A stretch of DNA of 64,000 bases, from NCBI RefSeq assembly GCF_947166265.1, contig NZ_CAMVDO010000003.1, positions 1-64,000 of the forward strand, written 5' to 3'. The position numbers were made by a program, and so were the translations under genes. The DNA is from an uncultured Fibrobacter sp. GTDB lineage: Bacteria > Fibrobacterota > Fibrobacteria > Fibrobacterales > Fibrobacteraceae. Below the pieces are notes generated by a model. That model ran no database searches and was not told the DNA's origin. It saw only the letters and a program-made list of their open reading frames with translations. Positions 1-64,000 of the stretch are shown here, in pieces. Each line of letters begins with the position of its first letter. Position 1 is the stretch's first letter.

Positions 1-1190
1 TTGTAATGATCTGTATTACAGCCTGTGATGACGGTTCCAGCGGTGCCGGACCGGACCCTGTTGCTGAAATTTCGTCTTCCAGTGGCGACGAAGCGATCTC
101 CTCGAGTTCTGTCACAAACAAAGGAACATCTTCCGGTGGTAGTCCGGTGTCGTCTTCGTCAACGAACAGTTCGTCTTCCGCAAAATCAAGCTCTTCCACG
201 GATGCCAAGAGCTGTTCTTCAAGCGGGTTGATTCCGGAATCTTGCGAAGAAAAGGATGAGAATCGTATTTTGACCATTTATGATACTGGGGAGAGATATG
301 TTTGCAAGAGTGGTCAATATGTCAAGATTGAGTCCAGCAGCTCTAGTAAAGTAAAGAAAACGTGTTCCGCAGATGAAGAGGGAACAACTCGGAGAGAGGA
401 TGGGGTGCGATTTGTCTGCGAAGATGGATATTGGGTCCCAGTGGAATCATCTAGCTCATCTAAAGTCAGTAGCAGCAGCTACTTCGACATGACGGAGCAA
501 TTTAACGAGAAAGTGTCTTACGGTGAGTTCACGGACCTGCGCGACGGACACAAGTATCGTACGGTGAGCATGTATGATGATAGTTTTGAGAGAACCTATG
601 TTATCTTTGCCGAAAACCTGAATTATGGCAAGATGGTTCCAGGCGGTACTGTGCAGGGAGACTCCACGAAGTACTGCTACGATGACGACTCGTGGTACTG
701 CGAAAATGGCTGGGGCGGACTCTATACCTGGAGCAATGCAATGGGCTTTCCTGCCGTATGCGACAGTGTATCCATCAGTGCGGAGGCCTGTTCGCAAAAA
801 TTTGTTTATCCCAGTGGATATGGACAACCCCAGAACTATGTCCAGCATCAGGGAATCTGCCCGGATGGCTGGCATATTATGAATTCTGGCGAATGGGCGC
901 ATTTAGACCAGAGGACGGGGGGCAGTGTCGCCCACTATATGGGCTCGAAGGTTGCGGGCTTCAGTAACGAAAACTTGTATGGAATGTCCTTGCTGCCGGC
1001 AGGGTATTGGAATCCTGTGGCTCTAGAGTATGGATACATTTCAAATTCTGCGTTATATTGGCTGCCGCAACAATATCCAGAATATGATGATTGTTCATAT
1101 CGAGTTGCGATTCGAACGAATGAGTTTAATAGAACCTTTAGAGGTTTAAAAACGCAGGGCTTTTCTGTCCGCTGTGTAAAAAACTACTAA
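1..1190 (+). CDS. FISUMP-domain polyserine lipoprotein (5' end outside window)
   Basis: The frame is open to the left edge, so the first Met at position 6 is probably not the start. The visible N-terminus ends in a lipobox-like ITAC followed by DD, matching the mature start of the paralogue at 1676. Residues about 18-155 are a Ser-rich linker with repeated SSSS blocks, typical of Fibrobacter surface lipoproteins. The C-terminal half is a FISUMP domain: YGEFTDLRDGHKYRTV, AENLNYG, YCYDDDSWYCENGWGGLYTW, GICPDGWH and a terminal SVRCVKNY. Role unknown; it is probably an outer surface lipoprotein. A LEPR-type peptide gene follows 60 bp downstream. Closest relative in the window is the gene at 14317. 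Confidence 0.85.
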   Translation, partial: VMICITACDDGSSGAGPDPVAEISSSSGDEAISSSSVTNKGTSSGGSPVSSSSTNSSSSAKSSSSTDAKSCSSSGLIPESCEEKDENRILTIYDTGERYVCKSGQYVKIESSSSSKVKKTCSADEEGTTRREDGVRFVCEDGYWVPVESSSSSKVSSSSYFDMTEQFNEKVSYGEFTDLRDGHKYRTVSMYDDSFERTYVIFAENLNYGKMVPGGTVQGDSTKYCYDDDSWYCENGWGGLYTWSNAMGFPAVCDSVSISAEACSQKFVYPSGYGQPQNYVQHQGICPDGWHIMNSGEWAHLDQRTGGSVAHYMGSKVAGFSNENLYGMSLLPAGYWNPVALEYGYISNSALYWLPQQYPEYDDCSYRVAIRTNEFNRTFRGLKTQGFSVRCVKNY

Positions 1191-1220
1191 TTATAACAAG
1201 ATTTTAAACAAATTAACAAC

Positions 1221-1237
1221 GCCTTTTGGAAAAAGGC
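1221..1237 (+). promoter_or_regulatory. Stem-loop just upstream of LEPR peptide gene
   Basis: GCCTTTT, a 3-nt loop, then AAAAGGC form a perfect 7-bp hairpin 12 nt before the ATG at 1250. It is preceded by an A/T-rich TTTTAAACAAATTAA stretch. The other cassettes have a hairpin at the same place with different stem bases (15492, 18292). It could end the FISUMP transcript or control translation of the peptide. Confidence 0.5.
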
Positions 1238-1249
1238 TATAGGGGTTAT

Positions 1250-1657
1250 ATGTCTAAATTCAACAAGAAGAACAAAAAATCCAAGAAAAACAATCGTAAA
1301 AATTACAAAATTGAGTCTCTTGAACCGAGACTCTTGATGGATGCTTCGGTAAACGACTGGAATGATGAGCTCAATGCATTGAATGTTGGTGCCTACACAA
1401 TTGATAGCGATTCCTCGAAGATTGACGGACTTCTTGTTGTTGATACCAACGATATGGACAAGGAACTGGAACGACTATCCTTGGCAGATGTCGTAAATGG
1501 CCAGAAGGTGGATTTTCAACAGGAATGGAAAGACGTAAAGGTTCATGTAAAAGATTGTGTCGATAAGGTTTATGATGATGCGATGAAACCTTATGACGAC
1601 GAAGTGGGTAGGTGTAGAGACGTTTACGATGCTGCAAATGCACTGTTGTTGTATTAG
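1250..1657 (+). CDS. LEPR-XLL signature peptide, longest copy (135 aa)
   Basis: The start at 1250 matches the start in the sister copies (MSK...). The N-terminus is very basic (Lys/Asn-rich, residues 1-22), followed by KIESLEPRLLMDASVNDW. That motif corresponds to the LEPR-XLL region found at the N-terminus of very large, often type-I-secreted adhesins. The remaining roughly 95 residues are acidic and match no family I recognise. A full adhesin would run to thousands of residues, so this is either the stump of a decayed adhesin gene or a real short protein. It lies between two FISUMP lipoprotein genes, and the next gene's RBS begins within 10 bp of its stop. Confidence 0.6.
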   Translation: MSKFNKKNKKSKKNNRKNYKIESLEPRLLMDASVNDWNDELNALNVGAYTIDSDSSKIDGLLVVDTNDMDKELERLSLADVVNGQKVDFQQEWKDVKVHVKDCVDKVYDDAMKPYDDEVGRCRDVYDAANALLLY

Positions 1658-1675
1658 AATAAAAAGGAAGTTAGA

Positions 1676-2959
1676 ATGAAAACATTAAGGAGCTATACAA
1701 AGAACGTCATTGCGAATAGTAGTGTCATCCTGAGCGGAACGGAGTGGAGTCTCTTTGACCACTTGGCAACTTGTTGCCTTAGTGGGCATGATCCCCGAAT
1801 GGGGAGAAGGATCTTTGTCGGTGCTTTATTTGCCGCGTTTTGTTTTTTTACAGCCTGTGATGACAGTTCCAGCGGTGCCGGACCGGACCCGGTAGCGGAA
1901 GTTTCTTCTTCTAGTGGTGACGATGCAATCTCCTCGAGTTCTGTTACGGACAAAGGAACGTCTTCCGGTGGCAGTTCGAGGTCCTCTAGCTCTGTGAAGC
2001 CTGATTCGAATGGTTCGCAGAAAAATTCTAGTTCCGCAACAACGGTACATTCTTGCAGTAGCTCGAATGCAAAATCTTCGTCAAGTAAGGCGTGGACTTG
2101 TAAAGAGGAGGGAAAATCTGTTACAAGATATAATGAAGCGACTGGTTTGATTGATGTATATCTTTGTACGAATGGCGTTTATGAATTGGTTGTGTATTCA
2201 AGTTCTTCAGAAAAAGTCTATACATTCAAGGAATTATTTAAAGAAGACAGTGTGTTTAATAAAAATATGGAGTACGGAACTTTTGTGGATTCTCGCGACG
2301 GTCAAGAATACAAGACGATTGAGATATACTTCAACTATAAAGAAATTGAGTATTTTACGGTATTTGCTCAAAATCTGAATTATGGCACACAAGTGAAACT
2401 TGAAACAACTGCTTTTGACGATGACAAGGTTGAAAAGTTTTGTTATGACGATGACCCTTGGTATTGCGAACACTATTTTGGTGGTTTGTATTCTTGGAGC
2501 GAGGCTATGGGACTTCCGAAGGCTTGTGATAGTGTGAAAACGGGTGCAACGCCTGATTGCCCTGATTCTGTTGCACCAGGGATTGTTTATGAGGCTGAAT
2601 GGAGTGAATTGCAAATACAGGGGATATGCCCTGATGGTTGGCATGTGATGAATGAACGTGAATGGAGAGCTTTGATTCATGGAGATGAGTCTGCATCTCG
2701 TGCGATATCAAAAGCTTCGTATGGAGGCAATGAAAGTGGATTTTCTGCTTTGTTTAATGGAGGGGGGTTTAATGATGAAGACGGCTGTAGATATGATCAT
2801 ATGCAAAAATTGGGCTTTTATTGGTTGCCTAAAGAGCGGACGGATATAGCGGCAGGATATGTTCTTTTAGAGAAAAATCGGTATGATTATTCTGGCTTTC
2901 GTAAGAACTATGGTCAATCCATTCGCTGTGTAAAGGATTATTTGTCGAAATCTAGGTGA
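1676..2959 (+). CDS. FISUMP-domain polyserine lipoprotein with repeat-encoded N-terminal extension
   Basis: The ATG at 1676 has a good RBS (AAGGAAG, 6 nt away). The typical lipoprotein signal MGRRIFVGALFAAFCFFTAC starts only at residue 42 (position 1799), where no RBS is visible. The residues between come from an in-frame dispersed repeat (1722-1814). Signal processing may therefore depend on an internal start, or the extension may impair export. Then follow a polyserine linker and a FISUMP domain (YGTFVDSRDGQEYKT, AQNLNYG, CYDDDPWYCEHYFGGLYSW, GICPDGWH, SIRCVKDY). The gene at 17060 is the sister copy and carries the same repeat. Confidence 0.85.
   Translation: MKTLRSYTKNVIANSSVILSGTEWSLFDHLATCCLSGHDPRMGRRIFVGALFAAFCFFTACDDSSSGAGPDPVAEVSSSSGDDAISSSSVTDKGTSSGGSSRSSSSVKPDSNGSQKNSSSATTVHSCSSSNAKSSSSKAWTCKEEGKSVTRYNEATGLIDVYLCTNGVYELVVYSSSSEKVYTFKELFKEDSVFNKNMEYGTFVDSRDGQEYKTIEIYFNYKEIEYFTVFAQNLNYGTQVKLETTAFDDDKVEKFCYDDDPWYCEHYFGGLYSWSEAMGLPKACDSVKTGATPDCPDSVAPGIVYEAEWSELQIQGICPDGWHVMNEREWRALIHGDESASRAISKASYGGNESGFSALFNGGGFNDEDGCRYDHMQKLGFYWLPKERTDIAAGYVLLEKNRYDYSGFRKNYGQSIRCVKDYLSKSR
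1722..1814 (+). repeat. Dispersed TGTCATCCTGAGC...GAAGGATCT repeat inside a coding region
   Basis: This 93-nt segment starts with the same TGTCATCCTGAGC seen between genes at 5143, 14129 and (reverse) 63351, and ends with GAAGGATCT. It contains the hairpin CCCC-GAAT-GGGG. Here it is read in frame as 31 codons between the native start and the lipoprotein signal. The copy at 16997-17075 is the same sequence without its first bases, which were replaced by the IS110 insertion. Confidence 0.7.
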
Positions 2960-3014
2960 GCTAGATTTCTTCCTTTAAAAATTTTAAACAAAAAACAGGG
3001 CTTTGGGGAAAAGC

Positions 3015-3095
3015 GTGCTAAGTGAGCGTCGCGACAATACGCTTGCGTTTTGGCATGACCGAACGACGCCGCGGACGCCGTAGGCGTCAAAAGTC
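3015..3095. repeat. GC-rich palindromic insertion between FISUMP and LEPR genes
   Basis: Compared with the sister copy at 18292-18324, the conserved leader (GGGCTTTGGGGAAAAGC) is interrupted here by about 80 bp rich in CGACGCC/GGCGTC palindromes. It begins AAGTGAGCG and contains CGAACGAC, as does the repeat at 10513. The insertion removes the 3' arm of the leader hairpin. Confidence 0.5.
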
Positions 3096-3110
3096 CCATG
3101 GAAGTTATTT

Positions 3111-3311
3111 ATGTCAAAGAAGAACAACAAGAAGAATAAGAAAAAGTCCATTCTTCCTTGCGTGCCAGATGGTGCTAATTCCACTCTTTCTTTTTTAGTG
3201 CTTTCAAATAATTTTGTTTCAAATCACGCTTGTTGCCAAAGAATGTCATTTCGGATTTTGAAAAAAGGCTGTTTTCAAGCTTTAGGCTTACAAGTTCCAT
3301 TGTACAAATAA
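3111..3311 (+). pseudogene. Remnant of a LEPR-type peptide gene, cut by the DUF3800 gene
   Basis: The first residues (MSKKNNKKNKKK) match the basic N-terminus of the LEPR peptides at 1250, 15523 and 18324. Homology stops after about 12 codons, before the LEPR motif. From position 3175 the frame runs antisense through the 3' end of the DUF3800 gene. I read this as a cassette gene destroyed when the DUF3800 segment arrived. Confidence 0.5.
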
Positions 3312-3867
3312 AGTCTGCAACTTGGAACAACTTGTAATCGGTTGGCATCACCTTTCGGAAAATCGGATTTGGCAAGAGTGCGTTAAATACAGATGACAAA
3401 AGCCTGCTTACTTCGACCTGTCCATTATCATAGTAAATCTTGACATCGTCAAAAGTAAGAAATTCATCGTAATGTGCCCTTATAAACGAAGATATTAGCT
3501 TCGAAAGTTTGCCTGTCGCTTCTACAGAATCTTCGATGTGCTTCTTTTCGATGTGGAAACATTTGTATTGAACGTCAATTGAACGGATAAAGGCCATCAT
3601 CTTGTTGAATATGCGCCGCCGGTCAACAATATCCATATCTTTATAGATTTCTTCTTTGCGGATAATCGGACCGGTGTGAATGCATAGATTGTTAAGTCCC
3701 AAGTAGGATAATTCCGTATCTAGGCGATTGATTTTTTCTTGAATATCGACATCTTGACGATGGAACACCATCGTTATTATGTAATACGGGGAATGATAGC
3801 TATAGTCACCAAAGTCTCCCGATTCATCAATAAATACACTTAGTTCCTTCAAGATGTATTTCTCCAC
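3175..3867 (-). CDS. DUF3800 family protein
   Basis: The N-terminal VFIDESGDFGDYS motif is the signature of DUF3800, a family with an RNase H-like fold and a conserved DESG motif, often found in mobile or defence-related regions. Later conserved-looking parts are KIYYDNGQ (about residue 142) and a late Asp (LFQVADFIC, about residue 186). Length 230 aa is normal. The frame can open with GTG at 3867, but no RBS is seen there. A TTG at 3852 lies 9 nt after GGAG and gives LKELSVFIDESGD, so it may be the true start. The gene has its own promoter and an intrinsic terminator in its leader. It replaces the end of the upstream cassette, which suggests acquisition by transfer. Confidence 0.8.
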   Translation of the reverse strand: MEKYILKELSVFIDESGDFGDYSYHSPYYIITMVFHRQDVDIQEKINRLDTELSYLGLNNLCIHTGPIIRKEEIYKDMDIVDRRRIFNKMMAFIRSIDVQYKCFHIEKKHIEDSVEATGKLSKLISSFIRAHYDEFLTFDDVKIYYDNGQVEVSRLLSSVFNALLPNPIFRKVMPTDYKLFQVADFICTMELVSLKLENSLFSKSEMTFFGNKRDLKQNYLKALKKKEWN

Positions 3868-3891
3868 AAAAAAAGCGAGGAACTTCCTCGC
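3868..3891 (-). terminator. Intrinsic terminator in the DUF3800 leader (possible attenuator)
   Basis: On the minus strand GCGAGG-AAGTT-CCTCGC is followed by a run of T. It lies between the promoter at 3930-3958 and the start codon, so most transcripts could stop before the gene. Confidence 0.55.
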
Positions 3892-3929
3892 CAGTAGATG
3901 GACCTGGGTCTTTCGACCAGCCCAAGAAG

Positions 3930-3958
3930 AATATACATAATTTTCTGAGGAAAGTCAA
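3930..3958 (-). promoter_or_regulatory. Sigma-70-type promoter of the DUF3800 gene
   Basis: Minus strand TTGACT, 17-bp spacer, TATATT. The expected transcript start is near 3923, about 55 nt before the coding region. Confidence 0.6.
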
Positions 3959-4223
3959 TAGGTGAATGAACAAAAAAGCACTATTTTGCATCTGCGTTAG
4001 GGATAGTGACCCCTTGGGGCGGCGCTGTGGCGCCGTTGCAAGAGCGGCGCGGGCGCGCCGAAGGTGCGACCGGGGGGCCTTGCAATATAGCCCGACCCAC
4101 ACGATAGGGTGGGGAACGCCCAAAAGAAGACGATGGAACCGAATACAATGGTTACTCTCGCTACCGTGAGCCAGAAAGCGACTCAGCGTAAGCGAGTCGT
4201 GCTGGCGAGAGAACAACCAAAGG
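3959..4223. other. Intergenic repeat-rich segment with rearrangement junction
   Basis: No gene seen. It holds GC-rich palindromes (4015-4080) and, at 4155-4212, a structured repeat whose reverse complement resembles the tandem repeats after the tmRNA gene. The repeat runs directly into the truncated V-ATPase gene, which makes it a likely recombination junction. Confidence 0.55.
4155..4212 (-). repeat. Dispersed copy of the tmRNA-downstream structured repeat
   Basis: Read on the minus strand it starts GTTCTCTCGCCAGCACGACTC, forms a CGACTC...GAGTCG stem and ends TGGCTCAC. The repeat at 38059 has the same outline with other stem bases (CGACTCG...CGAGTCG). Confidence 0.55.
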
Positions 4224-4661
4224 TTGTTCGGTCATTATAGGGGTGCTGCAGCCGCTCTCGGCATTGCGGCAATGGGCTCCGCCCTTGGTTGCGGAACGGC
4301 TGGTATGTCCGCCATCACCATGTGGAAGAAGGCTTATGCCCAGGGCAAGTCCGCCCTCTTCACACTCCTGGTGTTCGTGGGTGCCCCGATTTCCCAGACG
4401 ATTTATGGCATGTTGCTCATGAACTTCATCTTGAGCAAGGCTGCTGAAAGCGGCTTTACCAACTGGGGCGGCTGCCTCGGCGCCGGTATCTTCGGCGGGC
4501 TTGGCATGATGGCTTCTGCTTGGTACCAGGGCAAGTCTGCCGCTGTGGCTTGCGATGCTCTCGGTGAAACCGGCAAGGGCATGGTGAACTACCTGATGGT
4601 GCTCGGTATCGTGGAAACCGTGGCCCTGTTCGTTCTCGTGTTCTCCATGATGGTGCTTTAA
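4224..4661 (+). CDS. V/A-type ATP synthase subunit K (proteolipid), 5'-truncated copy
   Basis: Membrane rotor (c-ring) subunit of a V/A-type ATPase; two helical hairpins (four membrane helices) with a duplicated GxxxAxxxxGxA pattern. The second hairpin carries the ion-binding Glu in the last helix (VLGIVETVALF); the first hairpin has Gln at the matching site (APISQTIYG), as in other duplicated K subunits. Compared with the gene at 4680, the first dozen residues are missing: homology begins at about 4239, right after a structured repeat, and only a TTG at 4224 can serve as start. No other V-ATPase subunit genes lie upstream, so a rearrangement has probably separated this gene from its operon. 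It may be non-functional. Confidence 0.75.
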   Translation: MFGHYRGAAAALGIAAMGSALGCGTAGMSAITMWKKAYAQGKSALFTLLVFVGAPISQTIYGMLLMNFILSKAAESGFTNWGGCLGAGIFGGLGMMASAWYQGKSAAVACDALGETGKGMVNYLMVLGIVETVALFVLVFSMMVL

Positions 4662-4679
4662 TCCAGCGAGGTAACACGT

Positions 4680-5135
4680 ATGGATCAAGCTCAACTTTTA
4701 ACGCTCGCGAAACTCGGCGCGGTGGCGGCCCTGGGCCTTGCCGCGGTGGGTTCTGCGCTGGGCTGCGGGACTGCCGGCATGGCGGCCATCGGGGCCTGGA
4801 AGAAGGCGTATCTCAAGGGTAAGAACGCGCTGTTTACGCTGCTCATCTTCGTGGGCGCGCCGATTGCGCAGACAATCTACGGCATGTTGCTGATGATGTA
4901 CATCCTGAACAAGTCCCAGGCGGCTCCGGCCAACTGGGCTGCATACTTGGGTGTGGGCATCTTCGGTGGCATCGGCATGATGGCATCTGCCTGGTACGTG
5001 GGCAAGTCCGCTGCGGACGCCTGCAACGCCCTCGGCGAAACCGGCAAGGGCCTCGTGAACTACCTGATGGTGCTTGGCGTCGGCGAAACCGTCGCACTGT
5101 TCGTCATGGTGTTCTCGATGATGCTCGTGTCGTAG
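4680..5135 (+). CDS. V/A-type ATP synthase subunit K (proteolipid)
   Basis: Complete 151-aa paralogue of the preceding gene, 18 bp downstream, with a GAGG RBS. It has four membrane helices in two hairpins, Gln in hairpin 1 (APIAQTIYG) and the ion-binding Glu in hairpin 2 (VLGVGETVALF). It would form the membrane ring that couples H+ or Na+ flow to ATP synthesis or hydrolysis. Two K genes in tandem suggest a mixed ring or recent duplication. The other subunits must be encoded elsewhere. A terminator follows at 5239. Confidence 0.88.
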   Translation: MDQAQLLTLAKLGAVAALGLAAVGSALGCGTAGMAAIGAWKKAYLKGKNALFTLLIFVGAPIAQTIYGMLLMMYILNKSQAAPANWAAYLGVGIFGGIGMMASAWYVGKSAADACNALGETGKGLVNYLMVLGVGETVALFVMVFSMMLVS

Positions 5136-5142
5136 CGCAAAG

Positions 5143-5218
5143 TGTCATCCTGAGCGAAGTTTCCTAAGGTCGGTGAGCCTGTCGAACCGCCGAAGGAAAC
5201 GAAGTCGAAGGAGCTCAT
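5143..5218 (+). repeat. TGTCATCCTGAGC-type intergenic repeat
   Basis: Begins TGTCATCCTGAGCGAAG and contains an inverted CGAAGGAAACGAAGTCGAAGG tail. It belongs to the same family as 1722, 14129 and 63351. It sits between the subunit K stop and the terminator. Confidence 0.6.
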
Positions 5219-5238
5219 AGCAGAATAATTGCAAAAAG

Positions 5239-5275
5239 CCCCCTGTCACGATGAGTGGCGGGGTGTTTTTTATTT
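5239..5275 (+). terminator. Terminator after V-ATPase subunit K genes
   Basis: CCC(T)GTCAC / GTGGCGGGG stem with two wobble pairs, followed by TGTTTTTTATTT. Confidence 0.6.
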
Positions 5276-5292
5276 GAACTTTGCTCTTGCAT

Positions 5293-5326
5293 AACAAAAA
5301 TGCGTCGGCGAATTTCGCCGGCGCAT
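5293..5326 (-). terminator. Terminator after trpB2
   Basis: An 11-bp stem GCGTCGGCGAA / TTCGCCGGCGC (one wobble pair) followed on the minus strand by ATTTTTG, just beyond the trpB stop. Confidence 0.65.
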
Positions 5327-5348
5327 ATAGACATTTTTCTATTTGAGT

Positions 5349-6734
5349 TTAGCCTTCGACCTTCGGAAGCTGGGCGAGGCTCTTGGCGATGTCTTCATCC
5401 GTCGGGATGTAGTCGCTCATTTCGCCGTCGTTGAACTTCTGGTAAGCAACCATGTCGAAGTAACCCGTACCGGTGAGGCCGAACACGATGTTCTTGGCCT
5501 GGCCGGATTCCTTGCACTTGAGGGCTTCGTCGATGGTAGCGCGGATAGCGTGGCTGGATTCCGGAGCCGGGAGGATACCTTCGGTCTGGGCGAAGAGCTT
5601 GGCGGCTTCGAAGACCTTAGTCTGTTCCACAGACGTTGCACGCATCAGACCCTGATCGTAGAGTTCAGAGAGGATGCTGCTCATGCCGTGGTAGCGCAGG
5701 CCACCAGCGTGGTTTGCAGACGGAATGAAGCTAGAGCCGAGAGTGTACATCTTGGCGAGCGGGCAAACCTTACCGGTATCGCAGAAGTCGTAGGCGTACT
5801 TACCGCGAGTAAAGCTCGGGCAGCTTGCCGGTTCCACAGCGAGAATATCGTAGTCGGCTTCGCCACGGAGCTTTTCGCCGATGAACGGGCTCACGAGACC
5901 GCCGAGGTTAGAACCACCGCCAGCGCAACCGATGATGAGGTCGGCCTTCACGCCGAGCTTGTCGAGAGCGGCCTTGGTTTCGAGACCGATGACGGACTGG
6001 TGGAGGAGCACCTGGTTCAGCACGGAACCGAGAACGTAGCGGTAACCCGGCTGCTTCACGGCGGCTTCCACAGCTTCAGAGATAGCGCAACCGAGGCTTC
6101 CGGTGGTGCCCGGGAATTCGGCGTTGATCTTGCGGCCGATGTCGGTCGTCATGGACGGAGACGGAGTCACGGAGGCACCGTAGGTGCGCATGACTTCGCG
6201 GCGGAACGGCTTCTGTTCGTAAGAAACCTTCACCATGTAAACCTGGCAGTCCAGTCCGAAGAAGGCGCTGGACATCGAAAGGGCCGTGCCCCACTGGCCA
6301 GCACCCGTTTCAGTCGTCACGCCCTTGAGGCCTTGCTTCTTGGCGTAGTAGGCCTGAGCGATAGCGGAGTTGAGTTTGTGAGAACCCGAAGTGTTGTTGC
6401 CTTCGAACTTGTAGTAGATGTGAGCCGGAGTGCCGAGGGCCTGTTCGAGGAAGTAGGCGCGAACGAGCGGAGACGGACGGTACATCTTGTAGAACGTACG
6501 GATGTCTTCCGGAATTTCGATGTACGGAGTGTCGTTATCGAGTTCCTGCTTGATGAGTTCGTCGCAGAAAACCGGCTGCAGGTCTTCGAACGTCACCGGC
6601 TTGCCGGTACCCGGATTCAGGAGAGGAGCGGGCTTCTTCTTCATATCGGCACGGACGTTGTACCATGCCTTCGGGAGTTCATCTTCTTTAAGATAAGTCT
6701 TGACCTGACCTTCGATCTTAAGCGAGTTTCTCAT
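5349..6734 (-). CDS. TrpB2-type tryptophan synthase beta chain (PLP-dependent)
   Basis: Condenses indole with serine to tryptophan using pyridoxal phosphate. The PLP lysine is in TSGSHKLNSA (about Lys120) and the phosphate loop is CAGGGSN. The N-terminal extension (YNVRAD...PLLNPGTGKP, PSPLVRA) and length (461 aa) mark the TrpB2 (TIGR01415-like) branch rather than the shorter TrpB1. The start at 6734 is chosen for AAGGAATTAGTATG; an upstream ATG at 6773 lacks an RBS. No trpA is nearby, so it may salvage indole or pair with a distant TrpA. It is flanked by its own terminator and is transcribed alone. Confidence 0.92.
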   Translation of the reverse strand: MRNSLKIEGQVKTYLKEDELPKAWYNVRADMKKKPAPLLNPGTGKPVTFEDLQPVFCDELIKQELDNDTPYIEIPEDIRTFYKMYRPSPLVRAYFLEQALGTPAHIYYKFEGNNTSGSHKLNSAIAQAYYAKKQGLKGVTTETGAGQWGTALSMSSAFFGLDCQVYMVKVSYEQKPFRREVMRTYGASVTPSPSMTTDIGRKINAEFPGTTGSLGCAISEAVEAAVKQPGYRYVLGSVLNQVLLHQSVIGLETKAALDKLGVKADLIIGCAGGGSNLGGLVSPFIGEKLRGEADYDILAVEPASCPSFTRGKYAYDFCDTGKVCPLAKMYTLGSSFIPSANHAGGLRYHGMSSILSELYDQGLMRATSVEQTKVFEAAKLFAQTEGILPAPESSHAIRATIDEALKCKESGQAKNIVFGLTGTGYFDMVAYQKFNDGEMSDYIPTDEDIAKSLAQLPKVEG

Positions 6735-6850
6735 ACTAATTCCTTTTTTTGCGGCCAACCGAATGGCGACCATAATTTTGCGATAACAATATAAAAAAAG
6801 TTTGCCGCATAAAGAATTCTTCTGCGCCGATATAGTCTAAATTGGAATAG

Positions 6851-6878
6851 TTGACATTCAAATTTTTTTTAGTATATT
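6851..6878 (+). promoter_or_regulatory. Promoter of a probably leaderless small gene
   Basis: TTGACA, 16-bp spacer, TATATT. The expected transcript start (7 nt after the -10 box) is the A of the ATG at 6885. Confidence 0.6.
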
Positions 6879-6884
6879 GAAAGT

Positions 6885-7055
6885 ATGGCTATCAATCATA
6901 ACCTATTTACTGGACAGACGGAACTGGCAGGGGAGGTCCGCGTGTCGCATGCTGGCGAGGGCGTCAAAGTGCTCCCGGTCCACAGCGGTAAGAAGTTTAT
7001 TCGACTCCGTACCCATCAAGCTGCCAAAAAGAAAATGGCAAGCAAAGAGCCTTAG
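6885..7055 (+). CDS. Small hypothetical protein (56 aa), probably leaderless
   Basis: The ORF reads MAINHNLFTGQTELAGEVRV and ends KKKMASKEP. It is basic at the C-terminus, with no signal peptide and no family I recognise. It is preceded by a well-formed promoter whose predicted start coincides with the ATG, and no RBS is present, so translation of a leaderless mRNA is likely. It lies 29 bp upstream of tgt and may be co-transcribed with it. It could also simply be part of the tgt leader; coding status rests on promoter position and the clean reading frame. Confidence 0.5.
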   Translation: MAINHNLFTGQTELAGEVRVSHAGEGVKVLPVHSGKKFIRLRTHQAAKKKMASKEP

Positions 7056-7066
7056 TTTTTAGGTGA

Positions 7067-8224
<1,158 letters not shown>

Positions 8225-8302
8225 AAGTTCCTGTTTACGGGTGTATTCATAAGGTGCAAAAAATTAGTTCCTTGCGCCAGAAAAAATTGTATTTTCTAGT
8301 AG

Positions 8303-9301
8303 ATGATAAACTTTAAGACCCCAGAACTTTCTGATCGGGCTGCAGCGGCAAAGGCCGTAGCCGATTCGGGCTATACCGGCAGTGACGTAAGCTTCGCGAA
8401 CATTTTCCTGCTACGGCAAAAGTACGGCACGCAGATTGCGCTGCAAGACGGGTTCCTTTTCCGCTACTATAACGGAGTTGGGAGCCGTCGTGGGTACGCT
8501 TTCCCGCTGGGGGAGGGCGATGCGGGTGCGGCAATCGCGCTTATTGTCGAAGATGCCCACAAATCGGGCCGTCCGCTGGAATTTTGCCTGGTGGATGAGC
8601 CGCGGGCTCAGATTTTGCGGGAATATTTTAAGACAGCTGGGTCGAACGGCGCAGAACCGCCCCTTCATTTTACAGAAAACCGCGGCGACAGCGACTACAT
8701 CTATTCTGCCGAAAGCCTTGCCACCTTGGCTGGAAACCAGTACAAGAAAAAGCGCAACCACGTTTCTCGATTTAACAGGACTTATTCGAACTACGAAATT
8801 CGCCCGCTTACGCCGGAGAATTTTGCAGACGCGCTTGCGGTCGAAAAGAGTTGGCTCAACATCGAAACCTTGGGCGAATCCAGCGATACCGACTGCGAAT
8901 GCACCTGCGAATGCCGCGAAGCCGCCTGGGCGGAACGCTCCGAAGATGAAAAATCCAGACTCTCGGAATACTGCGCTATCCGCGAGGCACTCGAAAACTT
9001 TGATGCTCTCGGCATGAAAGGGGCGGTGCTCTATATTGGCGGAGTTCCCGCTGGCATGACGATGGCTTCAGAAATTTTGCCCGGCGTCTGGGACACGCAT
9101 TTTGAAAAGGTCATCGACGAATATGCCGAAAATGGCGGCTATGCGATTATAAACAAACTGTTCGCCGAAAAACTCTGGGCTACGGGAGCTCATTTAATCA
9201 ACCGCGAAGAAGATATCGGCATCGAAGGACTCCGCAAGGCAAAACTCTCGTACTACCCGCAAACGATTCTCGATAAAATGCACGTTCGAGAGGGGGAGTG
9301 A
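8303..9301 (+). CDS. DUF2156 / phosphatidylglycerol lysyltransferase C-domain-like protein
   Basis: 332 aa, cytosolic, with a GNAT-like pattern of the DUF2156 family (LPG_synthase_C-related): NQYKKKRNHVSRFNRTY, EKSWL, AVLYIGGVPAGMTMAS, FEKVIDEYAENGGYAIINKLFAEKL, NREEDIGIEGLRKAKLSYYP. Relatives carry out acyl or aminoacyl transfer, but the substrate here is unknown. An unusual insert near residue 200 holds five Cys in a short acidic stretch (CECTCEC) that could bind metal. Its stop overlaps the start of the cysteine-cluster protein downstream, so the two are translationally coupled. Confidence 0.75.
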   Translation: MINFKTPELSDRAAAAKAVADSGYTGSDVSFANIFLLRQKYGTQIALQDGFLFRYYNGVGSRRGYAFPLGEGDAGAAIALIVEDAHKSGRPLEFCLVDEPRAQILREYFKTAGSNGAEPPLHFTENRGDSDYIYSAESLATLAGNQYKKKRNHVSRFNRTYSNYEIRPLTPENFADALAVEKSWLNIETLGESSDTDCECTCECREAAWAERSEDEKSRLSEYCAIREALENFDALGMKGAVLYIGGVPAGMTMASEILPGVWDTHFEKVIDEYAENGGYAIINKLFAEKLWATGAHLINREEDIGIEGLRKAKLSYYPQTILDKMHVREGE

Positions 9302-9777
9302 TGCTTTCTCGCGTCCTTTTAAGATCATCCTGTGCCGCCTGCAAGTTTTGTTGCTCATTCCGCAGGCAGAGCCTCTGGGAAACGCCGCTGTTCCCGCCCG
9401 AAGTCACCGAAAAACTGAGCAAACCCAATGAATACGGCGTGGTGGGGGAGTTCCGCGATGGTCAAATTATCCTTGGTGGGTACAAAACCGCCGATCCCGA
9501 AGAAGAAGTACCCTGCACCTTCCTGGACCCGCACAAAGGTTGCATCCTAAAACCCGAAGACAAGCCCTTTGACTGCTCCATCTGGCCACTCCGCATCATG
9601 CGTAAAGATGGTGAACTCGTCATCGCCCTCACGCCCACCTGTCCGAGTGTCGGCGCAGTTCCAAGTCAGGCACTCGTCAATCTCGTAAAAAACGGCCTCG
9701 GCGATAAAATTTTCGAATACGCCAAGACGCACCCATACATCATCAAGGAATACCGCGAAGGTTTCCCGATAATTTAA
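9301..9777 (+). CDS. YkgJ-family cysteine cluster protein
   Basis: 158 aa. The N-terminal SSCAACKFCCSFR and the later CTFLDPHKGCILKPEDKPFDC form the Cys pattern of YkgJ-like putative Zn/Fe-binding proteins. The ATG at 9301 overlaps the TGA of the upstream gene (TGATG). Biochemical role unknown; relatives have been proposed to act in metal chelation or protein modification. The C-terminal half is unremarkable. Confidence 0.75.
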   Translation: MLSRVLLRSSCAACKFCCSFRRQSLWETPLFPPEVTEKLSKPNEYGVVGEFRDGQIILGGYKTADPEEEVPCTFLDPHKGCILKPEDKPFDCSIWPLRIMRKDGELVIALTPTCPSVGAVPSQALVNLVKNGLGDKIFEYAKTHPYIIKEYREGFPII

Positions 9778-9799
9778 TCCGATTGCGTTTTTCACGCCT

Positions 9800-10384
9800 T
9801 TAATGCGAACCTAAAGACAAAGCAATTTTCTTGCACTTGGCAATTTCTTTGGGCGTAAGGCCGGGCCTCTTATGAGTTGCGCCTTTTTGAATTACGCTTG
9901 CGATTTTGAAGCCGCTCCAGCAAAGAACTTCTTTCAGGGCGCGGACGGTGCCTGCCGACTGCTTGAAAATCAGGTTGAAGGGCCATGGGGTAGTGCATGT
10001 CGTGACGATGACGGCTTTCTTTCCTTTCAAGAGGGGAATCGGGTACCCTTTTTCGCTGTGGTCCATCATTCCATAAACCCAGCGGTCAAAAAGCATTTTG
10101 AGTTGCCCGGTCATATTGCCCCAGTAGCAAGGCGAACCGACCACAAGAGCGTCGCTTTCTTGCACCAGGCGCAGAATCCGTTTCGCATCGTCTTCCGGCA
10201 TGACGCAATCGTGTGTGCTGCGGCATTTCATGCAACCGATACACGGGCGAAATTCCAGCTTGCAAACATCAACAATATTGACCTCGGAGCCATTTTCGAA
10301 TAGGGTATCGCCTATGATATTCAGCATCTGGCTGATGTTTCCGTCTTTGCGCGGGCTCGCATTCAAAATGACCACTTTTCTCAT
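9800..10384 (-). CDS. Flavodoxin-fold NAD(P)H-dependent FMN reductase
   Basis: NADPH-dependent FMN reductase / iron-sulfur flavoprotein-like: VVILNASPRKDGNISQML (phosphate loop of FMN), a Cys cluster CIGCMKC...DC (residues about 46-57) and VVGSPCYWGNMTGQLKMLFDR (FMN-contacting loop). The start at 10384 has GGAG 6 nt upstream; the longer frame to 10438 lacks support. The Cys cluster could hold an Fe-S cluster, as in iron-sulfur flavoproteins. Physiological substrate unknown. Convergent with the YkgJ-like gene. Confidence 0.85.
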   Translation of the reverse strand: MRKVVILNASPRKDGNISQMLNIIGDTLFENGSEVNIVDVCKLEFRPCIGCMKCRSTHDCVMPEDDAKRILRLVQESDALVVGSPCYWGNMTGQLKMLFDRWVYGMMDHSEKGYPIPLLKGKKAVIVTTCTTPWPFNLIFKQSAGTVRALKEVLCWSGFKIASVIQKGATHKRPGLTPKEIAKCKKIALSLGSH

Positions 10385-10466
10385 TGTGTCTCCATCCAAA
10401 AGAAACGTTCTTCTATAAAACTTTCCCTTGTTAAACACCCCAGAATCTAGAAAATGTCACTTTCAA

Positions 10467-10510
10467 AATAAAAAACACCCCCGACACGCAAATGCCGGGG
10501 GGATGTTTTC
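10467..10510 (-). terminator. Terminator after dnaJ
   Basis: CCCCCG...CGGGGG stem followed on the minus strand by GTGTTTTTTATTTT; the flanks also pair (AAAACA / TGTTTT). Confidence 0.6.
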
Positions 10511-10512
10511 AC

Positions 10513-10570
10513 AAAGTGAGCGCAACGCGCGAACGACCTCATACCTCAGAGGCGCCGTGCGCCGACCTCA
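10513..10570. repeat. AGTGAGCG...CGAACGAC intergenic repeat
   Basis: A short GC-rich palindromic element (GAGGCGCCGTGCGCC) beginning AAAGTGAGCG, related to the insertion at 3015. Confidence 0.4.
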
Positions 10571-10573
10571 CTC

Positions 10574-11719
10574 CTATTTAAACAGATTCTTCATCTTCTC
10601 GAGGAAGGATTCTTCCTGCGCGGTTTCCTTGTCGTGGCGCAGTTCCGCGAGTTTCTGGTAGAGTTCCTTCTCTTCGCGGCTCAAATCCTTCGGGATTTCC
10701 ACGCCGATGTTCACATAGAGGCTTCCACGGTCACCGCGCTTGTTCAGCGGGTACAGGCCCTGTTCGCGCAGGCGCAAGATGCTCCCGGCCTGAGTGCCGG
10801 CCGCAATCTTGATCTGCACTTCGCTACCGTCCAGCGTCGGGATTCGCTGCGTTCCGCCAAGCACCAGCTTGTGGACCGGCACCTTGATTTCGCAATGCAA
10901 ATCGTCGCCTTCGCGGCTGTAGAAGTCGTCGGGCTTTTCGGCAATGACCGCCAGCAAGTCGCCGCAGGCACCGCCGCGAGGCCCGCAGTTGCCTTCGCCA
11001 CGCAGGTTCAGGTACTGGCCCTCGGCAACGCCCGCCGGAATCTTGATGGAAATTTCTTCCGTTTCCTGCACACGGCCCTCGCCGTGGCAATGCGGGCACG
11101 GTTTCGCGATGACTTCGCCCATGCCGTTACAGGTGGGGCAGGCGCTTTCGGTAATCATCTGGAAAAATCCGCCCGTAGAGCGGCGCACACGACCCGTTCC
11201 ATGACAGGTATCGCAGGTCTTGATGTCCTGGCCGCCCTTGCCGTTACATTCCGTACACGGCGTGTAGCGTTTCAGGCGAACCTTCTTGGTGCAACCCTCG
11301 AAGATTTCCTTGTAACTGAGCGCCACCTTGATCTGCAAGTCGTTTCCGCGCGGAGGCCCGGCCTTACGCGAGCTCCTGCGGCCACCGCCGCCAAAGCCAC
11401 CGAATCCACCACCGAAAATATCGCCAAAGTTCGCGAAAATATCCTCGAAACTGAATCCCTGGCCGCCGAATCCGCCGCCACCAAAACCGCCACCGGGGGC
11501 GTTGAAGCCGAACTGGTCATACTGCTTACGCTTCTCGGGGTTGCTGAGCACATCGTAAGCTTCGGCAGCCTCCTTGAACTTCTCTTCGGCTTCCTTGTCG
11601 CCCGGATTCTTGTCCGGGTGGTACTTGATGGCAAGTTTCTTGTAGGCGTGCTTGATCTCGTCAGCACTCGCGTCCTTGCCGACGCCTAGAACTTCGTAAT
11701 AATCTCTTTTTTCAGCCAT
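10574..11719 (-). CDS. dnaJ: Chaperone protein DnaJ
   Basis: Hsp40 co-chaperone that stimulates DnaK ATPase and delivers unfolded clients. Order: J domain (residues 1-70, HPD in [10 protein letters not shown]), Gly/Phe-rich linker (about 72-115), four CxxCxGxG zinc repeats ([32 protein letters not shown]), then client-binding C-domains. Length 381 aa is standard. It is downstream of dnaK on the same strand with a 264-bp repeat-containing gap and no promoter I could recognise in the gap, so it may be transcribed from the dnaK promoter. Confidence 0.97.
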
Positions 11720-11983
11720 TTTGCCCTCCGGGCAAATTAGACGAGAGACGAGAGACGAGAGACGAGAGATAAATCTCCCTACCTTTTTCCCTAAAATCTC
11801 TAAATACAGTCGTCATAACAAAAAATCTTCTTTTAAACAAAAAGGATTGCTCCCTAAATAGAGAGCTAATCCATTTGATAAACGAGAGTAAAAAGACGAA
11901 AGATTATTCATAAGATTAAATTTTCAGCTTAAGACCTCTTTCGTCTCTCGTCTGTAGGACCGAAAGTCCGTTCTCTCGTCTAA
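11720..11983. repeat. dnaK-dnaJ gap with AGACGAG heptamer repeats
   Basis: Four exact head-to-tail copies of AGACGAG at 11739-11766, and related CTCGTCT / TCGTCTCTCG copies at 11938-11983. The same heptamers occur before the slyD-like gene (about 42435-42470). No coding sequence seen. Confidence 0.6.
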
Positions 11984-13885
11984 TTAGTCAACCACTTCCG
12001 CGTCGACGACTTCCGGGCCATCGCCCTTCTTGTCGTTCTTCGGCTGTTCAGAAGCACCCGGCTGCGGACCCGGCTGAGCCTGGTTTGCACCGGCGGCCTG
12101 GGCCATGGAGCTGATCATGCCCTGGAGCTTGTCCATAGCAGCCTTGATCTCTTCCTTGGTGCCGTTGTCCTTCTTGGCCTTGATGTCGTCGATAGCAGCC
12201 TGGAGCTGGCTCTTGGTGTCGGCCGGGAGCTTGTCGCCAAATTCCTTGAGCTGACCTTCGGCCTGGTAAGCCATCTGTTCGGCCTGGTTCCTGATGTCCA
12301 CCAGTTCGCGCTGTTCCTTGTCCTTGGCAGCGTTGGCTTCGGCATCCTTCACCATCTTGTTGATTTCGTCTTCAGACAAGCCGCTGGAAGAAGTAATCTT
12401 GATGGACTGTTCCTTGCCGGTTTCCTTGTCCTTGGCAGACACGTGCACAATGCCGTTTGCGTCGATATCGAAGGTCACTTCGATCTGCGGCACGCCACGC
12501 GGCTTCTTCGGGAGGTCGGTCAAGTCGAACTTGCCGAGCGTACGGTTGTCGCGGGCAAATTCGCGTTCGCCCTGGAGCACGTGAATCGTCACAGCCGGCT
12601 GGTTGTCTTCGGCGGTGGAGAACACCTGGCTCTTCTTGGTCGGAATCGTGGTGTTACGGTCGATGAGCTTGGTCATCACGCCACCGAGAGTTTCGATACC
12701 CAAGGAAAGCGGGGTCACGTCGAGGAGCAACACGTCCTTCACGGAGGAGTCGCCGCTAAGCACGGCACCCTGGACGGCGGCACCGATAGCCACCACTTCG
12801 TCCGGGTTCACAGTCTTGTTCGGTTCCTTGCCGAAGAACTTCTTCACGGCTTCCTGAACGGCCGGAATACGGGTAGAACCACCGACCAGAATCACCTCGT
12901 CGATTTCGCTCAGGGAGAGGCCGGAGTCGGCGATAGCCTTGCGGCAGGGTTCCATGGAGCGTTCCACCAGGTGGGCGGTCAGCTGGTCAAACTTTGCACG
13001 GCTGAGCGTGAGGTCCAAGTGTTTCGGGCCCGAAGCGTCGGCAGTGATGAAGGGGAGGTTGATGTTCGTAGAAGTCGTGGCAGAAAGGTCGATCTTCGCC
13101 TTTTCCGCGGCATCCTTCAAACGCTGCAGGGCCATCTTGTCCTTCTTCAGGTCGATGCCCGGATTGTCCTTCTTGAATTCGTCGTTGATCCAGTCGATAA
13201 TCACTTCGTCGAAGTTGTCACCGCCGAGCATCGTATCGCCGTTGGTGGCCTTCACGCTGAACATGCCGTCGTCGATTTCAAGGATGGAAATATCGAACGT
13301 ACCACCACCGAGGTCATACACGGCGACCTTTTCGCTCTTCTTGGAGTCAAGACCGTAGGCAAGGGCTGCTGCCGTCGGTTCGTTCACGATACGCAGCACT
13401 TCGAGGCCAGCAATCTTACCGGCATCCTTCGTAGCCTGACGCTGGGAGTCGTTAAAGTAGGCAGGCACCGTAATCACGGCCTGCGTCACCGGCTGGCCCA
13501 GGTAGTCTTCGGCAATCTTCTTCATGGTCTGGAGAACCATGGCCGAAATCTCGGGAGGAGCGAACTGCTTGTCGTCCACCTGCACGCGGACCGGGTCGGA
13601 ACCCGTGCCCACCAGCTTGTAGGGCATGTTCTTTTCGGCAGCGGAGCATTCGCCAGCCGTACGGCCCATGAAACGCTTGATGGAGTAAATCGTCTTTTCG
13701 GGGTTGGTGATGGCCTGACGCTTTGCCACGTGGCCCACCAGACGTTCGCCGTTCTTGCCGAAAGCGACAATGGACGGGGTGGTGCGGAAACCTTCCGCGT
13801 TAGCGATCACGACCGGCTTGCCGCCTTCCATCACGGACACGCAGCTGTTGGTCGTACCAAGGTCAATACCGATAATCTTGCTCAT
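11984..13885 (-). CDS. dnaK: Chaperone protein DnaK (Hsp70)
   Basis: ATP-driven Hsp70 chaperone, 633 aa. ATPase domain: [11 protein letters not shown] (phosphate 1), [46 protein letters not shown] (phosphate 2), [14 protein letters not shown] (adenosine). Linker [15 protein letters not shown], substrate-binding domain, helical lid and a tail ending EVVDAEVVD, close to the usual EEVD-like end. It starts at 13885 with a GGAG-type RBS. Upstream lies a near-perfect sigma-54 promoter and two palindromes, unlike the usual sigma-32 or CIRCE control. Confidence 0.98.
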
Positions 13886-13961
13886 AATGAGTCTCCTATT
13901 TTAAATTCTTGCCGCCCGCGAATCATTCCGAAAGGGGGCGATTTTTTACGCCCATACATAA

Positions 13962-13976
13962 GCAAAACCCGTGCCA
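13962..13976 (-). promoter_or_regulatory. Sigma-54 (-24/-12) promoter of dnaK
   Basis: The minus strand reads TTGGCACGGGTTTTGCT, matching the consensus TGGCACG-N4-TTGC exactly. It ends 77 nt before the dnaK start codon. The grpE promoter at 29522 has the same sequence type and distance. Confidence 0.75.
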
Positions 13977-14006
13977 AATGCTAATAACTGGCAAAAAACG
14001 GCCATT

Positions 14007-14072
14007 TTGTTTCGTTCTGAAACAAGATAGCGGCGAAAAAAGGGGTAAAACTGGCTTGTTTCATAATGAAAT
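14007..14072 (-). promoter_or_regulatory. Two palindromic activator-type sites upstream of the dnaK sigma-54 promoter
   Basis: Site 1 (14007-14025): TTGTTTC-N5-GAAACAA, perfect 7-bp arms. Site 2 (14058-14072): GTTTCATAATGAAAT. The centres are 49 bp apart, at roughly -66 and -115 from the predicted start, where enhancer-binding proteins bind. The grpE site at 29554 has the core GTTTCATAAT. Confidence 0.6.
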
Positions 14073-14316
14073 AGTAGACAGTAGGACGAAGTCCGTTAGT
14101 GGTTGGTGGTTAGGATGGTCGCGGAATGTGTCATCCTGAGCGGAGAGCCGCAGGCTCGTAGTCGAAGGATCCAGACCCACATAAAAGGGGAGGGGGAAGC
14201 CTCCCCCTGGTTCGCACTCCGTTGCTCACCACCCCTTCTCCTAGGGGGACACCCCCTAACACCCCCAATTCTTTTTCAAAAATGTATATTTCAGCAAAAC
14301 GGAAGTTGAGGGATAG
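14073..14316. other. Intergenic repeats upstream of a FISUMP gene
   Basis: Contains degenerate GTTAGTGGTTGGTGGTTAGG-type repeats, a TGTCATCCTGAGC element (14129-14172, ending GAAGGATCC) and a GGGGAGG...CCTCCCC hairpin near 14190. A TATATT box at about 14285 probably serves the FISUMP gene. No gene seen. Confidence 0.5.
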
Positions 14317-15462
14317 ATGATATTTCGAAAGATCGTAGTGACCGCAGCAATCGCTTGCCTAGTTCTTGCTTTTACCGCCTGCGGTGACGACGACAGCAGC
14401 AGTTTCGTTGAGCCGGAGAAGGAATCTTCGTCTAGCGAAATCCTGAGCAGCGGCGACGATAGCGTCTCGTCTTCGTCTACGAACAGCTCTTCCTCTGCAA
14501 AATCAAGTTCGTCTACGGACTCCAAGAGCAGTTCTTCTGCAACATCGAGCAGCTCGGGAACGTCTGCGGGCTCGTCAGCAGGGAGTAGCAGTAGCTCTAG
14601 TAAAGCGAGAATCCCTTGCTCCGAGGAAGATGAAACGGCAACACTTAATGGGGCCGATGTTATCTGTCATGACGGGTATTGGGTTCCGGTGTCCTCTAGT
14701 TCGGCTGTGCCCACTAGCAGCTACTTCGACATGACGAACCAGTTTAACGAGAAGGTGTCATACGGCGAGTTCACAGACCATCGTGACGGACAAAAATATC
14801 GTACGGTGACGATTGATTATAAGTACCATATGCGCGGCGTTGATTCTGTTACCATATTTGCCGAGAATTTGAACTACGGTGAGAGGGTGCCGGGCGGAAC
14901 GGTGCAGGGGAATGGGACCAAGTATTGCTACGATGACGATCCGTGGTACTGCGAAAATGGCTGGGGCGGTCTCTATACCTGGAGCAATGCCATGGGTTTC
15001 CCTGCCGTATGTGATAGTTTCTCTGTCGCTTCGGAAAAATGCCCTAATAAGTTTGATTTAAGCAATAAGAATGAAAATTTCGATGGTGATGTTCAGTTCC
15101 TTCAGCATCAAGGGATTTGCCCAGAGGGGTGGCATGTGATGAACGAGGATATATGGGCACTTCTGTCTGAAATGAGCCGTCGTGATGTTGCCTACTACAT
15201 GGGCTCGAAGGTTGCCGGATTCGGTAACGAGAACTTGTACGGAATGTCATTACTGCCTACCGGTTATTGGGAACGCTATCCAAACGGTACAACGGTGTTT
15301 CAAAATATAAAGGAACAGACGCTATTTTGGCTTCCCGAACAGAATTCTGACTATCCGGATGAGGCTAAATTGACAAACGTTATGGATAACCAAACGTCTC
15401 GAGGCGGGGCTCGAAAGAAGAATGATTATGCGCATTCCGTCCGCTGTGTAAAAAACTACTAA
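14317..15462 (+). CDS. FISUMP-domain polyserine lipoprotein
   Basis: 381 aa. Clear lipoprotein signal (MIFRKIVVTAAIACLVLAFTAC, Cys about residue 22), then a Ser-rich linker to about residue 130 and a FISUMP domain (YFDMTNQFNEKVSYGEFTD, AENLNYGERVPGG, YCYDDDPWYCENGWGGLYTW, GICPEGWHVMN, SVRCVKNY). It is very close to the gene at the left window edge, including shared stretches such as YYMGSKVAGF and ENLYGMSLLP. As the first gene of the second FISUMP/LEPR cassette it shows what the truncated first gene probably looks like. Role unknown; presumed outer-surface protein. Confidence 0.9.
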   Translation: MIFRKIVVTAAIACLVLAFTACGDDDSSSFVEPEKESSSSEILSSGDDSVSSSSTNSSSSAKSSSSTDSKSSSSATSSSSGTSAGSSAGSSSSSSKARIPCSEEDETATLNGADVICHDGYWVPVSSSSAVPTSSYFDMTNQFNEKVSYGEFTDHRDGQKYRTVTIDYKYHMRGVDSVTIFAENLNYGERVPGGTVQGNGTKYCYDDDPWYCENGWGGLYTWSNAMGFPAVCDSFSVASEKCPNKFDLSNKNENFDGDVQFLQHQGICPEGWHVMNEDIWALLSEMSRRDVAYYMGSKVAGFGNENLYGMSLLPTGYWERYPNGTTVFQNIKEQTLFWLPEQNSDYPDEAKLTNVMDNQTSRGGARKKNDYAHSVRCVKNY

Positions 15463-15491
15463 TTATAACAAGGTTTTAAATAAATTAACTA

Positions 15492-15510
15492 GGCTTTTCC
15501 TTGAAAAGCC
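15492..15510 (+). promoter_or_regulatory. Stem-loop upstream of LEPR peptide gene (second cassette)
   Basis: GGCTTTTC-CTT-GAAAAGCC, perfect 8-bp stem, 12 nt before the ATG. Same place and size as at 1221 but different stem bases. Confidence 0.5.
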
Positions 15511-15522
15511 AATGGAATCTAT

Positions 15523-15660
15523 ATGTCCAAGTCCAAAAAGAACAACAAAAAAACTGCCAAGAAAGTTTCTCGCAACAGCTACAAAATTGAGTCTCTCGAA
15601 CCGAGACTCCTGATGGACGCTTCGGTAAACGATTGGTGCACTGTTGTGGTATTAGAATAA
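15523..15660 (+). CDS. Short LEPR-XLL signature peptide (45 aa)
   Basis: Not in a long frame, but aligned with the peptide at 1250: basic Lys/Asn N-terminus, then YKIESLEPRLLMDASVNDW, then a new tail CTVVVLE. At DNA level the sequence jumps from the VNDW codons directly to the last 30 bp of the 1250 copy (TGCACTGTTGT...), so an internal deletion of about 260 bp with a frame change explains the short form. The RBS of the following FISUMP fragment is intact. Either a decaying gene or a minimal peptide. Confidence 0.5.
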   Translation: MSKSKKNNKKTAKKVSRNSYKIESLEPRLLMDASVNDWCTVVVLE

Positions 15661-15673
15661 AAAGGAAGTTAGA

Positions 15674-15736
15674 ATGAAAACATTAAGGAGCTATACAAAG
15701 AACGTCATTGCGAATAGTAGTGTCATCCTATATTAA
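15674..15736 (+). pseudogene. Detached 5' fragment of a FISUMP lipoprotein gene
   Basis: It encodes MKTLRSYTKNVIANSSVIL with the same RBS and nearly identical DNA as the start of the gene at 1676. The match ends at 15729, where the IS110-containing insertion begins; the rest of the gene resumes at 16997. In its new context the frame stops after 20 codons. Confidence 0.75.
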
Positions 15737-15753
15737 TAGGGTGACATTTTTTT
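15721..15753 (+). terminator. Terminator-like hairpin at the left insertion junction
   Basis: TGTCATCCTAT-ATTA-ATAGGGTGACA (11-bp stem with one wobble) followed by TTTTTTT. One arm is the end of the interrupted gene, so the hairpin was created by the insertion. Confidence 0.6.
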
Positions 15754-15759
15754 ATTCTG

Positions 15760-15958
15760 TTGTAAACTTAAAAATTGGGAGTGGAACGGGTAACCCGACT
15801 GTGTCATTTAGGCTTTGAAGCCTGTTCAGGACGAAGGCACCCGCCCCATTCCTTCCCTTAAGCCCGGACAGTTTGATGGCCCGTGCAGGCCGGATAATTT
15901 GGATAATGGGACATAGGGAAGATCTCCCATGATTAAATATAGCAACAAGGAGTCCGGT
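15760..15958 (+). ncRNA. Candidate IS110 bridge RNA region
   Basis: The non-coding part upstream of the transposase is rich in short complementary blocks (GGGAGTGGAACGGG / CCCGCCCCATTCC, GGCTTTGAAGCC, AACGGGTAACCCG). IS110 elements of the IS621 type encode a structured bridge RNA here that pairs with donor and target DNA. Assignment rests on position and fold potential only. Confidence 0.45.
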
Positions 15959-16921
15959 ATGGAAACATGGATTGGAATAGACATTTCAAAAGACACATTC
16001 GACGCCGCCTGGGAGCAGGATGGAAAAAAGGAACATGAGAAGTTCTCGAATACGACCGCCGGATTCAAGGCTCTTCTAAAGTGGGTGCCCGATGGTTCCA
16101 AGTTTGTTATGGAGGCTACGGGCACATACCATTTGCGGTGCGCGACATTTCTTGCAGGAAGTGGACTCCATGTTTCCGTCGAGAACCCTCTTGCGATTAA
16201 GCGTTTCATTCAAAGCGATCTTCGTCGATGCAAGAACGACGTGTCCGATTCGTTCTCTATCGCAAAATATGGTCGTGAGAAAAGTCCCAGGGCATGGACG
16301 GTTCCGTCGGAGGAAGCCCGTGAAGCTAGACGGCTGCAGGGGTTGATTGAACTTTTGCGGGAGCAAATCTCCGCTCAGACGAACTATTTCCATGCACTTC
16401 AGCAAGAGGACCTGAAGGACGACGCACAGAAGCTGTGCAAGGCGTCTATCGCCAAGATGAAGGTTGCCATTGCCGATGCAGAAGACAGGTTTAAATCGAT
16501 TGTGAGCAGGTTTTGGAAAGACGATGTCGAGCGGATATCCTCCATTCCCGGAGTGGGCAAGATGTCGGCATGCAAGCTGATTGCCAAGGTAGAGGATTTC
16601 AACCGCTTTGAGGATTCCAGGCAGTTCATGTCGTGGCTGGGGATGACTCCAAGGAACATGCAGTCAGGAACCAGCATCCATGTGAATGGGGGCATAACCA
16701 AGATGGGGGACGGGCGCTTGAGAACGCAGTTCTATATGTGTGCTGTTTCCGCTATTCAGTCCAATGGCCGGTGTAGGGCCATGTATGAGCGTATGGTCAG
16801 CAAGGGAAAGCCGGTCAAAGTAGCCCTCGTAGCTGTCGCTTGCAAGCTCCTTAAAACTGCATACGCACTTGTGACGAAAAAACAGATGTATAACGCTAAT
16901 TTTTTACAGTTTGCCCCTTGA
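15959..16921 (+). CDS. IS110 family transposase
   Basis: 320 aa. N-terminal RuvC-like DEDD domain: GIDISKDTFDAAW (first Asp), VMEATGTYH (Glu), KNDVSDSFSIAKYG (Asp region). C-terminal Transposase_20 domain: ISSIPGVGKMSACKLIAKV, FMSWLGMTPRNMQSGTS and a Ser/Gly-rich stretch, followed by the usual basic tail. The start at 15959 has AAGGAG 6-7 nt upstream; a longer frame opens at 15929 without an RBS. The gene appears intact, so the element may be active. Confidence 0.93.
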   Translation: METWIGIDISKDTFDAAWEQDGKKEHEKFSNTTAGFKALLKWVPDGSKFVMEATGTYHLRCATFLAGSGLHVSVENPLAIKRFIQSDLRRCKNDVSDSFSIAKYGREKSPRAWTVPSEEAREARRLQGLIELLREQISAQTNYFHALQQEDLKDDAQKLCKASIAKMKVAIADAEDRFKSIVSRFWKDDVERISSIPGVGKMSACKLIAKVEDFNRFEDSRQFMSWLGMTPRNMQSGTSIHVNGGITKMGDGRLRTQFYMCAVSAIQSNGRCRAMYERMVSKGKPVKVALVAVACKLLKTAYALVTKKQMYNANFLQFAP

Positions 16922-17059
16922 ATTTTACTACAGTTTGTCCTGAGCTATACGAAACTAGACAACTTGTTGTCAAAGTTGAGTTATGCCCTTTGGGTAGGAA
17001 CGGAGTGGAGTCTCTTTGACCACTTGGCAACTTGTTGCCTTAGTGGGCATGATCCCCGA

Positions 17060-18253
17060 ATGGGGAGAAGGATCTTTGTCGGTGCTTTATTTGCCGCGTT
17101 TTGTTTTTTTACAGCCTGTGATGACAGTTCCAGCGGTGCCGGACCGGACCCGGTAGCGGAAGTATCGTCCTCTAGTGGCGATGACACAATCTCTTCGAGT
17201 TCTGTTACGGACAAAGGAACATCCTCTGTGAAGCCTGATTCGAATGGTTCGCAGAAAAAATCATCTTCTTCGGTGCAGCCGAATAGTAGTGAAGGAAAAA
17301 CGGTCTCGTCAAGTTCTAACAACGGACAAAATGGGTCTAGTAGCTCGTCTCGGTATAAAACTTGTACGAGTGAAAAAGAGGGTGTTGAAGCCTATATTTC
17401 GCAGGAACAAAGCTGGTGTATTTGTACCGATGGCTTCTGGATTCCGGTGTCATCTAGTTCTGTAACGCCTTCTTCTAGTAGCAAGTATTACGACATGAGC
17501 CGTCTTTTTGTAAGCGAGAATGACTACAGCTACGGGGAATTTACGGACCCCCGTGATGGCCAGGTGTACAAGACGATTCGCTATGAGGTGGGATATAAAA
17601 TGATAGACTCCTTAACGTTCTTTGCTCAAAACTTGAACTATGGCAAGATGATTCCAGCTGGCACTCATATGACTGATTCTACCAAGTTCTGCTACGATGA
17701 TGACCCCTGGTATTGCGAGAACGGCTTCGGCGGCCTTTATACCTGGGCCACGGTGATGAACTTTCCTGCGGCTTGTGACAGTTTTGCCATAGGTAGCGCC
17801 AAATGTCCGGTAGAGTACGATTTAATGAGTAATCCTTTCCCCGAGTATCAAGACAGGCTCAGTTTTGTTATGCATCAGGGTATATGTCCTGATGGTTGGC
17901 ACGTGATGAACCAAGAAGAATGGGCCATGGTGTTGATTGGTAGCGGCTCCAGAGATGGTGCAAGTTACTTGGGGGCTGTCTTGTGGGGAAGTGGTAACCA
18001 GCGTGGATTCTCCCTTTTGCCTGCGGGAATACTTGAAACGCAGGGTGCGACTTCTTCAAATGAAAAAAAAGTGTATACTGATATAAAAAAATATGCTCTT
18101 CACTGGATTCCTGGAGAATATAGTGGAAGTGGTATTGCTGATCCTAGTGCATCTTATGGTAAATGTGTTACCATAGCGAGTGATCGTATGGATCGAACTG
18201 CTGGTATAAAAAAGGTCTACGGTCTTTCTGTTCGTTGTGTACAGGATTACTAA
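17060..18253 (+). CDS. FISUMP-domain polyserine lipoprotein (5' end displaced by IS110)
   Basis: The ATG at 17060 starts the signal MGRRIFVGALFAAFCFFTAC, identical to the internal signal of the gene at 1676. No RBS precedes it, and the native start lies on the far side of the IS element at 15674. A TTG at 16964 extends the frame into insertion-derived sequence. Polyserine linker to about residue 130, then FISUMP domain (YGEFTDPRDGQVYKT, AQNLNYGKMIPAG, CYDDDPWYCENGFGGLYTW, GICPDGWHVMN, SVRCVQDY). Expression now probably depends on sequence at the IS right end, or is lost. Confidence 0.82.
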   Translation: MGRRIFVGALFAAFCFFTACDDSSSGAGPDPVAEVSSSSGDDTISSSSVTDKGTSSVKPDSNGSQKKSSSSVQPNSSEGKTVSSSSNNGQNGSSSSSRYKTCTSEKEGVEAYISQEQSWCICTDGFWIPVSSSSVTPSSSSKYYDMSRLFVSENDYSYGEFTDPRDGQVYKTIRYEVGYKMIDSLTFFAQNLNYGKMIPAGTHMTDSTKFCYDDDPWYCENGFGGLYTWATVMNFPAACDSFAIGSAKCPVEYDLMSNPFPEYQDRLSFVMHQGICPDGWHVMNQEEWAMVLIGSGSRDGASYLGAVLWGSGNQRGFSLLPAGILETQGATSSNEKKVYTDIKKYALHWIPGEYSGSGIADPSASYGKCVTIASDRMDRTAGIKKVYGLSVRCVQDY

Positions 18254-18291
18254 TCCTTAATTAATCATCAAAAAGTTTAACAAAAAAAACA

Positions 18292-18310
18292 GGGCTTTGG
18301 GGAAAAGCCC
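18292..18310 (+). promoter_or_regulatory. Stem-loop upstream of LEPR peptide gene (last copy)
   Basis: GGGCTTT-N5-AAAGCCC, 7-bp stem, 13 nt before the ATG at 18324. It differs in sequence from the hairpins at 1221 and 15492, but position and size agree. Confidence 0.5.
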
Positions 18311-18323
18311 GTTGGGAGTTATT

Positions 18324-18419
18324 ATGTCAAAGAAGAACAACAAGAAGTCTATCAAGAAATTCAACCACAATGCATACAAAATCGAGTCGCTAGAACCTCG
18401 TGTAATGATGGATGCTTAA
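18324..18419 (+). CDS. Minimal LEPR-XLL signature peptide (31 aa)
   Basis: Encodes a basic MSKKNNKKSIKK leader followed by NAYKIESLEPRVMMDA and a stop immediately after the motif. RBS GGGAG is 5 nt upstream. It is the shortest member of the group: exactly the basic leader plus the LEPR-XLL motif. The stop falls where the conserved 44-bp repeat at 18418 begins, so the end may be a junction. Confidence 0.45.
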   Translation: MSKKNNKKSIKKFNHNAYKIESLEPRVMMDA

Positions 18420-18461
18420 CCCCACCCCAAAACAACCACCCCGCGCCCAAGCACCCCGAAA
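18418..18461 (+). repeat. CA-rich repeat shared with the FISUMP gene at 25 kb
   Basis: The segment AACCCCACCCCAAAACAACC and the following bases closely match 25052-25096, with a few changes and short indels, in the same orientation. The two copies bracket the accessory region 18.5-25.0 kb. Confidence 0.6.
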
Positions 18462-18569
18462 AAGTCCATTTTTGTCATAATCTGACATAGCAATTAAATT
18501 ATATTTGTTCGCAGACACAAAACCACAAACCCCGCCTTTTTATGCTTGTAGGCGGCAAGGAGTAAAAAA

Positions 18570-18830
18570 ATGCCAGAATTATGCCGTTTTTTGGGTATCG
18601 TTATCCAAATGTACTTCAACGATCACATGCCTCCACACTTCCATGCGATATATAATGACTTGGAAGGTGTCTTCGAATTATCTACATTTGAGATGTTGGA
18701 AGGCAATCTTCCAGCAAGAGTCAAGGGTCTCGTTATCGAGTGGGCAACTCTTCATAAGCAGGATTTGCTTGATAACTGGAATTCTTTGACAAACACCGGA
18801 GAATACAAGAAAATCGATCCACTGGTCTAG
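18570..18830 (+). CDS. DUF4160 domain protein
   Basis: 86 aa. IVIQMYFNDHMPPHFHAIYND is the DUF4160 signature; the rest (LEGNLPARVKGLVIEWATLHKQDLLDNW) matches the family pattern. AAGGAG RBS 8 nt upstream. DUF4160 genes often precede DUF2442 genes; the pair is suspected to be a toxin-antitoxin-like module but the function is not settled. The DUF2442 gene begins 3 nt after the stop, so the two are translationally coupled. The last codons (KKIDPLV) recur grafted onto another gene at 19528. Confidence 0.85.
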   Translation: MPELCRFLGIVIQMYFNDHMPPHFHAIYNDLEGVFELSTFEMLEGNLPARVKGLVIEWATLHKQDLLDNWNSLTNTGEYKKIDPLV

Positions 18831-18833
18831 ACT

Positions 18834-19067
18834 ATGCTTCATGTGATTGACGCAAAATATATTGGCGATTACAAGATATCCGTCGAATTCAACGACGGAT
18901 GCCGTTTTGTCGCTGATTTCGAAAGCGTCATCAAGTCGGATCATCGACCCATCGTGCAGCAACTTGCAGATATCAATACCTTTAAGGATTTCACATTGCA
19001 AGCGCACACAATCATATGGTCGAACGGAGTCGACTTCGCCCCGGAATTCATCAAGAGCCTTCAGTAG
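18834..19067 (+). CDS. DUF2442 domain protein, copy 1
   Basis: 77 aa. DYKISVEFNDGCRFVADFE, FKDFTLQAHTIIWSNGVDFAPEFI fits the short DUF2442 type (partner of DUF4160). It has no RBS of its own and starts ACT-ATG after the DUF4160 stop. The same gene occurs twice more (19532, 25742), nearly identical, with the same leader bases ACTGGTCTAGACT but other upstream partners. Small regulatory or antitoxin-like role suspected from context only. Confidence 0.82.
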   Translation: MLHVIDAKYIGDYKISVEFNDGCRFVADFESVIKSDHRPIVQQLADINTFKDFTLQAHTIIWSNGVDFAPEFIKSLQ

Positions 19068-19086
19068 TCATCACTTAAAATAGGGC

Positions 19087-19272
19087 CTAAAATTTCTTCC
19101 TTACGTCTGCAGCAGAAAGCCAGCCGCCTTGCTCGGCGGATCGTTCGCCCTCGGCAAAAGCATTCTGAAGTTTCATTTCTGATTGAAGAAAGTTTGCATA
19201 TTCCTTTTCGAAAGCCCCTTTCTGCTTCGGGTCCGCCATAATCCTATCAAATGTCGATGTTGGTTTTATCAT
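19087..19272 (-). CDS. Small antitoxin-like protein, copy 1
   Basis: 61 aa, no cognate toxin beside it. The pattern STFDRIMADPKQKGAFEKEYANF, then GERSAEQGGWLSAADVRKKF, resembles the C-terminal part of small type II antitoxins, but I cannot assign a family. It is convergent with DUF2442 copy 1, 20 bp apart. A close paralogue sits at 19839-20027 in the same arrangement, so the DUF2442/antitoxin pair was duplicated as a unit. Confidence 0.6.
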   Translation of the reverse strand: MIKPTSTFDRIMADPKQKGAFEKEYANFLQSEMKLQNAFAEGERSAEQGGWLSAADVRKKF

Positions 19273-19369
19273 GCTTCAAATCTATTTTCAGATTATCCTA
19301 TTGTCAAGAGATTGGTTTTATCATGAAAAAATCTTGCATTTGTGCGGGCAAATATGTATGTTGAATGAT

Positions 19370-19528
19370 ATGAACAAGATTGAAAATGCCGCCACATGGT
19401 CAAAAGAACGCTTCGATGCGGAACTCGAGAAAGGCTACGATGATATGCTGAAAGGTCGCACACGCCCTGCCGCGATGGTCGTTTCCGATGTCAATAAGAA
19501 ATACAAAAAAATCGATCCACTGGTCTAG
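19370..19528 (+). CDS. RelB-like antitoxin with a DUF4160-derived C-terminus
   Basis: The frame gives MNKIENAATWSKERFDAELE, then KGYDDMLKGRTRPAAMVVSDVNKKYKKIDPLV. The middle matches the C-terminal, toxin-binding half of RelB-like antitoxins (compare NAKMQKGLDDVRNGRVTP in the gene at 25166). The last residues KKIDPLV and the following bases are identical to the end of the DUF4160 gene at 18830. So the gene's 3' end was replaced by the junction that brings in DUF2442. An alternative ATG is at 19358. No toxin gene follows; a DUF2442 gene takes its place. Confidence 0.6.
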   Translation: MNKIENAATWSKERFDAELEKGYDDMLKGRTRPAAMVVSDVNKKYKKIDPLV

Positions 19529-19531
19529 ACT

Positions 19532-19786
19532 ATGCTTCATGTGATTGATGCGAAATATATTGGCGATTACAAGATATCCGTCGAATTCAACGACGGATGC
19601 CGTTTTGTCGCTGATTTCGAAAGCGTCATCAAGTCGGACCATCGCCCCATCGTGCAGCAACTAGCAGACATCAATACCTTTAAAGATTTCACGCTGCAAG
19701 CGCACACAATCACATGGTCGAACGGCGTCGACTTCGCCCCGGAATTCATCAAGAAACTGATAAATCCCGAACCCAGTCCGGCATAA
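19532..19786 (+). CDS. DUF2442 domain protein, copy 2
   Basis: 84 aa and almost identical to the copy at 18834 up to EFIK, with a different C-terminal tail (KLINPEPSPA). It starts 3 nt after the stop of the RelB-like gene, through the same ACTGGTCTAGACT junction seen in copy 1. Tail divergence marks the 3' end of the shared block on this strand. Confidence 0.8.
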   Translation: MLHVIDAKYIGDYKISVEFNDGCRFVADFESVIKSDHRPIVQQLADINTFKDFTLQAHTITWSNGVDFAPEFIKKLINPEPSPA

Positions 19787-19838
19787 GCCTGAACTTGATA
19801 TCGCAATATGCGATTTCAAGTTTTTCTCAAAATAGGGG

Positions 19839-20027
19839 CTAAAATTTCTTCCGAACGTCTGCAGCGGAAAGCCAGCTGCCCTGTTCGGCGGATCGTTCGC
19901 CCTCGGCAAGAGCATTCTGAAGTTTCATTTCTGACTGAAGAAAGTTGGCATATTCCTTTTCGAAAGCCACTTTCTGCCTCGGGTCAGCTATAATCCTATC
20001 AAATGTCGATATTGGTTTCATCATCAT
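19839..20027 (-). CDS. Small antitoxin-like protein, copy 2
   Basis: 62 aa, closely similar to the protein at 19087 (STFDRIIADPRQKVAFEKEYANF, GERSAEQGSWLSAADVRKKF). Convergent with DUF2442 copy 2. No toxin gene is adjacent. Upstream flanks of the two copies also match (CAGATTATCC, then TTGTCAAGAGATT), which defines the edge of the duplication. Confidence 0.6.
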   Translation of the reverse strand: MMMKPISTFDRIIADPRQKVAFEKEYANFLQSEMKLQNALAEGERSAEQGSWLSAADVRKKF

Positions 20028-20156
20028 ACATCAAATGTATTTTCAGATTATCCCATTGTCAAGAGATTATTCTAATCACGAAAACAAATTGGGGGCATCA
20101 AATTGGTCTTTCTTTTTTATCTCAGGCAGCGACCTACCGCCCTGTTCTGTATCAAA

Positions 20157-20184
20157 TAAAAAAAATCTCCGTGGGGGAGATGTT
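20157..20184 (-). terminator. Terminator after the RhuM gene
   Basis: Minus strand ATCTCC-N5-GGAGAT followed by TTTTTTT. Confidence 0.6.
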
Positions 20185-20201
20185 CCCCTTTCGTTTTTTT
20201 T

Positions 20202-21149
20202 TCAAGCATTGGTGCTTTCCTGTACTTTCTCGATAACCTCCTCAGGGGTCACAAAGTTCAGAACGCTATAAGCGGTCATTTCATTGCCCATATCTTTGAA
20301 ACTAGCCCCAAAGTGATAGACTGTGTCATCAATCAGCAGGAACCGGTCGTGAATCGTCCGCATCGTCTTTAAATCTAGGTCAGGATATTGCTTTTTGTGC
20401 AAGGCTACAGCCTCCTTGAATTCGGGAGTGATTCTTGGAGAATAAATAACGGCCTTGACGCCCTTCATACGCATCGCCGCAAATTTCAGTACTTCGATTG
20501 TGGCATACGGGTCAATAAAAACTACAGAACGCTTCGCCGACTTCACGAGATCAGCAATTAAAACGAGCCCGTCAAAACGTGTTCCAGTCGCAAGTATGCC
20601 TCCTGTAGGAGTTTGCGAAGCCTTGACGAAGAAATCGATGCGTTGTTCGACCGCAGAAAGGCGGGAATCCTGTTCGGCTATGGATTTTTCCACACCTTCA
20701 ATTTTTACATTTTGGTCCTCAATTAGCTGCCGCTGCTCATGCAAACGGTCTACAATTTGCAAGTCTGTTGCAATTTTTCGTTGGTTTACGGCGTACCCTT
20801 TGAGCATATAGTCTTTGAGCACTTGATTTGCCCAGCGGCGGAATTTAATACCATTTGCCGATTTTACACGATAACCCACAGACAAAATCATGTCTAAATC
20901 ATAGTGCTCAACTTGATAAATTTTGCCGTCATCGGCAGTTGTCGCAAATTTTGCGACAACTGAATTTTGACATTCTTCCCTCAAAGCATTTGTGATATGC
21001 TTACCTACCGTTTTAATGTCACGATTGAACAATAGCGCCAATTGTTGACGATTCAGCCATACGGTCTCGTTTTCAACACGAACCTCCAACCGGACTTCAC
21101 CATCCGGCTGGTAGAGCACAATTTCACCTTTTTCTTCTTTTTTATCCAT
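20202..21149 (-). CDS. RhuM-family protein with PLD-like C-terminal domain
   Basis: 315 aa. N-terminal RhuM domain: GEIVLYQPDGEVRLEVRVEN, ETVWLNRQQLALLFNRD, VEHYDLDMILSVGYRVKS, KFRRWANQVLKDYMLKGYAVN (to about residue 118). Next a coiled coil (about 125-170). The C-terminal part has RFDGLVLIADLVKSAKRSVVFIDPYA and IHDRFLLIDDTVYHFGASFKDMG, where HxR-x4-D resembles a phospholipase D HxK-x4-D motif with Arg for Lys. RhuM proteins are common in accessory islands near toxin-antitoxin and restriction genes; nuclease activity is inference. A long hairpin lies just upstream. Confidence 0.85.
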   Translation of the reverse strand: MDKKEEKGEIVLYQPDGEVRLEVRVENETVWLNRQQLALLFNRDIKTVGKHITNALREECQNSVVAKFATTADDGKIYQVEHYDLDMILSVGYRVKSANGIKFRRWANQVLKDYMLKGYAVNQRKIATDLQIVDRLHEQRQLIEDQNVKIEGVEKSIAEQDSRLSAVEQRIDFFVKASQTPTGGILATGTRFDGLVLIADLVKSAKRSVVFIDPYATIEVLKFAAMRMKGVKAVIYSPRITPEFKEAVALHKKQYPDLDLKTMRTIHDRFLLIDDTVYHFGASFKDMGNEMTAYSVLNFVTPEEVIEKVQESTNA

Positions 21150-21172
21150 TTTTTACTCCTATAAACAAAAAA

Positions 21173-21236
21173 AAGCCGGCTTTTGATATATAAAACTCCC
21201 AGAGTCCTCTGGGGATATAACAAAAGTCGGCTTTTC
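21173..21236. other. Long stem-loop before the RhuM gene
   Basis: AAGCCGGCTTTTG at 21173-21185 pairs with CAAAAGTCGGCTT at 21221-21233 (one wobble), with a second inner stem (TATAT/ATATA and CTCCCAGAG/TCTGGGGA). It lies 24 bp upstream of the gene start on the minus strand. It could be a terminator for upstream transcription or a regulatory leader. Confidence 0.55.
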
Positions 21237-21294
21237 TAGTCGAACGTGGCTTGTAGACGGAAATCCGCTACCAGTGCCTGTCTAGGATAATATA

Positions 21295-21327
21295 CAAAAA
21301 AATCCTCCGTAGGGGAGGATTTTTTAT
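21295..21327 (-). terminator. Terminator after the GH43 gene
   Basis: AATCCTCC-N5-GGGAGGATT with T-runs on both sides; usable in both directions. Confidence 0.65.
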
Positions 21328-21340
21328 GCGGGGGAGGAGG

Positions 21341-23458
21341 TTATTTCCCGAAATTGATTCGCAGGGTCTGTCCGGCGGCATTCCTAATCACATAGGCTCC
21401 ACCCTGGTAACCGGCGGTCTTGAGTCCGGCCTTGAGGTCCGTGAGTGTTGCGCCGGCGTTCAGGCGGATGTTCCCGAGCTCGGAGCCCATCAGGTCGAAT
21501 ACCCTATAGCTGCCAGCGGCCCTCGCGAAAGCGTTTGCCATGCCCGCGGCTCCGGCGCCGTTATGGGCGATTTTCGGCACGATGCCCGTGGTTCCGTTGC
21601 GGATGTCCTCGGCACTGCCTTCGCTTTCCCCAAATGCAATCCAGTCGAGGTTCACGTAGTCGCTTGTCACCAACACCTTGAGCACGTGCTCGCCCTCGGT
21701 GAGTTCCTTGATGGTCGTGCCCTTGAAGGTGCCGTAGGTGTCGAAATCTCCGGTGCCCGTGAGCGCGAGCGTGTCGGTAATCGGCTCGTCGTCCAAGAAC
21801 AGGCGCACGCCCGTGTTGTCCATGCCGCTAGCGTAACTGAGCTCGAAGGGGAGCTTCCCGCCGGCCTGCACGTTCACGGTGTATTCCAGCCATTCGCCCT
21901 TCTGCGTGTAGCCCACGGCAAATCCGTCGCCGTTTTTCACGATGTCCACGCGGTCTTCGCGGTATTCGCCGCCCTGGTTCTTGGTATCCATGTCGTAGTA
22001 AGCCTTGCCCGCACCGCCCACGTCGTAGTTCTCGAAGTCGATGAAGTTGGCCGTGCCCTCGACCTTCGCGCCCACGACCGGCGCGTCGCATTTTGCCTCG
22101 GGGTCGCTGAGTTTCGCCTTGCAGAACGGGCCCTGCGGAATGGAAGTCTTGCTGTCCTCGAATTCCCAGTAGTCCGCCTCGAAATCGCCCGCGAACACGA
22201 AGAACACGTCGTGCTTGCCGACCGCACCGGTCAGCGGCGCTGTCACTAGGCCGTCAGCGCTAAATTCCGCCTTGCCGACGATTTCGCCATCCACCTTGTC
22301 CAGGCGCACGGTGATGCTCGACGCCTTCTTGACGCTCAGCACGGACGCCGAGAAGCTTTCCGCGCCCGCGTCGCCGAATTCCACGCCGCTAATCTTGGTG
22401 TATTTTCCTTCGGAAAGATTGGTGATGACCGTATTGCCGGCGGTACCGCTCTTACGGACCCTCACGTCTTCGCCCCAGGACATGGTTTCCGCTTCCACGC
22501 GCTTGTACGGGTCGAAATCTTCCAGCTGGGCCACGCCATTGTCCGGCCAATAGTCAATCTTTTGAATAGTGCCGTCGGCGTTGTACTTCATTTCGGAAAG
22601 GCCGACAGAACGACGCTCCTTGTGTTGGTATTTCTGGCCCATCTTCTCGGACTTGTAACGCCAAAGTTCGTAATTCAGGCCGAAAACGTAGGATTTCCCC
22701 TTGAAATCGATGATACCCGGGTGGTTTCCGTTACTGCGCGAAGAATGCGGCATAATGTCGCCCTTGTAGGTCCAGGGGCCCGTAATCTTGTCGCTCATGG
22801 CATACCCGATACCTTCGGCACAGCAGGTGGATGCGAAAGTCATGTAGTAATTGTTGCCGTGCTTATAGACCCAGGGCCCTTCCTGGTAATCCTTGATCTT
22901 GGGGTAGGTGACGATGGAGCCCTGAGTACTAGTCATGTCCTTATTCAACTTGATCATGTACAATTCGGGGTTGCCCCAGTACATGTAGGCCTGCCCGTCG
23001 TCGTCAATCCAGACGGTAGGGTCGATATCGTTCCAGTGCTCGCGCTGCCAGACCAGGGCCTTGTTCAAAGGTTCCTTGAAGGGGCCGTAAGGGTTGTCCG
23101 CCACCAGAACGGAAATGCCGTTGCCGTGAATGGGGACGTACATGAACCACTTGCCGTCGCGCTCGATGACCTGTTCCGCCCAGGCTCCGTTGGTTTTTGT
23201 GCTCCACTTGATGTCATCCAAGCTCGCTACGGCACCGTGGCTGGTCCAGTTGACCATGTCCGTGGAAGTGTGCAACAGCCAGTCGTACATCATGAACCCG
23301 TCGGCATTGTCCTCGTCGTGGGTCGTGTACAGGTAAACCGTATCCCCATGGACATAGGGCGCCGGGTCCGCCGTATAGTTCGTCGTGATTACAATTTTCT
23401 GAGCGAAACCCGTACAAGCCAAGGCCAATACGGAAGAAACGAATAAGATATTTTTCAT
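21341..23458 (-). CDS. Secreted GH43 glycoside hydrolase with CBM6-type modules
   Basis: 705 aa from the ATG at 23458 (GGAG 6 nt upstream; a longer frame has no RBS). Signal peptide MKNILFVSSVLALACTGFAQ. GH43 five-blade propeller to about residue 330: base Asp in YTADPAPY (about Asp31), second Asp in NDIDPTVWIDDDG, acid Glu in YQEGPWVY. Two CBM6/35-like modules follow (KRVEAETMSWGEDV; IDFENYDVGGAGKAYYD). The C-terminus (YRVFDLMGSEL...GGAYVIR...LRINFGK) resembles the sorting domains of other secreted proteins here. Likely removes xylosyl or arabinosyl units from arabinoxylan; exact specificity cannot be read. Confidence 0.92.
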   Translation of the reverse strand: MKNILFVSSVLALACTGFAQKIVITTNYTADPAPYVHGDTVYLYTTHDEDNADGFMMYDWLLHTSTDMVNWTSHGAVASLDDIKWSTKTNGAWAEQVIERDGKWFMYVPIHGNGISVLVADNPYGPFKEPLNKALVWQREHWNDIDPTVWIDDDGQAYMYWGNPELYMIKLNKDMTSTQGSIVTYPKIKDYQEGPWVYKHGNNYYMTFASTCCAEGIGYAMSDKITGPWTYKGDIMPHSSRSNGNHPGIIDFKGKSYVFGLNYELWRYKSEKMGQKYQHKERRSVGLSEMKYNADGTIQKIDYWPDNGVAQLEDFDPYKRVEAETMSWGEDVRVRKSGTAGNTVITNLSEGKYTKISGVEFGDAGAESFSASVLSVKKASSITVRLDKVDGEIVGKAEFSADGLVTAPLTGAVGKHDVFFVFAGDFEADYWEFEDSKTSIPQGPFCKAKLSDPEAKCDAPVVGAKVEGTANFIDFENYDVGGAGKAYYDMDTKNQGGEYREDRVDIVKNGDGFAVGYTQKGEWLEYTVNVQAGGKLPFELSYASGMDNTGVRLFLDDEPITDTLALTGTGDFDTYGTFKGTTIKELTEGEHVLKVLVTSDYVNLDWIAFGESEGSAEDIRNGTTGIVPKIAHNGAGAAGMANAFARAAGSYRVFDLMGSELGNIRLNAGATLTDLKAGLKTAGYQGGAYVIRNAAGQTLRINFGK

Positions 23459-23724
23459 CTTAATCTCCAAACATTTTTTACACCAGAGATAAAGATATAT
23501 CGCGAAAAGCCCCGCGGAACGCCCCGGAATCAACTTATCATTGACAATTTTTCAAAAGCGGGGGGGGGGAAGGCACCCCCTGCTTGCAGCCCCGCAACGC
23601 CCCGGCCTCTCTGCAAAAAAAAATAACGCCGGGGGAGAGCCCAGCGTATTCTGTCGATAGAAATGTCGTCGTTTAGGATGGAGTCGGGAGCCTGCGACGT
23701 TGATATTTGTAAATGACGGGAAAA
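23459..23724. other. Intergenic between GH43 and FISUMP genes
   Basis: Contains a poly-G run of about 10 (23560-23569), C-rich and G-rich blocks that can pair (GGCACCCCC, GCCGGGGGAGAGCCC) and a TTGACA at about 23543. No gene seen. Confidence 0.4.
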
Positions 23725-25023
23725 TTAATCGGCATCCTTTACACAACGCACACTGTATCCTGAATCTTTTAGATAAAAGCCGAAGGAAGCTTGTTCATCA
23801 TTATAATGAAAATCCACATAATGAGTATAACTAGCATCTCCCTCTGTGGCATTCCAGAAACGGGTTAGTTCCGTAATACGATTATATTTTTCATCATAAT
23901 TTGTTCTGTACCCCGCAGGCAAGGCTGCAAAGCCAACCAAATCCGTTCCGTTCCCATGAGCATACCACCCTGTCTGCGATTTAAGATTCGTTCCGGCGGC
24001 AGATTTTCCTCCTGCGGCCTTAAACAAATTCGACCATTCTGTCGTATCAGGCAGATGCCAGCCATCAGGACAAATTCCCTGAACTTTCGAAGGCAATGTA
24101 CATTTTTTCTTATATCCACAATCTTGTCCTAAATTGGTTATTAAAGCAAGAGAATCAATAGCCGTAGCCCAACTATAAAGGACGCCATACTTCAAGCAAC
24201 TGTCAGACTCATTTTTATAGCACCAGCTTTTCCCTTTCTTGTAATTCAAGTTTTGAGCAATCCACGTCTGAGAACCTATTTCAATTGTTTTATACACTTG
24301 TCCATCTCGTTCGTCAAGGACTTCTCCGTATTTATCCGAAGCAAGAAATTCCTGATTTAAAAATTCCGTAGTTACATATTTGCATATAATCCCCCCTGGA
24401 CAATTTGTTTTGTAATAATTGTTAGGCTTAATTTCGGCATTATTTGTACTTGACGAACTACCTTTCTCAACACTAGAAGAAGATTCTGCCAGTTTCAAGC
24501 TTGAAGAACTTTCTATCGACGAAGAGGATTCCACCGGTTTTGTTTCGCTGTTGCTAGATTCTACGGGTTTGTCTGAACTGGACGATTTATCAAGTATTTT
24601 TGAACTCGAAGATTCTTCCGTTTTCACAGAACTAGATGACCCCTCTGTTTTCGCCGAACTGGAAGATAAGACCTTCTTGGAACTAGATGAATTTTCGCCC
24701 TCGTCGCTACTGCTGGACTCTACCTTGCCGGAACTCGACGAGTTTTTTCCGCCGCTGGAAGAACTGCCGCCAACCGCCTTCTCGCTCGACGAAGACCCGT
24801 CCGACTCCGCCGACTGTGGAGCCTGCCCTGAACTAGTCGACGGGCTCTCGGTGACACTCGATGACGAACCGTTGCCAGGAATCACGTCTTCGCTGGAGGA
24901 GGAGAGGGAAACCTCGCTATCCGCCGGCCCCGCCGGGGAATCGCCCGAACCGTCGTCCCCGCAAGCATTGCCAAGCAACGCCGCCACCACAACCATTCCC
25001 CCCAGAACAAATTTCTTCAGCAT
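23725..25023 (-). CDS. FISUMP-domain polyserine lipoprotein
   Basis: 432 aa from the ATG at 25023 (GAGG RBS). Lipoprotein signal MLKKFVLGGMVVVAALLGNAC. Very long Ser/Glu/Lys linker with SSSS blocks (residues about 30-210), then a canonical FISUMP domain: YGEVLDERDGQVYKTIEIGS, TWIAQNLNY, SWCYKNESDSCLKYGVLYSW, GICPDGWHLPDTTEWSNL, GFAALPAGYR, GYSVRCVKD. This copy keeps the C-terminal pattern of stand-alone FISUMP proteins better than the cassette copies. No LEPR peptide follows it, but its 5' flank carries the repeat found after the last LEPR peptide. Confidence 0.92.
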   Translation of the reverse strand: MLKKFVLGGMVVVAALLGNACGDDGSGDSPAGPADSEVSLSSSSEDVIPGNGSSSSVTESPSTSSGQAPQSAESDGSSSSEKAVGGSSSSGGKNSSSSGKVESSSSDEGENSSSSKKVLSSSSAKTEGSSSSVKTEESSSSKILDKSSSSDKPVESSNSETKPVESSSSIESSSSLKLAESSSSVEKGSSSSTNNAEIKPNNYYKTNCPGGIICKYVTTEFLNQEFLASDKYGEVLDERDGQVYKTIEIGSQTWIAQNLNYKKGKSWCYKNESDSCLKYGVLYSWATAIDSLALITNLGQDCGYKKKCTLPSKVQGICPDGWHLPDTTEWSNLFKAAGGKSAAGTNLKSQTGWYAHGNGTDLVGFAALPAGYRTNYDEKYNRITELTRFWNATEGDASYTHYVDFHYNDEQASFGFYLKDSGYSVRCVKDAD

Positions 25024-25051
25024 AAAAAACCTCACCCCTAAATATAACCAA

Positions 25052-25096
25052 AACCCCGCCCCAAAACAACCACCCCGTGACCAAAAGCACCGAAAA
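25052..25096 (+). repeat. CA-rich repeat, second copy
   Basis: Matches 18418-18461 closely in the same orientation. It lies directly upstream of the FISUMP start on the minus strand. Confidence 0.6.
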
Positions 25097-25165
25097 CATC
25101 CACACAGCAAAGCGCATTGCTTGCTTTTCTGCAAAGAAAAGAGTATATTTGTCAATGGAGTTATT

Positions 25166-25402
25166 ATGTCATACGACGTCCTAGAAAAAGAAATTCGCCA
25201 GTTGCCGGAATCCTATCTCGAGGATGTTTCGAAGTATATCCAGTTCCTGCTTTACCAATATGAGCAGGAACGTATGTCCGCACTCGAAGAGTCGGACGAG
25301 GTATTCAATGCTAAGATGCAAAAAGGCTTAGACGACGTGCGCAATGGTCGTGTCACGCCCCTAGACGATGCTTTTGCAGAACTCAAGCAGCGCTTTGCAT
25401 AA
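25166..25402 (+). CDS. Antitoxin of a type II toxin-antitoxin pair
   Basis: 78 aa. N-terminal LEKEIRQLPESYLEDVSKYIQFLLYQ resembles DUF2281-type or Phd-like antitoxins; the C-terminus EVFNAKMQKGLDDVRNGRVTPLDDAFAELKQRF is the toxin-contacting part shared with the RelB-like gene at 19370. A TATATT box (25143) and GGAG RBS precede it. The stop TAA overlaps the toxin ATG (TAATG), the usual coupled order antitoxin then toxin. Likely represses its own promoter together with the toxin. Confidence 0.8.
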   Translation: MSYDVLEKEIRQLPESYLEDVSKYIQFLLYQYEQERMSALEESDEVFNAKMQKGLDDVRNGRVTPLDDAFAELKQRFA

Positions 25403-25722
25403 TGGAATACTCCCTTTTTCTCACTGAACAGGCAAAATCCGATTTAGACGAAATATACTCCTATATTTCGGTTGAACTTAAATCGAAAAAATCCGCTGAA
25501 AATGTGATAGACGCACTTCATCAGGCTATGAAGGGCTTGTCGCTTATACCTAGCCGTTATCATCAGTTTCCAAACGAACCTTGGCTTTCAGAAGGGGTGC
25601 GGTATTTTACAGTTCGCAATTATTCAATCTTTTATACGGTAGATGAAAATAATTTGAGCGTTTCCATCGTACATGTAATCTACGGCAAACGAAATCTGCC
25701 CCAGGTCCTGTCAAACCGCTAG
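25402..25722 (+). CDS. RelE/ParE-family toxin
   Basis: 106 aa. LFLTEQAKSDLDEIYSYISV, AMKGLSLIPSRYHQFPNEPWLSEGVRYFTVRNYSIFYTVDENN, IVHVIYGKRNLPQ follows the RelE/ParE fold pattern (helical hairpin, then a beta-sheet ending in a basic IxxVxYxxR motif). The lack of an obvious RelE catalytic triad and the ParE-like C-terminus make gyrase inhibition more likely than mRNA cleavage; this is inference. Start overlaps the antitoxin stop. Confidence 0.82.
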   Translation: MEYSLFLTEQAKSDLDEIYSYISVELKSKKSAENVIDALHQAMKGLSLIPSRYHQFPNEPWLSEGVRYFTVRNYSIFYTVDENNLSVSIVHVIYGKRNLPQVLSNR

Positions 25723-25741
25723 GGGCGTACTGGTCTAGACT

Positions 25742-25975
25742 ATGCTTCATGTGATTGATGTGAAATATATTGGCGATTACAAGATATCTGTCGAATTCAA
25801 CGACGGATGCCGTTTTGTCGCTGATTTCGAAAGCGTCATCAAGTCGGACCACCGACCTATCGTGCAGCAACTTGCAGATATCAATATCTTTAAGGATTTC
25901 ACGCTGCAAGCGCACACAATCACATGGTCGAACGGAGTTGACTTCGCCCCGGAATTCATCAAGAGCCTTGGTTAA
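25742..25975 (+). CDS. DUF2442 domain protein, copy 3
   Basis: 77 aa and almost identical to copies at 18834 and 19532. It begins 19 nt after the toxin stop, with the same leader ACTGGTCTAGACT immediately before the ATG. In the other copies that leader contains the partner's own stop codon (CTAG); here it is a non-functional remnant. So the gene was moved here with its junction sequence. It is followed by a DUF2442 protein of the other type. Confidence 0.82.
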   Translation: MLHVIDVKYIGDYKISVEFNDGCRFVADFESVIKSDHRPIVQQLADINIFKDFTLQAHTITWSNGVDFAPEFIKSLG

Positions 25976-25987
25976 ACCAGACGAATT

Positions 25988-26242
25988 ATGTCAATGAATA
26001 TGGCTGAAATTACAGAAAAAGACGTGAAAAGAGTCTGGGTGGAAAAGGATGCTGTTTGTGTTGAATTGAAAGATGGACGCATTGGCAAGGAACTTGTCCG
26101 CGATTACGAACCACTTAGAAACGCAACAAGAGAACAGTTGGAAAATTGTCGTGTTGACCTCGACGGGGTTTGGTTTGATGATCTTGACGAGGGCTTGGCT
26201 TTTTCAGAATTCTTTGCTCTGAAGAAGAATTCCACCGAATAG
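25988..26242 (+). CDS. DUF2442 domain protein, longer type
   Basis: 84 aa. VKRVWVEKDAVCVELKDGRI, ELVRDYEPLRNATREQLENCRVD, GVWFDDLDEGLAFSEFF matches the second DUF2442 type, distinct from the short copies. It starts 12 nt after copy 3 and is probably in the same transcript as the toxin-antitoxin pair. A terminator follows. Function unknown. Confidence 0.7.
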   Translation: MSMNMAEITEKDVKRVWVEKDAVCVELKDGRIGKELVRDYEPLRNATREQLENCRVDLDGVWFDDLDEGLAFSEFFALKKNSTE

Positions 26243-26265
26243 GCCGAGAACTGATGGACGTATAA

Positions 26266-26300
26266 AGCAAAAATCCTCCCGTGGGGGAGGATTCTTGTTT
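26266..26300 (+). terminator. Terminator after the toxin-antitoxin/DUF2442 operon
   Basis: AATCCTCCC-GTG-GGGGAGGATT followed by CTTGTTT. Confidence 0.55.
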
Positions 26301-26308
26301 AAAAAAGA

Positions 26309-26332
26309 GATCCCCGCCTTCGCGGGGATGAC
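26309..26332. repeat. REP-like hairpin ATCCCCGC-N3-5-GCGGGGAT, copy 1
   Basis: 8-bp stem with a CTTC-type loop followed by GAC. Family members at 47617, 60238 and 63195 vary by compensatory pair changes. Confidence 0.65.
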
Positions 26333-26385
26333 GAAATGGTGGTGGGGATGACTCTGCCGGGGATGGGGCTAGTGTACCAAGTCGA

Positions 26386-27654
26386 CTACTTTTCTGGATA
26401 GACTTTTATGAATTCAAGGGCTCCGATTTCGTAATCATGTTCTGACTCATAGTCGGAAAGGCCCTTCCCATCCTTGTACTTCTTTGTTCTGTGGATGGTA
26501 AGCACAGAATTCTTTGTCGAAAAATTGCCCTTGATGGAGTAATCGCCGCTACTGAACAGCACGTTTTGTTCGTTGTCGATTAGCGCATACTGTTCGAAGG
26601 TGCCATCTTCGTAGTAGAACCACATGGTGGTAAGCATTTCTACGGAGCTGTCCGCCTTGACGAGTTTTTGCTTGTCGGCCTGCATAAAGGCCGCAACGAC
26701 TTCCTTGTCCTTGTTTGCCTTGATGGGATAAAGGCGATATGCTTCTTTGTCTTCAAGATCGACATAGAACGACACTCTCACGTCGGTCAGTTCCTTACCG
26801 TCTTTGTAGTAGCCATCTACATTAATCATGACGGGTTCATTTTTCATGAAATCCACGGGTTCATCGGATTGGATCGAGCCTTCCGTGTAGGGGAGTATTT
26901 CCCCATTTTGAAGAATGTATTGGCGATAGGTGTTGTCTTCGTAAAAATAGATGATAGTGGTGTTGTTGTCCGTATTTGAATAGGTATCCTGCACCTGAGG
27001 AGCGGAATAGATGGCTACGATTTCGGACTTGGTATGTTTTGCAGGTTCTTTCTTGTCTGGGAAAATTTGGATGGGGTCGTATCCATAATCGCAGTACATT
27101 GTGGCGGGGATGTCGTTCTTTTTGACGAAATCGGCCACAATCGCAGTTCTTTCAGGCGCTTGTTCAAAGTCGTTGTACTTGTAGGCGCGGTAATCCTTAT
27201 AGTACTTTCCGAACAATTTTTCTGCTGGGTCGTGTTTGGCTTCAAATACGAGAGAATCGAAACTCAGCACACTATAGGTGTTGCCGTTCTTCTTGAGGTG
27301 AAAAACACCGGATTGTTCGGATGCGAATTCCGTATCCAGGGTATCGCCACGAAGAACATAATCGATGTCCCAGATGTATGTCCATACGCGGATGTCCTTT
27401 TTATCCGCGGAATCGATTCCGAGAACATGGTAAAAGGGAACGCTGATGGTAGAGTCACTGTTTTCTCCGAGAGATTCCGCCGCATACTGGAATACGGCAG
27501 TCTCCAGGGCGTTGCCCCTTGTATATTCGTACGAATCTTGGGAGCTTTGGCTTGCAGAAGAAGAGTCGTCGCCACAGGCGGTAATGCATAGCCCAGCAAG
27601 TGCTGCTCCGAATTTAAAGGCTGTTGCGCTCTTGGAAAGAATGGACTTTTTCAT
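26386..27654 (-). CDS. Hypothetical lipoprotein with two repeated domains
   Basis: 422 aa. Lipoprotein signal ending GLCITAC|GDDSSS (Cys about 27). After an N-terminal domain with YNDFEQAPERTAIVADF, two similar units occur: YFYEDNTYRQYILQNG...VDGYYKDGKELTD (about 225-290) and WFYYEDGTFEQYALIDN...TKKYKDGKGLSD (about 340-405). They look like lipocalin-like or Spy-type beta domains, but I cannot name the family. It is 31 bp downstream of an outer membrane protein gene on the same strand and probably co-transcribed. Surface or periplasmic role unknown. Confidence 0.7.
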   Translation of the reverse strand: MKKSILSKSATAFKFGAALAGLCITACGDDSSSASQSSQDSYEYTRGNALETAVFQYAAESLGENSDSTISVPFYHVLGIDSADKKDIRVWTYIWDIDYVLRGDTLDTEFASEQSGVFHLKKNGNTYSVLSFDSLVFEAKHDPAEKLFGKYYKDYRAYKYNDFEQAPERTAIVADFVKKNDIPATMYCDYGYDPIQIFPDKKEPAKHTKSEIVAIYSAPQVQDTYSNTDNNTTIIYFYEDNTYRQYILQNGEILPYTEGSIQSDEPVDFMKNEPVMINVDGYYKDGKELTDVRVSFYVDLEDKEAYRLYPIKANKDKEVVAAFMQADKQKLVKADSSVEMLTTMWFYYEDGTFEQYALIDNEQNVLFSSGDYSIKGNFSTKNSVLTIHRTKKYKDGKGLSDYESEHDYEIGALEFIKVYPEK

Positions 27655-27685
27655 AAAACATCCCTATTATTTGTTATAAGATTTT

Positions 27686-28663
27686 CTAGAAACTCCACAT
27701 TGCGCCAATCGTGGGAACAACGCTATAGATCCCGCGTCCATCGTCATTGTACGATTCCATTTGTGTAAAATCGTCATCTACATACTTGACGGACGAAACC
27801 GATGCCGTGGCAGGAATCCAGCGGCCACCGACGCTGGCAAAAATTCCAGCATGGTTCCCTAAGGCGATTCGGAGCAACATGTCGCCTCCCAGCGTTAGGG
27901 CAGCCATAGATTCCGTGAAGGTGCGGTCTACAACTCCGAGCTTTTCGTGCTTGAATTTCCGTTCTTCGGATTCAAATTCTACCGTTTCAGAACCGATGAC
28001 GGCGATTATCGAGAACAAAACGCCCTGAGGACAGCCGAATGTGTAACCGATGCCAGCTTCATAAGAGGTGAAGGTCCCAATTTGCCAATCGTCGGAATCT
28101 TCGAACTTGATGTTATCTGTTACGGAGCCTCCGGCAGATACTCCTAACTTGATTGACAGTCCATTGCTGGCCATTCCCAAGTAGGTGAGGTTCAAGCCGT
28201 AGTTGACAAAGTCGATTTTCTTGTGATTTATTTTGTACTGGGATACGGGGACGGTTATGCCTAGGCCTACAAGGTGATACCAATTTTTGGTGGAGGGGGA
28301 GACATGGGCAACAGGTTCTGCAGAGGGTTCTGTATAAATCGTCGATACAGGTTCAGTCGGAACAGGCGCTACCTGGACGGTTTGAACAGCTGAGGTGTCC
28401 TGACCTGTGACCGCAATCGTGTCGGCGGCCGGAGCGACCGGTTCTGCAGTTTTTGTCGTGTCTACCGGAGCGTCGACTTTGGCAACGGCTGAATCGTCGA
28501 TTTGTTTTTCAGAAACGGCTGTATCTGCAGGATTTTCTGCAACAGCGTTCTTGGTCGTGTCTACTGGGGCGGTGGCTTTGGCGGTGTCTACGACAGCTTC
28601 CTGAGCGAAGACTGCAGAATGAATCACCAGGGCGGCGAATAAAATCTTAAATGTTTTGTTCAT
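27686..28663 (-). CDS. Outer membrane beta-barrel protein with low-complexity N-terminus
   Basis: 325 aa. Signal peptide MNKTFKILFAALVIHSAVFAQ; then a Thr/Val/Ala/Asp-rich segment with repeated PVDTTK blocks (about 20-120) that may span periplasm or bind peptidoglycan; then a barrel-like C-terminal part of alternating strands (LVGLGITVPVSQYKI, GLNLTYLGM, IGYTFGC, LRIALGNHAGIFASVGGRWIP) ending MWSF, a typical aromatic end. First gene of the pair with the lipoprotein. Family not recognised. Confidence 0.65.
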   Translation of the reverse strand: MNKTFKILFAALVIHSAVFAQEAVVDTAKATAPVDTTKNAVAENPADTAVSEKQIDDSAVAKVDAPVDTTKTAEPVAPAADTIAVTGQDTSAVQTVQVAPVPTEPVSTIYTEPSAEPVAHVSPSTKNWYHLVGLGITVPVSQYKINHKKIDFVNYGLNLTYLGMASNGLSIKLGVSAGGSVTDNIKFEDSDDWQIGTFTSYEAGIGYTFGCPQGVLFSIIAVIGSETVEFESEERKFKHEKLGVVDRTFTESMAALTLGGDMLLRIALGNHAGIFASVGGRWIPATASVSSVKYVDDDFTQMESYNDDGRGIYSVVPTIGAMWSF

Positions 28664-28745
28664 ATTTTACCTCTTCCAGAAGGAATGATACTAAAATTTT
28701 ACCGGGGATTCAAGGTGCATTTTAACTTCATGCCTATCAATAACC

Positions 28746-28778
28746 CAAAAGGCCGACTTTGGAGTCGACCTTAAAAAT
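28746..28778 (-). terminator. Terminator after grpE (bidirectional)
   Basis: AAGGCCGAC / GTCGACCTT stem around TTTGGA; adjacent A- and T-runs. Confidence 0.5.
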
Positions 28779-28795
28779 GGGGAATCCACGCTGTG

Positions 28796-29446
28796 TTATT
28801 TCCCGGAGGAGACGATCACCTTTGCGGTCTTCAAAATCTTGTTCTTAAGCTTGTAGCCCTTCTGGAATACGGTCACCACGTGGCCTTCGGGTACGGTCTC
28901 GCTGGGCTGCTGCATCAGCGCTTCGTGCATGTTCGGGTCGAATTCCGCGCCGGTGGGGTCGATTTGCTCGAGGCCCGCGTCGGTCAAAATCTTTGCGAAC
29001 TGGTTGTAAATCATCTGCATGCCTTTTTCGAAGGCTTCCAAATCCTGGGCCTTGTTTTCGCTCGCGAAGGCGCGCTCGAAGTTGTCCTGGACTTCGGAGA
29101 GTTTCTCCAGGAGCTTGCCGTTCGCGGTCTCGATGAGTTCGAGCTGTTCCTTGGCGGTGCGGCGGCGGTAGTTGTCGAATTCGGCCATCAAGCGGAGGGT
29201 TCGGTCGTTGGCGTCGGCGAGTTGTTGCTTCAGGACTTCTTCAGCAGAGGGGGCGGCTTCGGCGGCTTCAGCGGGTTGTTCGGCGCTAGATGTCTCTTCG
29301 GCAGGCTCAGGGCCCTTATCACCACCGGTGGGCGAGCTTGTAGAATCATCCATTTTCATTGCTTCTTCGGCGGCCTTGAGCACGTCTTGTTCGAATTTTG
29401 CCTTTTCTTCTGTGGTCGGTTCCTGCTGATTCAAATCTTCTGCCAT
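28796..29446 (-). CDS. grpE: Nucleotide exchange factor GrpE
   Basis: Removes ADP from DnaK. 216 aa with a long acidic, Glu/Ala-rich N-terminus (to about 75), coiled-coil dimer region (LMAEFDNYRRRTAKEQLEL), then the beta domain with MQMIYNQF, FDPNMHEALMQQPSETVPEGHVVTVFQKGYKLKNKILKTAKVIVSSG. It lies apart from dnaK-dnaJ, 16 kb away, but has the same type of sigma-54 promoter and palindrome. Confidence 0.96.
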   Translation of the reverse strand: MAEDLNQQEPTTEEKAKFEQDVLKAAEEAMKMDDSTSSPTGGDKGPEPAEETSSAEQPAEAAEAAPSAEEVLKQQLADANDRTLRLMAEFDNYRRRTAKEQLELIETANGKLLEKLSEVQDNFERAFASENKAQDLEAFEKGMQMIYNQFAKILTDAGLEQIDPTGAEFDPNMHEALMQQPSETVPEGHVVTVFQKGYKLKNKILKTAKVIVSSGK

Positions 29447-29521
29447 TTTCGGTTTATTCCTCTAAAATCGTCCAACTTTGAGAGTCCGGACGCTAGTTTT
29501 ACAGTTTTCGAGGCAAATGTA

Positions 29522-29536
29522 GCAAAAACCGTGCCA
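29522..29536 (-). promoter_or_regulatory. Sigma-54 (-24/-12) promoter of grpE
   Basis: Minus strand TTGGCACGGTTTTTGCT: an exact TGGCACG-N4-TTGC. It ends 76 nt before the grpE ATG (77 nt at dnaK). Confidence 0.75.
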
Positions 29537-29553
29537 ATTTCAAAGCGGGGGAG

Positions 29554-29574
29554 AACGTTTCATAATAAAACGTT
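29554..29574 (-). promoter_or_regulatory. Palindrome upstream of the grpE sigma-54 promoter
   Basis: AACGTTT-N7-AAACGTT, perfect 7-bp arms around CATAATA. Its core GTTTCATAAT equals site 2 at dnaK. Centre about 30 bp upstream of the -24 box. A second inverted repeat ATATTC-N7-GAATAT is at 29581-29599. Confidence 0.6.
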
Positions 29575-29655
29575 TTGCTGATATTCCAACTTAGAATATC
29601 ATTTTTGGGGTTAATTTGATACATATTTGCATTTATTTCATATTTTAAGTACGGA

Positions 29656-30546
29656 ATGGATTTACTGATTACGATACCGATTATTTTGGGATCGATTCTG
29701 ATGGTGGCAAACATTGTCAGGTATTTTTTGTTTATCCATGGCTCCCATGACGTTCTTTCGGCAGGAAGTCGCCGCGACCGTATCTGGAAATCCATTGCAG
29801 GTATGTTGCTGGTGTTTTTCCTGCTTGGTTACCTTTTCAGTGCGTTTATTGGTGAACCTGACCTTGTGATGGCGATGATTCTGTTTGGAGGAAGCATTTT
29901 TGTCGCTATAGTCCTTACGTTGATGTTCAACTTGCTCGATACGGCAAAATCCAGGAGTATCGACATTGCAGAAGTTTTGGTGGGAGTTATCGATGCAAGG
30001 GACCCGAACCTGAACGGACACAGTCGCCATGTACAGAAGTTGACAATGCTTTTCTATGAGTATTTGCCTGCAAGTATCAGACGCGGCATCAATCCGGTTA
30101 GCCTAGAATATGCGGCCCTAATGCACGATGTCGGCAAGCTCGGTGTCCCTGAATCGATATTGAATAAACCTGCAAAACTCGAACCAGAGGAATGGGCGAT
30201 AATGAAACGCCACCCCAAAGTCGGCGTGAAAATTCTGGAGCCGCTCCAGACCTTTAACCATATTACGGACTGGATTCTTTTTCACCACGAACGAATCGAC
30301 GGAAATGGTTACTATAGCCAGCCCGGCGACCAGATTCCCTTGCCGGCAAGGATCATTTCTATCGCCGACACATACTCGGCAATCACGATGCGACGTTCCT
30401 ACAAGGCTCCGAAAACTCACGAGGATGCCATTCAGATTATCAAGGACGTTGCCGGAACACAGCTCGACGCAGAACTCGTCAAGTATTTCATGACAATTCC
30501 CAAGGAACGGCTGATTCAGTGTATTCCCGAACAGGTGAAGTACTGA
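29656..30546 (+). CDS. Membrane HD-GYP-like domain protein (putative c-di-GMP phosphodiesterase)
   Basis: 296 aa. Membrane helices at about 3-25, 45-64 and 71-93, then an HD domain with EYAALMHDVGKLGVPE (metal-binding HD about 157-158), MKRHPKVG, FHHERIDGNGYY and ISIADTYSAITMRRSYK. These are the HD-GYP landmarks, except that the GYP tripeptide reads GYY. Known HD-GYP enzymes hydrolyse cyclic di-GMP; activity with this variant is uncertain. It is divergent from grpE with a 210-bp control region between them. A GGDEF protein is encoded at 45.3 kb. Confidence 0.82.
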   Translation: MDLLITIPIILGSILMVANIVRYFLFIHGSHDVLSAGSRRDRIWKSIAGMLLVFFLLGYLFSAFIGEPDLVMAMILFGGSIFVAIVLTLMFNLLDTAKSRSIDIAEVLVGVIDARDPNLNGHSRHVQKLTMLFYEYLPASIRRGINPVSLEYAALMHDVGKLGVPESILNKPAKLEPEEWAIMKRHPKVGVKILEPLQTFNHITDWILFHHERIDGNGYYSQPGDQIPLPARIISIADTYSAITMRRSYKAPKTHEDAIQIIKDVAGTQLDAELVKYFMTIPKERLIQCIPEQVKY

Positions 30547-30760
30547 AATATGTATTATGTATTCATATAGAAGGGGCTGCAAGACTGCCCTTTTCCTTCG
30601 ATTATTTAGTTTACATAATACGCATTATCGGCAATACAAAGATAGGAAAATCAGGGGAGGTGTTTTTGACAAAATCACGGATTTTATACATAATAACCTT
30701 ATTGGAGCATAACGAATACGTCAATTTGTTATATTGTGGCTAAATTGGTTTACATTAAAG

Positions 30761-31429
30761 ATGCTAAAATTAAAAAAGAAATCGAAAATCCTGCTGCTGC
30801 TCGTTACATTTGTTGCACTCCTTTTCTCCGGCTGTGCGGTCACCAAGAAACTTTCGGCGGCAGACATTCTTTCCAAGACTAAGCTAGAATTCGATACGCT
30901 GTCTTTGGATTCTGCGTCCATCAACAAGAATCTGTTTCCGAAGTCGAGTGATTTGAAGAAAGGACTTTTGCCGAACCCGCACGTAGTTGCCCTGGTGCAG
31001 GATTTTGCACGTGGAATCCTCGAAAAGGAAATTGGCAAGGCTTATTTGACTGTCGGTTTAAATGCCAAGAATACAGGCGAAGATACGCTCTGGATTCGGG
31101 GACTTATTGCGAACTTGGTATTGGATTCTCTGATGGAACTCCCGGTTGCGCTCCGTGATTCGGTTAAGCTTGTACCCGGAAACAACAAGGTGATCCTTGT
31201 GACAGAAATGCCGATTGACCGCCGTATTTTTGGACTTCGGGACATTGAAAACGTTCATATTGTGGGCCGTATGGATGTATCACTGAAGGCACAAGACGAG
31301 GCTTTTACGCTTAATTTTGATATGGACCGCAAAATTACCCAGGAAGAAAAGCAGGCCTTGGCAGACAAGGCTAGAACATCTGTCTTGGACAATATCGTGA
31401 GCGACTGGGTAGGAGCGATATCTTTTTAG
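30761..31429 (+). CDS. Hypothetical lipoprotein (222 aa)
   Basis: The ATG at 30761 gives MLKLKKKSKILLLLVTFVAL ending LLFSGC, a good lipobox; a TTG at 30734 would add residues before it without need. The rest is a soluble domain (LVQDFARGILEKEIGKAYLTV, NKVILVTEMPIDRRIFGLRDIENVHIVGRMDVSL) of no family I recognise. A TATATT box at 30729 is the likely -10. The oligoendopeptidase gene starts 8 bp after its stop, so they form an operon. Confidence 0.65.
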   Translation: MLKLKKKSKILLLLVTFVALLFSGCAVTKKLSAADILSKTKLEFDTLSLDSASINKNLFPKSSDLKKGLLPNPHVVALVQDFARGILEKEIGKAYLTVGLNAKNTGEDTLWIRGLIANLVLDSLMELPVALRDSVKLVPGNNKVILVTEMPIDRRIFGLRDIENVHIVGRMDVSLKAQDEAFTLNFDMDRKITQEEKQALADKARTSVLDNIVSDWVGAISF

Positions 31430-31437
31430 AGGTTTTT

Positions 31438-33120
31438 ATGCGAACTTTTGTACCTGAAAATTTTAATGTAGACAACGTTGAAGAAGTCAAGGCGCTTTAT
31501 CAGAGCCTGCTTAACGAAGATGTCACGAACTCCTCCGAGGCTTTGCGTTCCTGGATTCTAAGGTGGAGCGAACTGGGCTCGGTGCTTTCGGAAGTTTCTT
31601 GCCGTCGCTACGTCGCGATGACCTGCAACACCCAGGATGAGGCCGCCGCCAAGGCTTACGAAGATTTTGTGAGCAATATCGATCCGATTTCTAACGAATA
31701 CAGCGACAAACTCAACAAAAAGCTGATGGCTCACCCCGCCAAGGATAAGCTGAAGGATGAATTTGGTGTATGGTTCCGTAGTGTGCAGGTTTCGCTGGAC
31801 CTTTTCTCCCCCGACAATATTCCGCTCGAAACCGAAGAGACCATGGCCGTGCAGGCCTACCAGAAGATAACGGGTGGCATGAGTGTGGAATTTGACGGCG
31901 GCGTCAAGACTATGCAACAGTTGGGAGCCTACCTCGAAAAGACCGATCGCGACTTGCGTGAACGCGCTTTCCGCACGATGTGGGACCGTCGCCTAAAGGA
32001 CAAGGACGCGCTTGACGAATCTTTCGACAAGCTTTTCCAAATCCGCAACAAGATTGCCAAAAATGCGGGCTGCAAGGATTTTATCGACTATATTTTCCTT
32101 GCCAAGCGCCGCTTTGACTACTCCCCCGCTGACTGTAGGAATTTCCACGAAAGCGTCGAGAAACTGGTGCTTCCGCTCCTCAAGGAAATCTACAAGAAAC
32201 GCGCCGAAAAGATGGGCCTCAAGACGCTCCGTCCGTGGGATCTCTCCGTAGACCCGCTGAACCGCGCTCCGCTAAAACCGTACAAAAACGGCGATGAACT
32301 CATCGAAAAAGTCGACCAGATTTTCGAATCGATTCACCCGCAGGCGGGCAAGTGGGCACGCGAAATGCAGGCGAAAAAGCTTATTGATCCGGACAGCAGG
32401 CTCGGTAAGGCCCCCGGTGGCTACCAGATCGGCTTTGACGAAAGCCGCCTCCCCTTCATCTTCATGAATTCGGCTGAAACCGACCGCGACATTTACACGC
32501 TGCTGCACGAATCGGGACATTCTTTCCATCAGTATGCGCTTGCAAACCAGCCGATTCTCGCCTACCGCGACGTTCCTTCGGAATTCGCCGAAGTCGCGAG
32601 TATGAGTATGGAACTCATCGGCATGAGCAACCTCAAGCCTTTCTACGGCAATGACTCCGAAGCTATTCGCCGTAGCATTGAAGGTGAACTTGAAGACGTG
32701 ATTTGGCTATTCCCGTGGGTGGCAAGCATCGATAGCTTCCAGCACGAATTGTATAGCCGTCCGAACCATAACGCCAAGGACCGCGAAGAAATCTGGAAGG
32801 GAATTATGGACCGCTACGATGCCGGCGTGGACTACTCCGGTTTCGAGGCTGTGCGCAACAACCTGTGGCAAAAGCAGCTGCACCTGTTCGAATGCCCGTT
32901 CTACTACATCGAATACGGCATTGCTCAGCTCGGTGCGCTCCAGGTATGGGCGAATTTCAAGAAAGACCCGAAAAAAGCCATTGATGATCTTTTCAAGGCC
33001 GAAAGTCTGGGCGACAGTCGCCCACTTCCGGAGCTTTTTGCCGCTGCAAATATCAAGTTCGACTTCACTGCAAAGACGATTGAACCGTTGATGCAGGTGG
33101 TCTGGGATGAATTAACCTAA
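31438..33120 (+). CDS. M3 family oligoendopeptidase (PepF-like)
   Basis: 560-aa cytosolic zinc peptidase that degrades oligopeptides. The zinc site is LLHESGHSFHQYAL (HExxH, about residue 357) with a second Glu downstream (PSEFAEVASMSMEL), as in M3B enzymes. Late signature YDAGVDYSGFEAVRNNLWQKQLHLFECPFYYIEYGIAQLGALQVW fits the family, where substrate-binding Tyr/His lie. Starts 8 bp after the lipoprotein gene with GAGG. Confidence 0.92.
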   Translation: MRTFVPENFNVDNVEEVKALYQSLLNEDVTNSSEALRSWILRWSELGSVLSEVSCRRYVAMTCNTQDEAAAKAYEDFVSNIDPISNEYSDKLNKKLMAHPAKDKLKDEFGVWFRSVQVSLDLFSPDNIPLETEETMAVQAYQKITGGMSVEFDGGVKTMQQLGAYLEKTDRDLRERAFRTMWDRRLKDKDALDESFDKLFQIRNKIAKNAGCKDFIDYIFLAKRRFDYSPADCRNFHESVEKLVLPLLKEIYKKRAEKMGLKTLRPWDLSVDPLNRAPLKPYKNGDELIEKVDQIFESIHPQAGKWAREMQAKKLIDPDSRLGKAPGGYQIGFDESRLPFIFMNSAETDRDIYTLLHESGHSFHQYALANQPILAYRDVPSEFAEVASMSMELIGMSNLKPFYGNDSEAIRRSIEGELEDVIWLFPWVASIDSFQHELYSRPNHNAKDREEIWKGIMDRYDAGVDYSGFEAVRNNLWQKQLHLFECPFYYIEYGIAQLGALQVWANFKKDPKKAIDDLFKAESLGDSRPLPELFAAANIKFDFTAKTIEPLMQVVWDELT

Positions 33121-33157
33121 ATATTTGAAAAAAAATGCAAAAAAACGGCAAAAACGC

Positions 33158-33186
33158 TTGACAAATTAAAAAGAATAACCTATATT
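33158..33186 (+). promoter_or_regulatory. Promoter of tRNA-Ser
   Basis: TTGACA, 17-bp spacer, TATATT: consensus-like. Start expected near 33193, 7 nt before the mature tRNA. Confidence 0.75.
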
Positions 33187-33199
33187 TGGCGCACATCCT

Positions 33200-33284
33200 G
33201 GAGGGATGGCCGAGTGGTTGAAGGCGCACGCTTGGAAAGCGTGTTTACCTCACGGTAACGAGGGTTCGAATCCCTCTCCCTCTT
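33200..33284 (+). tRNA. tRNA-Ser (GGA)
   Basis: Acceptor GGAGGGA / TCCCTCT (first pair a wobble), D arm GCCGAGTGGTTGAAGGC, anticodon arm CACGC-TTGGAAA-GCGTG (GGA at 33234-33236), long class II variable arm TTTACCTCACGGTAAC, T arm GAGGG-TTCGAAT-CCCTC. No CCA encoded. The small gene for the probable omega subunit follows 25 bp later and may share the transcript. Confidence 0.93.
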
Positions 33285-33308
33285 CTAAACATTTTCAGAG
33301 GTACCTAG

Positions 33309-33620
33309 ATGGCTGAAGAACAGAGAGTCTATCTTGATGACATTTATGCTAACGAACAATGTCAAGGCTCCGTTTTCCGCGCAGTGGTTATGATGGCTCA
33401 GGAAGCTCGCTTTGTGAACAAGCAGGCAACTCAGGGCTATATCACCTTGACCAAGAAGCCGACCACCATCGCTATGTACAAGTTCAAGGAAGGTAAGCTC
33501 TCTGTCACCGACAAGAAGGCTTCTGACCGTGCTGATTCTGAAATGGTTGCTGAACCTGAAGTGACATCGGAAAATGTGGCTCAAGTTTCTGCCGCTGCCG
33601 ATAACGCTTTTGGTGAATAA
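33309..33620 (+). CDS. Probable RNA polymerase omega subunit
   Basis: 103 aa. The arrangement VYLDDIYAN, GSVFRAVVMMAQEARFVNKQA, KKPTTIAMYKFKEGKLS follows the omega/RPB6 pattern (helix with AxxARxxN near the middle, then K-TTxA-x4-EG). It stabilises the beta' subunit in RNA polymerase. The C-terminal 30 residues are Ala/Glu-rich and unordered. Identification is by pattern and length only. Strong terminator follows. Confidence 0.55.
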   Translation: MAEEQRVYLDDIYANEQCQGSVFRAVVMMAQEARFVNKQATQGYITLTKKPTTIAMYKFKEGKLSVTDKKASDRADSEMVAEPEVTSENVAQVSAAADNAFGE

Positions 33621-33647
33621 TTCAGTAATTTGCAAAATTCTTGAGAA

Positions 33648-33676
33648 GTCCATCGTTTAAAACGATGGATTTTTCT
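33648..33676 (+). terminator. Terminator after the omega-like gene
   Basis: TCCATCGTT-TTAA-AACGATGGA, 9-bp perfect stem, then TTTTTC. Confidence 0.8.
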
Positions 33677-33706
33677 TTTTTTAGTCTTTTGGCTTGCGCA
33701 TATAAG

Positions 33707-33737
33707 AAAAGCGACTTCTAAAAAGAAGTCGCCTTTT
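33707..33737. terminator. Bidirectional terminator after the PAS gene
   Basis: AAAAGCGACTTCT / AGAAGTCGCCTTTT stem with A/T runs on both sides. Confidence 0.7.
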
Positions 33738-33767
33738 GTCTCCTCCTATCCTAGCCTCCAATTTCAA

Positions 33768-34259
33768 CTACATTTGAGCGCTTCTACTGTAATAGGTTTC
33801 GGGGAAAGCCGTTGCAGCGCAATGATTGCATAGCATGCGCAGCCTTGTTTCGGCTACAGTAGTTACGCGGATCTGAGCACCGCAGTCGGCGCATTTTGCA
33901 AGGAACACCATCGAAAGCGGATGTGTCGCGACTGTAGCGGCGCGCCCCTCACCCACTTTGTGAACGGTGTTGCGGAAAATGACTTCGCCTTCTGCATTCT
34001 GGTAAATTTCACGCATAATGCAGCAGTCGAAGCTTCGGCCACGACGATTGCGCATACGCATGTTAAAACTTGCGTTTACGGTGTCGTTACGGAAGGTATT
34101 CCAGTCGCTTGCGTAACGGTAAAGGTCCGTCACGTAATGCCACGGCAATTCTGAAGGTTCGAACCCGAACATTCGGCAGAAGCGCCTGTTTCCGCTCAAA
34201 AGACGTCCGTATTCATTGACTTCAAAGTAGGCAAGCTCGATAGAGTTTTCCGTCATCAT
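33768..34259 (-). CDS. PAS-domain protein with C-terminal zinc ribbon
   Basis: 163 aa. Residues about 5-105 read as a PAS sensor (AYFEVNEYGRLLSGNRRFCRMFGFEPSEL, WNTFRNDTVNASFNMRMRNRRGR, CIMREIYQNAEGEVIF). The C-terminal CADCGAQIR...CNHCA is a two-knuckle zinc ribbon. No output domain is present, so it may act as a protein partner or binding protein. ATG overlaps the preceding lipoprotein stop by 4 bp (ATGA); last gene of a three-gene operon. Confidence 0.75.
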   Translation of the reverse strand: MMTENSIELAYFEVNEYGRLLSGNRRFCRMFGFEPSELPWHYVTDLYRYASDWNTFRNDTVNASFNMRMRNRRGRSFDCCIMREIYQNAEGEVIFRNTVHKVGEGRAATVATHPLSMVFLAKCADCGAQIRVTTVAETRLRMLCNHCAATAFPETYYSRSAQM

Positions 34260-35602
34260 TGTGCGCCTCCTTTCAGATAATACCGATACAAGACATCGGC
34301 TGCAGTGATTGTGAGATTCCCCAATCGCACCTCATCCAATTTCAAATCCAAATTTTGGTCGCCAAATACAACAGGAGCATTAGCTACATTCGAAGGTAAA
34401 TCAACTGCCACGCGGAAAGCGATAAGGAACCCGTTCTTGTAGAGTTTCAACGTATCGCCATACCAGATGGCTGTAAGTTGCATAGGTTCGTTCAATTCAA
34501 TTTCTGCGTCCGAAACTACGGCGTTGTTGCAAGAGAATCCGAAGCCATCCGAAACGAAGAACGCAAGCGAGGGCTTTGTAGCGCCACATTCATTGTTAAT
34601 TACGGCAAGCCTGAATAGCCCGTTGTAATTGTCGTTTGCCATCCCTACCATATTTTTGCGATAAGTTCCGTTGCCGTCAAGAGCATCGATCACGGCGGTT
34701 GCTTCGACAAAAACGGCCTCGGGAGTATTCGATATATCACAACTGTAATTCTTCTCAGATAAAAGCGGCGATTCAAAGTTGCATACAACTCCGTAATCGA
34801 GTGCGGAAGGCATGTAATTTGCCACAGGTCTTGACGCGACATCATTATAGAAAGAGACTGAGTCTTTGGGAGGAGGATTAAGATCGACTCCTCCTCCGTT
34901 AAGCGTAGAATCAGAGAAGGGCGGATCCTGCGGATTGCCGACAATAATTGTTTTTGTAGGTGTTGGCGTTAAATCGGAATAGGTTATTTTGTCCAGTAAC
35001 GATGCTGGAATGGGACCGAGCAGTGACTTACTGTCTTCGTTTTGAACAAAGAATGCAACGTCCGTTGTCGAACCATCTTCGTTTAGAACATACATCGGGA
35101 ATGTTCCATAAGGAAGATCCTCGAGTGTGAAATATCCACTGGCATCCGTATTTACATTAAAAGAAGAACCGTCTACGTCAAGAGTCAAGCTCAAGGAGGA
35201 ACTCTCCTGGTTCATGAGGAGGCCCTTAAACGTGCTTGTCGAAGGCTTTTCTTCAGCAACAGACGAAGACGATATTAGGATGTATACAGCAGAGCTCAAT
35301 GTAGAGCTAGTTGACGGAAACTCAGGAGAGTGGTCTATGCCGTCCATTTCACCGTCTGCATGCACAATTCTGCTTGTAGATGAAATCGCCTCCACGGCTG
35401 AGCTAGTGGCAGAAATCTTTTCGATAGAGGAACTAGAAGAATCTCCATCGTCCAAATTGTCTGCATCGGCAGTCACGGTATTCTGTTCTTCGTCGACGCC
35501 ACCGGCCCAAAATGTGCTGCAAGCCGACATAGAGAAGGCGACGCAAATAAGCAACCAAAGCCCAAAGTGGATTTTTGCGAATGTCTTGACAGAGTTAAGC
35601 AT
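34256..35602 (-). CDS. Lipoprotein with C-terminal LamG-like domain
   Basis: 448 aa. Signal ending VAFSMSAC|STFW (Cys about 28). Ser-rich linker (about 55-120), a carboxypeptidase-regulatory-like beta segment (TFKGLLMNQE...ASGYFTLEDLPYGTFPMYVLNEDG), then a C-terminal concanavalin/LamG-like domain with ATAVIDALDGNGTYRKNMVGM, FRLAVINNECG, QLTAIWYGDTLKLYKNG and VVFGDQNLDLKLDEVRLGN. Likely carbohydrate or surface binding. AAGGAGG RBS; 8-bp overlap with the upstream regulator and 4-bp overlap with the downstream PAS gene. Confidence 0.75.
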   Translation of the reverse strand: MLNSVKTFAKIHFGLWLLICVAFSMSACSTFWAGGVDEEQNTVTADADNLDDGDSSSSSIEKISATSSAVEAISSTSRIVHADGEMDGIDHSPEFPSTSSTLSSAVYILISSSSVAEEKPSTSTFKGLLMNQESSSLSLTLDVDGSSFNVNTDASGYFTLEDLPYGTFPMYVLNEDGSTTDVAFFVQNEDSKSLLGPIPASLLDKITYSDLTPTPTKTIIVGNPQDPPFSDSTLNGGGVDLNPPPKDSVSFYNDVASRPVANYMPSALDYGVVCNFESPLLSEKNYSCDISNTPEAVFVEATAVIDALDGNGTYRKNMVGMANDNYNGLFRLAVINNECGATKPSLAFFVSDGFGFSCNNAVVSDAEIELNEPMQLTAIWYGDTLKLYKNGFLIAFRVAVDLPSNVANAPVVFGDQNLDLKLDEVRLGNLTITAADVLYRYYLKGGAQ

Positions 35603-36434
35603 GGCGTTCCTCCTTCGGCAGGTTGCGAGTAAGGGGGAACAGCTGCACGTTCAATCGATAAACGCGTTCTTCGCCGGAATCGTCCATCACAATCGAGCTG
35701 ATGCGACGGCGAAATTCAGCAATTTCCTTGGTGATTTTTTCAAAAGCGTGTTCGGAGATTCCTATGGTTAGGCCCGAAACATCGCGCTCGTTGACTGGGA
35801 CCTGGTCGAGACATTGTACGCCCAGTTCGCCCATTTGACGGTGCATTTCACGGACGGCAAGAGAGGTGACATCAAGGTTGCCGGTTGTAACGGCACGATT
35901 ACTCTGGCTGTAGCGTCCTAGTTCATCTTTTTCGAGAAAGCCATTTTTTTCGAGAAGCTTGAGCGATTTTTTGACGCTCGTGGTATCGCTATTAAAGACA
36001 AGTTCCCCCGCCATTTGGGCAGGAGTCGCCCCTGTTAAACGAGGAGCCATTTCTCGAAGAACCGGATTAAGCCAGCTACCGTAATAGTCGTACTGGTCTT
36101 CGCCGACCAGGGCAAAGGAGTTTTCGTCGGCAAGTTTACGCATTTCGGCAAAGATTCTTTTCTTTGCTGCAGAAGACTTTTCCTGGTTAAACGCTACCAG
36201 CTGCCTAAAATACTGTAAATCAACACCGACAAGCCCCATAGCCGAAGCAACACGCTCGACGCCGGCCTCGCTTAAATTGGCCTTGCTGTCACAAACGAGT
36301 TTTAAAAATACAGGAGAGGAATAACCGGCCGCTTTTGCAAAATCACGCCACGTAAAACCGGTGCGTTCCTTGCGCTCAGCATAAAAATCGCGGATATAGA
36401 CGCGATAGCTTGTGTACTCCACTACGGGCTTCAT
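35595..36434 (-). CDS. TIGR02147-family regulator (DUF4423-type)
   Basis: Start taken at 36434 (MKPVVEYTSYRVYIRDFYAERK), because the promoter places the transcript start on that codon; an ATG at 36440 is 6 nt earlier. N-terminal HTH-like part: FTWRDFAKAAGYSSPVFLKLVCDSKANLS. C-terminal TIGR02147 part: YDYYGSWLNPVLREMAP, LKLLEKNGFLEKDELGRY, DVTSLAVREMHRQMGELG. Such regulators sit beside surface lipoprotein genes in Fibrobacter and Bdellovibrio. It probably controls the lipoprotein and PAS genes overlapping downstream. Confidence 0.85.
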   Translation of the reverse strand: MKPVVEYTSYRVYIRDFYAERKERTGFTWRDFAKAAGYSSPVFLKLVCDSKANLSEAGVERVASAMGLVGVDLQYFRQLVAFNQEKSSAAKKRIFAEMRKLADENSFALVGEDQYDYYGSWLNPVLREMAPRLTGATPAQMAGELVFNSDTTSVKKSLKLLEKNGFLEKDELGRYSQSNRAVTTGNLDVTSLAVREMHRQMGELGVQCLDQVPVNERDVSGLTIGISEHAFEKITKEIAEFRRRISSIVMDDSGEERVYRLNVQLFPLTRNLPKEERHA

Positions 36435-36440
36435 GCCCAT

Positions 36441-36469
36441 AATATATATTCTTTGCTTGTAAAAGTCAA
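36441..36469 (-). promoter_or_regulatory. Promoter of a probably leaderless regulator transcript
   Basis: Minus strand TTGACT, 17-bp spacer, TATATT; the -10 box abuts the first ATG (36440). Start expected at 36434, the second ATG. Confidence 0.6.
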
Positions 36470-36605
36470 TATGCTAAGATACAAATTTTTCAATTTTAAT
36501 CTAAAATCAAGGTTTTTTAATGAAAATAAAGTTGTTTTCAACAATTTTTATGATACAAGCAGACAAAAAAGAATGATACAAATCATATAAAACAGGTGAA
36601 ATTGA

Positions 36606-37238
36606 CTAGAAGTTCAGGGCGCGGTTCAGCTTAATAAAGGCATTCACCGGGTCAGCATAGTTCCAGATTCCACCGAGAACGGACACCCCGTGAATCGGAA
36701 TTTGCTTGATTTCGGCTAGATATTCGTGATCGATGCCGCCAAAGGCAATAATTTGCGGAATTTTTCTGGAACCGCCATCGGACGATGCTAGCGCATTGAT
36801 TTTATTTGTTACCGCCTGGACGCCAAGAAAATCGATTGGCTCGTAAACGGACTGCGGCTGATAAATTGGGCCAATGAGCACCCCGGCGACCCATTCCGGA
36901 AGGTTGTCAAGTTGCTCCAGGTTCCGGCAGAATGCGATACAGTTTACGCGTTTCCAACTTTCAGGAACATCTCCCGAAAGTGACCCTGCCTCAGCCACGC
37001 ATCCACGAACATCCAGACGCTCCGCAAGGTCGGGTGTTCCGCGAACCCAGATGCGGTCACGGCATTCCATGGGGAGTGCCATAAGCCAGCGTTCGTAATC
37101 GTTTTCCGTTGCAAACGGAGCTCCACCTCTCCCCCGCTTCTGTAAGATTAGGCGTGAAAGACCTCGAGAAAACATTTGTTCAATGTCGTCGAATTCCGAG
37201 GAAAAGTCATCGGGAGATGTCGTAAGCCATAAGCGCAT
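36606..37238 (-). CDS. Thiamine phosphate synthase-like (ThiE/TenI) protein
   Basis: 210 aa TIM barrel. VAGVLIGPIYQPQSVYEP and IAFGGIDHEYLAEIKQIPIHGVSVLGGIWNYADPV are ThiE/TenI-family phosphate-binding signatures. It could join HMP-PP and thiazole phosphate to thiamine phosphate, or be TenI-like (thiazole aromatisation). The N-terminal phosphate/substrate residues are weakly conserved, so specificity is uncertain. No thiamine genes are adjacent. Confidence 0.7.
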   Translation of the reverse strand: MRLWLTTSPDDFSSEFDDIEQMFSRGLSRLILQKRGRGGAPFATENDYERWLMALPMECRDRIWVRGTPDLAERLDVRGCVAEAGSLSGDVPESWKRVNCIAFCRNLEQLDNLPEWVAGVLIGPIYQPQSVYEPIDFLGVQAVTNKINALASSDGGSRKIPQIIAFGGIDHEYLAEIKQIPIHGVSVLGGIWNYADPVNAFIKLNRALNF

Positions 37239-37284
37239 GTCCTAAAGATAGGAAAAATATTTTGCGAGGGAATAGGGCGGCGGA

Positions 37285-37580
37285 CGTTTAATCGATAGGT
37301 CAAAATTTGATTCATCTTTCCATTTGACAATTATTTTTATATATTTGATATAACTAATAAGCACCGGTTGTGCATTCTACCTTATGTAGAATCCCCTGCG
37401 GTTCGGTCATGTCAAAATAGCGAAGTTCAAGCATTTTGTCGCGACACAAACCTTAGGGCCTTTGGTTTGCCTCGAATAAAGCTATTCGCTTTATTCTCGC
37501 CCCTTCGGGGCCTTGCGCTCACTTCGTGAGCTTAAGGGCTTAAACGCTCCCCTTGGTCGCGTTTAATCGACAGGTCAAAA
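37285..37580. repeat. 21-bp direct repeat flanking a hairpin-rich segment before tmRNA
   Basis: The same 21-mer (one base different) is at 37285-37305 and 37560-37580, 275 bp apart. Between them: TTGACA with TATAAC nearby (possible promoter near 37324-37355) and a chain of hairpins: ATTCTAC/GTAGAAT, GAATAAAGC/GCTTTATTC, GGCCCC-TTCG-GGGCC, GCTCAC-TTCG-GTGAGC. No gene seen. Confidence 0.55.
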
Positions 37581-37619
37581 CCAGAGCACCCCCGGCGCAA
37601 AGCACCGGGGGTGCTCTGG
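37581..37619 (+). promoter_or_regulatory. Perfect 15-bp hairpin overlapping the tmRNA 5' end
   Basis: CCAGAGCACCCCCGG (37581-37595), 9-nt loop, CCGGGGGTGCTCTGG (37605-37619). The 3' arm contains the first 13 nt of mature tmRNA, so the precursor leader can sequester the tmRNA acceptor strand. Confidence 0.7.
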
Positions 37620-37963
37620 TTTCGACAGGGTTACCGAAGTGTTAGTTGCAAGTCGAGGTCTCAGACGAGGGCACTCGTAAAAAAGTCTGAAAAAAAATAA
37701 GTGCTGACGAAAACTACGCACTCGCTGCCTAATTAGCGGCAACGCCGGGCCTCATTCCGCTCCCATCGGGGTGAACGTCCGGACGCAATATGGGATAGGA
37801 TTCTCGCATGCCTGGGGCTAGAGTCCGAGATTCACTAGGCTGGTCAAAGTCCGCGCCGACCTTCTTGGGCGTAGATCAGACGAGACCTTAAATACGAAGG
37901 GAAAACTTGTAGGAACGTGCATGGACGTGATTTTGGACAGGGGTTCGACTCCCCTCACCTCCA
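37607..37963 (+). ncRNA. ssrA: tmRNA (ssrA)
   Basis: Rescues stalled ribosomes. The tRNA-like part: 5' GGGGGTGCTCTGGTTTCGAC and 3' T arm AGGGG-TTCGACT-CCCCT plus CACCTCC-A; the acceptor pairs with a G3.U70 wobble, the tRNA-Ala identity element. The reading frame GCT GAC GAA AAC TAC GCA CTC GCT GCC TAA (37703-37732) gives the tag ADENYALAA. Length about 357 nt is typical. CCA is not encoded. Terminator at 37969. Confidence 0.96.
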
Positions 37964-37968
37964 TAAAT

Positions 37969-37996
37969 AAAAAGGACTCTTTTGAGAGTCCTTTTT
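37969..37996 (+). terminator. Terminator after tmRNA
   Basis: AAAAAGGACTCT-TTTG-AGAGTCCTTTTT, 12-bp perfect stem with T-run. Confidence 0.85.
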
Positions 37997-38286
37997 ATTT
38001 ATGTTATTATAAGACCGAACCGGCTACATTCTACACAGTCCTTATTCTGGAGCCGGTTCTCTCGCCACCACGACTCGTTGATACGAGTCGCTTGTGGCTC
38101 ACAAATGCAAATACTCCTTGAGAGTCCTTTTTTATTTATGTTATTATAAGACCGAACCGGCTACATTCTACACAGTCCTTATTCTGGAGCCGGTTCTCTC
38201 GCCACCACGACTCGTTGATACGAGTCGCTTGTGGCTCACAAATGCAAATACTCCTTGAGAGTCCTTTTTTATTTATGTTATTAAAA
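37984..38286 (+). repeat. 137-bp tandem repeat (two full copies plus a partial)
   Basis: Copies at 37984-38119, 38120-38256 and a 30-bp start at 38257. Apart from one T, the copies look identical. Each holds AACCGGCT...AGCCGGTT and CGACTCG-TTGATA-CGAGTCG hairpins and a copy of the terminator's right arm. A diverged relative lies reversed at 4155-4212. Confidence 0.85.
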
Positions 38287-38317
38287 ATTGGCTCGGCTGA
38301 AACCTGACGCCTGTAAC

Positions 38318-38779
38318 CTATCTATGATGATACGGGTGATTCAGCATGACCATCTGGACGCGGTAGAGCTGTTCAGCGAAAAGCACACGCGCATGGTCAT
38401 GGGTAAACGTCAACGGCGAAAGAGAAAGAAGCAAGTCGGCGGTCTTTTTCAGGTTCTCGTCGATGCCGTACGCCGACCCAATCAAGAACACGATGTTTCC
38501 CGGAAAACGGTCGCGCAAGGTGTCCGACAGCTTGACGGTGTCCATCAGCTTGCCTTCTTCAGACAAAATAACGCGCTTGTATTCGGATTTCGGGAATTTC
38601 TTGTCGAACAAAGCCGCTTCTTGCGCCAACGCCTGCACGCGGTCGTCTATCTTGGACTCCTTGAGTTCCACGACTTCGAGCGGGAACACTCCCCCACGCA
38701 AGCGCTTCACGTACTTGTCGACCTCGTCGGCAATAAACGGCGAACCTGCACGCCCGAAAACTGCTAGAACCCATTTCAT
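38318..38779 (-). CDS. rlmH: 23S rRNA (pseudouridine1915-N3)-methyltransferase RlmH
   Basis: 153-aa SPOUT enzyme that methylates pseudouridine 1915 in 23S rRNA helix 69. SAM site IVFLIGSAYGI and the C-terminal knot LTFTHDHARVLFAEQLYRVQMVMLNHPYHHR match the family. Length is standard. Transcribed alone; the upstream gap (38780-38911) holds degenerate TAGTGATTAG-type repeats in both orientations. Confidence 0.93.
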   Translation of the reverse strand: MKWVLAVFGRAGSPFIADEVDKYVKRLRGGVFPLEVVELKESKIDDRVQALAQEAALFDKKFPKSEYKRVILSEEGKLMDTVKLSDTLRDRFPGNIVFLIGSAYGIDENLKKTADLLLSLSPLTFTHDHARVLFAEQLYRVQMVMLNHPYHHR

Positions 38780-38911
38780 AATTTAGTGGCTAGTGATTAG
38801 TGGTTGGTGGTTAGGGGAACTTCGTTGCAGAAGGTAGTAGGCAATGATCAGTTCTTAGGAATTCTTGATACCAGCGCCCCTGTATACTAATCACTGTTTA
38901 CTAATCACTAC

Positions 38912-39640
38912 TTACCTGCCCACACTGAGGCGGTCGATGAGGAAGCTCGGCATGCCGGCTTTTTTCATGCGTTCCTGCGTCTGGTACACGTCGTAGTCCA
39001 CGCGAATCAGGCGTACGCACTTGGTCTCGGTATCGAGCAGGCACCAGCAAGAGCGCGGGTCGCGGTCACGAGGCTGGCCTACGCTGCCCACGTTCACCAG
39101 CAAGCGTTCCGTGTCTTCGATCCTGTATTCGTATTCGTCCAGAATCTTGGGAATGGCGTTCGGGCGACTCGCCACAATCACCGGGCTGTGCGTATGCCCC
39201 ACAAAGCAGTAGCGGCCCTTGAAATGTTCAAAAGCGTCGAGGGCGTCTTCGAGCTCGGTCACGTACACCCAGTCCGCGGGCGAAAGCGGAGAGGCGTGCA
39301 CAAAGCAAATATCGTTTTCTTCGCAAATGTACGGGAGCGTCCTCAAGAACGAGACGGATTCGTCGGACAAATGATTCTGGGTCCATTCAATCGCCTGCTT
39401 GGCATACGGGTTGAACCCGGCGCTGGACTCGTGCTTGATTGCCACACTGTCGTGGTTACCGATAATGCAAATGTCCATATTTTCGCGAGCAAGACGAACG
39501 CATTCGTCCGGATCGGCACCGTAACCCACTAAATCACCAAGACAAACTTTCCTGTCGACGTTGTTGTCTTTCATAGAAGCAATAACCGCTTCAAAGGCAA
39601 CCGCATTCGAATGGATATCAGAACAAATACCGTATAGCAT
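38912..39640 (-). CDS. Metallophosphoesterase
   Basis: 242 aa. Calcineurin-like metal ligands in order: SDIHSN (about 7-12), GDLVGYG, GNHD (about 61-64), FVHASP, FVGHTHSP, and VNVGSVGQPRD. Likely a two-metal phosphodiesterase of the YfcE/diadenosine tetraphosphatase-like type; substrate unknown. Start is the ATG at 39640. Confidence 0.88.
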   Translation of the reverse strand: MLYGICSDIHSNAVAFEAVIASMKDNNVDRKVCLGDLVGYGADPDECVRLARENMDICIIGNHDSVAIKHESSAGFNPYAKQAIEWTQNHLSDESVSFLRTLPYICEENDICFVHASPLSPADWVYVTELEDALDAFEHFKGRYCFVGHTHSPVIVASRPNAIPKILDEYEYRIEDTERLLVNVGSVGQPRDRDPRSCWCLLDTETKCVRLIRVDYDVYQTQERMKKAGMPSFLIDRLSVGR

Positions 39641-39673
39641 AGTTGTAATGTAGTAAAAAATGAAGGACGATAA

Positions 39674-39976
39674 TTAACCAATCTTCGCGACAAGGTTCAT
39701 CAAAGTCGTGAAATTGAGCTTATTGCTCCTTGCGAATGTCAGGAAATCTTTTTCCTCTTTCGTGACCCGAATCTGAAATTTCAGCGGAGAGGCAAATTTC
39801 GTCTTTCTGCCAGCATTTTCGCGCGCTCCACCATGTCCGAATTTCTTCTCATTAAGGGCGATGCCCGATTTTTTCAGATATTCCTTTTCTGAAATAATCT
39901 TTTCGTCCGCAGAGACATCCGATTCTTTTTTCTTGAAGACGAATCCTTCGGAATCTTTCACATAAACATAGGACAT
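39674..39976 (-). CDS. Small hypothetical protein, possible DNA-binding
   Basis: 100 aa. Basic middle motif KFGHGGARENAGRKTKF and then a C-terminal segment KFQIRVTKEEKDFLTFARSNKLNFTTLM that could be a ribbon-helix-helix fold. No firm family. It starts at 39976 just after a TATATT-like box (minus strand) and is separated from the metallophosphoesterase by 33 bp. Might be the antitoxin-like part of a module; no partner seen. Confidence 0.5.
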   Translation of the reverse strand: MSYVYVKDSEGFVFKKKESDVSADEKIISEKEYLKKSGIALNEKKFGHGGARENAGRKTKFASPLKFQIRVTKEEKDFLTFARSNKLNFTTLMNLVAKIG

Positions 39977-40139
39977 TCTAGTTAGAATATAGGTAAAAAT
40001 TTTGAATTTGTCAACATATTCAAGAAGCAGGCTTTGTTTAGCGTGTTCATAGTTTCCTTTGGGTTAAACAAAACAGAAAGTTCCCCAAACGAGGAGCTTT
40101 AGAGCATTTAGCCAAAATAAAAAGTTATTATGAAGAAAA

Positions 40140-40934
40140 CTACAATATGCCGAGTTCGCGAAGCATTTTCTCGTACTTGTCTGCACGAGCCTCCGCTTCA
40201 TCAGCACGGGCCTTTTCCGCATCAGCCTGCTTTTGGATTTCATTTGCACGCTGACGTTCACGGTCTACAGCGATGTCGATTTCCTGTTGCCAAGTCATAT
40301 AGCGTTTCCTCGTTTCGTTGTCCGTCTGGTACCACTTCACCATCCTGTCAATCTTCTTGGTTTCTGGAGAACTCGGATTCCTTGTTGCGAAGTACTCCAG
40401 ATACTCCCTGATAGATTTCTCGGCGACGTCGCGGTACTTATTGAATATATAAAAATTTTTGTAGCAGAGGTCCCCCAATTCAATTTTCGGGTTATCGACC
40501 TCAAGATTCTTGAACCTGTAGACAGCTTTCCCCTGCCCGAAAATGTCCTCGGGGCACAGAAACATGATGTAGAGATCCTTCAGCTTATAGTAAACTTCGC
40601 CCTTGTTCAGCGCCTCGCTGTCGCACATTGCCTGGTAGTAGCGGGTCCGCTTGGGGATATCCTCGTTGTCTTCCATCTGCATCTCAATGTCGAAACTGCG
40701 GAGGACTTCTCCATTTGGGCCAGTCTCCCTTACAAAGACATCGTAGCGGATACCCTTGTAGAACGGGCTTACGTCAATAGTCTTTTCGGGCTCGGGATCC
40801 TTGAGCTCGTGAATCCTAATGCCAAGCACAGCCTCAAGGAACGGCTTTGCAATTTCCTTGTGGCCAAACACCTTTGCAAACATGAACCTGTTCGTAATGG
40901 GGAGCTGTTCAAAAGGAATGCGTTTTGCATTCAT
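40140..40934 (-). CDS. Rpn-family PD-(D/E)XK nuclease (putative transposase-like)
   Basis: 264 aa. NRFMFAKVFGHKEIAKPFLEAVL, YKGIRYDVFVRE, SFDIEMQMEDNEDIPKRTRYYQAM and YIMFLCPEDIFGQGKAVYRF are the PDDEXK_2/Rpn signature (Asp in RYDVFV, Glu in FDIEMQ). Proteins of this family promote recA-independent recombination in E. coli. The last 50 residues form a charged coiled coil (QKQADAEKARADEAEARADK). An intact mobile-type gene. Confidence 0.85.
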   Translation of the reverse strand: MNAKRIPFEQLPITNRFMFAKVFGHKEIAKPFLEAVLGIRIHELKDPEPEKTIDVSPFYKGIRYDVFVRETGPNGEVLRSFDIEMQMEDNEDIPKRTRYYQAMCDSEALNKGEVYYKLKDLYIMFLCPEDIFGQGKAVYRFKNLEVDNPKIELGDLCYKNFYIFNKYRDVAEKSIREYLEYFATRNPSSPETKKIDRMVKWYQTDNETRKRYMTWQQEIDIAVDRERQRANEIQKQADAEKARADEAEARADKYEKMLRELGIL

Positions 40935-41143
40935 TTTTTCATCTTGCTACCGAAACGCGTCGGTTTTCGCGAATAGAGAACTACCCCTATCTATAACTAT
41001 ACACGTATTTTTCAGGCGCTCAATGCCGATTTTTTGAAAAATTTATTTCTTTTTACAAAACAAAAAGTCATAATTAGACTTTTAAACGAATGTATATTTA
41101 TTCCATAAGGATTGCTTTTCAAGAACAAAAAAGAGCTTTGGTT

Positions 41144-41533
41144 ATGAAAATCATTTCATATAGACCCCGAGACGATCAATTTTGGATAGGCTGCACCATG
41201 GAAGAAGCCGAACAATTCTTTATTCCGTTGCTAGAGGATTGGCGAAAGGATCGCTTACCAAACTACTTCCGTGAATACGAGGAACAGTTTTCATCACCGG
41301 CATATCAAAAAATAGTCTGTGAAACTATGGAAATCAAAGAAATGTCCTATATCTATTTCAATGTTTCACGCGATTTAAAAATCTGTTATTATGATGTTCC
41401 CCATCATCCATTCCACCAACTATGGAACGCCTACAGTCCATTCAGAAAATGTGATATTATAGAGATATCTCATCCATCGGAATTAAAGGCTATTAGACCA
41501 ACTTACAAAGGGGAGGAATTAACCAATGTATAA
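41144..41533 (+). CDS. Hypothetical protein in an AT-rich two-gene island
   Basis: 129 aa from the ATG at 41144 (MKIISYRPRDDQFWIGCTME). A longer frame opens at 41090, but the first residues look non-coding. No signal peptide or known family; aromatic-rich (SYIYFNVSRDLKICYYDVPHHPFHQLWNAY). It is followed by a gene overlapping its end by 8 bp, so both form an operon. The region is visibly richer in A/T than its neighbours, suggesting recent acquisition. Confidence 0.55.
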   Translation: MKIISYRPRDDQFWIGCTMEEAEQFFIPLLEDWRKDRLPNYFREYEEQFSSPAYQKIVCETMEIKEMSYIYFNVSRDLKICYYDVPHHPFHQLWNAYSPFRKCDIIEISHPSELKAIRPTYKGEELTNV

Positions 41534-42170
41534 GTTTATAAATGAGAATGCGGAAGCAATTTTGGAAGAAGCAGAAAATACTTACAAAGATGGATTAAGG
41601 GGATATGTTGAATGTTATTTAAAAACTCTTAAATGGGAAGAGCTCAATTCGGCTAACAAAAAAGAATATATACGTAATTATAAAAAATTCTATGCAATGA
41701 ATGCTGCTCGTCTAAGTAGTGAGTTTTACAACAAATACTTTGGTATTCTTTGTTCTGGAGAAGAAAAAAAACTAGACGAACTTATAAAAGACGAATCGGG
41801 TTCGATTCATTTTTCTTTTACAACGAAACTGTTACACACTTTAAACCAAAACCTGCCGATTTATGATAAATACATTGCCGCTTTTTTCTTATTTCCTGAT
41901 TGGCAGGATAAAAATGCTGGAAAGGAATCAATTTGTAATGGTATCTATGAATTCTTAAAATATGAGTATCAAAGAATCCAAAAAGAAAAACTTTTGCCCA
42001 AAGCCATTGAAATCTTTAAGACAAAGGTAAAACAATTAGACCTCAAGAATGCAGAAAAAATAACTGATGAAAAAATCATTGATTTTTACATCTGGCAATT
42101 TTCCAAAATGATGAAAGATTCTAAGCAAATGAATGGCAATGGCTTTCGTAAAAAAATAAGATACGAGTAG
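41526..42170 (+). CDS. Hypothetical protein, second gene of AT-rich island
   Basis: 214 aa, Lys- and Tyr-rich, no membrane segment. The part SIHFSFTTKLLHTLNQNLPIYDKYIAAFF is the most family-like stretch (S/F-x-KLLH-x-N-PIYD) and recalls uncharacterised proteins in accessory islands. I cannot name its function. ATG overlaps the upstream stop by 8 bp. Codon use is AT-rich like its partner and unlike slyD and rpiA downstream. Confidence 0.55.
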   Translation: MYKFINENAEAILEEAENTYKDGLRGYVECYLKTLKWEELNSANKKEYIRNYKKFYAMNAARLSSEFYNKYFGILCSGEEKKLDELIKDESGSIHFSFTTKLLHTLNQNLPIYDKYIAAFFLFPDWQDKNAGKESICNGIYEFLKYEYQRIQKEKLLPKAIEIFKTKVKQLDLKNAEKITDEKIIDFYIWQFSKMMKDSKQMNGNGFRKKIRYE

Positions 42171-42485
42171 TAGGCGTAGCATTTTTCAGGGGACAAAGCC
42201 TCTTTCGGTACAGCCATGACAATTCGTGCAAGCACGATTGTCGCGGCATTCGCCTTGCGGGGTTTTAGGGGGCGGAGCCACCTAGGAGAGGGGGTAACGG
42301 TAGACACGACGAAAGCCTGGCCGCAAAGCGAACATTCGTCGGGCGAAGCCCGAGGCCATGTGAGCGTGCGGAGCAGGCTGAGTCGTGGCTAGAGTTAGGG
42401 GGACCCCTCCCCCACCCGTAATTAGGTTGAAAATCTCTCGTCTTTCGTCTCTCGTCTCTCGTCTAATTTCTATCTTTGCGCGCGT
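42171..42485. other. Intergenic repeats before the slyD-like gene
   Basis: GC-rich repeat-like sequence (TCGTGCAAGCACGA hairpin, GGGGGACCCCTCCCCCA) followed by CTCGTCT heptamers (42435-42470), and a TATCTTTG box just before slyD. No gene seen. Confidence 0.45.
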
Positions 42486-43115
42486 ATGGAAATTATTCAA
42501 GACAAGCTGAAGGTCAGCATTGCCTATTCCTTGAAGGAACGCACCGGAAAGATTCTCGAAGAAGTGCCCGCGAGCTACCCGTTCGTGTACATTCACGGAT
42601 TCAACAACATTATTCCGGGGCTTGAAGACGCGCTGGAAGGCCGTCACTTGAATGAAAGTTTTACTGTCGATATTCCATTTGAACAGGGCTACGGCCCCTA
42701 CCGTCCCGACTTGGTGATGGAGGTCCCGAAGGACGAACTCCGCGAGGTGGGCGAAATCTGGCTCGGAATGGAGCTCGAGATGTACATGGACGAGGACGTG
42801 CGCGAATTCCAGCTGCCGGAGACGGCGGACGAGTTCGTGGACGGGCTGAATCTGGACGACGACGAGGAATCCGACGGGATTTACACGATTAAGGAAATCA
42901 AGAAGGACACGGTGGTCGTGGACGGGAACCACCCCTTTGCGGGCAAGGACCTGACTTTCGACGTGACAGTGGTCGCCATCGAGCAGCCGAGTTTTACCGA
43001 GCTCGAAAGCGGCTACCCCGACCGCGAAGAAGATTTTGACAATTTTGACGACGGCTTCGACGGAACCGACGGCGAAGATTTTGACGACAACAACCACAAC
43101 AGGAGATGGCGCTAA
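42486..43115 (+). CDS. SlyD-like FKBP-type peptidyl-prolyl isomerase
   Basis: 209 aa. FKBP core with YIHGFNNIIPGLEDALEGRHLNES, an insert-in-flap domain (to about residue 150) and GNHPFAGKDLTFDVTVVAI, the SlyD signature. The metal-binding His/Cys tail of E. coli SlyD is replaced by an acidic Asp/Glu/Asn tail (about 180-205). Catalyses proline cis-trans isomerisation and acts as a folding helper. Its TAA overlaps the ATG of rpiA (TAATG). Confidence 0.88.
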   Translation: MEIIQDKLKVSIAYSLKERTGKILEEVPASYPFVYIHGFNNIIPGLEDALEGRHLNESFTVDIPFEQGYGPYRPDLVMEVPKDELREVGEIWLGMELEMYMDEDVREFQLPETADEFVDGLNLDDDEESDGIYTIKEIKKDTVVVDGNHPFAGKDLTFDVTVVAIEQPSFTELESGYPDREEDFDNFDDGFDGTDGEDFDDNNHNRRWR

Positions 43116-43804
43116 TGGCATCGATGGACGAACTCAAGAAGGCTGCAGGCGTTCGCGCGGCAGATATGATCAAGGACGGCATGACCGTGGGTCTTGGAAC
43201 GGGTAGCACCGCCGCCCACATGGTGAACCGCCTTGCCGAGCGCATCAAGACAGAAGGCTTGCATGTTGTGGGCGTGAGCACGAGCTGGAGCACCACGCTG
43301 CAGTGCAGAAGCCTCGGCATTCCGCTCAAAGAAATGGGCGAAGTGAGCCACCTTGACATGGTGATTGACGGTGCCGACGAAATCGACGACCAGCGCAATT
43401 TGATCAAGGGCCGCGGAGCCGCTCACCTGCTCGAAAAGATTGTGGCCTCGATGACGGACAACTACGTGATTATCGCGGATAGCGGCAAGAAGGTGAACAA
43501 GCTCGGCGAAAAGTTCGCGGTACCGCTGGAAATTATTCCGGGCGCAATCGCCGTGGTGACCGAACGCGTTAAAAAGCTGGGCGGCGACCTCAAGGTGCGT
43601 ATGGGCGCTCCGGGCAAGGACGGTCCGGTGATTAGCGACTCGGGCAACCTGATTGCAGACGCGAAGTTCGGCATTATCGAAGACGCCGACAAGCTCGCCC
43701 GCGACCTGGAACACATCGTGGGAATCGTGGGCCACGGGCTGTTCGTGGGCATGGCAACCAAGGTGATTCTCGCCGACGCCGAAAAGGGCCTCGTGGAATT
43801 CTAG
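43115..43804 (+). CDS. rpiA: Ribose-5-phosphate isomerase A
   Basis: Interconverts ribose 5-phosphate and ribulose 5-phosphate in the pentose phosphate pathway. Visible: VGLGTGSTAAHMV (phosphate loop), DMVIDGADEID (catalytic Asp), LIKGRGAAHLLEK (catalytic Glu and Lys) and GHGLFVGMA at the end. The start is placed at 43115 (AGGAG, 9 nt upstream); an ATG at 43106 would leave the RBS no room. 229 aa. Coupled to slyD. Confidence 0.93.
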   Translation: MASMDELKKAAGVRAADMIKDGMTVGLGTGSTAAHMVNRLAERIKTEGLHVVGVSTSWSTTLQCRSLGIPLKEMGEVSHLDMVIDGADEIDDQRNLIKGRGAAHLLEKIVASMTDNYVIIADSGKKVNKLGEKFAVPLEIIPGAIAVVTERVKKLGGDLKVRMGAPGKDGPVISDSGNLIADAKFGIIEDADKLARDLEHIVGIVGHGLFVGMATKVILADAEKGLVEF

Positions 43805-43880
43805 TCAGCTGCGCATCAGTAGACTGTAGGAAGTAGGCTGTTAGAAGAATTGTTGCCCAACATTTTTTGTACAAATTAAA

Positions 43881-43910
43881 ATCCCTCGGCAAGAGCCGGG
43901 GATTTTTTGT
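43881..43910 (+). terminator. Terminator after rpiA
   Basis: ATCCC-TCGGC-AAGA-GCCGGGGAT, then TTTTTTG. Confidence 0.7.
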
Positions 43911-43921
43911 TCGCTTTAAAA

Positions 43922-43966
43922 AAAAGCGAAAACCTCCGGTCGACGACCGGAGGCTTTCAATTTCGC
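43922..43966 (-). terminator. Terminator after the membrane protein gene
   Basis: CCTCCGGTC-GAC-GACCGGAGG (9 bp) followed on the minus strand by TTTTCGCTTTTTTT. Confidence 0.7.
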
Positions 43967-43982
43967 GCTAGCGCGTGCTCAA

Positions 43983-44627
43983 TTAGTCTTCGTCGGCGAG
44001 TTCCGGAGCCTTCTTGATCACGTTGCGGCGACCGTAGCGGACCTTGGACGGATCGAAGGTGGTTTCAACGGCTTCGACTGCGGGTTCAGCGGCAGGTGCT
44101 GCAGGGGCAGCGACCGAGGCTTCAACGGCAGGAGCGGCCGGAGTTTCAACCGGAATACGCGGAGCGAGCGGGCGGCGAGCTTCAGGAGCGGCGGCCGGGG
44201 CGGCTTCGACGGCGGGAGCAGCTGCGGGAGCCTGGGCTTCGGCAGCTGTGTTCTGAGCTTCAACGTTCACATCACGACGGCCTTCGCGGCGGTCGCGACG
44301 ATCGCGACGGTTGTTGTTGCGATCACGTTGTTCATTACGGTCGCGAGCGGGCTGCTGCTGTTGTTTGTCAGCGGCGCGGTTGTCGCGATTTTCCTTAGCA
44401 GGACGGTCCTTGCCATTGTTGTTCTGGCGATTTTCCTTGCGTTCACCGCGCTGAGCCATTTCCTGTGCGCTGATCGGGCGACGGGAAGCTGGCTTCAAGT
44501 TCATGTCCGGGGTGAGCTTCTTGAAAATCGGGGTACGAAGCATGGTAAGGAGCTTGTTAACCTTCGTGAGGATAACGATGCACAGAATCACTGCAACGAG
44601 TGAGAGTGCGAGTGCGATGTATTCCAT
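43983..44627 (-). CDS. Membrane-anchored Arg/Asn-rich disordered protein
   Basis: 214 aa from the ATG at 44627. One membrane helix (MEYIALALSLVAVILCIVIL), then a basic, disordered region with blocks such as RDRNEQRDRNNNRRDRRDRR (about 75-130), then Ala/Pro/Glu-rich sequence ending KVRYGRRNVIKKAPELADED. The basic part could bind RNA or acidic polymer. No family known to me. Its 5' leader is a 200-nt structured element. Confidence 0.6.
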   Translation of the reverse strand: MEYIALALSLVAVILCIVILTKVNKLLTMLRTPIFKKLTPDMNLKPASRRPISAQEMAQRGERKENRQNNNGKDRPAKENRDNRAADKQQQQPARDRNEQRDRNNNRRDRRDRREGRRDVNVEAQNTAAEAQAPAAAPAVEAAPAAAPEARRPLAPRIPVETPAAPAVEASVAAPAAPAAEPAVEAVETTFDPSKVRYGRRNVIKKAPELADED

Positions 44628-44840
44628 TCGGGGCACCTCATAAGTAAGGGTTGACCGCAAGTGCAGGCTGGAAATAAACCCGCAGGCGGTGTGGCTGGTT
44701 CGTGTTTGTGAGTGCTTAAAGCCATCTTACTAACGCCTCCTGAGAGGCTTGACGGCGATAAGGTTTCGGGCAAATTGGGCCAGCGAAACATTAAGGGGTC
44801 GCTACCGTGGCAGCAGACCATTGGGAGCCACGGGCGCAAA
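44628..44840 (-). ncRNA. Structured leader RNA, unknown class
   Basis: On the minus strand a TATATTTG -10 box (about 44841) precedes CCGTGGC-N15-GCCACGG (44805-44833), GTTTCG...CGAAAC (44763-44789), GCCTC-TCAG-GAGGC (about 44732-44745) and a GC-rich part CCTGCGGG...CCTGCACTTGCGG. It ends at the ATG of the membrane protein. It does not match any riboswitch I know; a small ORF on the same strand is unlikely to be coding. Confidence 0.45.
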
Positions 44841-44913
44841 TATAACAAAAGTGTTAAATAATTGGGGATTGATAGTTAAGAAACATCCCTGAAACCGCTC
44901 TGCCGGTGGCAGT

Positions 44914-45138
44914 CTAAAGGTGCATATCGAGCTTTTCGAGCGATTTTTTGACCGAATCGCCATAGGCGGCCAGGGAATCCAGGTTTTTCTGCAACGAATC
45001 GACTTGGCCCTGAAGCATCGCGTTTTCGGCTTTCAGTCGGTTCATTTCGGCTTCGGCGGCCTCATCTGTACAGGCAGAAAGCGAAAAAGCGGCTAAAACG
45101 GCGAACAGAATTGCAGACAACGTAAATTTTTCTTTCAT
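44914..45138 (-). CDS. Small Lpp-like lipoprotein
   Basis: 74 aa. Signal ending AAFSLSAC|TDEA, then a heptad coiled coil (MNRLKAENAMLQGQVDSLQKN, LDSLAAYGDSVKKSLEKLDM). Resembles Braun-type or OmpA-associated small lipoproteins in build but lacks the C-terminal Lys for peptidoglycan linkage. Transcribed alone. Confidence 0.7.
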   Translation of the reverse strand: MKEKFTLSAILFAVLAAFSLSACTDEAAEAEMNRLKAENAMLQGQVDSLQKNLDSLAAYGDSVKKSLEKLDMHL

Positions 45139-45325
45139 GCCTCAAATATAAAAAAGCCGGGTCCATTATAGGCCGTTCAGTGAATTTACCACCGAAAAAA
45201 TTTGTAAAAACGCCGTTAGTCCAAGTTGGGATATTCCATAGTGTACGTTACAAAAAGTTTAAAAATGAACCTGGCTCGTAACTTTTTTGAAAAAAAAAGT
45301 TATTTTCTTTTATAGGAGAAAATAA

Positions 45326-46717
45326 ATGACGACTAGCAAAAAACCTATACATCGTAGTTTAATCCTAGGAAGCGCCCTATTTATTTCTTTTCTGTGCTTC
45401 TTTCTTTCGGTGCAGTCTTACCTCACTTTTTCTAAGTCGCTCTATAAGCGCTACGATGATCGTCTCGACAACATTTTGAATTATGTTCACACACAGCTCG
45501 ATGCAGACGACTTGTATAACTGTGTGCAAAACAAGGAAACTTCGGAAAAATACAATCAACTGCAACAGTTGCTGAACGGCATGGTCGATGAATTCGAGCT
45601 GTTCTACTTATACATTGTATTCCCGAAAGATTCGTTAATGTATAATGTTGTTTCTGCAACCAGCGCTGCAGAACGGGCTCGAGGCGAAACGGACATGCCT
45701 CTTCTTGAGACATCAGATGCCTACCCCTTGCAGGAACTTCAGAAATTTGAAAAGGTCATGCAGCAATCTGAAATCGCCTTTTTTGAGGAAGATTCAGAAT
45801 GGGGTGCCGCCTATACAGCTTGCAAGTCCCTTGCCAATTCCGAAGGGAAGCATTTTTCTCTTATTTGCGCCGACATTTCGATCGAAGAACTCCATAAAAC
45901 CGTTAATTCCTATGTGCTGTACAATGTTGTCCTGACTTTGTTGCTGGCCCTGATTTTCGGTGTTATCCTTATTCTATGGTTGCGGCACAATGTAACGGGA
46001 CCGATTCTTGCGCTGGAAAGAAGTGCCCGTATGTTTGCGGAAAAGAGTCATGACCATAAGGCTCCCGAAGAGCTTGTTTTCGAGACGCCCGTCATCCATA
46101 CGCAAAACGAAGTGGAATCTCTCTCCAAAGCGATTTCTCAAATGTCTCAAGACATGAAGCAGTATGTGCAAAGTATTTTGTCTGCCGAAGAGAAGGTGAA
46201 AAACGCCCAAGAGACTGCTGCCGACATGACGATGCTGGCCTATAAGGATGCCTTAACCAGGGTTGGCAGTAAGATAGCGTATGATAAGACCGTTCGTTTG
46301 TTGGAAAAGGAAATTGAGGAAAAAGAAGCGAAATTTGCGATCGTGATGATTGATCTAAATGACCTCAAGACCATCAACGACAATTATGGGCACGCAAACG
46401 GAAACTGCTACATTACGGGTGCATGTCACATGATTTGCACCATATACAGACACTCCCCCGTTTTCCGTATCGGTGGCGATGAATTCATCGTGTTGCTCAA
46501 GAATTCCGACTACGAAAACAGGTTAGAATTGCTCGAATTAGCTGAAAAGCAGTTCCAGGAAAGCGAAATCGACAGCACGAAGAACCCCTGGGAAAGATTC
46601 TCTGCGGCCCTCGGCATGGCGGAATACGAAAGCGGTGATACTGCAGAAACCGTATTCAAACGCGCAGACAAGAACATGTACGATAAAAAGCTGATCGCCA
46701 AGAAGAATAGAAAATAG
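45326..46717 (+). CDS. GGDEF diguanylate cyclase with HAMP and extracytoplasmic sensor
   Basis: 463 aa. Membrane helices at about 11-33 and 198-222 enclose a periplasmic sensor (about 35-195); HAMP-like linker (RHNVTGPILALERSARMF), coiled coil, then a GGDEF domain: YKDALTRVGSKIAYD, IDLNDLKTINDNYGHANGN, RIGGDEFIVLL (about 381). The active site is intact; no RxxD inhibitory site is seen 5 residues before. Makes cyclic di-GMP. AGGAGA RBS. Only 30 bp to the membrane protein gene downstream. Confidence 0.9.
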   Translation: MTTSKKPIHRSLILGSALFISFLCFFLSVQSYLTFSKSLYKRYDDRLDNILNYVHTQLDADDLYNCVQNKETSEKYNQLQQLLNGMVDEFELFYLYIVFPKDSLMYNVVSATSAAERARGETDMPLLETSDAYPLQELQKFEKVMQQSEIAFFEEDSEWGAAYTACKSLANSEGKHFSLICADISIEELHKTVNSYVLYNVVLTLLLALIFGVILILWLRHNVTGPILALERSARMFAEKSHDHKAPEELVFETPVIHTQNEVESLSKAISQMSQDMKQYVQSILSAEEKVKNAQETAADMTMLAYKDALTRVGSKIAYDKTVRLLEKEIEEKEAKFAIVMIDLNDLKTINDNYGHANGNCYITGACHMICTIYRHSPVFRIGGDEFIVLLKNSDYENRLELLELAEKQFQESEIDSTKNPWERFSAALGMAEYESGDTAETVFKRADKNMYDKKLIAKKNRK

Positions 46718-46747
46718 TTGATAGAACTATTCTATCTTTGGAAAGCG

Positions 46748-47536
46748 ATGTTTGATGCGTTGAATTTCCATTTTTCCATTTACGACTGGCTGCTCATTTT
46801 CATGGTGACCGCCCTTGGAACCCTGAGTGCCTACCTGAAAGACCCGCAACTGAAGGCTGTTACCGCAACGATTCCTATTCCTTGCGGTTTTGCCTACATT
46901 GCCGTAGGGCTCCCGATGGGGGCAGCCAACGCAATTTCTGGATTTATGTGCTTTCTGTACGTTCACATTGTCCGAATTTTGCATTACAAGGTGAAGGTTC
47001 CGATTGTCCCGAGCATAATTATGGGACTCGCCTTTTTTGTTGCCTTGGGAACATTTTTGATGCCACGAATCCCCAATACGGAACCGTGGTTTATAGGGGC
47101 GTGTCTTTTTGACCTTATTGTGGGAATTGTTGTTTTTCAGACGCAGACTTACAAGGCGGGTGTTCGCTACAAGACTCCCCTGCCGGTTTATATCAAGGCT
47201 CCGGCGATTGCCGGTGTAGTGAGCGGACTCATGCTGATTAAGCGGCTGATGGGTGGCTTTTGCACCAGTTTCCCGATGATGAACTCTATCGTGAGCTACG
47301 AAAGCCGCTATTCGCTGGGCGACCAATGTCGCCAACTGCCGCTTTTCTTGATTGCTGGGCCGTTTATGTTTGCCGAGATGCGCTACCTGGAAATAGGCCT
47401 CGGACTGAACCACTGGATTGTGCTCCTTTGCGGCTACGTGCTTTTTGCAGCCATCTATTGGCCCCTGAACAAAGAACTCAAGCGCCGTAACGAAAACGCC
47501 GAAAAGCGCTACTCAACACCTGTTGTGAAACCATAA
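46748..47536 (+). CDS. Integral membrane protein, unknown family
   Basis: 262 aa from the ATG at 46748; a TTG at 46718 is the alternative start. About seven or eight hydrophobic helices (YDWLLIFMVTALGTLSAYL, IPCGFAYIAVGLPMGAANAI, SIIMGLAFFVALGTFLM, IGACLFDLIVGIVVF, IAGVVSGLMLIKRLMGG, LPLFLIAGPFMFAEM, HWIVLLCGYVLFAAIYW) and a basic tail. Follows the GGDEF gene closely. No transporter motif seen. Confidence 0.6.
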   Translation: MFDALNFHFSIYDWLLIFMVTALGTLSAYLKDPQLKAVTATIPIPCGFAYIAVGLPMGAANAISGFMCFLYVHIVRILHYKVKVPIVPSIIMGLAFFVALGTFLMPRIPNTEPWFIGACLFDLIVGIVVFQTQTYKAGVRYKTPLPVYIKAPAIAGVVSGLMLIKRLMGGFCTSFPMMNSIVSYESRYSLGDQCRQLPLFLIAGPFMFAEMRYLEIGLGLNHWIVLLCGYVLFAAIYWPLNKELKRRNENAEKRYSTPVVKP

Positions 47537-47616
47537 ACATATTTCTACGCTATAAGTCGATTTTTTGCTCTATAGGAGCATTTTTTAGGTATTTTCAGGT
47601 AGAAATGTACCTAAGG

Positions 47617-47640
47617 ATCCCCGCCATCGCGGGGATGACA
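47617..47640. repeat. REP-like hairpin, copy 2
   Basis: Same stem as 26309 (ATCCCCGC / GCGGGGAT) with loop bases CATC; directly upstream of the GH74 leader. Confidence 0.65.
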
Positions 47641-47701
47641 GAGGAAAGAAATGTTCCCTGGACATAACCTACGCGGGATAACAGGGAAAAATGGAGATGG
47701 T

Positions 47702-50257
47702 ATGCTCGGTAAAATAAAGATTTTCACGGTAGCGTCCGCTGTGGCTCTTGGAGCCCTTGCGACTTCCGCAAACGCAGAAAAATACGAATGGGGCAATGTC
47801 CGTTTCGATGGAGGCGGATTCGTTTCTGCGGTGATTTTCCACCCCAAAGCCGAAAATTTGCTGTATGCCCGCACCGACGTGGGTGGTATTTACCGTTTCG
47901 ATTTCACATCGAAAACCTGGATTCCCTTGATGGACTGGATTTCGGAAAACGATGTCGGTCTTTATGGAACTGAAGCTTTCGCACTTGACCCGCAGGATCC
48001 CAAGCGTATCTACGTGCTTGCCGGTACAGGCTACTTTAGCAAGGGCCGCACAGCCGTGCTCCGCAGTAAAGACTACGGCAATACCTGGGACACAAGTTAT
48101 GTCGAAATGCTTGCCCACGGCAACGGCATGGGCCGCCAAACGGGCGAAAAGCTCGCTGTAGACCCTAATATGGGAAATATTATCCTCTGCGGAAGCCGTA
48201 CTAAGGGCGTCTACAAGAGTACTGACTACGGTAAAACCTGGACTAGCCTTTACAAGGTCGCTCTCTCCACAGCTACAGAAAGCAGCCTGAACGGCGTAAA
48301 TGGCGTGAGCTTTGTTCTTTTCGACCCTGCTCAGGGCACTCTTGCCGACGGAAGCACGGCAACCATCTATATCGGAACCTCCGAAGCAACGAACAACCTG
48401 CAGGTCAGCCACGATGGTGGTGCCACCTGGGAAGTCGTGCGCGGAGTTCCTGCGGGCCTGATGCCCCACCGCGCAACAATCGTCGATGGCGACATGTACG
48501 TCACGTTTGCCGATGGCCCCGGCCCCTACAATATTGCCAAGGGCGGTGTCTACAAGTACAACATCAAGTCTGCTACTTGGACAGACATTACCCCTTATGA
48601 CGACAACGAAAAGGAAGGCGGTTCCATCGTTCACGAAAAGAACGAATGCTCCTACGGCGGAATCTCCATCGATCCCAAGGACAAGAACCACATTATCGTG
48701 TCGACGCTCGGTCAGTACACGGGCCGCCACGTGACCAAGGACGAAAAGGACAACTACGGCGACCGTATCTACACTACGACCGACGGCGGTAAGAACTGGG
48801 TTCATGGTCAGCATTACGGTGACGTTCCGAATATCGATGCCAACGGCACAGCCTGGATTCCGGGCAACGCGATTCACTGGGCGGGTTCTCTGGAAATCAA
48901 CCCGTTCAACAACAAAGAAGCGTGGGTCACAAGCGGTAACGGTATCTTTATGACCGAAGACATTACCGCAACAGTTCCTGTATGGAAATTCATGTCGAAG
49001 GGCATCGAAGAAACTGTCCCCCTAGATATCGTCAGTATCCCGAATGGTCCGCTGGTAACCGCAATCGGTGACTATGACGGAGCTGTCTACAAGAACATCA
49101 ACAAAAGCTCTCCGCGCCACACGCCTACAATCGGCACCACACAGAGCATGGGCTACGCTCCGCAAAGCGGTTCCTTATTGCGCACTGGCGTGATTACGAA
49201 GTACTATACATACGAATCTAAAGATTTCCTTGTCATGTACCGTTCCGACGATTTGGGCGAGAGCTGGGATTCCGTCAAGACAGAACTCAAGGGAAAATTA
49301 GGACTTGTTGTGCTTTCTGCCGATGGCAAGGTGATGCTCCACCGCCCCGATCAAAGCGCCACCGTCTATCGCTCCGATGACAACGGTGCCACTTGGACCG
49401 CCATCGAGACCGGTACGCAGACGCAATACGCCCGTATCGTAGCAGACCCAGTCGACACCAAGACCTTCTACGTCATGAGCGCTATGGGAACGCTCTACAA
49501 GTCGACTGACGCCGGCAAGAACTTTGTCGCCCAGGATGCTCGCCTTCAAAATGAAGGAGCTGGAGAATACTATAACGGCACCGGCCTCGTCCGCACCGTC
49601 CCGAAGAAAGAAGGTCACCTGTGGGTTCCGATGGACCAGGCACAAGTCTGGCAGCCCAAGGGATTTACCGAAAACGGCCTCGCATACACCGAAGATGGTG
49701 GCAAGAGCTGGAACCGCTGCGAAGGTGCATCTACCGCAATCGCTGTGGGTATCGGCAAGGCCAAAGAAGGCTCCGATTACGAAACCATCTTTATCTGGGG
49801 TGCAGCCAAGTCTGGAGATGCGATCGGCATCTACCGCAGTACCGACAAGTGCAAGACCTTCGAACGCATTAACGACGACGCTCACCAGTTCGGCGGCCCG
49901 GGTAACGGACAGTTCGTACAGGGCGACATGAACAACTTCGGCGTCGTCTACATGAGCACCGTCGGCCGCGGAACAGTGGTCGGAGCCCCCGAAGGCACCG
50001 AGTTTGTCACCAAGCTTTCTCGCATCAATGTTTCGAGCAGCAGCTTTATGCAGCTTGAAAAGCGTACGCTCCATGTGAATGCCCCGGCGGGCAGCTCCAT
50101 CGAGCTTTACGCCGCAAACGGCAAGCTCGCCTTCAGTACCGAAGCCGTTAGCAGTGCCGCAGTCAGCCTGAACAAGCTCCCCGTAGGAAAGTACATGGCC
50201 CGCCTGAAGGATGCAAATGGCAAGACGCTCCAGCACAGAGTTCTTGTCATCAAGTAA
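47702..50257 (+). CDS. Secreted GH74 xyloglucanase-type glycoside hydrolase
   Basis: 851 aa from the ATG at 47702 (GGAG 7 nt upstream; an ATG at 47651 lacks support). Signal peptide ending SANAEK. Two seven-bladed propellers with BNR-like Asp boxes, e.g. SKDYGNTWD, STDYGKTWTSL, SHDGGATWEVV, TTDGGKNWVHG, SDDLGESWDS, SDDNGATWTAI, TEDGGKSWNRC. The catalytic-region motif YARTDVGGIYR follows the N-terminus. The last 70 residues (INVSSSSFMQLEKRTLHVNA ... LPVGKYMARLKDANGKTL) look like a sorting domain. Endo-cleaves xyloglucan; mode not readable. Confidence 0.92.
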   Translation: MLGKIKIFTVASAVALGALATSANAEKYEWGNVRFDGGGFVSAVIFHPKAENLLYARTDVGGIYRFDFTSKTWIPLMDWISENDVGLYGTEAFALDPQDPKRIYVLAGTGYFSKGRTAVLRSKDYGNTWDTSYVEMLAHGNGMGRQTGEKLAVDPNMGNIILCGSRTKGVYKSTDYGKTWTSLYKVALSTATESSLNGVNGVSFVLFDPAQGTLADGSTATIYIGTSEATNNLQVSHDGGATWEVVRGVPAGLMPHRATIVDGDMYVTFADGPGPYNIAKGGVYKYNIKSATWTDITPYDDNEKEGGSIVHEKNECSYGGISIDPKDKNHIIVSTLGQYTGRHVTKDEKDNYGDRIYTTTDGGKNWVHGQHYGDVPNIDANGTAWIPGNAIHWAGSLEINPFNNKEAWVTSGNGIFMTEDITATVPVWKFMSKGIEETVPLDIVSIPNGPLVTAIGDYDGAVYKNINKSSPRHTPTIGTTQSMGYAPQSGSLLRTGVITKYYTYESKDFLVMYRSDDLGESWDSVKTELKGKLGLVVLSADGKVMLHRPDQSATVYRSDDNGATWTAIETGTQTQYARIVADPVDTKTFYVMSAMGTLYKSTDAGKNFVAQDARLQNEGAGEYYNGTGLVRTVPKKEGHLWVPMDQAQVWQPKGFTENGLAYTEDGGKSWNRCEGASTAIAVGIGKAKEGSDYETIFIWGAAKSGDAIGIYRSTDKCKTFERINDDAHQFGGPGNGQFVQGDMNNFGVVYMSTVGRGTVVGAPEGTEFVTKLSRINVSSSSFMQLEKRTLHVNAPAGSSIELYAANGKLAFSTEAVSSAAVSLNKLPVGKYMARLKDANGKTLQHRVLVIK

Positions 50258-50320
50258 GATATTGTAGTCGGCTCTTCGCTTATACGGGGCCGACTTCCCA
50301 AGTTCCAAATACACACAAAA

Positions 50321-50350
50321 ATCCCCGGCAGTTCTTGGACTGCCGGGGAT
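50321..50350. terminator. Bidirectional terminator between GH74 and lipoprotein genes
   Basis: ATCCCCGGCAGT-N6-ACTGCCGGGGAT, perfect 12-bp stem with flanking A and T runs. Confidence 0.85.
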
Positions 50351-50372
50351 TTTCTATCAAAATTTATTTGAG

Positions 50373-50900
50373 TTATTCAGCGCTAATGGTGTACACTTCC
50401 GTGTTGACATTGGCCGGGCTGTCGTCAATTTCAGGAGCCAAGAAGAAAAGCCTGTCAAAGGTCATTCTTACGATATTTCCTTCAACCTTAATCACCGGGG
50501 TCAAATCGAAATTGAAACCTTCGATGGCGGTAGTCATCATGTGCAGGTGAAGCTTGCCACCTTCGGCAATGCTCCAATCCCCGTAGATAGGATAGTCGTT
50601 GGGATCCACGGTCGAGACTCCAACGGGCAAGTCCATTTCGAATTTCTTTTTTTCCTTGTCGAAAATCAGCTTTCCAGGCTGCTTACCGGCTTGCTTATAG
50701 TCGGCATAGGGATAGATATCGCCGGTATTCTTGTTGGCAAGACCAATCAAGCTCCAGGTTCCAGCCAAGCAATCCTCGGAGATTCCCTGAGCGCAGGCTT
50801 CGGCCTTAGACGGTTCAGAACTTCCGGAAGAATCCCCACATGCAGTCAGTGCGGACATAGCAACGGCCGCAGCTAAAGCAATAAACACCTTATTTTTCAT
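50373..50900 (-). CDS. Hypothetical lipocalin-like lipoprotein
   Basis: 175 aa. Signal ending MSALTAC|GDSSGSS. GTWSLIGLANKNTGD, GKLIFDKEKKKFEMDLP, GDWSIAEGGKLHLHMMTTAI, IKVEGNIVRMTFDRLFFL are alternating beta strands like small lipocalin/DUF domains. Function unknown. Divergent from the CE6-type esterase gene. Confidence 0.65.
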   Translation of the reverse strand: MKNKVFIALAAAVAMSALTACGDSSGSSEPSKAEACAQGISEDCLAGTWSLIGLANKNTGDIYPYADYKQAGKQPGKLIFDKEKKKFEMDLPVGVSTVDPNDYPIYGDWSIAEGGKLHLHMMTTAIEGFNFDLTPVIKVEGNIVRMTFDRLFFLAPEIDDSPANVNTEVYTISAE

Positions 50901-51032
50901 AGTAAACCTCTAGTTTTGAGTTGAATATAAGTAATTCTAGGCCATTTTGTTCGATTCCTATGAAAAATTTACCATATATCCGTTCGATTCTGAGGTGAAT
51001 ATCGTCTTGATTATTCTAAATAAACCCTACTC

Positions 51033-51050
51033 GTTGTTGTTTGCAACAAC
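51033..51050. promoter_or_regulatory. Palindrome between lipoprotein and esterase genes
   Basis: GTTGTTG-TTTG-CAACAAC, perfect 7-bp arms in an AT-rich divergent control region. Two GTTCGATTC direct repeats lie at about 50948 and 50982. Confidence 0.4.
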
Positions 51051-51135
51051 ATATTATCGTTTACAATTGCTTTTTTATACAAAAATGAAATTATTTTAGG
51101 CGACAGGGTACAAAATTTATTGTTTGGAGTATATT

Positions 51136-52338
51136 ATGAGAAAGTTTTTATTTGGAGCGGCAATTGCAATGGCCCTTTCACAAGTAAATGCACAACCGGA
51201 CCCGAACTTTCATATTTATCTTGCCTTTGGGCAGTCCAATATGGAAGGTCAGGGCGATATCGAAAACCAGGACAAAACTGTCGATGAACGATTTCAGGTG
51301 CTTTGGGCTGCCGATGACGGTTACTGTGCGGGCCATTCCAAGGGACTATGGTCCAAGGCGACTCCCCCGCTCGCCCATTGCCAAGGCGCAAAACTTGGTC
51401 CTGCAGACTATTTCGGCCGCACAATGGTCGAAAAAACCGATTCCCAGATTAAGGTGGGCATCATCGAAGTCGCGATTGCCGGTTGCAGCATCAAGCTGTT
51501 CGATAAGGCGAACTATTCAAGCTATGTAACCTCGCAGCAAAGCCAAGGATGGATGATTCAGCGAATTAACGCTTATGGCGGAAATCCCTACGGCCGTATG
51601 ATTGAAATGGCCAAGAAAGCCCAGGAAGATGGCGTCATCAAGGGCATAATCTTCCACCAAGGCGAATCGGATGTCGGTGACTTTCAGTGGCCCTCCAAGG
51701 TAAAAGCTGTTTATGACAACATTATCAATGACCTGGGCTTGGGTAACGATATTCCATTCCTTGCCGGCGAAGTGTTGCGTACCGGTTCGAGCAAGGGTGC
51801 AAACGACAATATCGCCAAGCTTCCACAGCAGTCGAGTAACTTCTATATCGTTTCATCCGAAGGCTTTAACCAAGCGCTGGGCGATAATCAGAATGTTCAC
51901 TTTACCTCGCAGGAATACCGCGATTTTGGCAAGCGTTATGCCGAAAAAATGATTGAAGTTCTTGGCGATAAACTGAAGCCGGTTTCTTCTGCTCCAAAAT
52001 CAAGTAGTTCCGAAACGGAATCTTCTTCGAGCGATGCATCGTCACTTAACACCGGATCGTCGTCATCTGAAAACGGTATGGCCATTGCAAAGGAGGAACA
52101 ATTCGCAGGTGGATCGATTTCGTTTACCAGAAGCGGTGACGTTCAGCTACACCTCGCCAAATCGGAACAGCTCCTGGTCAAGATATATTCAAGTCTCGGC
52201 AAGGAAGTACTTGATTTGAGCGGAAACTACTCCGGCACCAATTCGCTCGTTCTTGCTGGTAGAATTCCGGCCGGACGATATATCGTTACCGTCAAGGGCG
52301 ACTCGTTCAAGGCGATTAAGCCTGTAAGGGTAAAATAG
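51136..52338 (+). CDS. Secreted SGNH carbohydrate esterase (CE6/acetylxylan esterase-like)
   Basis: 400 aa from the ATG at 51136 (GGAG 8 nt upstream). Signal peptide ending SQVNAQ. SGNH/sialate-acetylesterase fold: IYLAFGQSNMEGQG (nucleophile Ser about 34), IEVAIAGCSIKLF, IIFHQGESDVG, and the late NVHFTSQEYRDFGKRYAEKM with the catalytic His. A polyserine linker (about 283-315) leads to a C-terminal sorting-type domain (IYSSLGKEVLDLSG, PAGRYIVTVKG). Removes acetyl groups from xylan; works with GH43 in this window. Its 3' end overlaps trmO (opposite strand) by 23 bp. Confidence 0.9.
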   Translation: MRKFLFGAAIAMALSQVNAQPDPNFHIYLAFGQSNMEGQGDIENQDKTVDERFQVLWAADDGYCAGHSKGLWSKATPPLAHCQGAKLGPADYFGRTMVEKTDSQIKVGIIEVAIAGCSIKLFDKANYSSYVTSQQSQGWMIQRINAYGGNPYGRMIEMAKKAQEDGVIKGIIFHQGESDVGDFQWPSKVKAVYDNIINDLGLGNDIPFLAGEVLRTGSSKGANDNIAKLPQQSSNFYIVSSEGFNQALGDNQNVHFTSQEYRDFGKRYAEKMIEVLGDKLKPVSSAPKSSSSETESSSSDASSLNTGSSSSENGMAIAKEEQFAGGSISFTRSGDVQLHLAKSEQLLVKIYSSLGKEVLDLSGNYSGTNSLVLAGRIPAGRYIVTVKGDSFKAIKPVRVK

Positions 52339-53062
52339 CGACAACCGTCAGGTGTTCGCTTTCGACTTTGAACTTGATTTCAAAACCGGCGAACCGGATG
52401 CCATAGATGCGGTCGGCGGACCTCTGGTACGCGGGCCGCGGGTCTTCGGAAAGCAGCTCCACGAGAGCTGCCATTTTTTGTTCGGGGAATTTTGCCCCAC
52501 TATCGTGCAAATCGGCAGATTTGGAATCGTCGGGTTCGTCAAAAATTCCCGGCGCAAAACTTACTTCGAGTTTCTTGAAACGGACAGCCTCGGCAAAGCC
52601 GCCTGTCGCACCCTCGATCGAGTCCGCATAGGGCAGATAGGGCTTGATGTCTACGATTGGTGTTCCGTCCATCAGGTCGGCACCGCTTACCTCGATGGTG
52701 GGTGCCCCCTCCCCAGTCAAGTTGATTTTCTCGATTTTTACGCAGCTCATGGCTACAGGATTCGGACGAAAACTGCTACGGGTCGCAAAGACTCCGAGCC
52801 GCGTATTTCCCCCAAGCCTAGGCGGACGGACTGTCGGTTTCCAGGAGTCACGGACGTTTTCTGAAAAAATCCACAGAATCCATAGATGGCTAAATCCTTC
52901 TAGCCCGCGCAAGGCATCGGCATTACGAAATTCCGGTTCAAAAACAATTGTAGAGCGCAGATTTTTAAGGAGTCCACTTTGGCGCGGAATCCCGAATTTG
53001 TCGGGAAAATCGCTTTTGATGCGGGCGATAAACTTGAAGGTGATTTCATCTATTTTTTCCAC
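52316..53062 (-). CDS. trmO: tRNA (t6A37) methyltransferase TrmO-like (TsaA)
   Basis: 248 aa, N6-methylation of threonylcarbamoyladenosine in tRNA-Thr. TrmO/TsaA signature: FGIPRQSGLLKNLRSTIVFE, LEGFSHLWILWIFSENV, RPPRLGGNTRLGVFATRSSFRPNPVAMSCVKIEKI, ADLMDGTPIVDIKPYLPYADS. C-terminal extension (residues about 165-248) is typical of bacterial TrmO. A Sua5/YrdC family gene (t6A synthesis) is at 59.6 kb. Convergent overlap with the esterase gene. Confidence 0.9.
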   Translation of the reverse strand: MEKIDEITFKFIARIKSDFPDKFGIPRQSGLLKNLRSTIVFEPEFRNADALRGLEGFSHLWILWIFSENVRDSWKPTVRPPRLGGNTRLGVFATRSSFRPNPVAMSCVKIEKINLTGEGAPTIEVSGADLMDGTPIVDIKPYLPYADSIEGATGGFAEAVRFKKLEVSFAPGIFDEPDDSKSADLHDSGAKFPEQKMAALVELLSEDPRPAYQRSADRIYGIRFAGFEIKFKVESEHLTVVAILPLQA

Positions 53063-53163
53063 GCTCCATTATATAGAAAATGAGGGGCTAGGGCAAAGGA
53101 TGCTTGAATTTTCAATTTGTCGATTTTCTATATTTCTAGTCGTAAAACAACAAAGGAAACCTT

Positions 53164-54216
53164 ATGTCCGAAGAACTCGTTTTGAAATTCGTTGACCCGA
53201 AGCCGATGCGCTACGGTGAAAATTCCCACCAGTCCGCCGTTTTCTACCGCGACCCGACCTGCACCGAAGCAAGCCTCGCTACTGCAAAGCAGCTCTGGGG
53301 TAAGGAACTTTCTTACAACAACATCGTAGACGCTGACGCCGCTCTGGAAATGGCGCGCGAATTTAGCGAAGGCAATGCCGTCGTAATCGTGAAGCACATG
53401 AACCCGTGCGGACTTGCTACCGGCGAAAGCCTCCGTGAAGCCATGGAAGCCGCTTGGGCAGGTGACCCGGTGTCGGCCTTCGGTTCCGTGATCGCCGTGA
53501 CCCGCAAGGTGGACCTCAAGACCGCCGAATTCCTGAAGGGCCGTTTTGTGGAAATCTTGCTCGCTCCGGCATTCGACGACGACGCTCTCGAATTCCTGAA
53601 GAACAAGTCCAAGGACATTCGCCTCCTCGAAGTGGGCGAAATCAAGAAGGCAACGCACTGCAAGGTGTACAAGCACGTGATTGGCGGCATGCTCGTTCAG
53701 GACCGCGACGTGGACACCTACGAAAAGTTTGAATGTGTAACCAAGGCCCAGTTCCCGAAGAACAAGGAAGACCTCGCCCGCTTTACTTGGCTCGTCACCA
53801 AGCATACCAAGTCCAACGCCATCGTGATGGGCTACGAATACAAGCCCGGTTACTTCCAGGTGATGGGTCTTGGCCCCGGCCAGCCGAACCGCATTGACTC
53901 CAACCTCCGTCTTTGCCAGCCGCGCGTTCGCGACAACGTCGCCCGCATGGAAGAGGCCAAGGCATTCTTTGACGAAAACGGCAAGTGCATTAACGAAGCC
54001 GGCCTCAAGGCCCTCGAAAAGAAGGTCTTCGGCGAAGTCGTGATGGGTTCCGACGCCTTCTTCCCGTTCCCGGACAACGTCGAAGCCGCCCATGATGCTG
54101 GCGTGCGCTATATCGTGCAGCCGGGTGGTTCCAAGAAGGACGACCTCTCTATCGAGAAGTGCGACGAATTCGGCATCGCCATGGTGTTCACCGGCATGAG
54201 GCACTTCCGCCACTAA
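53164..54216 (+). CDS. AICAR formyltransferase (stand-alone)
   Basis: 350 aa. Matches the AICAR transformylase half of Pur[46 protein letters not shown] (catalytic Lys-His region), [41 protein letters not shown] and [14 protein letters not shown]. Normal PurH is about 520 aa with an N-terminal IMP cyclohydrolase; that domain is missing here. So cyclisation must be done by another protein. RBS AAGGAAA. Followed closely by a small gene and trmFO. Confidence 0.9.
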
Positions 54217-54225
54217 GGGTCGCCT

Positions 54226-54681
54226 ATGGTTCCAACTTCTCAGAAGGAAATCAATCAGCGGGAAAAGGACCTGTACTACACGGTCCTTTCCTTCCTGAAA
54301 AAGATTCGCAAGGCAGGCAAGACTACCGCGAAAGAGTGGGACGAATACCGTTCCGCTATCAAGAGTGTTGCCATGACCGCCGATATGGGTAAGGCCGCTG
54401 ATTTGTGGACCATGGACAACTTGGACCAGTTCAGCCCCGACAAGAGCCAGCTTCCGCCACTCAACGATATGGAATATGTGGCACGCGTGTCGCCCGAGTT
54501 CCTTTCGCAGCTTATGGAAGCGCTTTATTACGGGATGCTGAACCCGACCCAGGCGAACATGATTTCCGACGAGATTCAGGATGCTGATCCGGAATACGTG
54601 ACTTCGGCCTCGCTCGAGGAACTGCTCGTAAAGCTCTGGATCGGGAATGCCAAAAGCTACCGCAAGATGATAGCGAACTAA
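54226..54681 (+). CDS. Hypothetical protein between AICAR formyltransferase and TrmFO genes
   Basis: 151 aa, mainly helical (EINQREKDLYYTVLSFLKKI, EWDEYRSAIKSVAMTADMGK, PEFLSQLMEALYYGMLNP, EYVTSASLEELLVKLWIGNA). No signal or membrane segment. Starts 10 bp after the upstream stop and overlaps the trmFO ATG (TAATG). Operon position suggests a housekeeping role, but I cannot name it. Confidence 0.6.
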   Translation: MVPTSQKEINQREKDLYYTVLSFLKKIRKAGKTTAKEWDEYRSAIKSVAMTADMGKAADLWTMDNLDQFSPDKSQLPPLNDMEYVARVSPEFLSQLMEALYYGMLNPTQANMISDEIQDADPEYVTSASLEELLVKLWIGNAKSYRKMIAN

Positions 54682-56012
54682 TGAATGAACGCGTACGTGT
54701 AATTGGTGGCGGCCTTGCTGGCTGCGAAGCGGCTTTGCAACTGGCTAGTCGCGGTTTTAAGGTGGACTTGTACGAAATGCGCCCGGTGCGGCAGACCCCT
54801 GCCCACAAGGACGGTCATTTGGCACAATTAGTTTGTTCCAACAGCTTCAAGGCGTTGGGCATTACATCTGCTCACGGTCTCTTGAAGCAGGAACTCACGA
54901 TGCTCGGGAGCTTTCTGTTGGACTCTGCCCGCGAAGCGGCCGTGCCCGCAGGTGACTCGCTTACCGTCAACCGTGATATTTTCAGCGAATCGGTCGAAAA
55001 AAAGATTGCTGAATCACCCAACATCACGTTACACCGCGAAGAAGTTACGAGCCTCGAAGGCGACTGCCCCACTCTTGTAGCAGCAGGCCCCTTGGCTAGC
55101 GACGCTCTCGCCGATGACATTTTCAAACGCCTCGGCAGCAACCGTCTGCATTTTTTTGACGCCATCGCTCCGGTCGTCGAGACCGATAGCATTGACTTTG
55201 ACCACGCCTTTTACCGCAACCGCTGGGAAAAGGGAGAAACGGCAGACTTTATCAACTGCCCGCTCGACAAGGAAACCTATACTGAATTTGTGCGCAAGCT
55301 CTGCGAAGCCGAAAGCACGGAACCTCGCCCGTTCGAAAAGAACGAACTGTTCGAAGGCTGCTTGCCGGTAGAAGAAATGGCCCGCCGCGGTTTCGAAACT
55401 CTCCGTCACGGCCCTATGCGCCCGATTGGCCTTGGCCTCGGCAACAACGGAAAATTGTGGTACGCCGTCATCCAGCTCCGCGCCGAAAACAAGCAAAAGA
55501 CCTTGTTCAATATGGTGGGTTTCCAGACGCGCCTCAAGTGGGGCACGCAAAAGGAAATCTTCACGATGGTGCCGGCCTTGCGCAATGCGAAATTCGCACG
55601 CCTCGGCTGCATGCACCGCAACACCTTCATTGAATCGCCCAAGTTCCTGGACAAGACTCTCCGCCTGCGCCCCGATCTTGAATGTGCCAAGGGCATTCCG
55701 CCGACATGGTTTGCGGGCCAGATTACGGGTTCCGAAGGCTACACCGAAGCAGTGGCCACAGGTTGGTATGCCGCCTGGAACATGGCTCAGACGATTCTGC
55801 ACGGGCACGCCGATCCGCTCCCCGACGAAAGTTGCATCGGTTCCTTGATGAACCGCCTTGTAGAAGAAAACGAAGACTTCCAGCCCATGAATTTCAACTT
55901 CGGGCTGCTCCCTCACCACGAAGGGCTCAAGAAGAAGAACAAGAAAGAAATTCTCGCCGCCCGCGCTGAAGAATCCGTTCGAAAGTGGATTGCGGATAGG
56001 AAGATAGTCTAG
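54681..56012 (+). CDS. trmFO: TrmFO: folate-dependent tRNA (m5U54) methyltransferase
   Basis: 443 aa, FAD and methylenetetrahydrofolate-dependent formation of m5U54. FAD-binding VRVIGGGLAGCEAALQLA at the N-terminus, YEMRPVRQTPAHKD, LAQLVCSNSFKA (catalytic Cys region), YCLHRNTF-like GCMHRNTFIESP, AGQITGSEGYTEAVATG and NFGLLPHHEG at the end. Length is typical. Translationally coupled to the upstream gene. Confidence 0.95.
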   Translation: MNERVRVIGGGLAGCEAALQLASRGFKVDLYEMRPVRQTPAHKDGHLAQLVCSNSFKALGITSAHGLLKQELTMLGSFLLDSAREAAVPAGDSLTVNRDIFSESVEKKIAESPNITLHREEVTSLEGDCPTLVAAGPLASDALADDIFKRLGSNRLHFFDAIAPVVETDSIDFDHAFYRNRWEKGETADFINCPLDKETYTEFVRKLCEAESTEPRPFEKNELFEGCLPVEEMARRGFETLRHGPMRPIGLGLGNNGKLWYAVIQLRAENKQKTLFNMVGFQTRLKWGTQKEIFTMVPALRNAKFARLGCMHRNTFIESPKFLDKTLRLRPDLECAKGIPPTWFAGQITGSEGYTEAVATGWYAAWNMAQTILHGHADPLPDESCIGSLMNRLVEENEDFQPMNFNFGLLPHHEGLKKKNKKEILAARAEESVRKWIADRKIV

Positions 56013-56111
56013 TCTTAGATACAGCAGACAAATCACAAAAAATTGTCTGATTTTCATTTTTCCTTCATATTCTCCCCTAAAAAGGTATATTCCATTAATA
56101 ATGGAGGAATT

Positions 56112-57068
56112 ATGAAATTCAAATACGGGATTGTTCTACCCTTCGCTTTAATTTGCATTATTGCATGTTCCAGCGACAACGTTAGCAAAGCTTCAGACGA
56201 TACACCGCCAGAACCATCCAGCAATTCGTTGACTAGTTCTTCTAGCATTCAACAATTGAGTTCTTCTAACGACTTACAGACTAGTTCCTCCAGCGAATCG
56301 CTCGGGGATCAATCTTCCAGCAGCGAATTTCTGCCCCTTCCGGAGTTTTTTGAAGATTCATGCACCGCATCTGGAGGAAAGTTCCTATATGGAGCCTGCA
56401 TTTGCCGGTCTGAACTCTGCGACATTGCCGAGGCTTGCAATCCCGAAACCGGGCGATGCGCCAACTTTATTGAAGAAGAATGCCCTGTAGGCATGAACGA
56501 AAGATTGGCTGATTCGGCACACTTCTACCGATTCAATGTGTATGGCGGTTGCCAGATTATCGGGGCCTACGACGGAAGCGATTCTACGGAATCTTTTTAT
56601 GGAGATTTCTATTTGCTACGCAATCCGGGCGGGCTCACCATGACATACATAGACCAGCTGGCATCCATAGGCATATACAACCGCAAATATGCTGATAGAC
56701 ATGGCGATATAGATGCTGAATCCGTACGCGCGGCGGTTCCTATCACCAAGTCGGAACTCAAGGCAAACGTGCCAGACTTCTTTAACGCATTCTATCCGGA
56801 TACGGCCGGTCATCGAAGAACGATTGTAAGCGAATCAGACTTGAACGAGGACTATACCCTTGATTTGATAATGTACTGCGATGATAAGGTCTTTGGTTGT
56901 AAAAGCATGGCTTTGGAACTTGGTTGCAAGGAAGCCTATATAGACCGTTCCGAAGTCTTGGCGGTTTGCGATTTGGAGACGGCCCAGAAAATGCAGATGA
57001 GGGGAATCTACCTTGGAGTTAATAGGCCAGGCGATCCAGATATTTTGTTGCCTGATCTTTTAGATTAA
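56112..57068 (+). CDS. Cys-rich polyserine lipoprotein, hypothetical
   Basis: 318 aa from the ATG at 56112 (GGAGG RBS 6-7 nt upstream; a longer frame from 56043 has no RBS). Signal MKFKYGIVLPFALICIIAC (Cys about 19). Polyserine linker (about 35-75), then a Cys-rich domain CTASGGKFLYGACICRSELCDI...CNPETGRC, and a larger C-terminal domain. Build is typical of Fibrobacter surface lipoproteins but FISUMP is absent. Role unknown. Confidence 0.7.
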   Translation: MKFKYGIVLPFALICIIACSSDNVSKASDDTPPEPSSNSLTSSSSIQQLSSSNDLQTSSSSESLGDQSSSSEFLPLPEFFEDSCTASGGKFLYGACICRSELCDIAEACNPETGRCANFIEEECPVGMNERLADSAHFYRFNVYGGCQIIGAYDGSDSTESFYGDFYLLRNPGGLTMTYIDQLASIGIYNRKYADRHGDIDAESVRAAVPITKSELKANVPDFFNAFYPDTAGHRRTIVSESDLNEDYTLDLIMYCDDKVFGCKSMALELGCKEAYIDRSEVLAVCDLETAQKMQMRGIYLGVNRPGDPDILLPDLLD

Positions 57069-57426
57069 GAGAGTGGCATCGCCGCATTATCGGGGTAACC
57101 AGATGGCTGCGCCGGCTTCGGTTTCGCTTCGCTCACTACCCGGCTTGCCCTTCGGGCTTCACCTTCGGTGAAGCTAATCTGGCGTACCTTAGATACACAA
57201 AGAGCCTCCCATAGGGAGGCCTTTTGTGTATCGGGGTAACCAGATTGCCAAAATGTTCACTTCGTTTCACATTTTGCCCTTCGGGCTTACTTGAACTTCG
57301 TTCAAGTTAAGGCCTAAAACCATCTGAGTTCGCTTCGCTCTCGATGGTTTTAGTCGAACTGGTCAGTTCGATCTGGCGTTAGCACGATACAAAAAGCGAC
57401 CCCCCAAAGGGGTCGCATTTTTTGTA
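57069..57426 (-). repeat. Array of tRNA-Pro tails, terminator hairpins and TTCG hairpins
   Basis: Two extra copies of the tRNA-Pro 3' end, ATCGGGGTAACCAGAT on the plus strand, lie at 57089-57104 and 57230-57245, beside the real one at 57426. Each of the inner two is preceded by a terminator-like hairpin: 57193-57231 (ATACACAAA...GCCTCCC-N4-GGGAGGC...TTTGTGTAT) and 57385-57429 (GCGACCCC...GGGGTCGC within CGATACAAAAA/TTTTTGTATCG). Between are TTCG-loop hairpins (CCCTTCGGGC, ACCTTCGGTG, TGAACTTCGTTCA) and complementary ATCTGGCG segments. Confidence 0.65.
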
Positions 57427-57429
57427 TCG
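57385..57429 (-). terminator. Terminator after tRNA-Pro
   Basis: Stem GCGACCCC/GGGGTCGC extended by flanking CGATACAAAAA/TTTTTGTATCG; T-run on the minus strand. Confidence 0.7.
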
Positions 57430-57500
57430 GGGTAGCCAGATTCGAACTGACGACATTCTGCTCCCAAAGCAGACGCTCTACCAGGCTGAGCTACACCCCG
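57427..57500 (-). tRNA. tRNA-Pro (TGG)
   Basis: 74 nt. Acceptor CGGGGTG/TACCCCG with one wobble, D arm GCTCAGCCTGGTAGAGC, anticodon arm TCTGC-TTTGGGA-GCAGA (anticodon TGG), T arm AGTTCGAATCT. Discriminator A, CCA not encoded. Two copies of its 3' end lie downstream. Confidence 0.93.
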
Positions 57501-57564
57501 ATTATTCATTTAAAAGGAAAAACCGACTCCGAAAAAGATTGACTCTTATTCGGAGCCGGTTTCC

Positions 57565-57637
57565 TGAGCTACGAAGGGCTCGAACCTTCGACCCACGCCT
57601 TAAAAGGGCGTTGCTCTACCAACTGAGCTAGTAGCCC
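57565..57637 (-). tRNA. tRNA-Lys (TTT)
   Basis: 73 nt. Acceptor GGGCTAC/GTAGCTC, D arm GCTCAGTTGGTAGAGC, anticodon arm ACGCC-CTTTTAA-GGCGT (TTT), T arm GAAGG-TTCGAGC-CCTTC. It precedes tRNA-Pro on the same strand; the spacer (57501-57564) holds a CCGACTCCG/CGGAGCCGG hairpin. Confidence 0.93.
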
Positions 57638-57763
57638 GAACGCACCCAAATATATTAAACGTTTCTTCTTTTGTAAAGGCGAAACCCCATTTTATCGCAA
57701 AAAAACATCGTTTTTTTCAAAAAGAATCCCATATATCGCCCGCATTATTTGTAAATTTCAACC

Positions 57764-58774
57764 ATGAATTTGAAATACTTTTTGATAGCGGTTACGGCGA
57801 CACTCGCATACCCCGCCCTTAGCTACGCTTATTTCACAAAGGGCGATGCCGGTCAAGAAGTATTTTCATTCATCAATACATTTGATAGCCCACGTAATGC
57901 CGCTCTCGAAAAGTCTGCCGGTGCAGGTCTTTCGACAGACCCGACCGTTACACAGCTGAACCCAGCCGCCATTATTTTACCTGAAAATAAAGATCATATC
58001 GCGGCCTTCCATTGGCAAACTGGCGATATGGCAGACAACGTCGGAAGCCTTTTCTATACAGGGCATTTCGACAAGTACATTTTCCAAATTTCCTACAACT
58101 GGCAATCCTACGGAAATATTGACGGTTACGATGAATATGGTGAAGCTACGGGGAAGACATACGAACCCTTTAGCCAGCTTGCAACAGCTACGTTTTCCTT
58201 TCCTCTCAGACATATCCGATTCGGTGCCACGGCTAAATTCGCCTCGGATAAGCTAACCGATGAATCGGGCGACCGCGCCGCATTGGGAGCAGCCTTTGAC
58301 TGGGGTATCGCGTGGCAATCCCAAAGCAAGCGTTATGGCTTGGCTTTGATGGCTCGCGATTTTGGTTGTCTCTTGCGCGACTATGTCGATGATGACAACG
58401 ACGAGTACTACCCGATGTCGCAGACATTTGCTGTGGCAACCTTTTTCAGACCAAGCCTCCTCCCCCGCTTGACCGTTTTTATCGACAGCGATTTTCCGCG
58501 CTATCAAGAAGCATTCTTAAGCCTTGGCGGTGAATACGCCCTTGGAGAACATTTCTTTGCCCGCGTTGGTTTCCAGCGTACCTGGCTCGACTTGATTCGT
58601 GACTTCAAGGAATTGTACGCCTCCGAAGACCGCCCCGACGAAACTAACAACGCACACATGTTGAGTGCCGGTCTCGGATATTCGATGGATTTGTTTGCGC
58701 TGGACTATAGCTTCTCTTACCTTGCCGAAGGTATGGGTCACGAACACAGACTCGGTCTGCGCGTTAATTTCTGA
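57764..58774 (+). CDS. PorQ/PorV-like outer membrane protein
   Basis: 336 aa. Signal peptide ending ALSYAYF; then SAGAGLSTDPTVTQLNPAAIIL, the N-terminal pattern of PorQ/PorV family barrels linked to type IX secretion, and beta-strand repeats ending MGHEHRLGLRVNF. No other secretion genes are adjacent, but three enzymes here carry sorting-like C-termini. Start at the ATG 57764, 126 bp after tRNA-Lys. Confidence 0.75.
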   Translation: MNLKYFLIAVTATLAYPALSYAYFTKGDAGQEVFSFINTFDSPRNAALEKSAGAGLSTDPTVTQLNPAAIILPENKDHIAAFHWQTGDMADNVGSLFYTGHFDKYIFQISYNWQSYGNIDGYDEYGEATGKTYEPFSQLATATFSFPLRHIRFGATAKFASDKLTDESGDRAALGAAFDWGIAWQSQSKRYGLALMARDFGCLLRDYVDDDNDEYYPMSQTFAVATFFRPSLLPRLTVFIDSDFPRYQEAFLSLGGEYALGEHFFARVGFQRTWLDLIRDFKELYASEDRPDETNNAHMLSAGLGYSMDLFALDYSFSYLAEGMGHEHRLGLRVNF

Positions 58775-58784
58775 CGGTTATACG

Positions 58785-59570
58785 ATGCGTCAATTTGACG
58801 TTTTTGTTTTTGAAGAAAACGGCCCGCAATTCGAACAATGGAATCCGCCTTTTGAAGACCCCGCACTCGGCTGGTTCCATGATTCCGACTGGAACCGCCC
58901 GTTGCAAAAGATCGATGCGGAATGGGTTGTCTTTGCACACCCGGCTGTTACAATCGACCGAGAATTCTTGAACAATTTGGCGCAGGTTATCGAAGGTTTC
59001 CCGATGGTCGATGCCTTTGCCCCGCGAGTCAGACCGAGCCAACAAAACGACAACGCCCAAAATGCTGTCGGAAAATTTTTCGGTGGGATGTTGCTTAACG
59101 GTTCGAAAGGCTTTGCCTCAATTTCCGAAAACGAAAAGATGCGTTTTGTGGCCGCTTCCAACCCCTTGATTGGCGTATATTCTAGCCGCATTATTCAACG
59201 CACGGGACTTTTTGATCTCGAATTGCCGCCCGAATTTAGGTTGTTGGATTACACCCTTCGAATGGCACATGCTGGCGGAAAGATGTTCAACGTTCCGTAT
59301 CTAGTGACCGGCATCCAAAATAAAAACGGAATCGAACAAGTGTGTAGCGGTGAGTTCCTGAAGAAAAATAACGCCGTCAAACCCCTTTGGGAAATCTACT
59401 ACAAGAGTCTCCCGGCAGCGAGCCTCACCGGTTTCACGCTACGACACCCCACCATGATTCCGAAATTCCTGGGGCTAGACAAACGCGGTAAAGCCCGAGA
59501 CTTTAAACGGGATAAGGCTACTTCGCTTTCCAAGCTATCCGAGCAATACCTAAAGGAGATTTCCCTATAG
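58785..59570 (+). CDS. Putative GT-A-like glycosyltransferase-related protein
   Basis: 261 aa from the ATG at 58785, 10 bp after the PorQ-like gene. LQKIDAEWVVFAHPAVTIDREFL and GLFDLELPPEFRLLDYTLRMAHAGGKMFNVPYLV resemble the GT2 core (Asp region, later acceptor part), but the usual DxD is not clear. Might act on surface sugars. The coupled position suggests one transcript with the barrel gene. Confidence 0.55.
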   Translation: MRQFDVFVFEENGPQFEQWNPPFEDPALGWFHDSDWNRPLQKIDAEWVVFAHPAVTIDREFLNNLAQVIEGFPMVDAFAPRVRPSQQNDNAQNAVGKFFGGMLLNGSKGFASISENEKMRFVAASNPLIGVYSSRIIQRTGLFDLELPPEFRLLDYTLRMAHAGGKMFNVPYLVTGIQNKNGIEQVCSGEFLKKNNAVKPLWEIYYKSLPAASLTGFTLRHPTMIPKFLGLDKRGKARDFKRDKATSLSKLSEQYLKEISL

Positions 59571-59637
59571 ATGATGGCGGTAAAACGCAATAAATCTTTA
59601 GGTTGCTTTTTCGGCTATTTTTACTTATATTATCGCC

Positions 59638-60231
59638 ATGCGTTTTGAAGTTCATCCTGTTAATCCGCAAGCGCGAATCGTGAAGCTTGCAGCGGCCGCC
59701 CTCGAAGACGACGGCCTTGTTCTCTACCCTACTGAATCTGGTTATGCGATTGGCTGTAACGCCGAATCGCCCAAGGCCATCCACAAGCTTTACGCGCTCA
59801 AGAAGCCGATGAAGAAATTCTTCATGGCGCTCATCATTCCGGACATCCGCAAGGCGACCGACTACGCCCGCGTAGACAACTTTGCGTTCAACATCATGAA
59901 GCCGCGCGTACCTGGGCCGTACACGTTTATTTTGCCCGCCGACCCGCACATCGCCCGCCGTCTGGACGTCAAGCGCCCCGAAATCGGCGTGAGAATGCCG
60001 ACGCACCCGTTCTTCAAGGAACTTTTCCAACATTTCGACAAGCCGATTCTGAGTACAGCAGCTAAGCTCACCGAAGAGGAAATGTACGAGCCAGATGAAA
60101 TCTGGAAAACCTTCGAGCATTCTGTCGACATGATGGTCGACTGCGGCCCCATCGAAATCAATCCGACCAACATCATCAGTTTGATTGGCGACCAGATCGA
60201 AGTGATTCGTGGCGAACTGCTAGACCCGTAA
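59638..60231 (+). CDS. Sua5/YciO/YrdC family protein (threonylcarbamoyl-AMP synthase-like)
   Basis: 197 aa. ALEDDGLVLYPTESGYAIGCNAESPKAIHKLYALKKPMKKFFMALI is the YrdC/Sua5 dsRNA-binding-like fold with the substrate site (K-R-rich, KKP...). PGPYTFILPADPHIARRLDVKRPEIGVRMP continues the family pattern. May make threonylcarbamoyl-AMP for t6A; YciO-type members have low activity, so the call is family-level. Confidence 0.88.
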   Translation: MRFEVHPVNPQARIVKLAAAALEDDGLVLYPTESGYAIGCNAESPKAIHKLYALKKPMKKFFMALIIPDIRKATDYARVDNFAFNIMKPRVPGPYTFILPADPHIARRLDVKRPEIGVRMPTHPFFKELFQHFDKPILSTAAKLTEEEMYEPDEIWKTFEHSVDMMVDCGPIEINPTNIISLIGDQIEVIRGELLDP

Positions 60232-60237
60232 GTAAAG

Positions 60238-60260
60238 ATGCCCGCCTTCGCGGGCATGAC
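60238..60260. repeat. REP-like hairpin, copy 3
   Basis: ATGCCCGC / GCGGGCAT: the C-G pair of the 26309 stem is replaced by G-C. Confidence 0.65.
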
Positions 60261-60319
60261 ACGATGAAAAAAGTCAAGCTTGAAGAATGGATAAAGCCCA
60301 AGCGTGACAGAAACGAAAG

Positions 60320-60342
60320 AAGCCGGGTTTAACCCGGCTTTT
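60320..60342. terminator. Bidirectional terminator between YrdC-family and fabZ genes
   Basis: AAGCCGGGTT-T-AACCCGGCTT stem followed by TTATGG; A-run on the other side. Confidence 0.65.
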
Positions 60343-60399
60343 ATGGATTCTAGTGATGTCATCCCCGACTCGGTCGGGAATCTTTTGCAGACAAGAAAC

Positions 60400-60891
60400 T
60401 TAGACCATGGCGGCGCTGAAGTCAGCCTTGGTGCAGAGCGTTTCCTTGCCTTCGGCGTCGACAGTCAGGAGTTCGCCGCTGTACTTGTAAATGCCGTGGC
60501 GAGCCATGATGAGTTTGGCCTTCAGAACGATTTCGGCCTTCGGAATCACCGGAGCGCGGAAACGGCAGTTTTCGACACCCATGAAAGCAGGGCGCTTGCC
60601 CGTAGTTTCGGCTTCACGACCGATCATGGTGAGAAGCGTGGCGGCCTGGGCCATGGATTCAATCTGAATCACGCCGGGGAGCACAGGATTGCCCGGGAAA
60701 TGTCCCTTGAGGAATCCTTCTTCGCCGGTCAAGTGCCACTTGGCAACGATTTCCATGTTTTCGGCGTCGAGGCTCAAGATTTCATCGACAAAGGCGAACG
60801 GGGCCTTTTGCGGAAGAACGCCGTGAACGACTTCGGCATCGTAGAGGATTCCGGCGACATTAGACTTGGGTAAAGATTCCAGCATGGACAT
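60400..60891 (-). CDS. fabZ: 3-hydroxyacyl-ACP dehydratase FabZ
   Basis: 163 aa from the ATG at 60891 (MSMLESLPKSNVAG); a second Met lies at 60885. Hot-dog fold dehydratase of type II fatty acid synthesis. GHFPGNPVLPGVIQIESMAQA holds the catalytic His and Glu; PQKAPFAFVDEI and VENCRFRAPVIP also fit. Overlaps the 3' end of lpxC by about 32 bp. No RBS close to the start, so translation may be coupled to lpxC. Confidence 0.93.
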   Translation of the reverse strand: MSMLESLPKSNVAGILYDAEVVHGVLPQKAPFAFVDEILSLDAENMEIVAKWHLTGEEGFLKGHFPGNPVLPGVIQIESMAQAATLLTMIGREAETTGKRPAFMGVENCRFRAPVIPKAEIVLKAKLIMARHGIYKYSGELLTVDAEGKETLCTKADFSAAMV

Positions 60892-61870
60892 AAGGAATGA
60901 TTTTCTCCATAATTTGCCGATGGGACACGTGCCCACCGTTGGTGATTTCGATTCTGACCCTCGGAAGGGCCGGACAGATAAAACTCAGGTCTCCAATCAA
61001 ATCTAGTATTTTATGCATCGCAGGTTCATTCGCGATGCGAAATTTTGGCGACGTTGACGGAGTATTTTTGCGACATTCACACAATTTTTCAACGCACAAA
61101 CTATCATCGAGTAGTAATCCGCAGGATTCATCGACGCCTGCGAGGAGGCCTGCCGCACGGGCTCGCTCCAGTTCTACCTGATGGATGAAGGTGCGCGCCA
61201 TGAAAATTTGGTACAAGTTCTCGGGCGAATAAATGGAGACGGACGCCGCCGACTTAAGGTCGTAACCGTCACGGGCGGCATTGCGGTCCAGCACATATTC
61301 AACTTCGAAGGTTTCGGCTGGCGTAATGCGGACATGACCGTAAACAGCAGCATCGACGCCCTTCGGCATGGTTCGACCGTGCTCACCAACCAAGCTCAGG
61401 GACCTAGCACCTTGCAACGGCAAGTCCCACTCGGCATGCACGGGAGCATCGTAAAAGACGAGTTCTTCGGGCGCTCCGCAGAATTTACGCATTTCGCAAA
61501 AGAACGGAATTGCAGAACCGTCCATCATCGGGACTTCAGGCTTAGTCGCATCGGAAAGTCGCACGTTAAAGCGACGGTGCGGCCACATCAGGAACACGGG
61601 AGCCAAGTGCTCCGGCGAAAGCAACTGCAGCGAAGCCTCCCCCGCCGCAGAACCAGCCGCAGACTCATTCAACCTATAGCCGGCAGTTCGCTTCGCAAAA
61701 AATTCAAGTTCTTCAAAACAATGATACGCATCGCTGCGGTAAAAAAGCTTTTCACCCACGAACCACGCCACGAAAGGAACCTTCTGCGGGTCCTTTTCCA
61801 GCGGCTCGACAGAAAGCGAAACTTCATCAAAACTTAAACTACGCGATTTAAAAATCAAATTGCCACTCAT
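60860..61870 (-). CDS. lpxC: UDP-3-O-acyl-GlcNAc deacetylase LpxC (divergent)
   Basis: 336 aa zinc deacetylase, first committed step of lipid A. Zinc/catalytic parts: LSPEHLAPVFL (Glu-His), PMMDGSAIPFF (DGS motif), EPAMHKILDLIGDLSF (His and Asp ligands), NGGHVSHR (last His). Between them the sequence is quite divergent from proteobacterial LpxC, and an Ala/Ser/Gly-rich insert sits near residue 70. Gene order lpxD, (GH5), lpxC, fabZ is LPS-like. Confidence 0.9.
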   Translation of the reverse strand: MSGNLIFKSRSLSFDEVSLSVEPLEKDPQKVPFVAWFVGEKLFYRSDAYHCFEELEFFAKRTAGYRLNESAAGSAAGEASLQLLSPEHLAPVFLMWPHRRFNVRLSDATKPEVPMMDGSAIPFFCEMRKFCGAPEELVFYDAPVHAEWDLPLQGARSLSLVGEHGRTMPKGVDAAVYGHVRITPAETFEVEYVLDRNAARDGYDLKSAASVSIYSPENLYQIFMARTFIHQVELERARAAGLLAGVDESCGLLLDDSLCVEKLCECRKNTPSTSPKFRIANEPAMHKILDLIGDLSFICPALPRVRIEITNGGHVSHRQIMEKIIPYVHAGIFTQV

Positions 61871-61897
61871 TTCGGCTACAAAATAGAAAATAATATT

Positions 61898-63163
61898 TTA
61901 TTCTAACAACGCATCGGGAAAACCTGGATACCAAGTTTTATTTGCGATATCATAGGCATTAAATCCACCAACATAGCCAAATGCCCAGTAATGAAAAGAC
62001 ATTCCATTAGCAATTGCAGCTTGTGATGTTTGCTGAGCCCATAGTGCTTTCAAACTGTCACTAGGAGATTTTTCGTCACATGGGGAAAAAGCGGAGCCCC
62101 CAGAAACACCAAATTCACCAACATTTAAAGGAACATGATCCACACCATTTATGTCGGGATAAAGTCGTTGGGCTAAATCTACATATGTTCCAAAATCAAC
62201 ATCAGCGGTATTGGCATACAAAGTGTCACCTTTGCAATTATAATAGTGTCCTTGATGGGTATAATCATAAGGCTCGTAATAATGAGCACTGTAAATGATG
62301 TTTCCGTCTTGAGGGAGCGTCAATTTCTTCAGGGATAAAAAATCTGCGGCATGATAAGATTCAAACATAATGGTCTTGCCAGGGGCTGAAGTTCGAATGG
62401 TTTGGTAGGCATCATTCATCAGTTGATTGAAGAGCTCTGCATCAGGAATAGTCGGTTCATTCAAAATTTCCAAAACAACCATATCGTCAGGGAATTCGCT
62501 CAATGCTGTAGCGACCTGACTCCATAAGCCGATAAAGTGTTCCTTTTCAGCTAAATAATCTGCTTCATTATAGGTGCAATTTCCATTTGAACCTTGGCTA
62601 CCACCCGCACAATTCAATTCAACATAATGGTGAAAGTTTATCACCACGGCAAGATCATTTGCTATGGCAAGCCGTACATCTTCTAGAACTCCATTTAATC
62701 GGTTCGGGTCAACGGTGTGTGTGGAATAGTCAGAGTTATTTTGCCAGCGGACAGGAATACGAACGGAATTGAATCCAGCCTCCTTGATAATTGCAAAATA
62801 TTCATCACGTATGGGGTTACTCCAGCCACTATCATCATCACCATCAGAATCCCAGGAATTCCCCAAGTTTATTCCCCTGCCCAATTTCTTGTTCATCGTC
62901 CTACCAAGGGTATAGTCCACTGCTACAGGAATATAGGAAGTATCAATTGATGATGACGAACTAGATGTGAATCCAACACTTGACAGTGATTCCTCACTTG
63001 ATGACGACGAAGATTCTGTTTCCGAAGAAACGGCTGATTCCGAACCCGTTCCAGAATTGCTACTGGAATCACCGCCACAAGCGGCAAAAAACACGCATAT
63101 AGCGATTGCCACACTTGCTTTCAGCAAATTAGCGACGTGTTTTTCTACAGAATTTTTTTTCAT
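61898..63163 (-). CDS. GH5 endoglucanase, lipoprotein-anchored
   Basis: 421 aa. Lipoprotein signal ending FFAAC|GGDSSS, a polyserine linker (about 45-75), then a GH5 barrel: GRGINLGNSWD, NSVRIPVRWQ, VVINFHHY, VVLEILNEPT (acid/base Glu236), IMFESYH, YSAHYYEPYDYT, PLNVGEFGVSG (nucleophile Glu350), and FHYWAFGY. Probably an outer-surface cellulase. It lies between lpxD and lpxC, interrupting that order. Confidence 0.93.
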   Translation of the reverse strand: MKKNSVEKHVANLLKASVAIAICVFFAACGGDSSSNSGTGSESAVSSETESSSSSSEESLSSVGFTSSSSSSIDTSYIPVAVDYTLGRTMNKKLGRGINLGNSWDSDGDDDSGWSNPIRDEYFAIIKEAGFNSVRIPVRWQNNSDYSTHTVDPNRLNGVLEDVRLAIANDLAVVINFHHYVELNCAGGSQGSNGNCTYNEADYLAEKEHFIGLWSQVATALSEFPDDMVVLEILNEPTIPDAELFNQLMNDAYQTIRTSAPGKTIMFESYHAADFLSLKKLTLPQDGNIIYSAHYYEPYDYTHQGHYYNCKGDTLYANTADVDFGTYVDLAQRLYPDINGVDHVPLNVGEFGVSGGSAFSPCDEKSPSDSLKALWAQQTSQAAIANGMSFHYWAFGYVGGFNAYDIANKTWYPGFPDALLE

Positions 63164-63194
63164 AAGGAGGTTCTCGGATTCTAAATGCAGAAAA

Positions 63195-63218
63195 GATCCT
63201 CGCCTTCGCGAGGATGAC
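63195..63218. repeat. REP-like hairpin, copy 4
   Basis: ATCCTCGC / GCGAGGAT: another compensatory pair change relative to 26309. It is followed by GAC. Confidence 0.65.
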
Positions 63219-63350
63219 GTAGGAAGGTCTTTCGCGAGAAAGACAATTCCGTATACTACAATTTAAATTTTTATTTGCAAAATTTCAAGCATCAAATCAT
63301 TTGGCAGATGACTTGTAAGTAATCTGCCGAGAGACCTTATTGAAAACTTC

Positions 63351-63363
63351 GCTCAGGATGACA
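63351..63363 (-). repeat. TGTCATCCTGAGC element, reverse copy
   Basis: Reads GCTCAGGATGACA on the plus strand, followed by ATTCGTGTCATTT. Same family as 1722, 5143 and 14129. Lies in the 222-bp gap between the GH5 and lpxD genes, which otherwise shows no gene. Confidence 0.55.
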
Positions 63364-63385
63364 CATTCGTGTCATTTCCTTCAGT

Positions 63386-64000
63386 CTACTTCAATTTTTT
63401 CTTCGCCATGACGCGGAGTTCAACCATTTGACGACGCCAGATGTCAATGTCAATCGCGGGGAATCCTGCAACGGTCTTGCCTGCGGGTACACTCTTGGTC
63501 ACGCCTGCTTTAGCGGTTACAATCGCATTTTTGCCGACGGTTAGGTGCCCAGCAGCCTTTGCGCCGCCAGCGAATTGTACGCCGTCTTCGAGAATCGTTG
63601 TGCCGCCGAGAGCCGTTTGCGAGGCCATGAAAATGTTGTTTCCGAGAACGCAGTTGTGCGCAATTTGCACCATGGAATCCAGGTGACAATTATCGCCGAT
63701 GGTTGTCGGAGAAATGAAGCCTGCCGCGACGACCGTATTTGCGCCAAAACTGCAGCGGTTTCCGATGCGGACTCCCGCAAAATGCGGCACCATTCGGCGT
63801 TCGCATTCATGTTCGTAAAATCCAAATCCGCGACTACCGACGACAACGCCCGCCTGAAAAATGCAGCCCTCGCCCACGATTACATTCGGGTAAATCGTCA
63901 CGTTCGATTCCAGTCGGCAGCCTCGCGCGACGCTTGCGCCACGCATCACGACGCAACCGGGGCCAATAAAGCAATCTTCGTCGACAAAGCCCTCGACGAC
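63386..64000 (-). CDS. lpxD: LpxD: UDP-3-O-acyl-glucosamine N-acyltransferase (5' end outside window)
   Basis: The visible 205 residues are the left-handed beta-helix half: hexapeptide repeats such as VTIYPNVIVGEGCIFQAGVVVG, GNRCSFGANTVVAAGF, IGDNCHLDSMVQIAHNCVLGNN (catalytic His in IAHN), LEDGVQFAGGAKAAGHLTVG, and the C-terminal IDIWRRQMVELRVM. The frame stays open to the window end. Adds an acyl chain to the LPS precursor after LpxC. Confidence 0.93.
   Translation of the reverse strand, partial: VVEGFVDEDCFIGPGCVVMRGASVARGCRLESNVTIYPNVIVGEGCIFQAGVVVGSRGFGFYEHECERRMVPHFAGVRIGNRCSFGANTVVAAGFISPTTIGDNCHLDSMVQIAHNCVLGNNIFMASQTALGGTTILEDGVQFAGGAKAAGHLTVGKNAIVTAKAGVTKSVPAGKTVAGFPAIDIDIWRRQMVELRVMAKKKLK

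Follow-up and report, generated by a model that had tools for sequence, protein, structure and literature searches.

The window, by which we mean the whole 64,000-nt stretch of DNA that was analysed, carries grpE (28796..29446, minus strand, 216 aa) and, 16 kb away, dnaK (11984..13885, minus strand, 633 aa), with dnaJ (10574..11719, minus strand, 381 aa) downstream of dnaK. All three were read as open reading frames, and GrpE homologues were retrieved using grpE as the query. Some relatives (L059, L062) have grpE and dnaK side by side. In the window the interval between the two contains a transposase-like gene (15929-16921, plus strand; IS110-type by eye), and an HD-GYP-like gene (29656-30546, plus strand) is divergent from grpE.

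Promoter boxes and palindromes in the window and its genome

Each of the two genes is preceded by a perfect-consensus sigma-54 promoter on the minus strand. The grpE promoter, TGGCACGGTTTTTGCT, occupies 29521..29536 and is kept before grpE across the Fibrobacteraceae; read on the minus strand from 29537 to 29521 the box is TTGGCACGGTTTTTGCT, and it lies 74 nt from the grpE ATG. The dnaK promoter, TGGCACGGGTTTTGCT (13961..13976, read from 13976 to 13961), is conserved genus-wide and lies 75 nt from the dnaK ATG. A preliminary description of the window had put the grpE box 76 nt before the gene and at almost the same distance as in dnaK, and this equality held. No other perfect match to TGGCAC-N5-TTGCW is found in the window, and the criterion of a 10-bp GG-GC spacing for a sigma-54 promoter is met at both genes. 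When one mismatch was allowed the window contained 5 matches, compared to 2.2 expected.

Upstream of both promoters are palindromes that we predict to be activator sites. The grpE site, GTTTTATTATGAAAC in minus-strand reading (29557..29571, no strand assigned), lies 20 bp upstream of the -24 box and has corresponding sites in relatives; its arms reach 29554-29574, the interval at which AACGTTT-N7-AAACGTT occurs exactly. The start of the HD-GYP-like gene is approximately 80 bp from this palindrome, and between the two an imperfect GATATTC-N7-GAATATC was noticed by eye, unlisted by the repeat finder (minimum length 12). At dnaK two sites are predicted. The proximal one, GTTTCAGAACGAAAC (14009..14023, no strand assigned), lies 32 bp from the -24 box on its upstream side; the distal one, ATTTCATTATGAAAC in minus-strand reading (14058..14072), carries one mismatch and lies 81 bp upstream of that box, at a distance of 49 bp from its neighbour. 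Exactly two copies of GTTTCATAAT are present in the window, at 14058 and 29557. The unit common to both promoters is the 15-base GTTTY-N5-RAAAC, found once at grpE and twice at dnaK.

The preliminary description had proposed a shared sigma-54/palindrome architecture at the two genes with AACGTTT-N7-AAACGTT as the palindrome. The architecture held, and had been understated. The longer palindrome was correct as an exact occurrence at grpE but not in its boundary, and we have dropped it as the regulatory unit because it is a local extension, only GTTTY-N5-RAAAC being common to dnaK and to relatives; the core chosen had also missed the second and better copy at dnaK (14009-14023).

Pattern and family searches are the basis of the genome-wide statements that follow. 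In the window's genome, perfect sigma-54 boxes numbered 21, compared to 4 for the reversed-pattern controls. The exact palindrome GTTTC-N5-GAAAC showed no genome-wide enrichment, with 7 places compared to 15 for the reversed pattern, indicating that the palindrome alone is no evidence for regulation and that its proximity to a promoter is what carries weight. Three of the 7 exact sites, those at dnaK, htpG, and secA, have a perfect box no more than 36 bp away; by our own estimate, about 0.005 such cases would be expected by chance. With one mismatch allowed in the palindrome, a perfect box with a nearby palindrome is found at dnaK, grpE, groES, secA, and htpG, so that a regulon of two genes proved too narrow a scope. 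The clpB gene has a perfect box, but its palindrome is weak. Several other perfect boxes, lacking a palindrome, precede glnB-, glutamine-synthetase- and gltB-like genes, which we take to be nitrogen-metabolism genes, their N-termini having been recognised by eye. The absence of the palindrome from sigma-54 genes of this nitrogen type argues that only some sigma-54 genes are marked by it. At loci L019 / L356 a sigma-54 consensus box lies just upstream of a gene for a sigma-70-type factor, which scores below the RpoS and RpoH cut-offs.

Conservation and helical phasing

We searched related genomes for a composite site, a palindrome together with a nearby sigma-54 box. A first search of 168 genomes of the phylum found matches in 63, with no matches to the reversed pattern. 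A search allowing wider gaps, with palindrome and box within 65 bp, found the composite site in 73 of 111 Fibrobacteraceae genomes, again with a reversed-pattern control of 0, and among high-quality genomes of the family the proportion was 45 of 56. Downstream genes were read only for matches with a locus, or for those fetched because they departed from the usual dnaK sequence; truncation left a few loci without a readable downstream gene, and the other unread matches carry dnaK-type or grpE-type sequences already met. With these limits, every distinct family match that was read precedes dnaK, grpE, groES, clpB, or secA, with a single exception (L197). That match, the low-complexity GTTTTTTCAAAAAAC, precedes a non-chaperone gene and probably arose by chance. 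The grpE sites agree in named genomes, including Fibrobacter succinogenes MAGs and F. intestinalis. A failure of boxes and palindromes to be conserved in relatives would have refuted the preliminary description; this was not borne out, both being conserved across the Fibrobacteraceae at the genes listed.

Outside the Fibrobacteraceae, just 3 of 57 genomes had the composite site at chaperone genes. In G042, of sister family f2, GTTTCAAAACGAAAC-N9-TGGCACGGTTCTCGCT, that is a palindrome and a sigma-54 box, stands ahead of grpE-dnaK-dnaJ followed by the gene for the candidate activator E3 described below. In G167, which bears HrcA, a palindrome and box lie between grpE and dnaK; their coexistence with HrcA raises the possibility that the circuit predates the loss of HrcA. 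Candidates from another family (L029 and L030), with poor palindromes and no chaperone gene, were rejected, as was one in G040 (L291) with no chaperone gene nearby. Two Bacteroidales grpE loci (L147, L151) have TGGCACATTGTTTGTT upstream, near a sigma-54 box.

The distance from palindrome to -24 box takes values of 10-11, 19-21, 31-32, 41-42, 49-53, and 61-64 bp, a period of 10.2-10.3 bp that corresponds to whole helical turns. The mean vector was 0.81 for the 25 distinct gene/spacing pairs. Since relatives do not count as independent samples, adjacent spacings at any one gene were also collapsed, giving 14 clusters and a mean vector of 0.91. For neither vector was any of 20,000 random sets, drawn uniformly over 5-65 bp, as periodic. 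Longer spacings of 83-84, 103, and 113 bp are within 2 bp of the period; some outgroup spacings fit worse, those of 9 and 64 bp being off by 1.7 and 2.3 bp. At dnaK, where the second site is kept at 49-51 bp in most promoters examined, the pair of sites shifts together by about one turn between lineages (32/81 compared to 21/70-71). Quantisation of the spacing at approximately 10.2 bp implies contact from one face of the helix. The criterion of an upstream inverted repeat on a constant helical face is fulfilled except at htpG; that a protein binds there is an inference.

At htpG the palindrome comes after the promoter instead of before it, 36-37 bp past the -12 box in all 30 of the 30 genomes (L324-L353), and the gap from palindrome to ATG ranges from 45 to 166. 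We cannot explain this placement, which fits a repressor or an unusual activator.

The candidate activator E3

The window's genome encodes six full sigma-54 activators. One of these, E3 (L235:4135-5601), has the domains expected of an NtrC-type protein, namely a sigma-54-interacting AAA+ domain (PF00158, E=6.6e-71) and a Fis-type HTH (PF02954, E=8.8e-15); structure prediction and comparison were likewise consistent with a protein of the NtrC/NtrX type. Across five genomes (G000, G144, G145, G041, and G029), E3 alone among the activators had a best match in every one, in a comparison that omitted one candidate from G041 and three from G144 for want of a clear P-loop by the filter used. It is present in 107 of 111 Fibrobacteraceae genomes and in all 56 of the high-quality ones.

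The genomic position of E3 links it to the chaperones. In families f3, f4, f13, and f14 the gene order is hrcA-grpE-dnaK-dnaJ-E3, in f5 grpE-dnaK-dnaJ is followed by E3, and G041 of sister family f2 has a dnaJ-E3 pair. At one f4 locus (L270) the ORF caller gave an antisense frame at the expected dnaJ position, and at L273 neither dnaJ nor the activator was called. The Fibrobacter E3 gene is not beside dnaJ; its locus holds a histidine kinase and a single receiver protein, so a phosphorelay input is not excluded. Outside class Fibrobacteria an E3-like gene often adjoins ybgC, encoding a YbgC-like thioesterase (L280, L282, L283, L285-L288).

The recognition helix of E3, LGISRxTLWRK, is nearly invariant. 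Its receiver is less constant: the phosphoacceptor position is Glu in 26 of 26 copies examined from genus Fibrobacter, which thus lack the phosphorylatable Asp, Asp in the three g6 copies, and Ser in G145 and several other families. From the receivers lacking this Asp we infer a signal other than plain phosphorylation, which might be titration by DnaK/DnaJ. The GAFTGA loop is intact in some E3 orthologs and reads GSYTGS or GAYTGS in most Fibrobacter copies. Tree support was 0.95 for families f1-f5 and 0.46 for the whole set; deep orthology of E3 is weakly supported.

Established heat-shock regulators were also sought. HrcA (PF01628) had no match in any Fibrobacteraceae genome and was present in 32 of 168 genomes of the phylum. 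Scanning of the operon loci gave no convincing CIRCE match. Of the three larger sigma-70-type proteins in the window's genome, none reached the RpoH cut-off, the other three matches being unscanned.

A proposed sigma-54 chaperone regulon, its rivals and known systems

We consider it likely that dnaK, grpE, groES, clpB, secA, and probably htpG form a sigma-54 chaperone regulon run by an NtrC-type activator, E3 being the best candidate. The sequences themselves show the sites with their conservation and helical phasing, the gene set, the failure to detect HrcA across the Fibrobacteraceae, and the association of E3 with dnaJ in genomes. Binding by E3, its action as an activator, a signal of heat or misfolded protein, and feedback from chaperones are inferences made without binding, transcript, or heat data. 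In the proposed mechanism, an E3 dimer would bind GTTTC-N5-GAAAC and bound E3 would assemble on one face of the DNA, with ATP as the energy source for opening the sigma-54 polymerase that waits at the -24/-12 box; its input would be a non-phosphorylation signal, such as the DnaK/DnaJ titration suggested above. The common enhancer-binding regulator that had been postulated for the two genes is supported by the conserved boxes and palindromes and their phased spacing, and a specific candidate can be named, with no binding data and no experiment on heat as the signal. Counting against the E3 model are the downstream palindrome of htpG, the low number of genomes outside the family with the composite site, the weak clpB site in the window's genome, the ybgC neighbourhood, the position of the Fibrobacter E3 gene away from dnaJ, and the weak support for deep E3 orthology.

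The rival that survives best retains the sigma-54 regulon and its site and assigns binding to another of the six activators, for example one of the GAF types, the one without a recognised N-terminal domain, or the short one. In its favour, six full activators are encoded, there are binding data for none, and no perfect copy of the motif precedes the gene for E3 itself in Fibrobacter. Against it, only E3 was matched in all five genomes, including G029, whose grpE has the site, and only E3 was seen in dnaK operons; we judge this rival unlikely. More doubtful still is the possibility that the palindrome is the operator of a repressor replacing HrcA, with the sigma-54 promoters activated by something else. 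The failure to detect HrcA in the Fibrobacteraceae leaves room for a repressor, and the invariable position of the htpG palindrome in the leader would suit one; however, whole-turn spacing from 10 to about 64 bp upstream and the paired dnaK sites are typical of activators, and a repressor would have no need to lie so far upstream and in phase. That the boxes are fortuitous, with ordinary promoters in use and the palindrome serving another purpose, can be all but dismissed, for although single near-matches do arise by chance and transcript data are lacking, the family-wide conservation with zero control matches and the phased spacing speak against it.

Returning to the proposed E3-driven regulon, a bolder reading is that the heat-shock response of the Fibrobacterota depends on a dedicated sigma-54 activator whose gene accompanies those for DnaK/DnaJ and which is governed by chaperone availability, not phosphorylation. 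We lean slightly against it on present evidence; if true, it would represent a basic design that is neither that of RpoH nor that of repressors of the HrcA kind. How chaperones are controlled in bacteria without HrcA and RpoH is largely an open question, and for a phylum of major plant-fibre degraders our analysis offers a concrete circuit of named promoters, a site, a spacing rule, and an activator candidate, each step of which is directly testable. The dnaJ-activator gene pair can serve as a marker for spotting the same design elsewhere.

Compared to HrcA/CIRCE, the proposed system shares palindrome-based control of the same genes, and where HrcA occurs in the phylum hrcA often heads the same operon; HrcA differs in being a repressor with another palindrome. 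Like the sigma-32 (RpoH) regulon, it would dedicate an alternative sigma factor to chaperone transcription, but sigma-54 requires an ATP-driven activator, and no RpoH passed the cut-off among the proteins scanned in the window's genome. E3 resembles NtrC/NtrX/ZraR-type proteins in its receiver-like, AAA+, and Fis-type HTH domains, and differs in scoring below every equivalog cut-off displayed, in its degenerate receiver, and in its linkage to dnaJ.

Sigma-54 control of chaperones is already known as a prediction in other phyla and is listed for rhizobial groESL. Our literature search, limited to open-licence papers, found nothing relevant on an activator in a dnaK operon; within that literature, the Fibrobacterota regulon, its site, its spacing rule, and the dnaJ-linked activator are new. 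The arrangement in Fibrobacter and its relatives looks to be a little-known way to run a bacterial heat-shock response, heat induction being inferred without data. In Bacteroidota and Planctomycetota, a matrix-based prediction has the genes for GroEL, GroES, GrpE, DnaK, and DnaJ enriched among sigma-54 targets (PMC12316311, 2025), where the statement on grpE of B. thetaiotaomicron cites a Blattabacterium paper (reference 80 therein). That study likewise places chaperone genes among sigma-54 targets, but it does not mention Fibrobacter, and the passages bearing on the prediction give no activator, activator site, or spacing rule. In rhizobia, groESL is among the known targets of NifA (PMC4999443), so that chaperonin genes are there also driven by an activator with sigma-54; the rhizobial case is bound to nitrogen fixation, whereas that of Fibrobacter concerns a general chaperone set and a dnaJ-linked activator.
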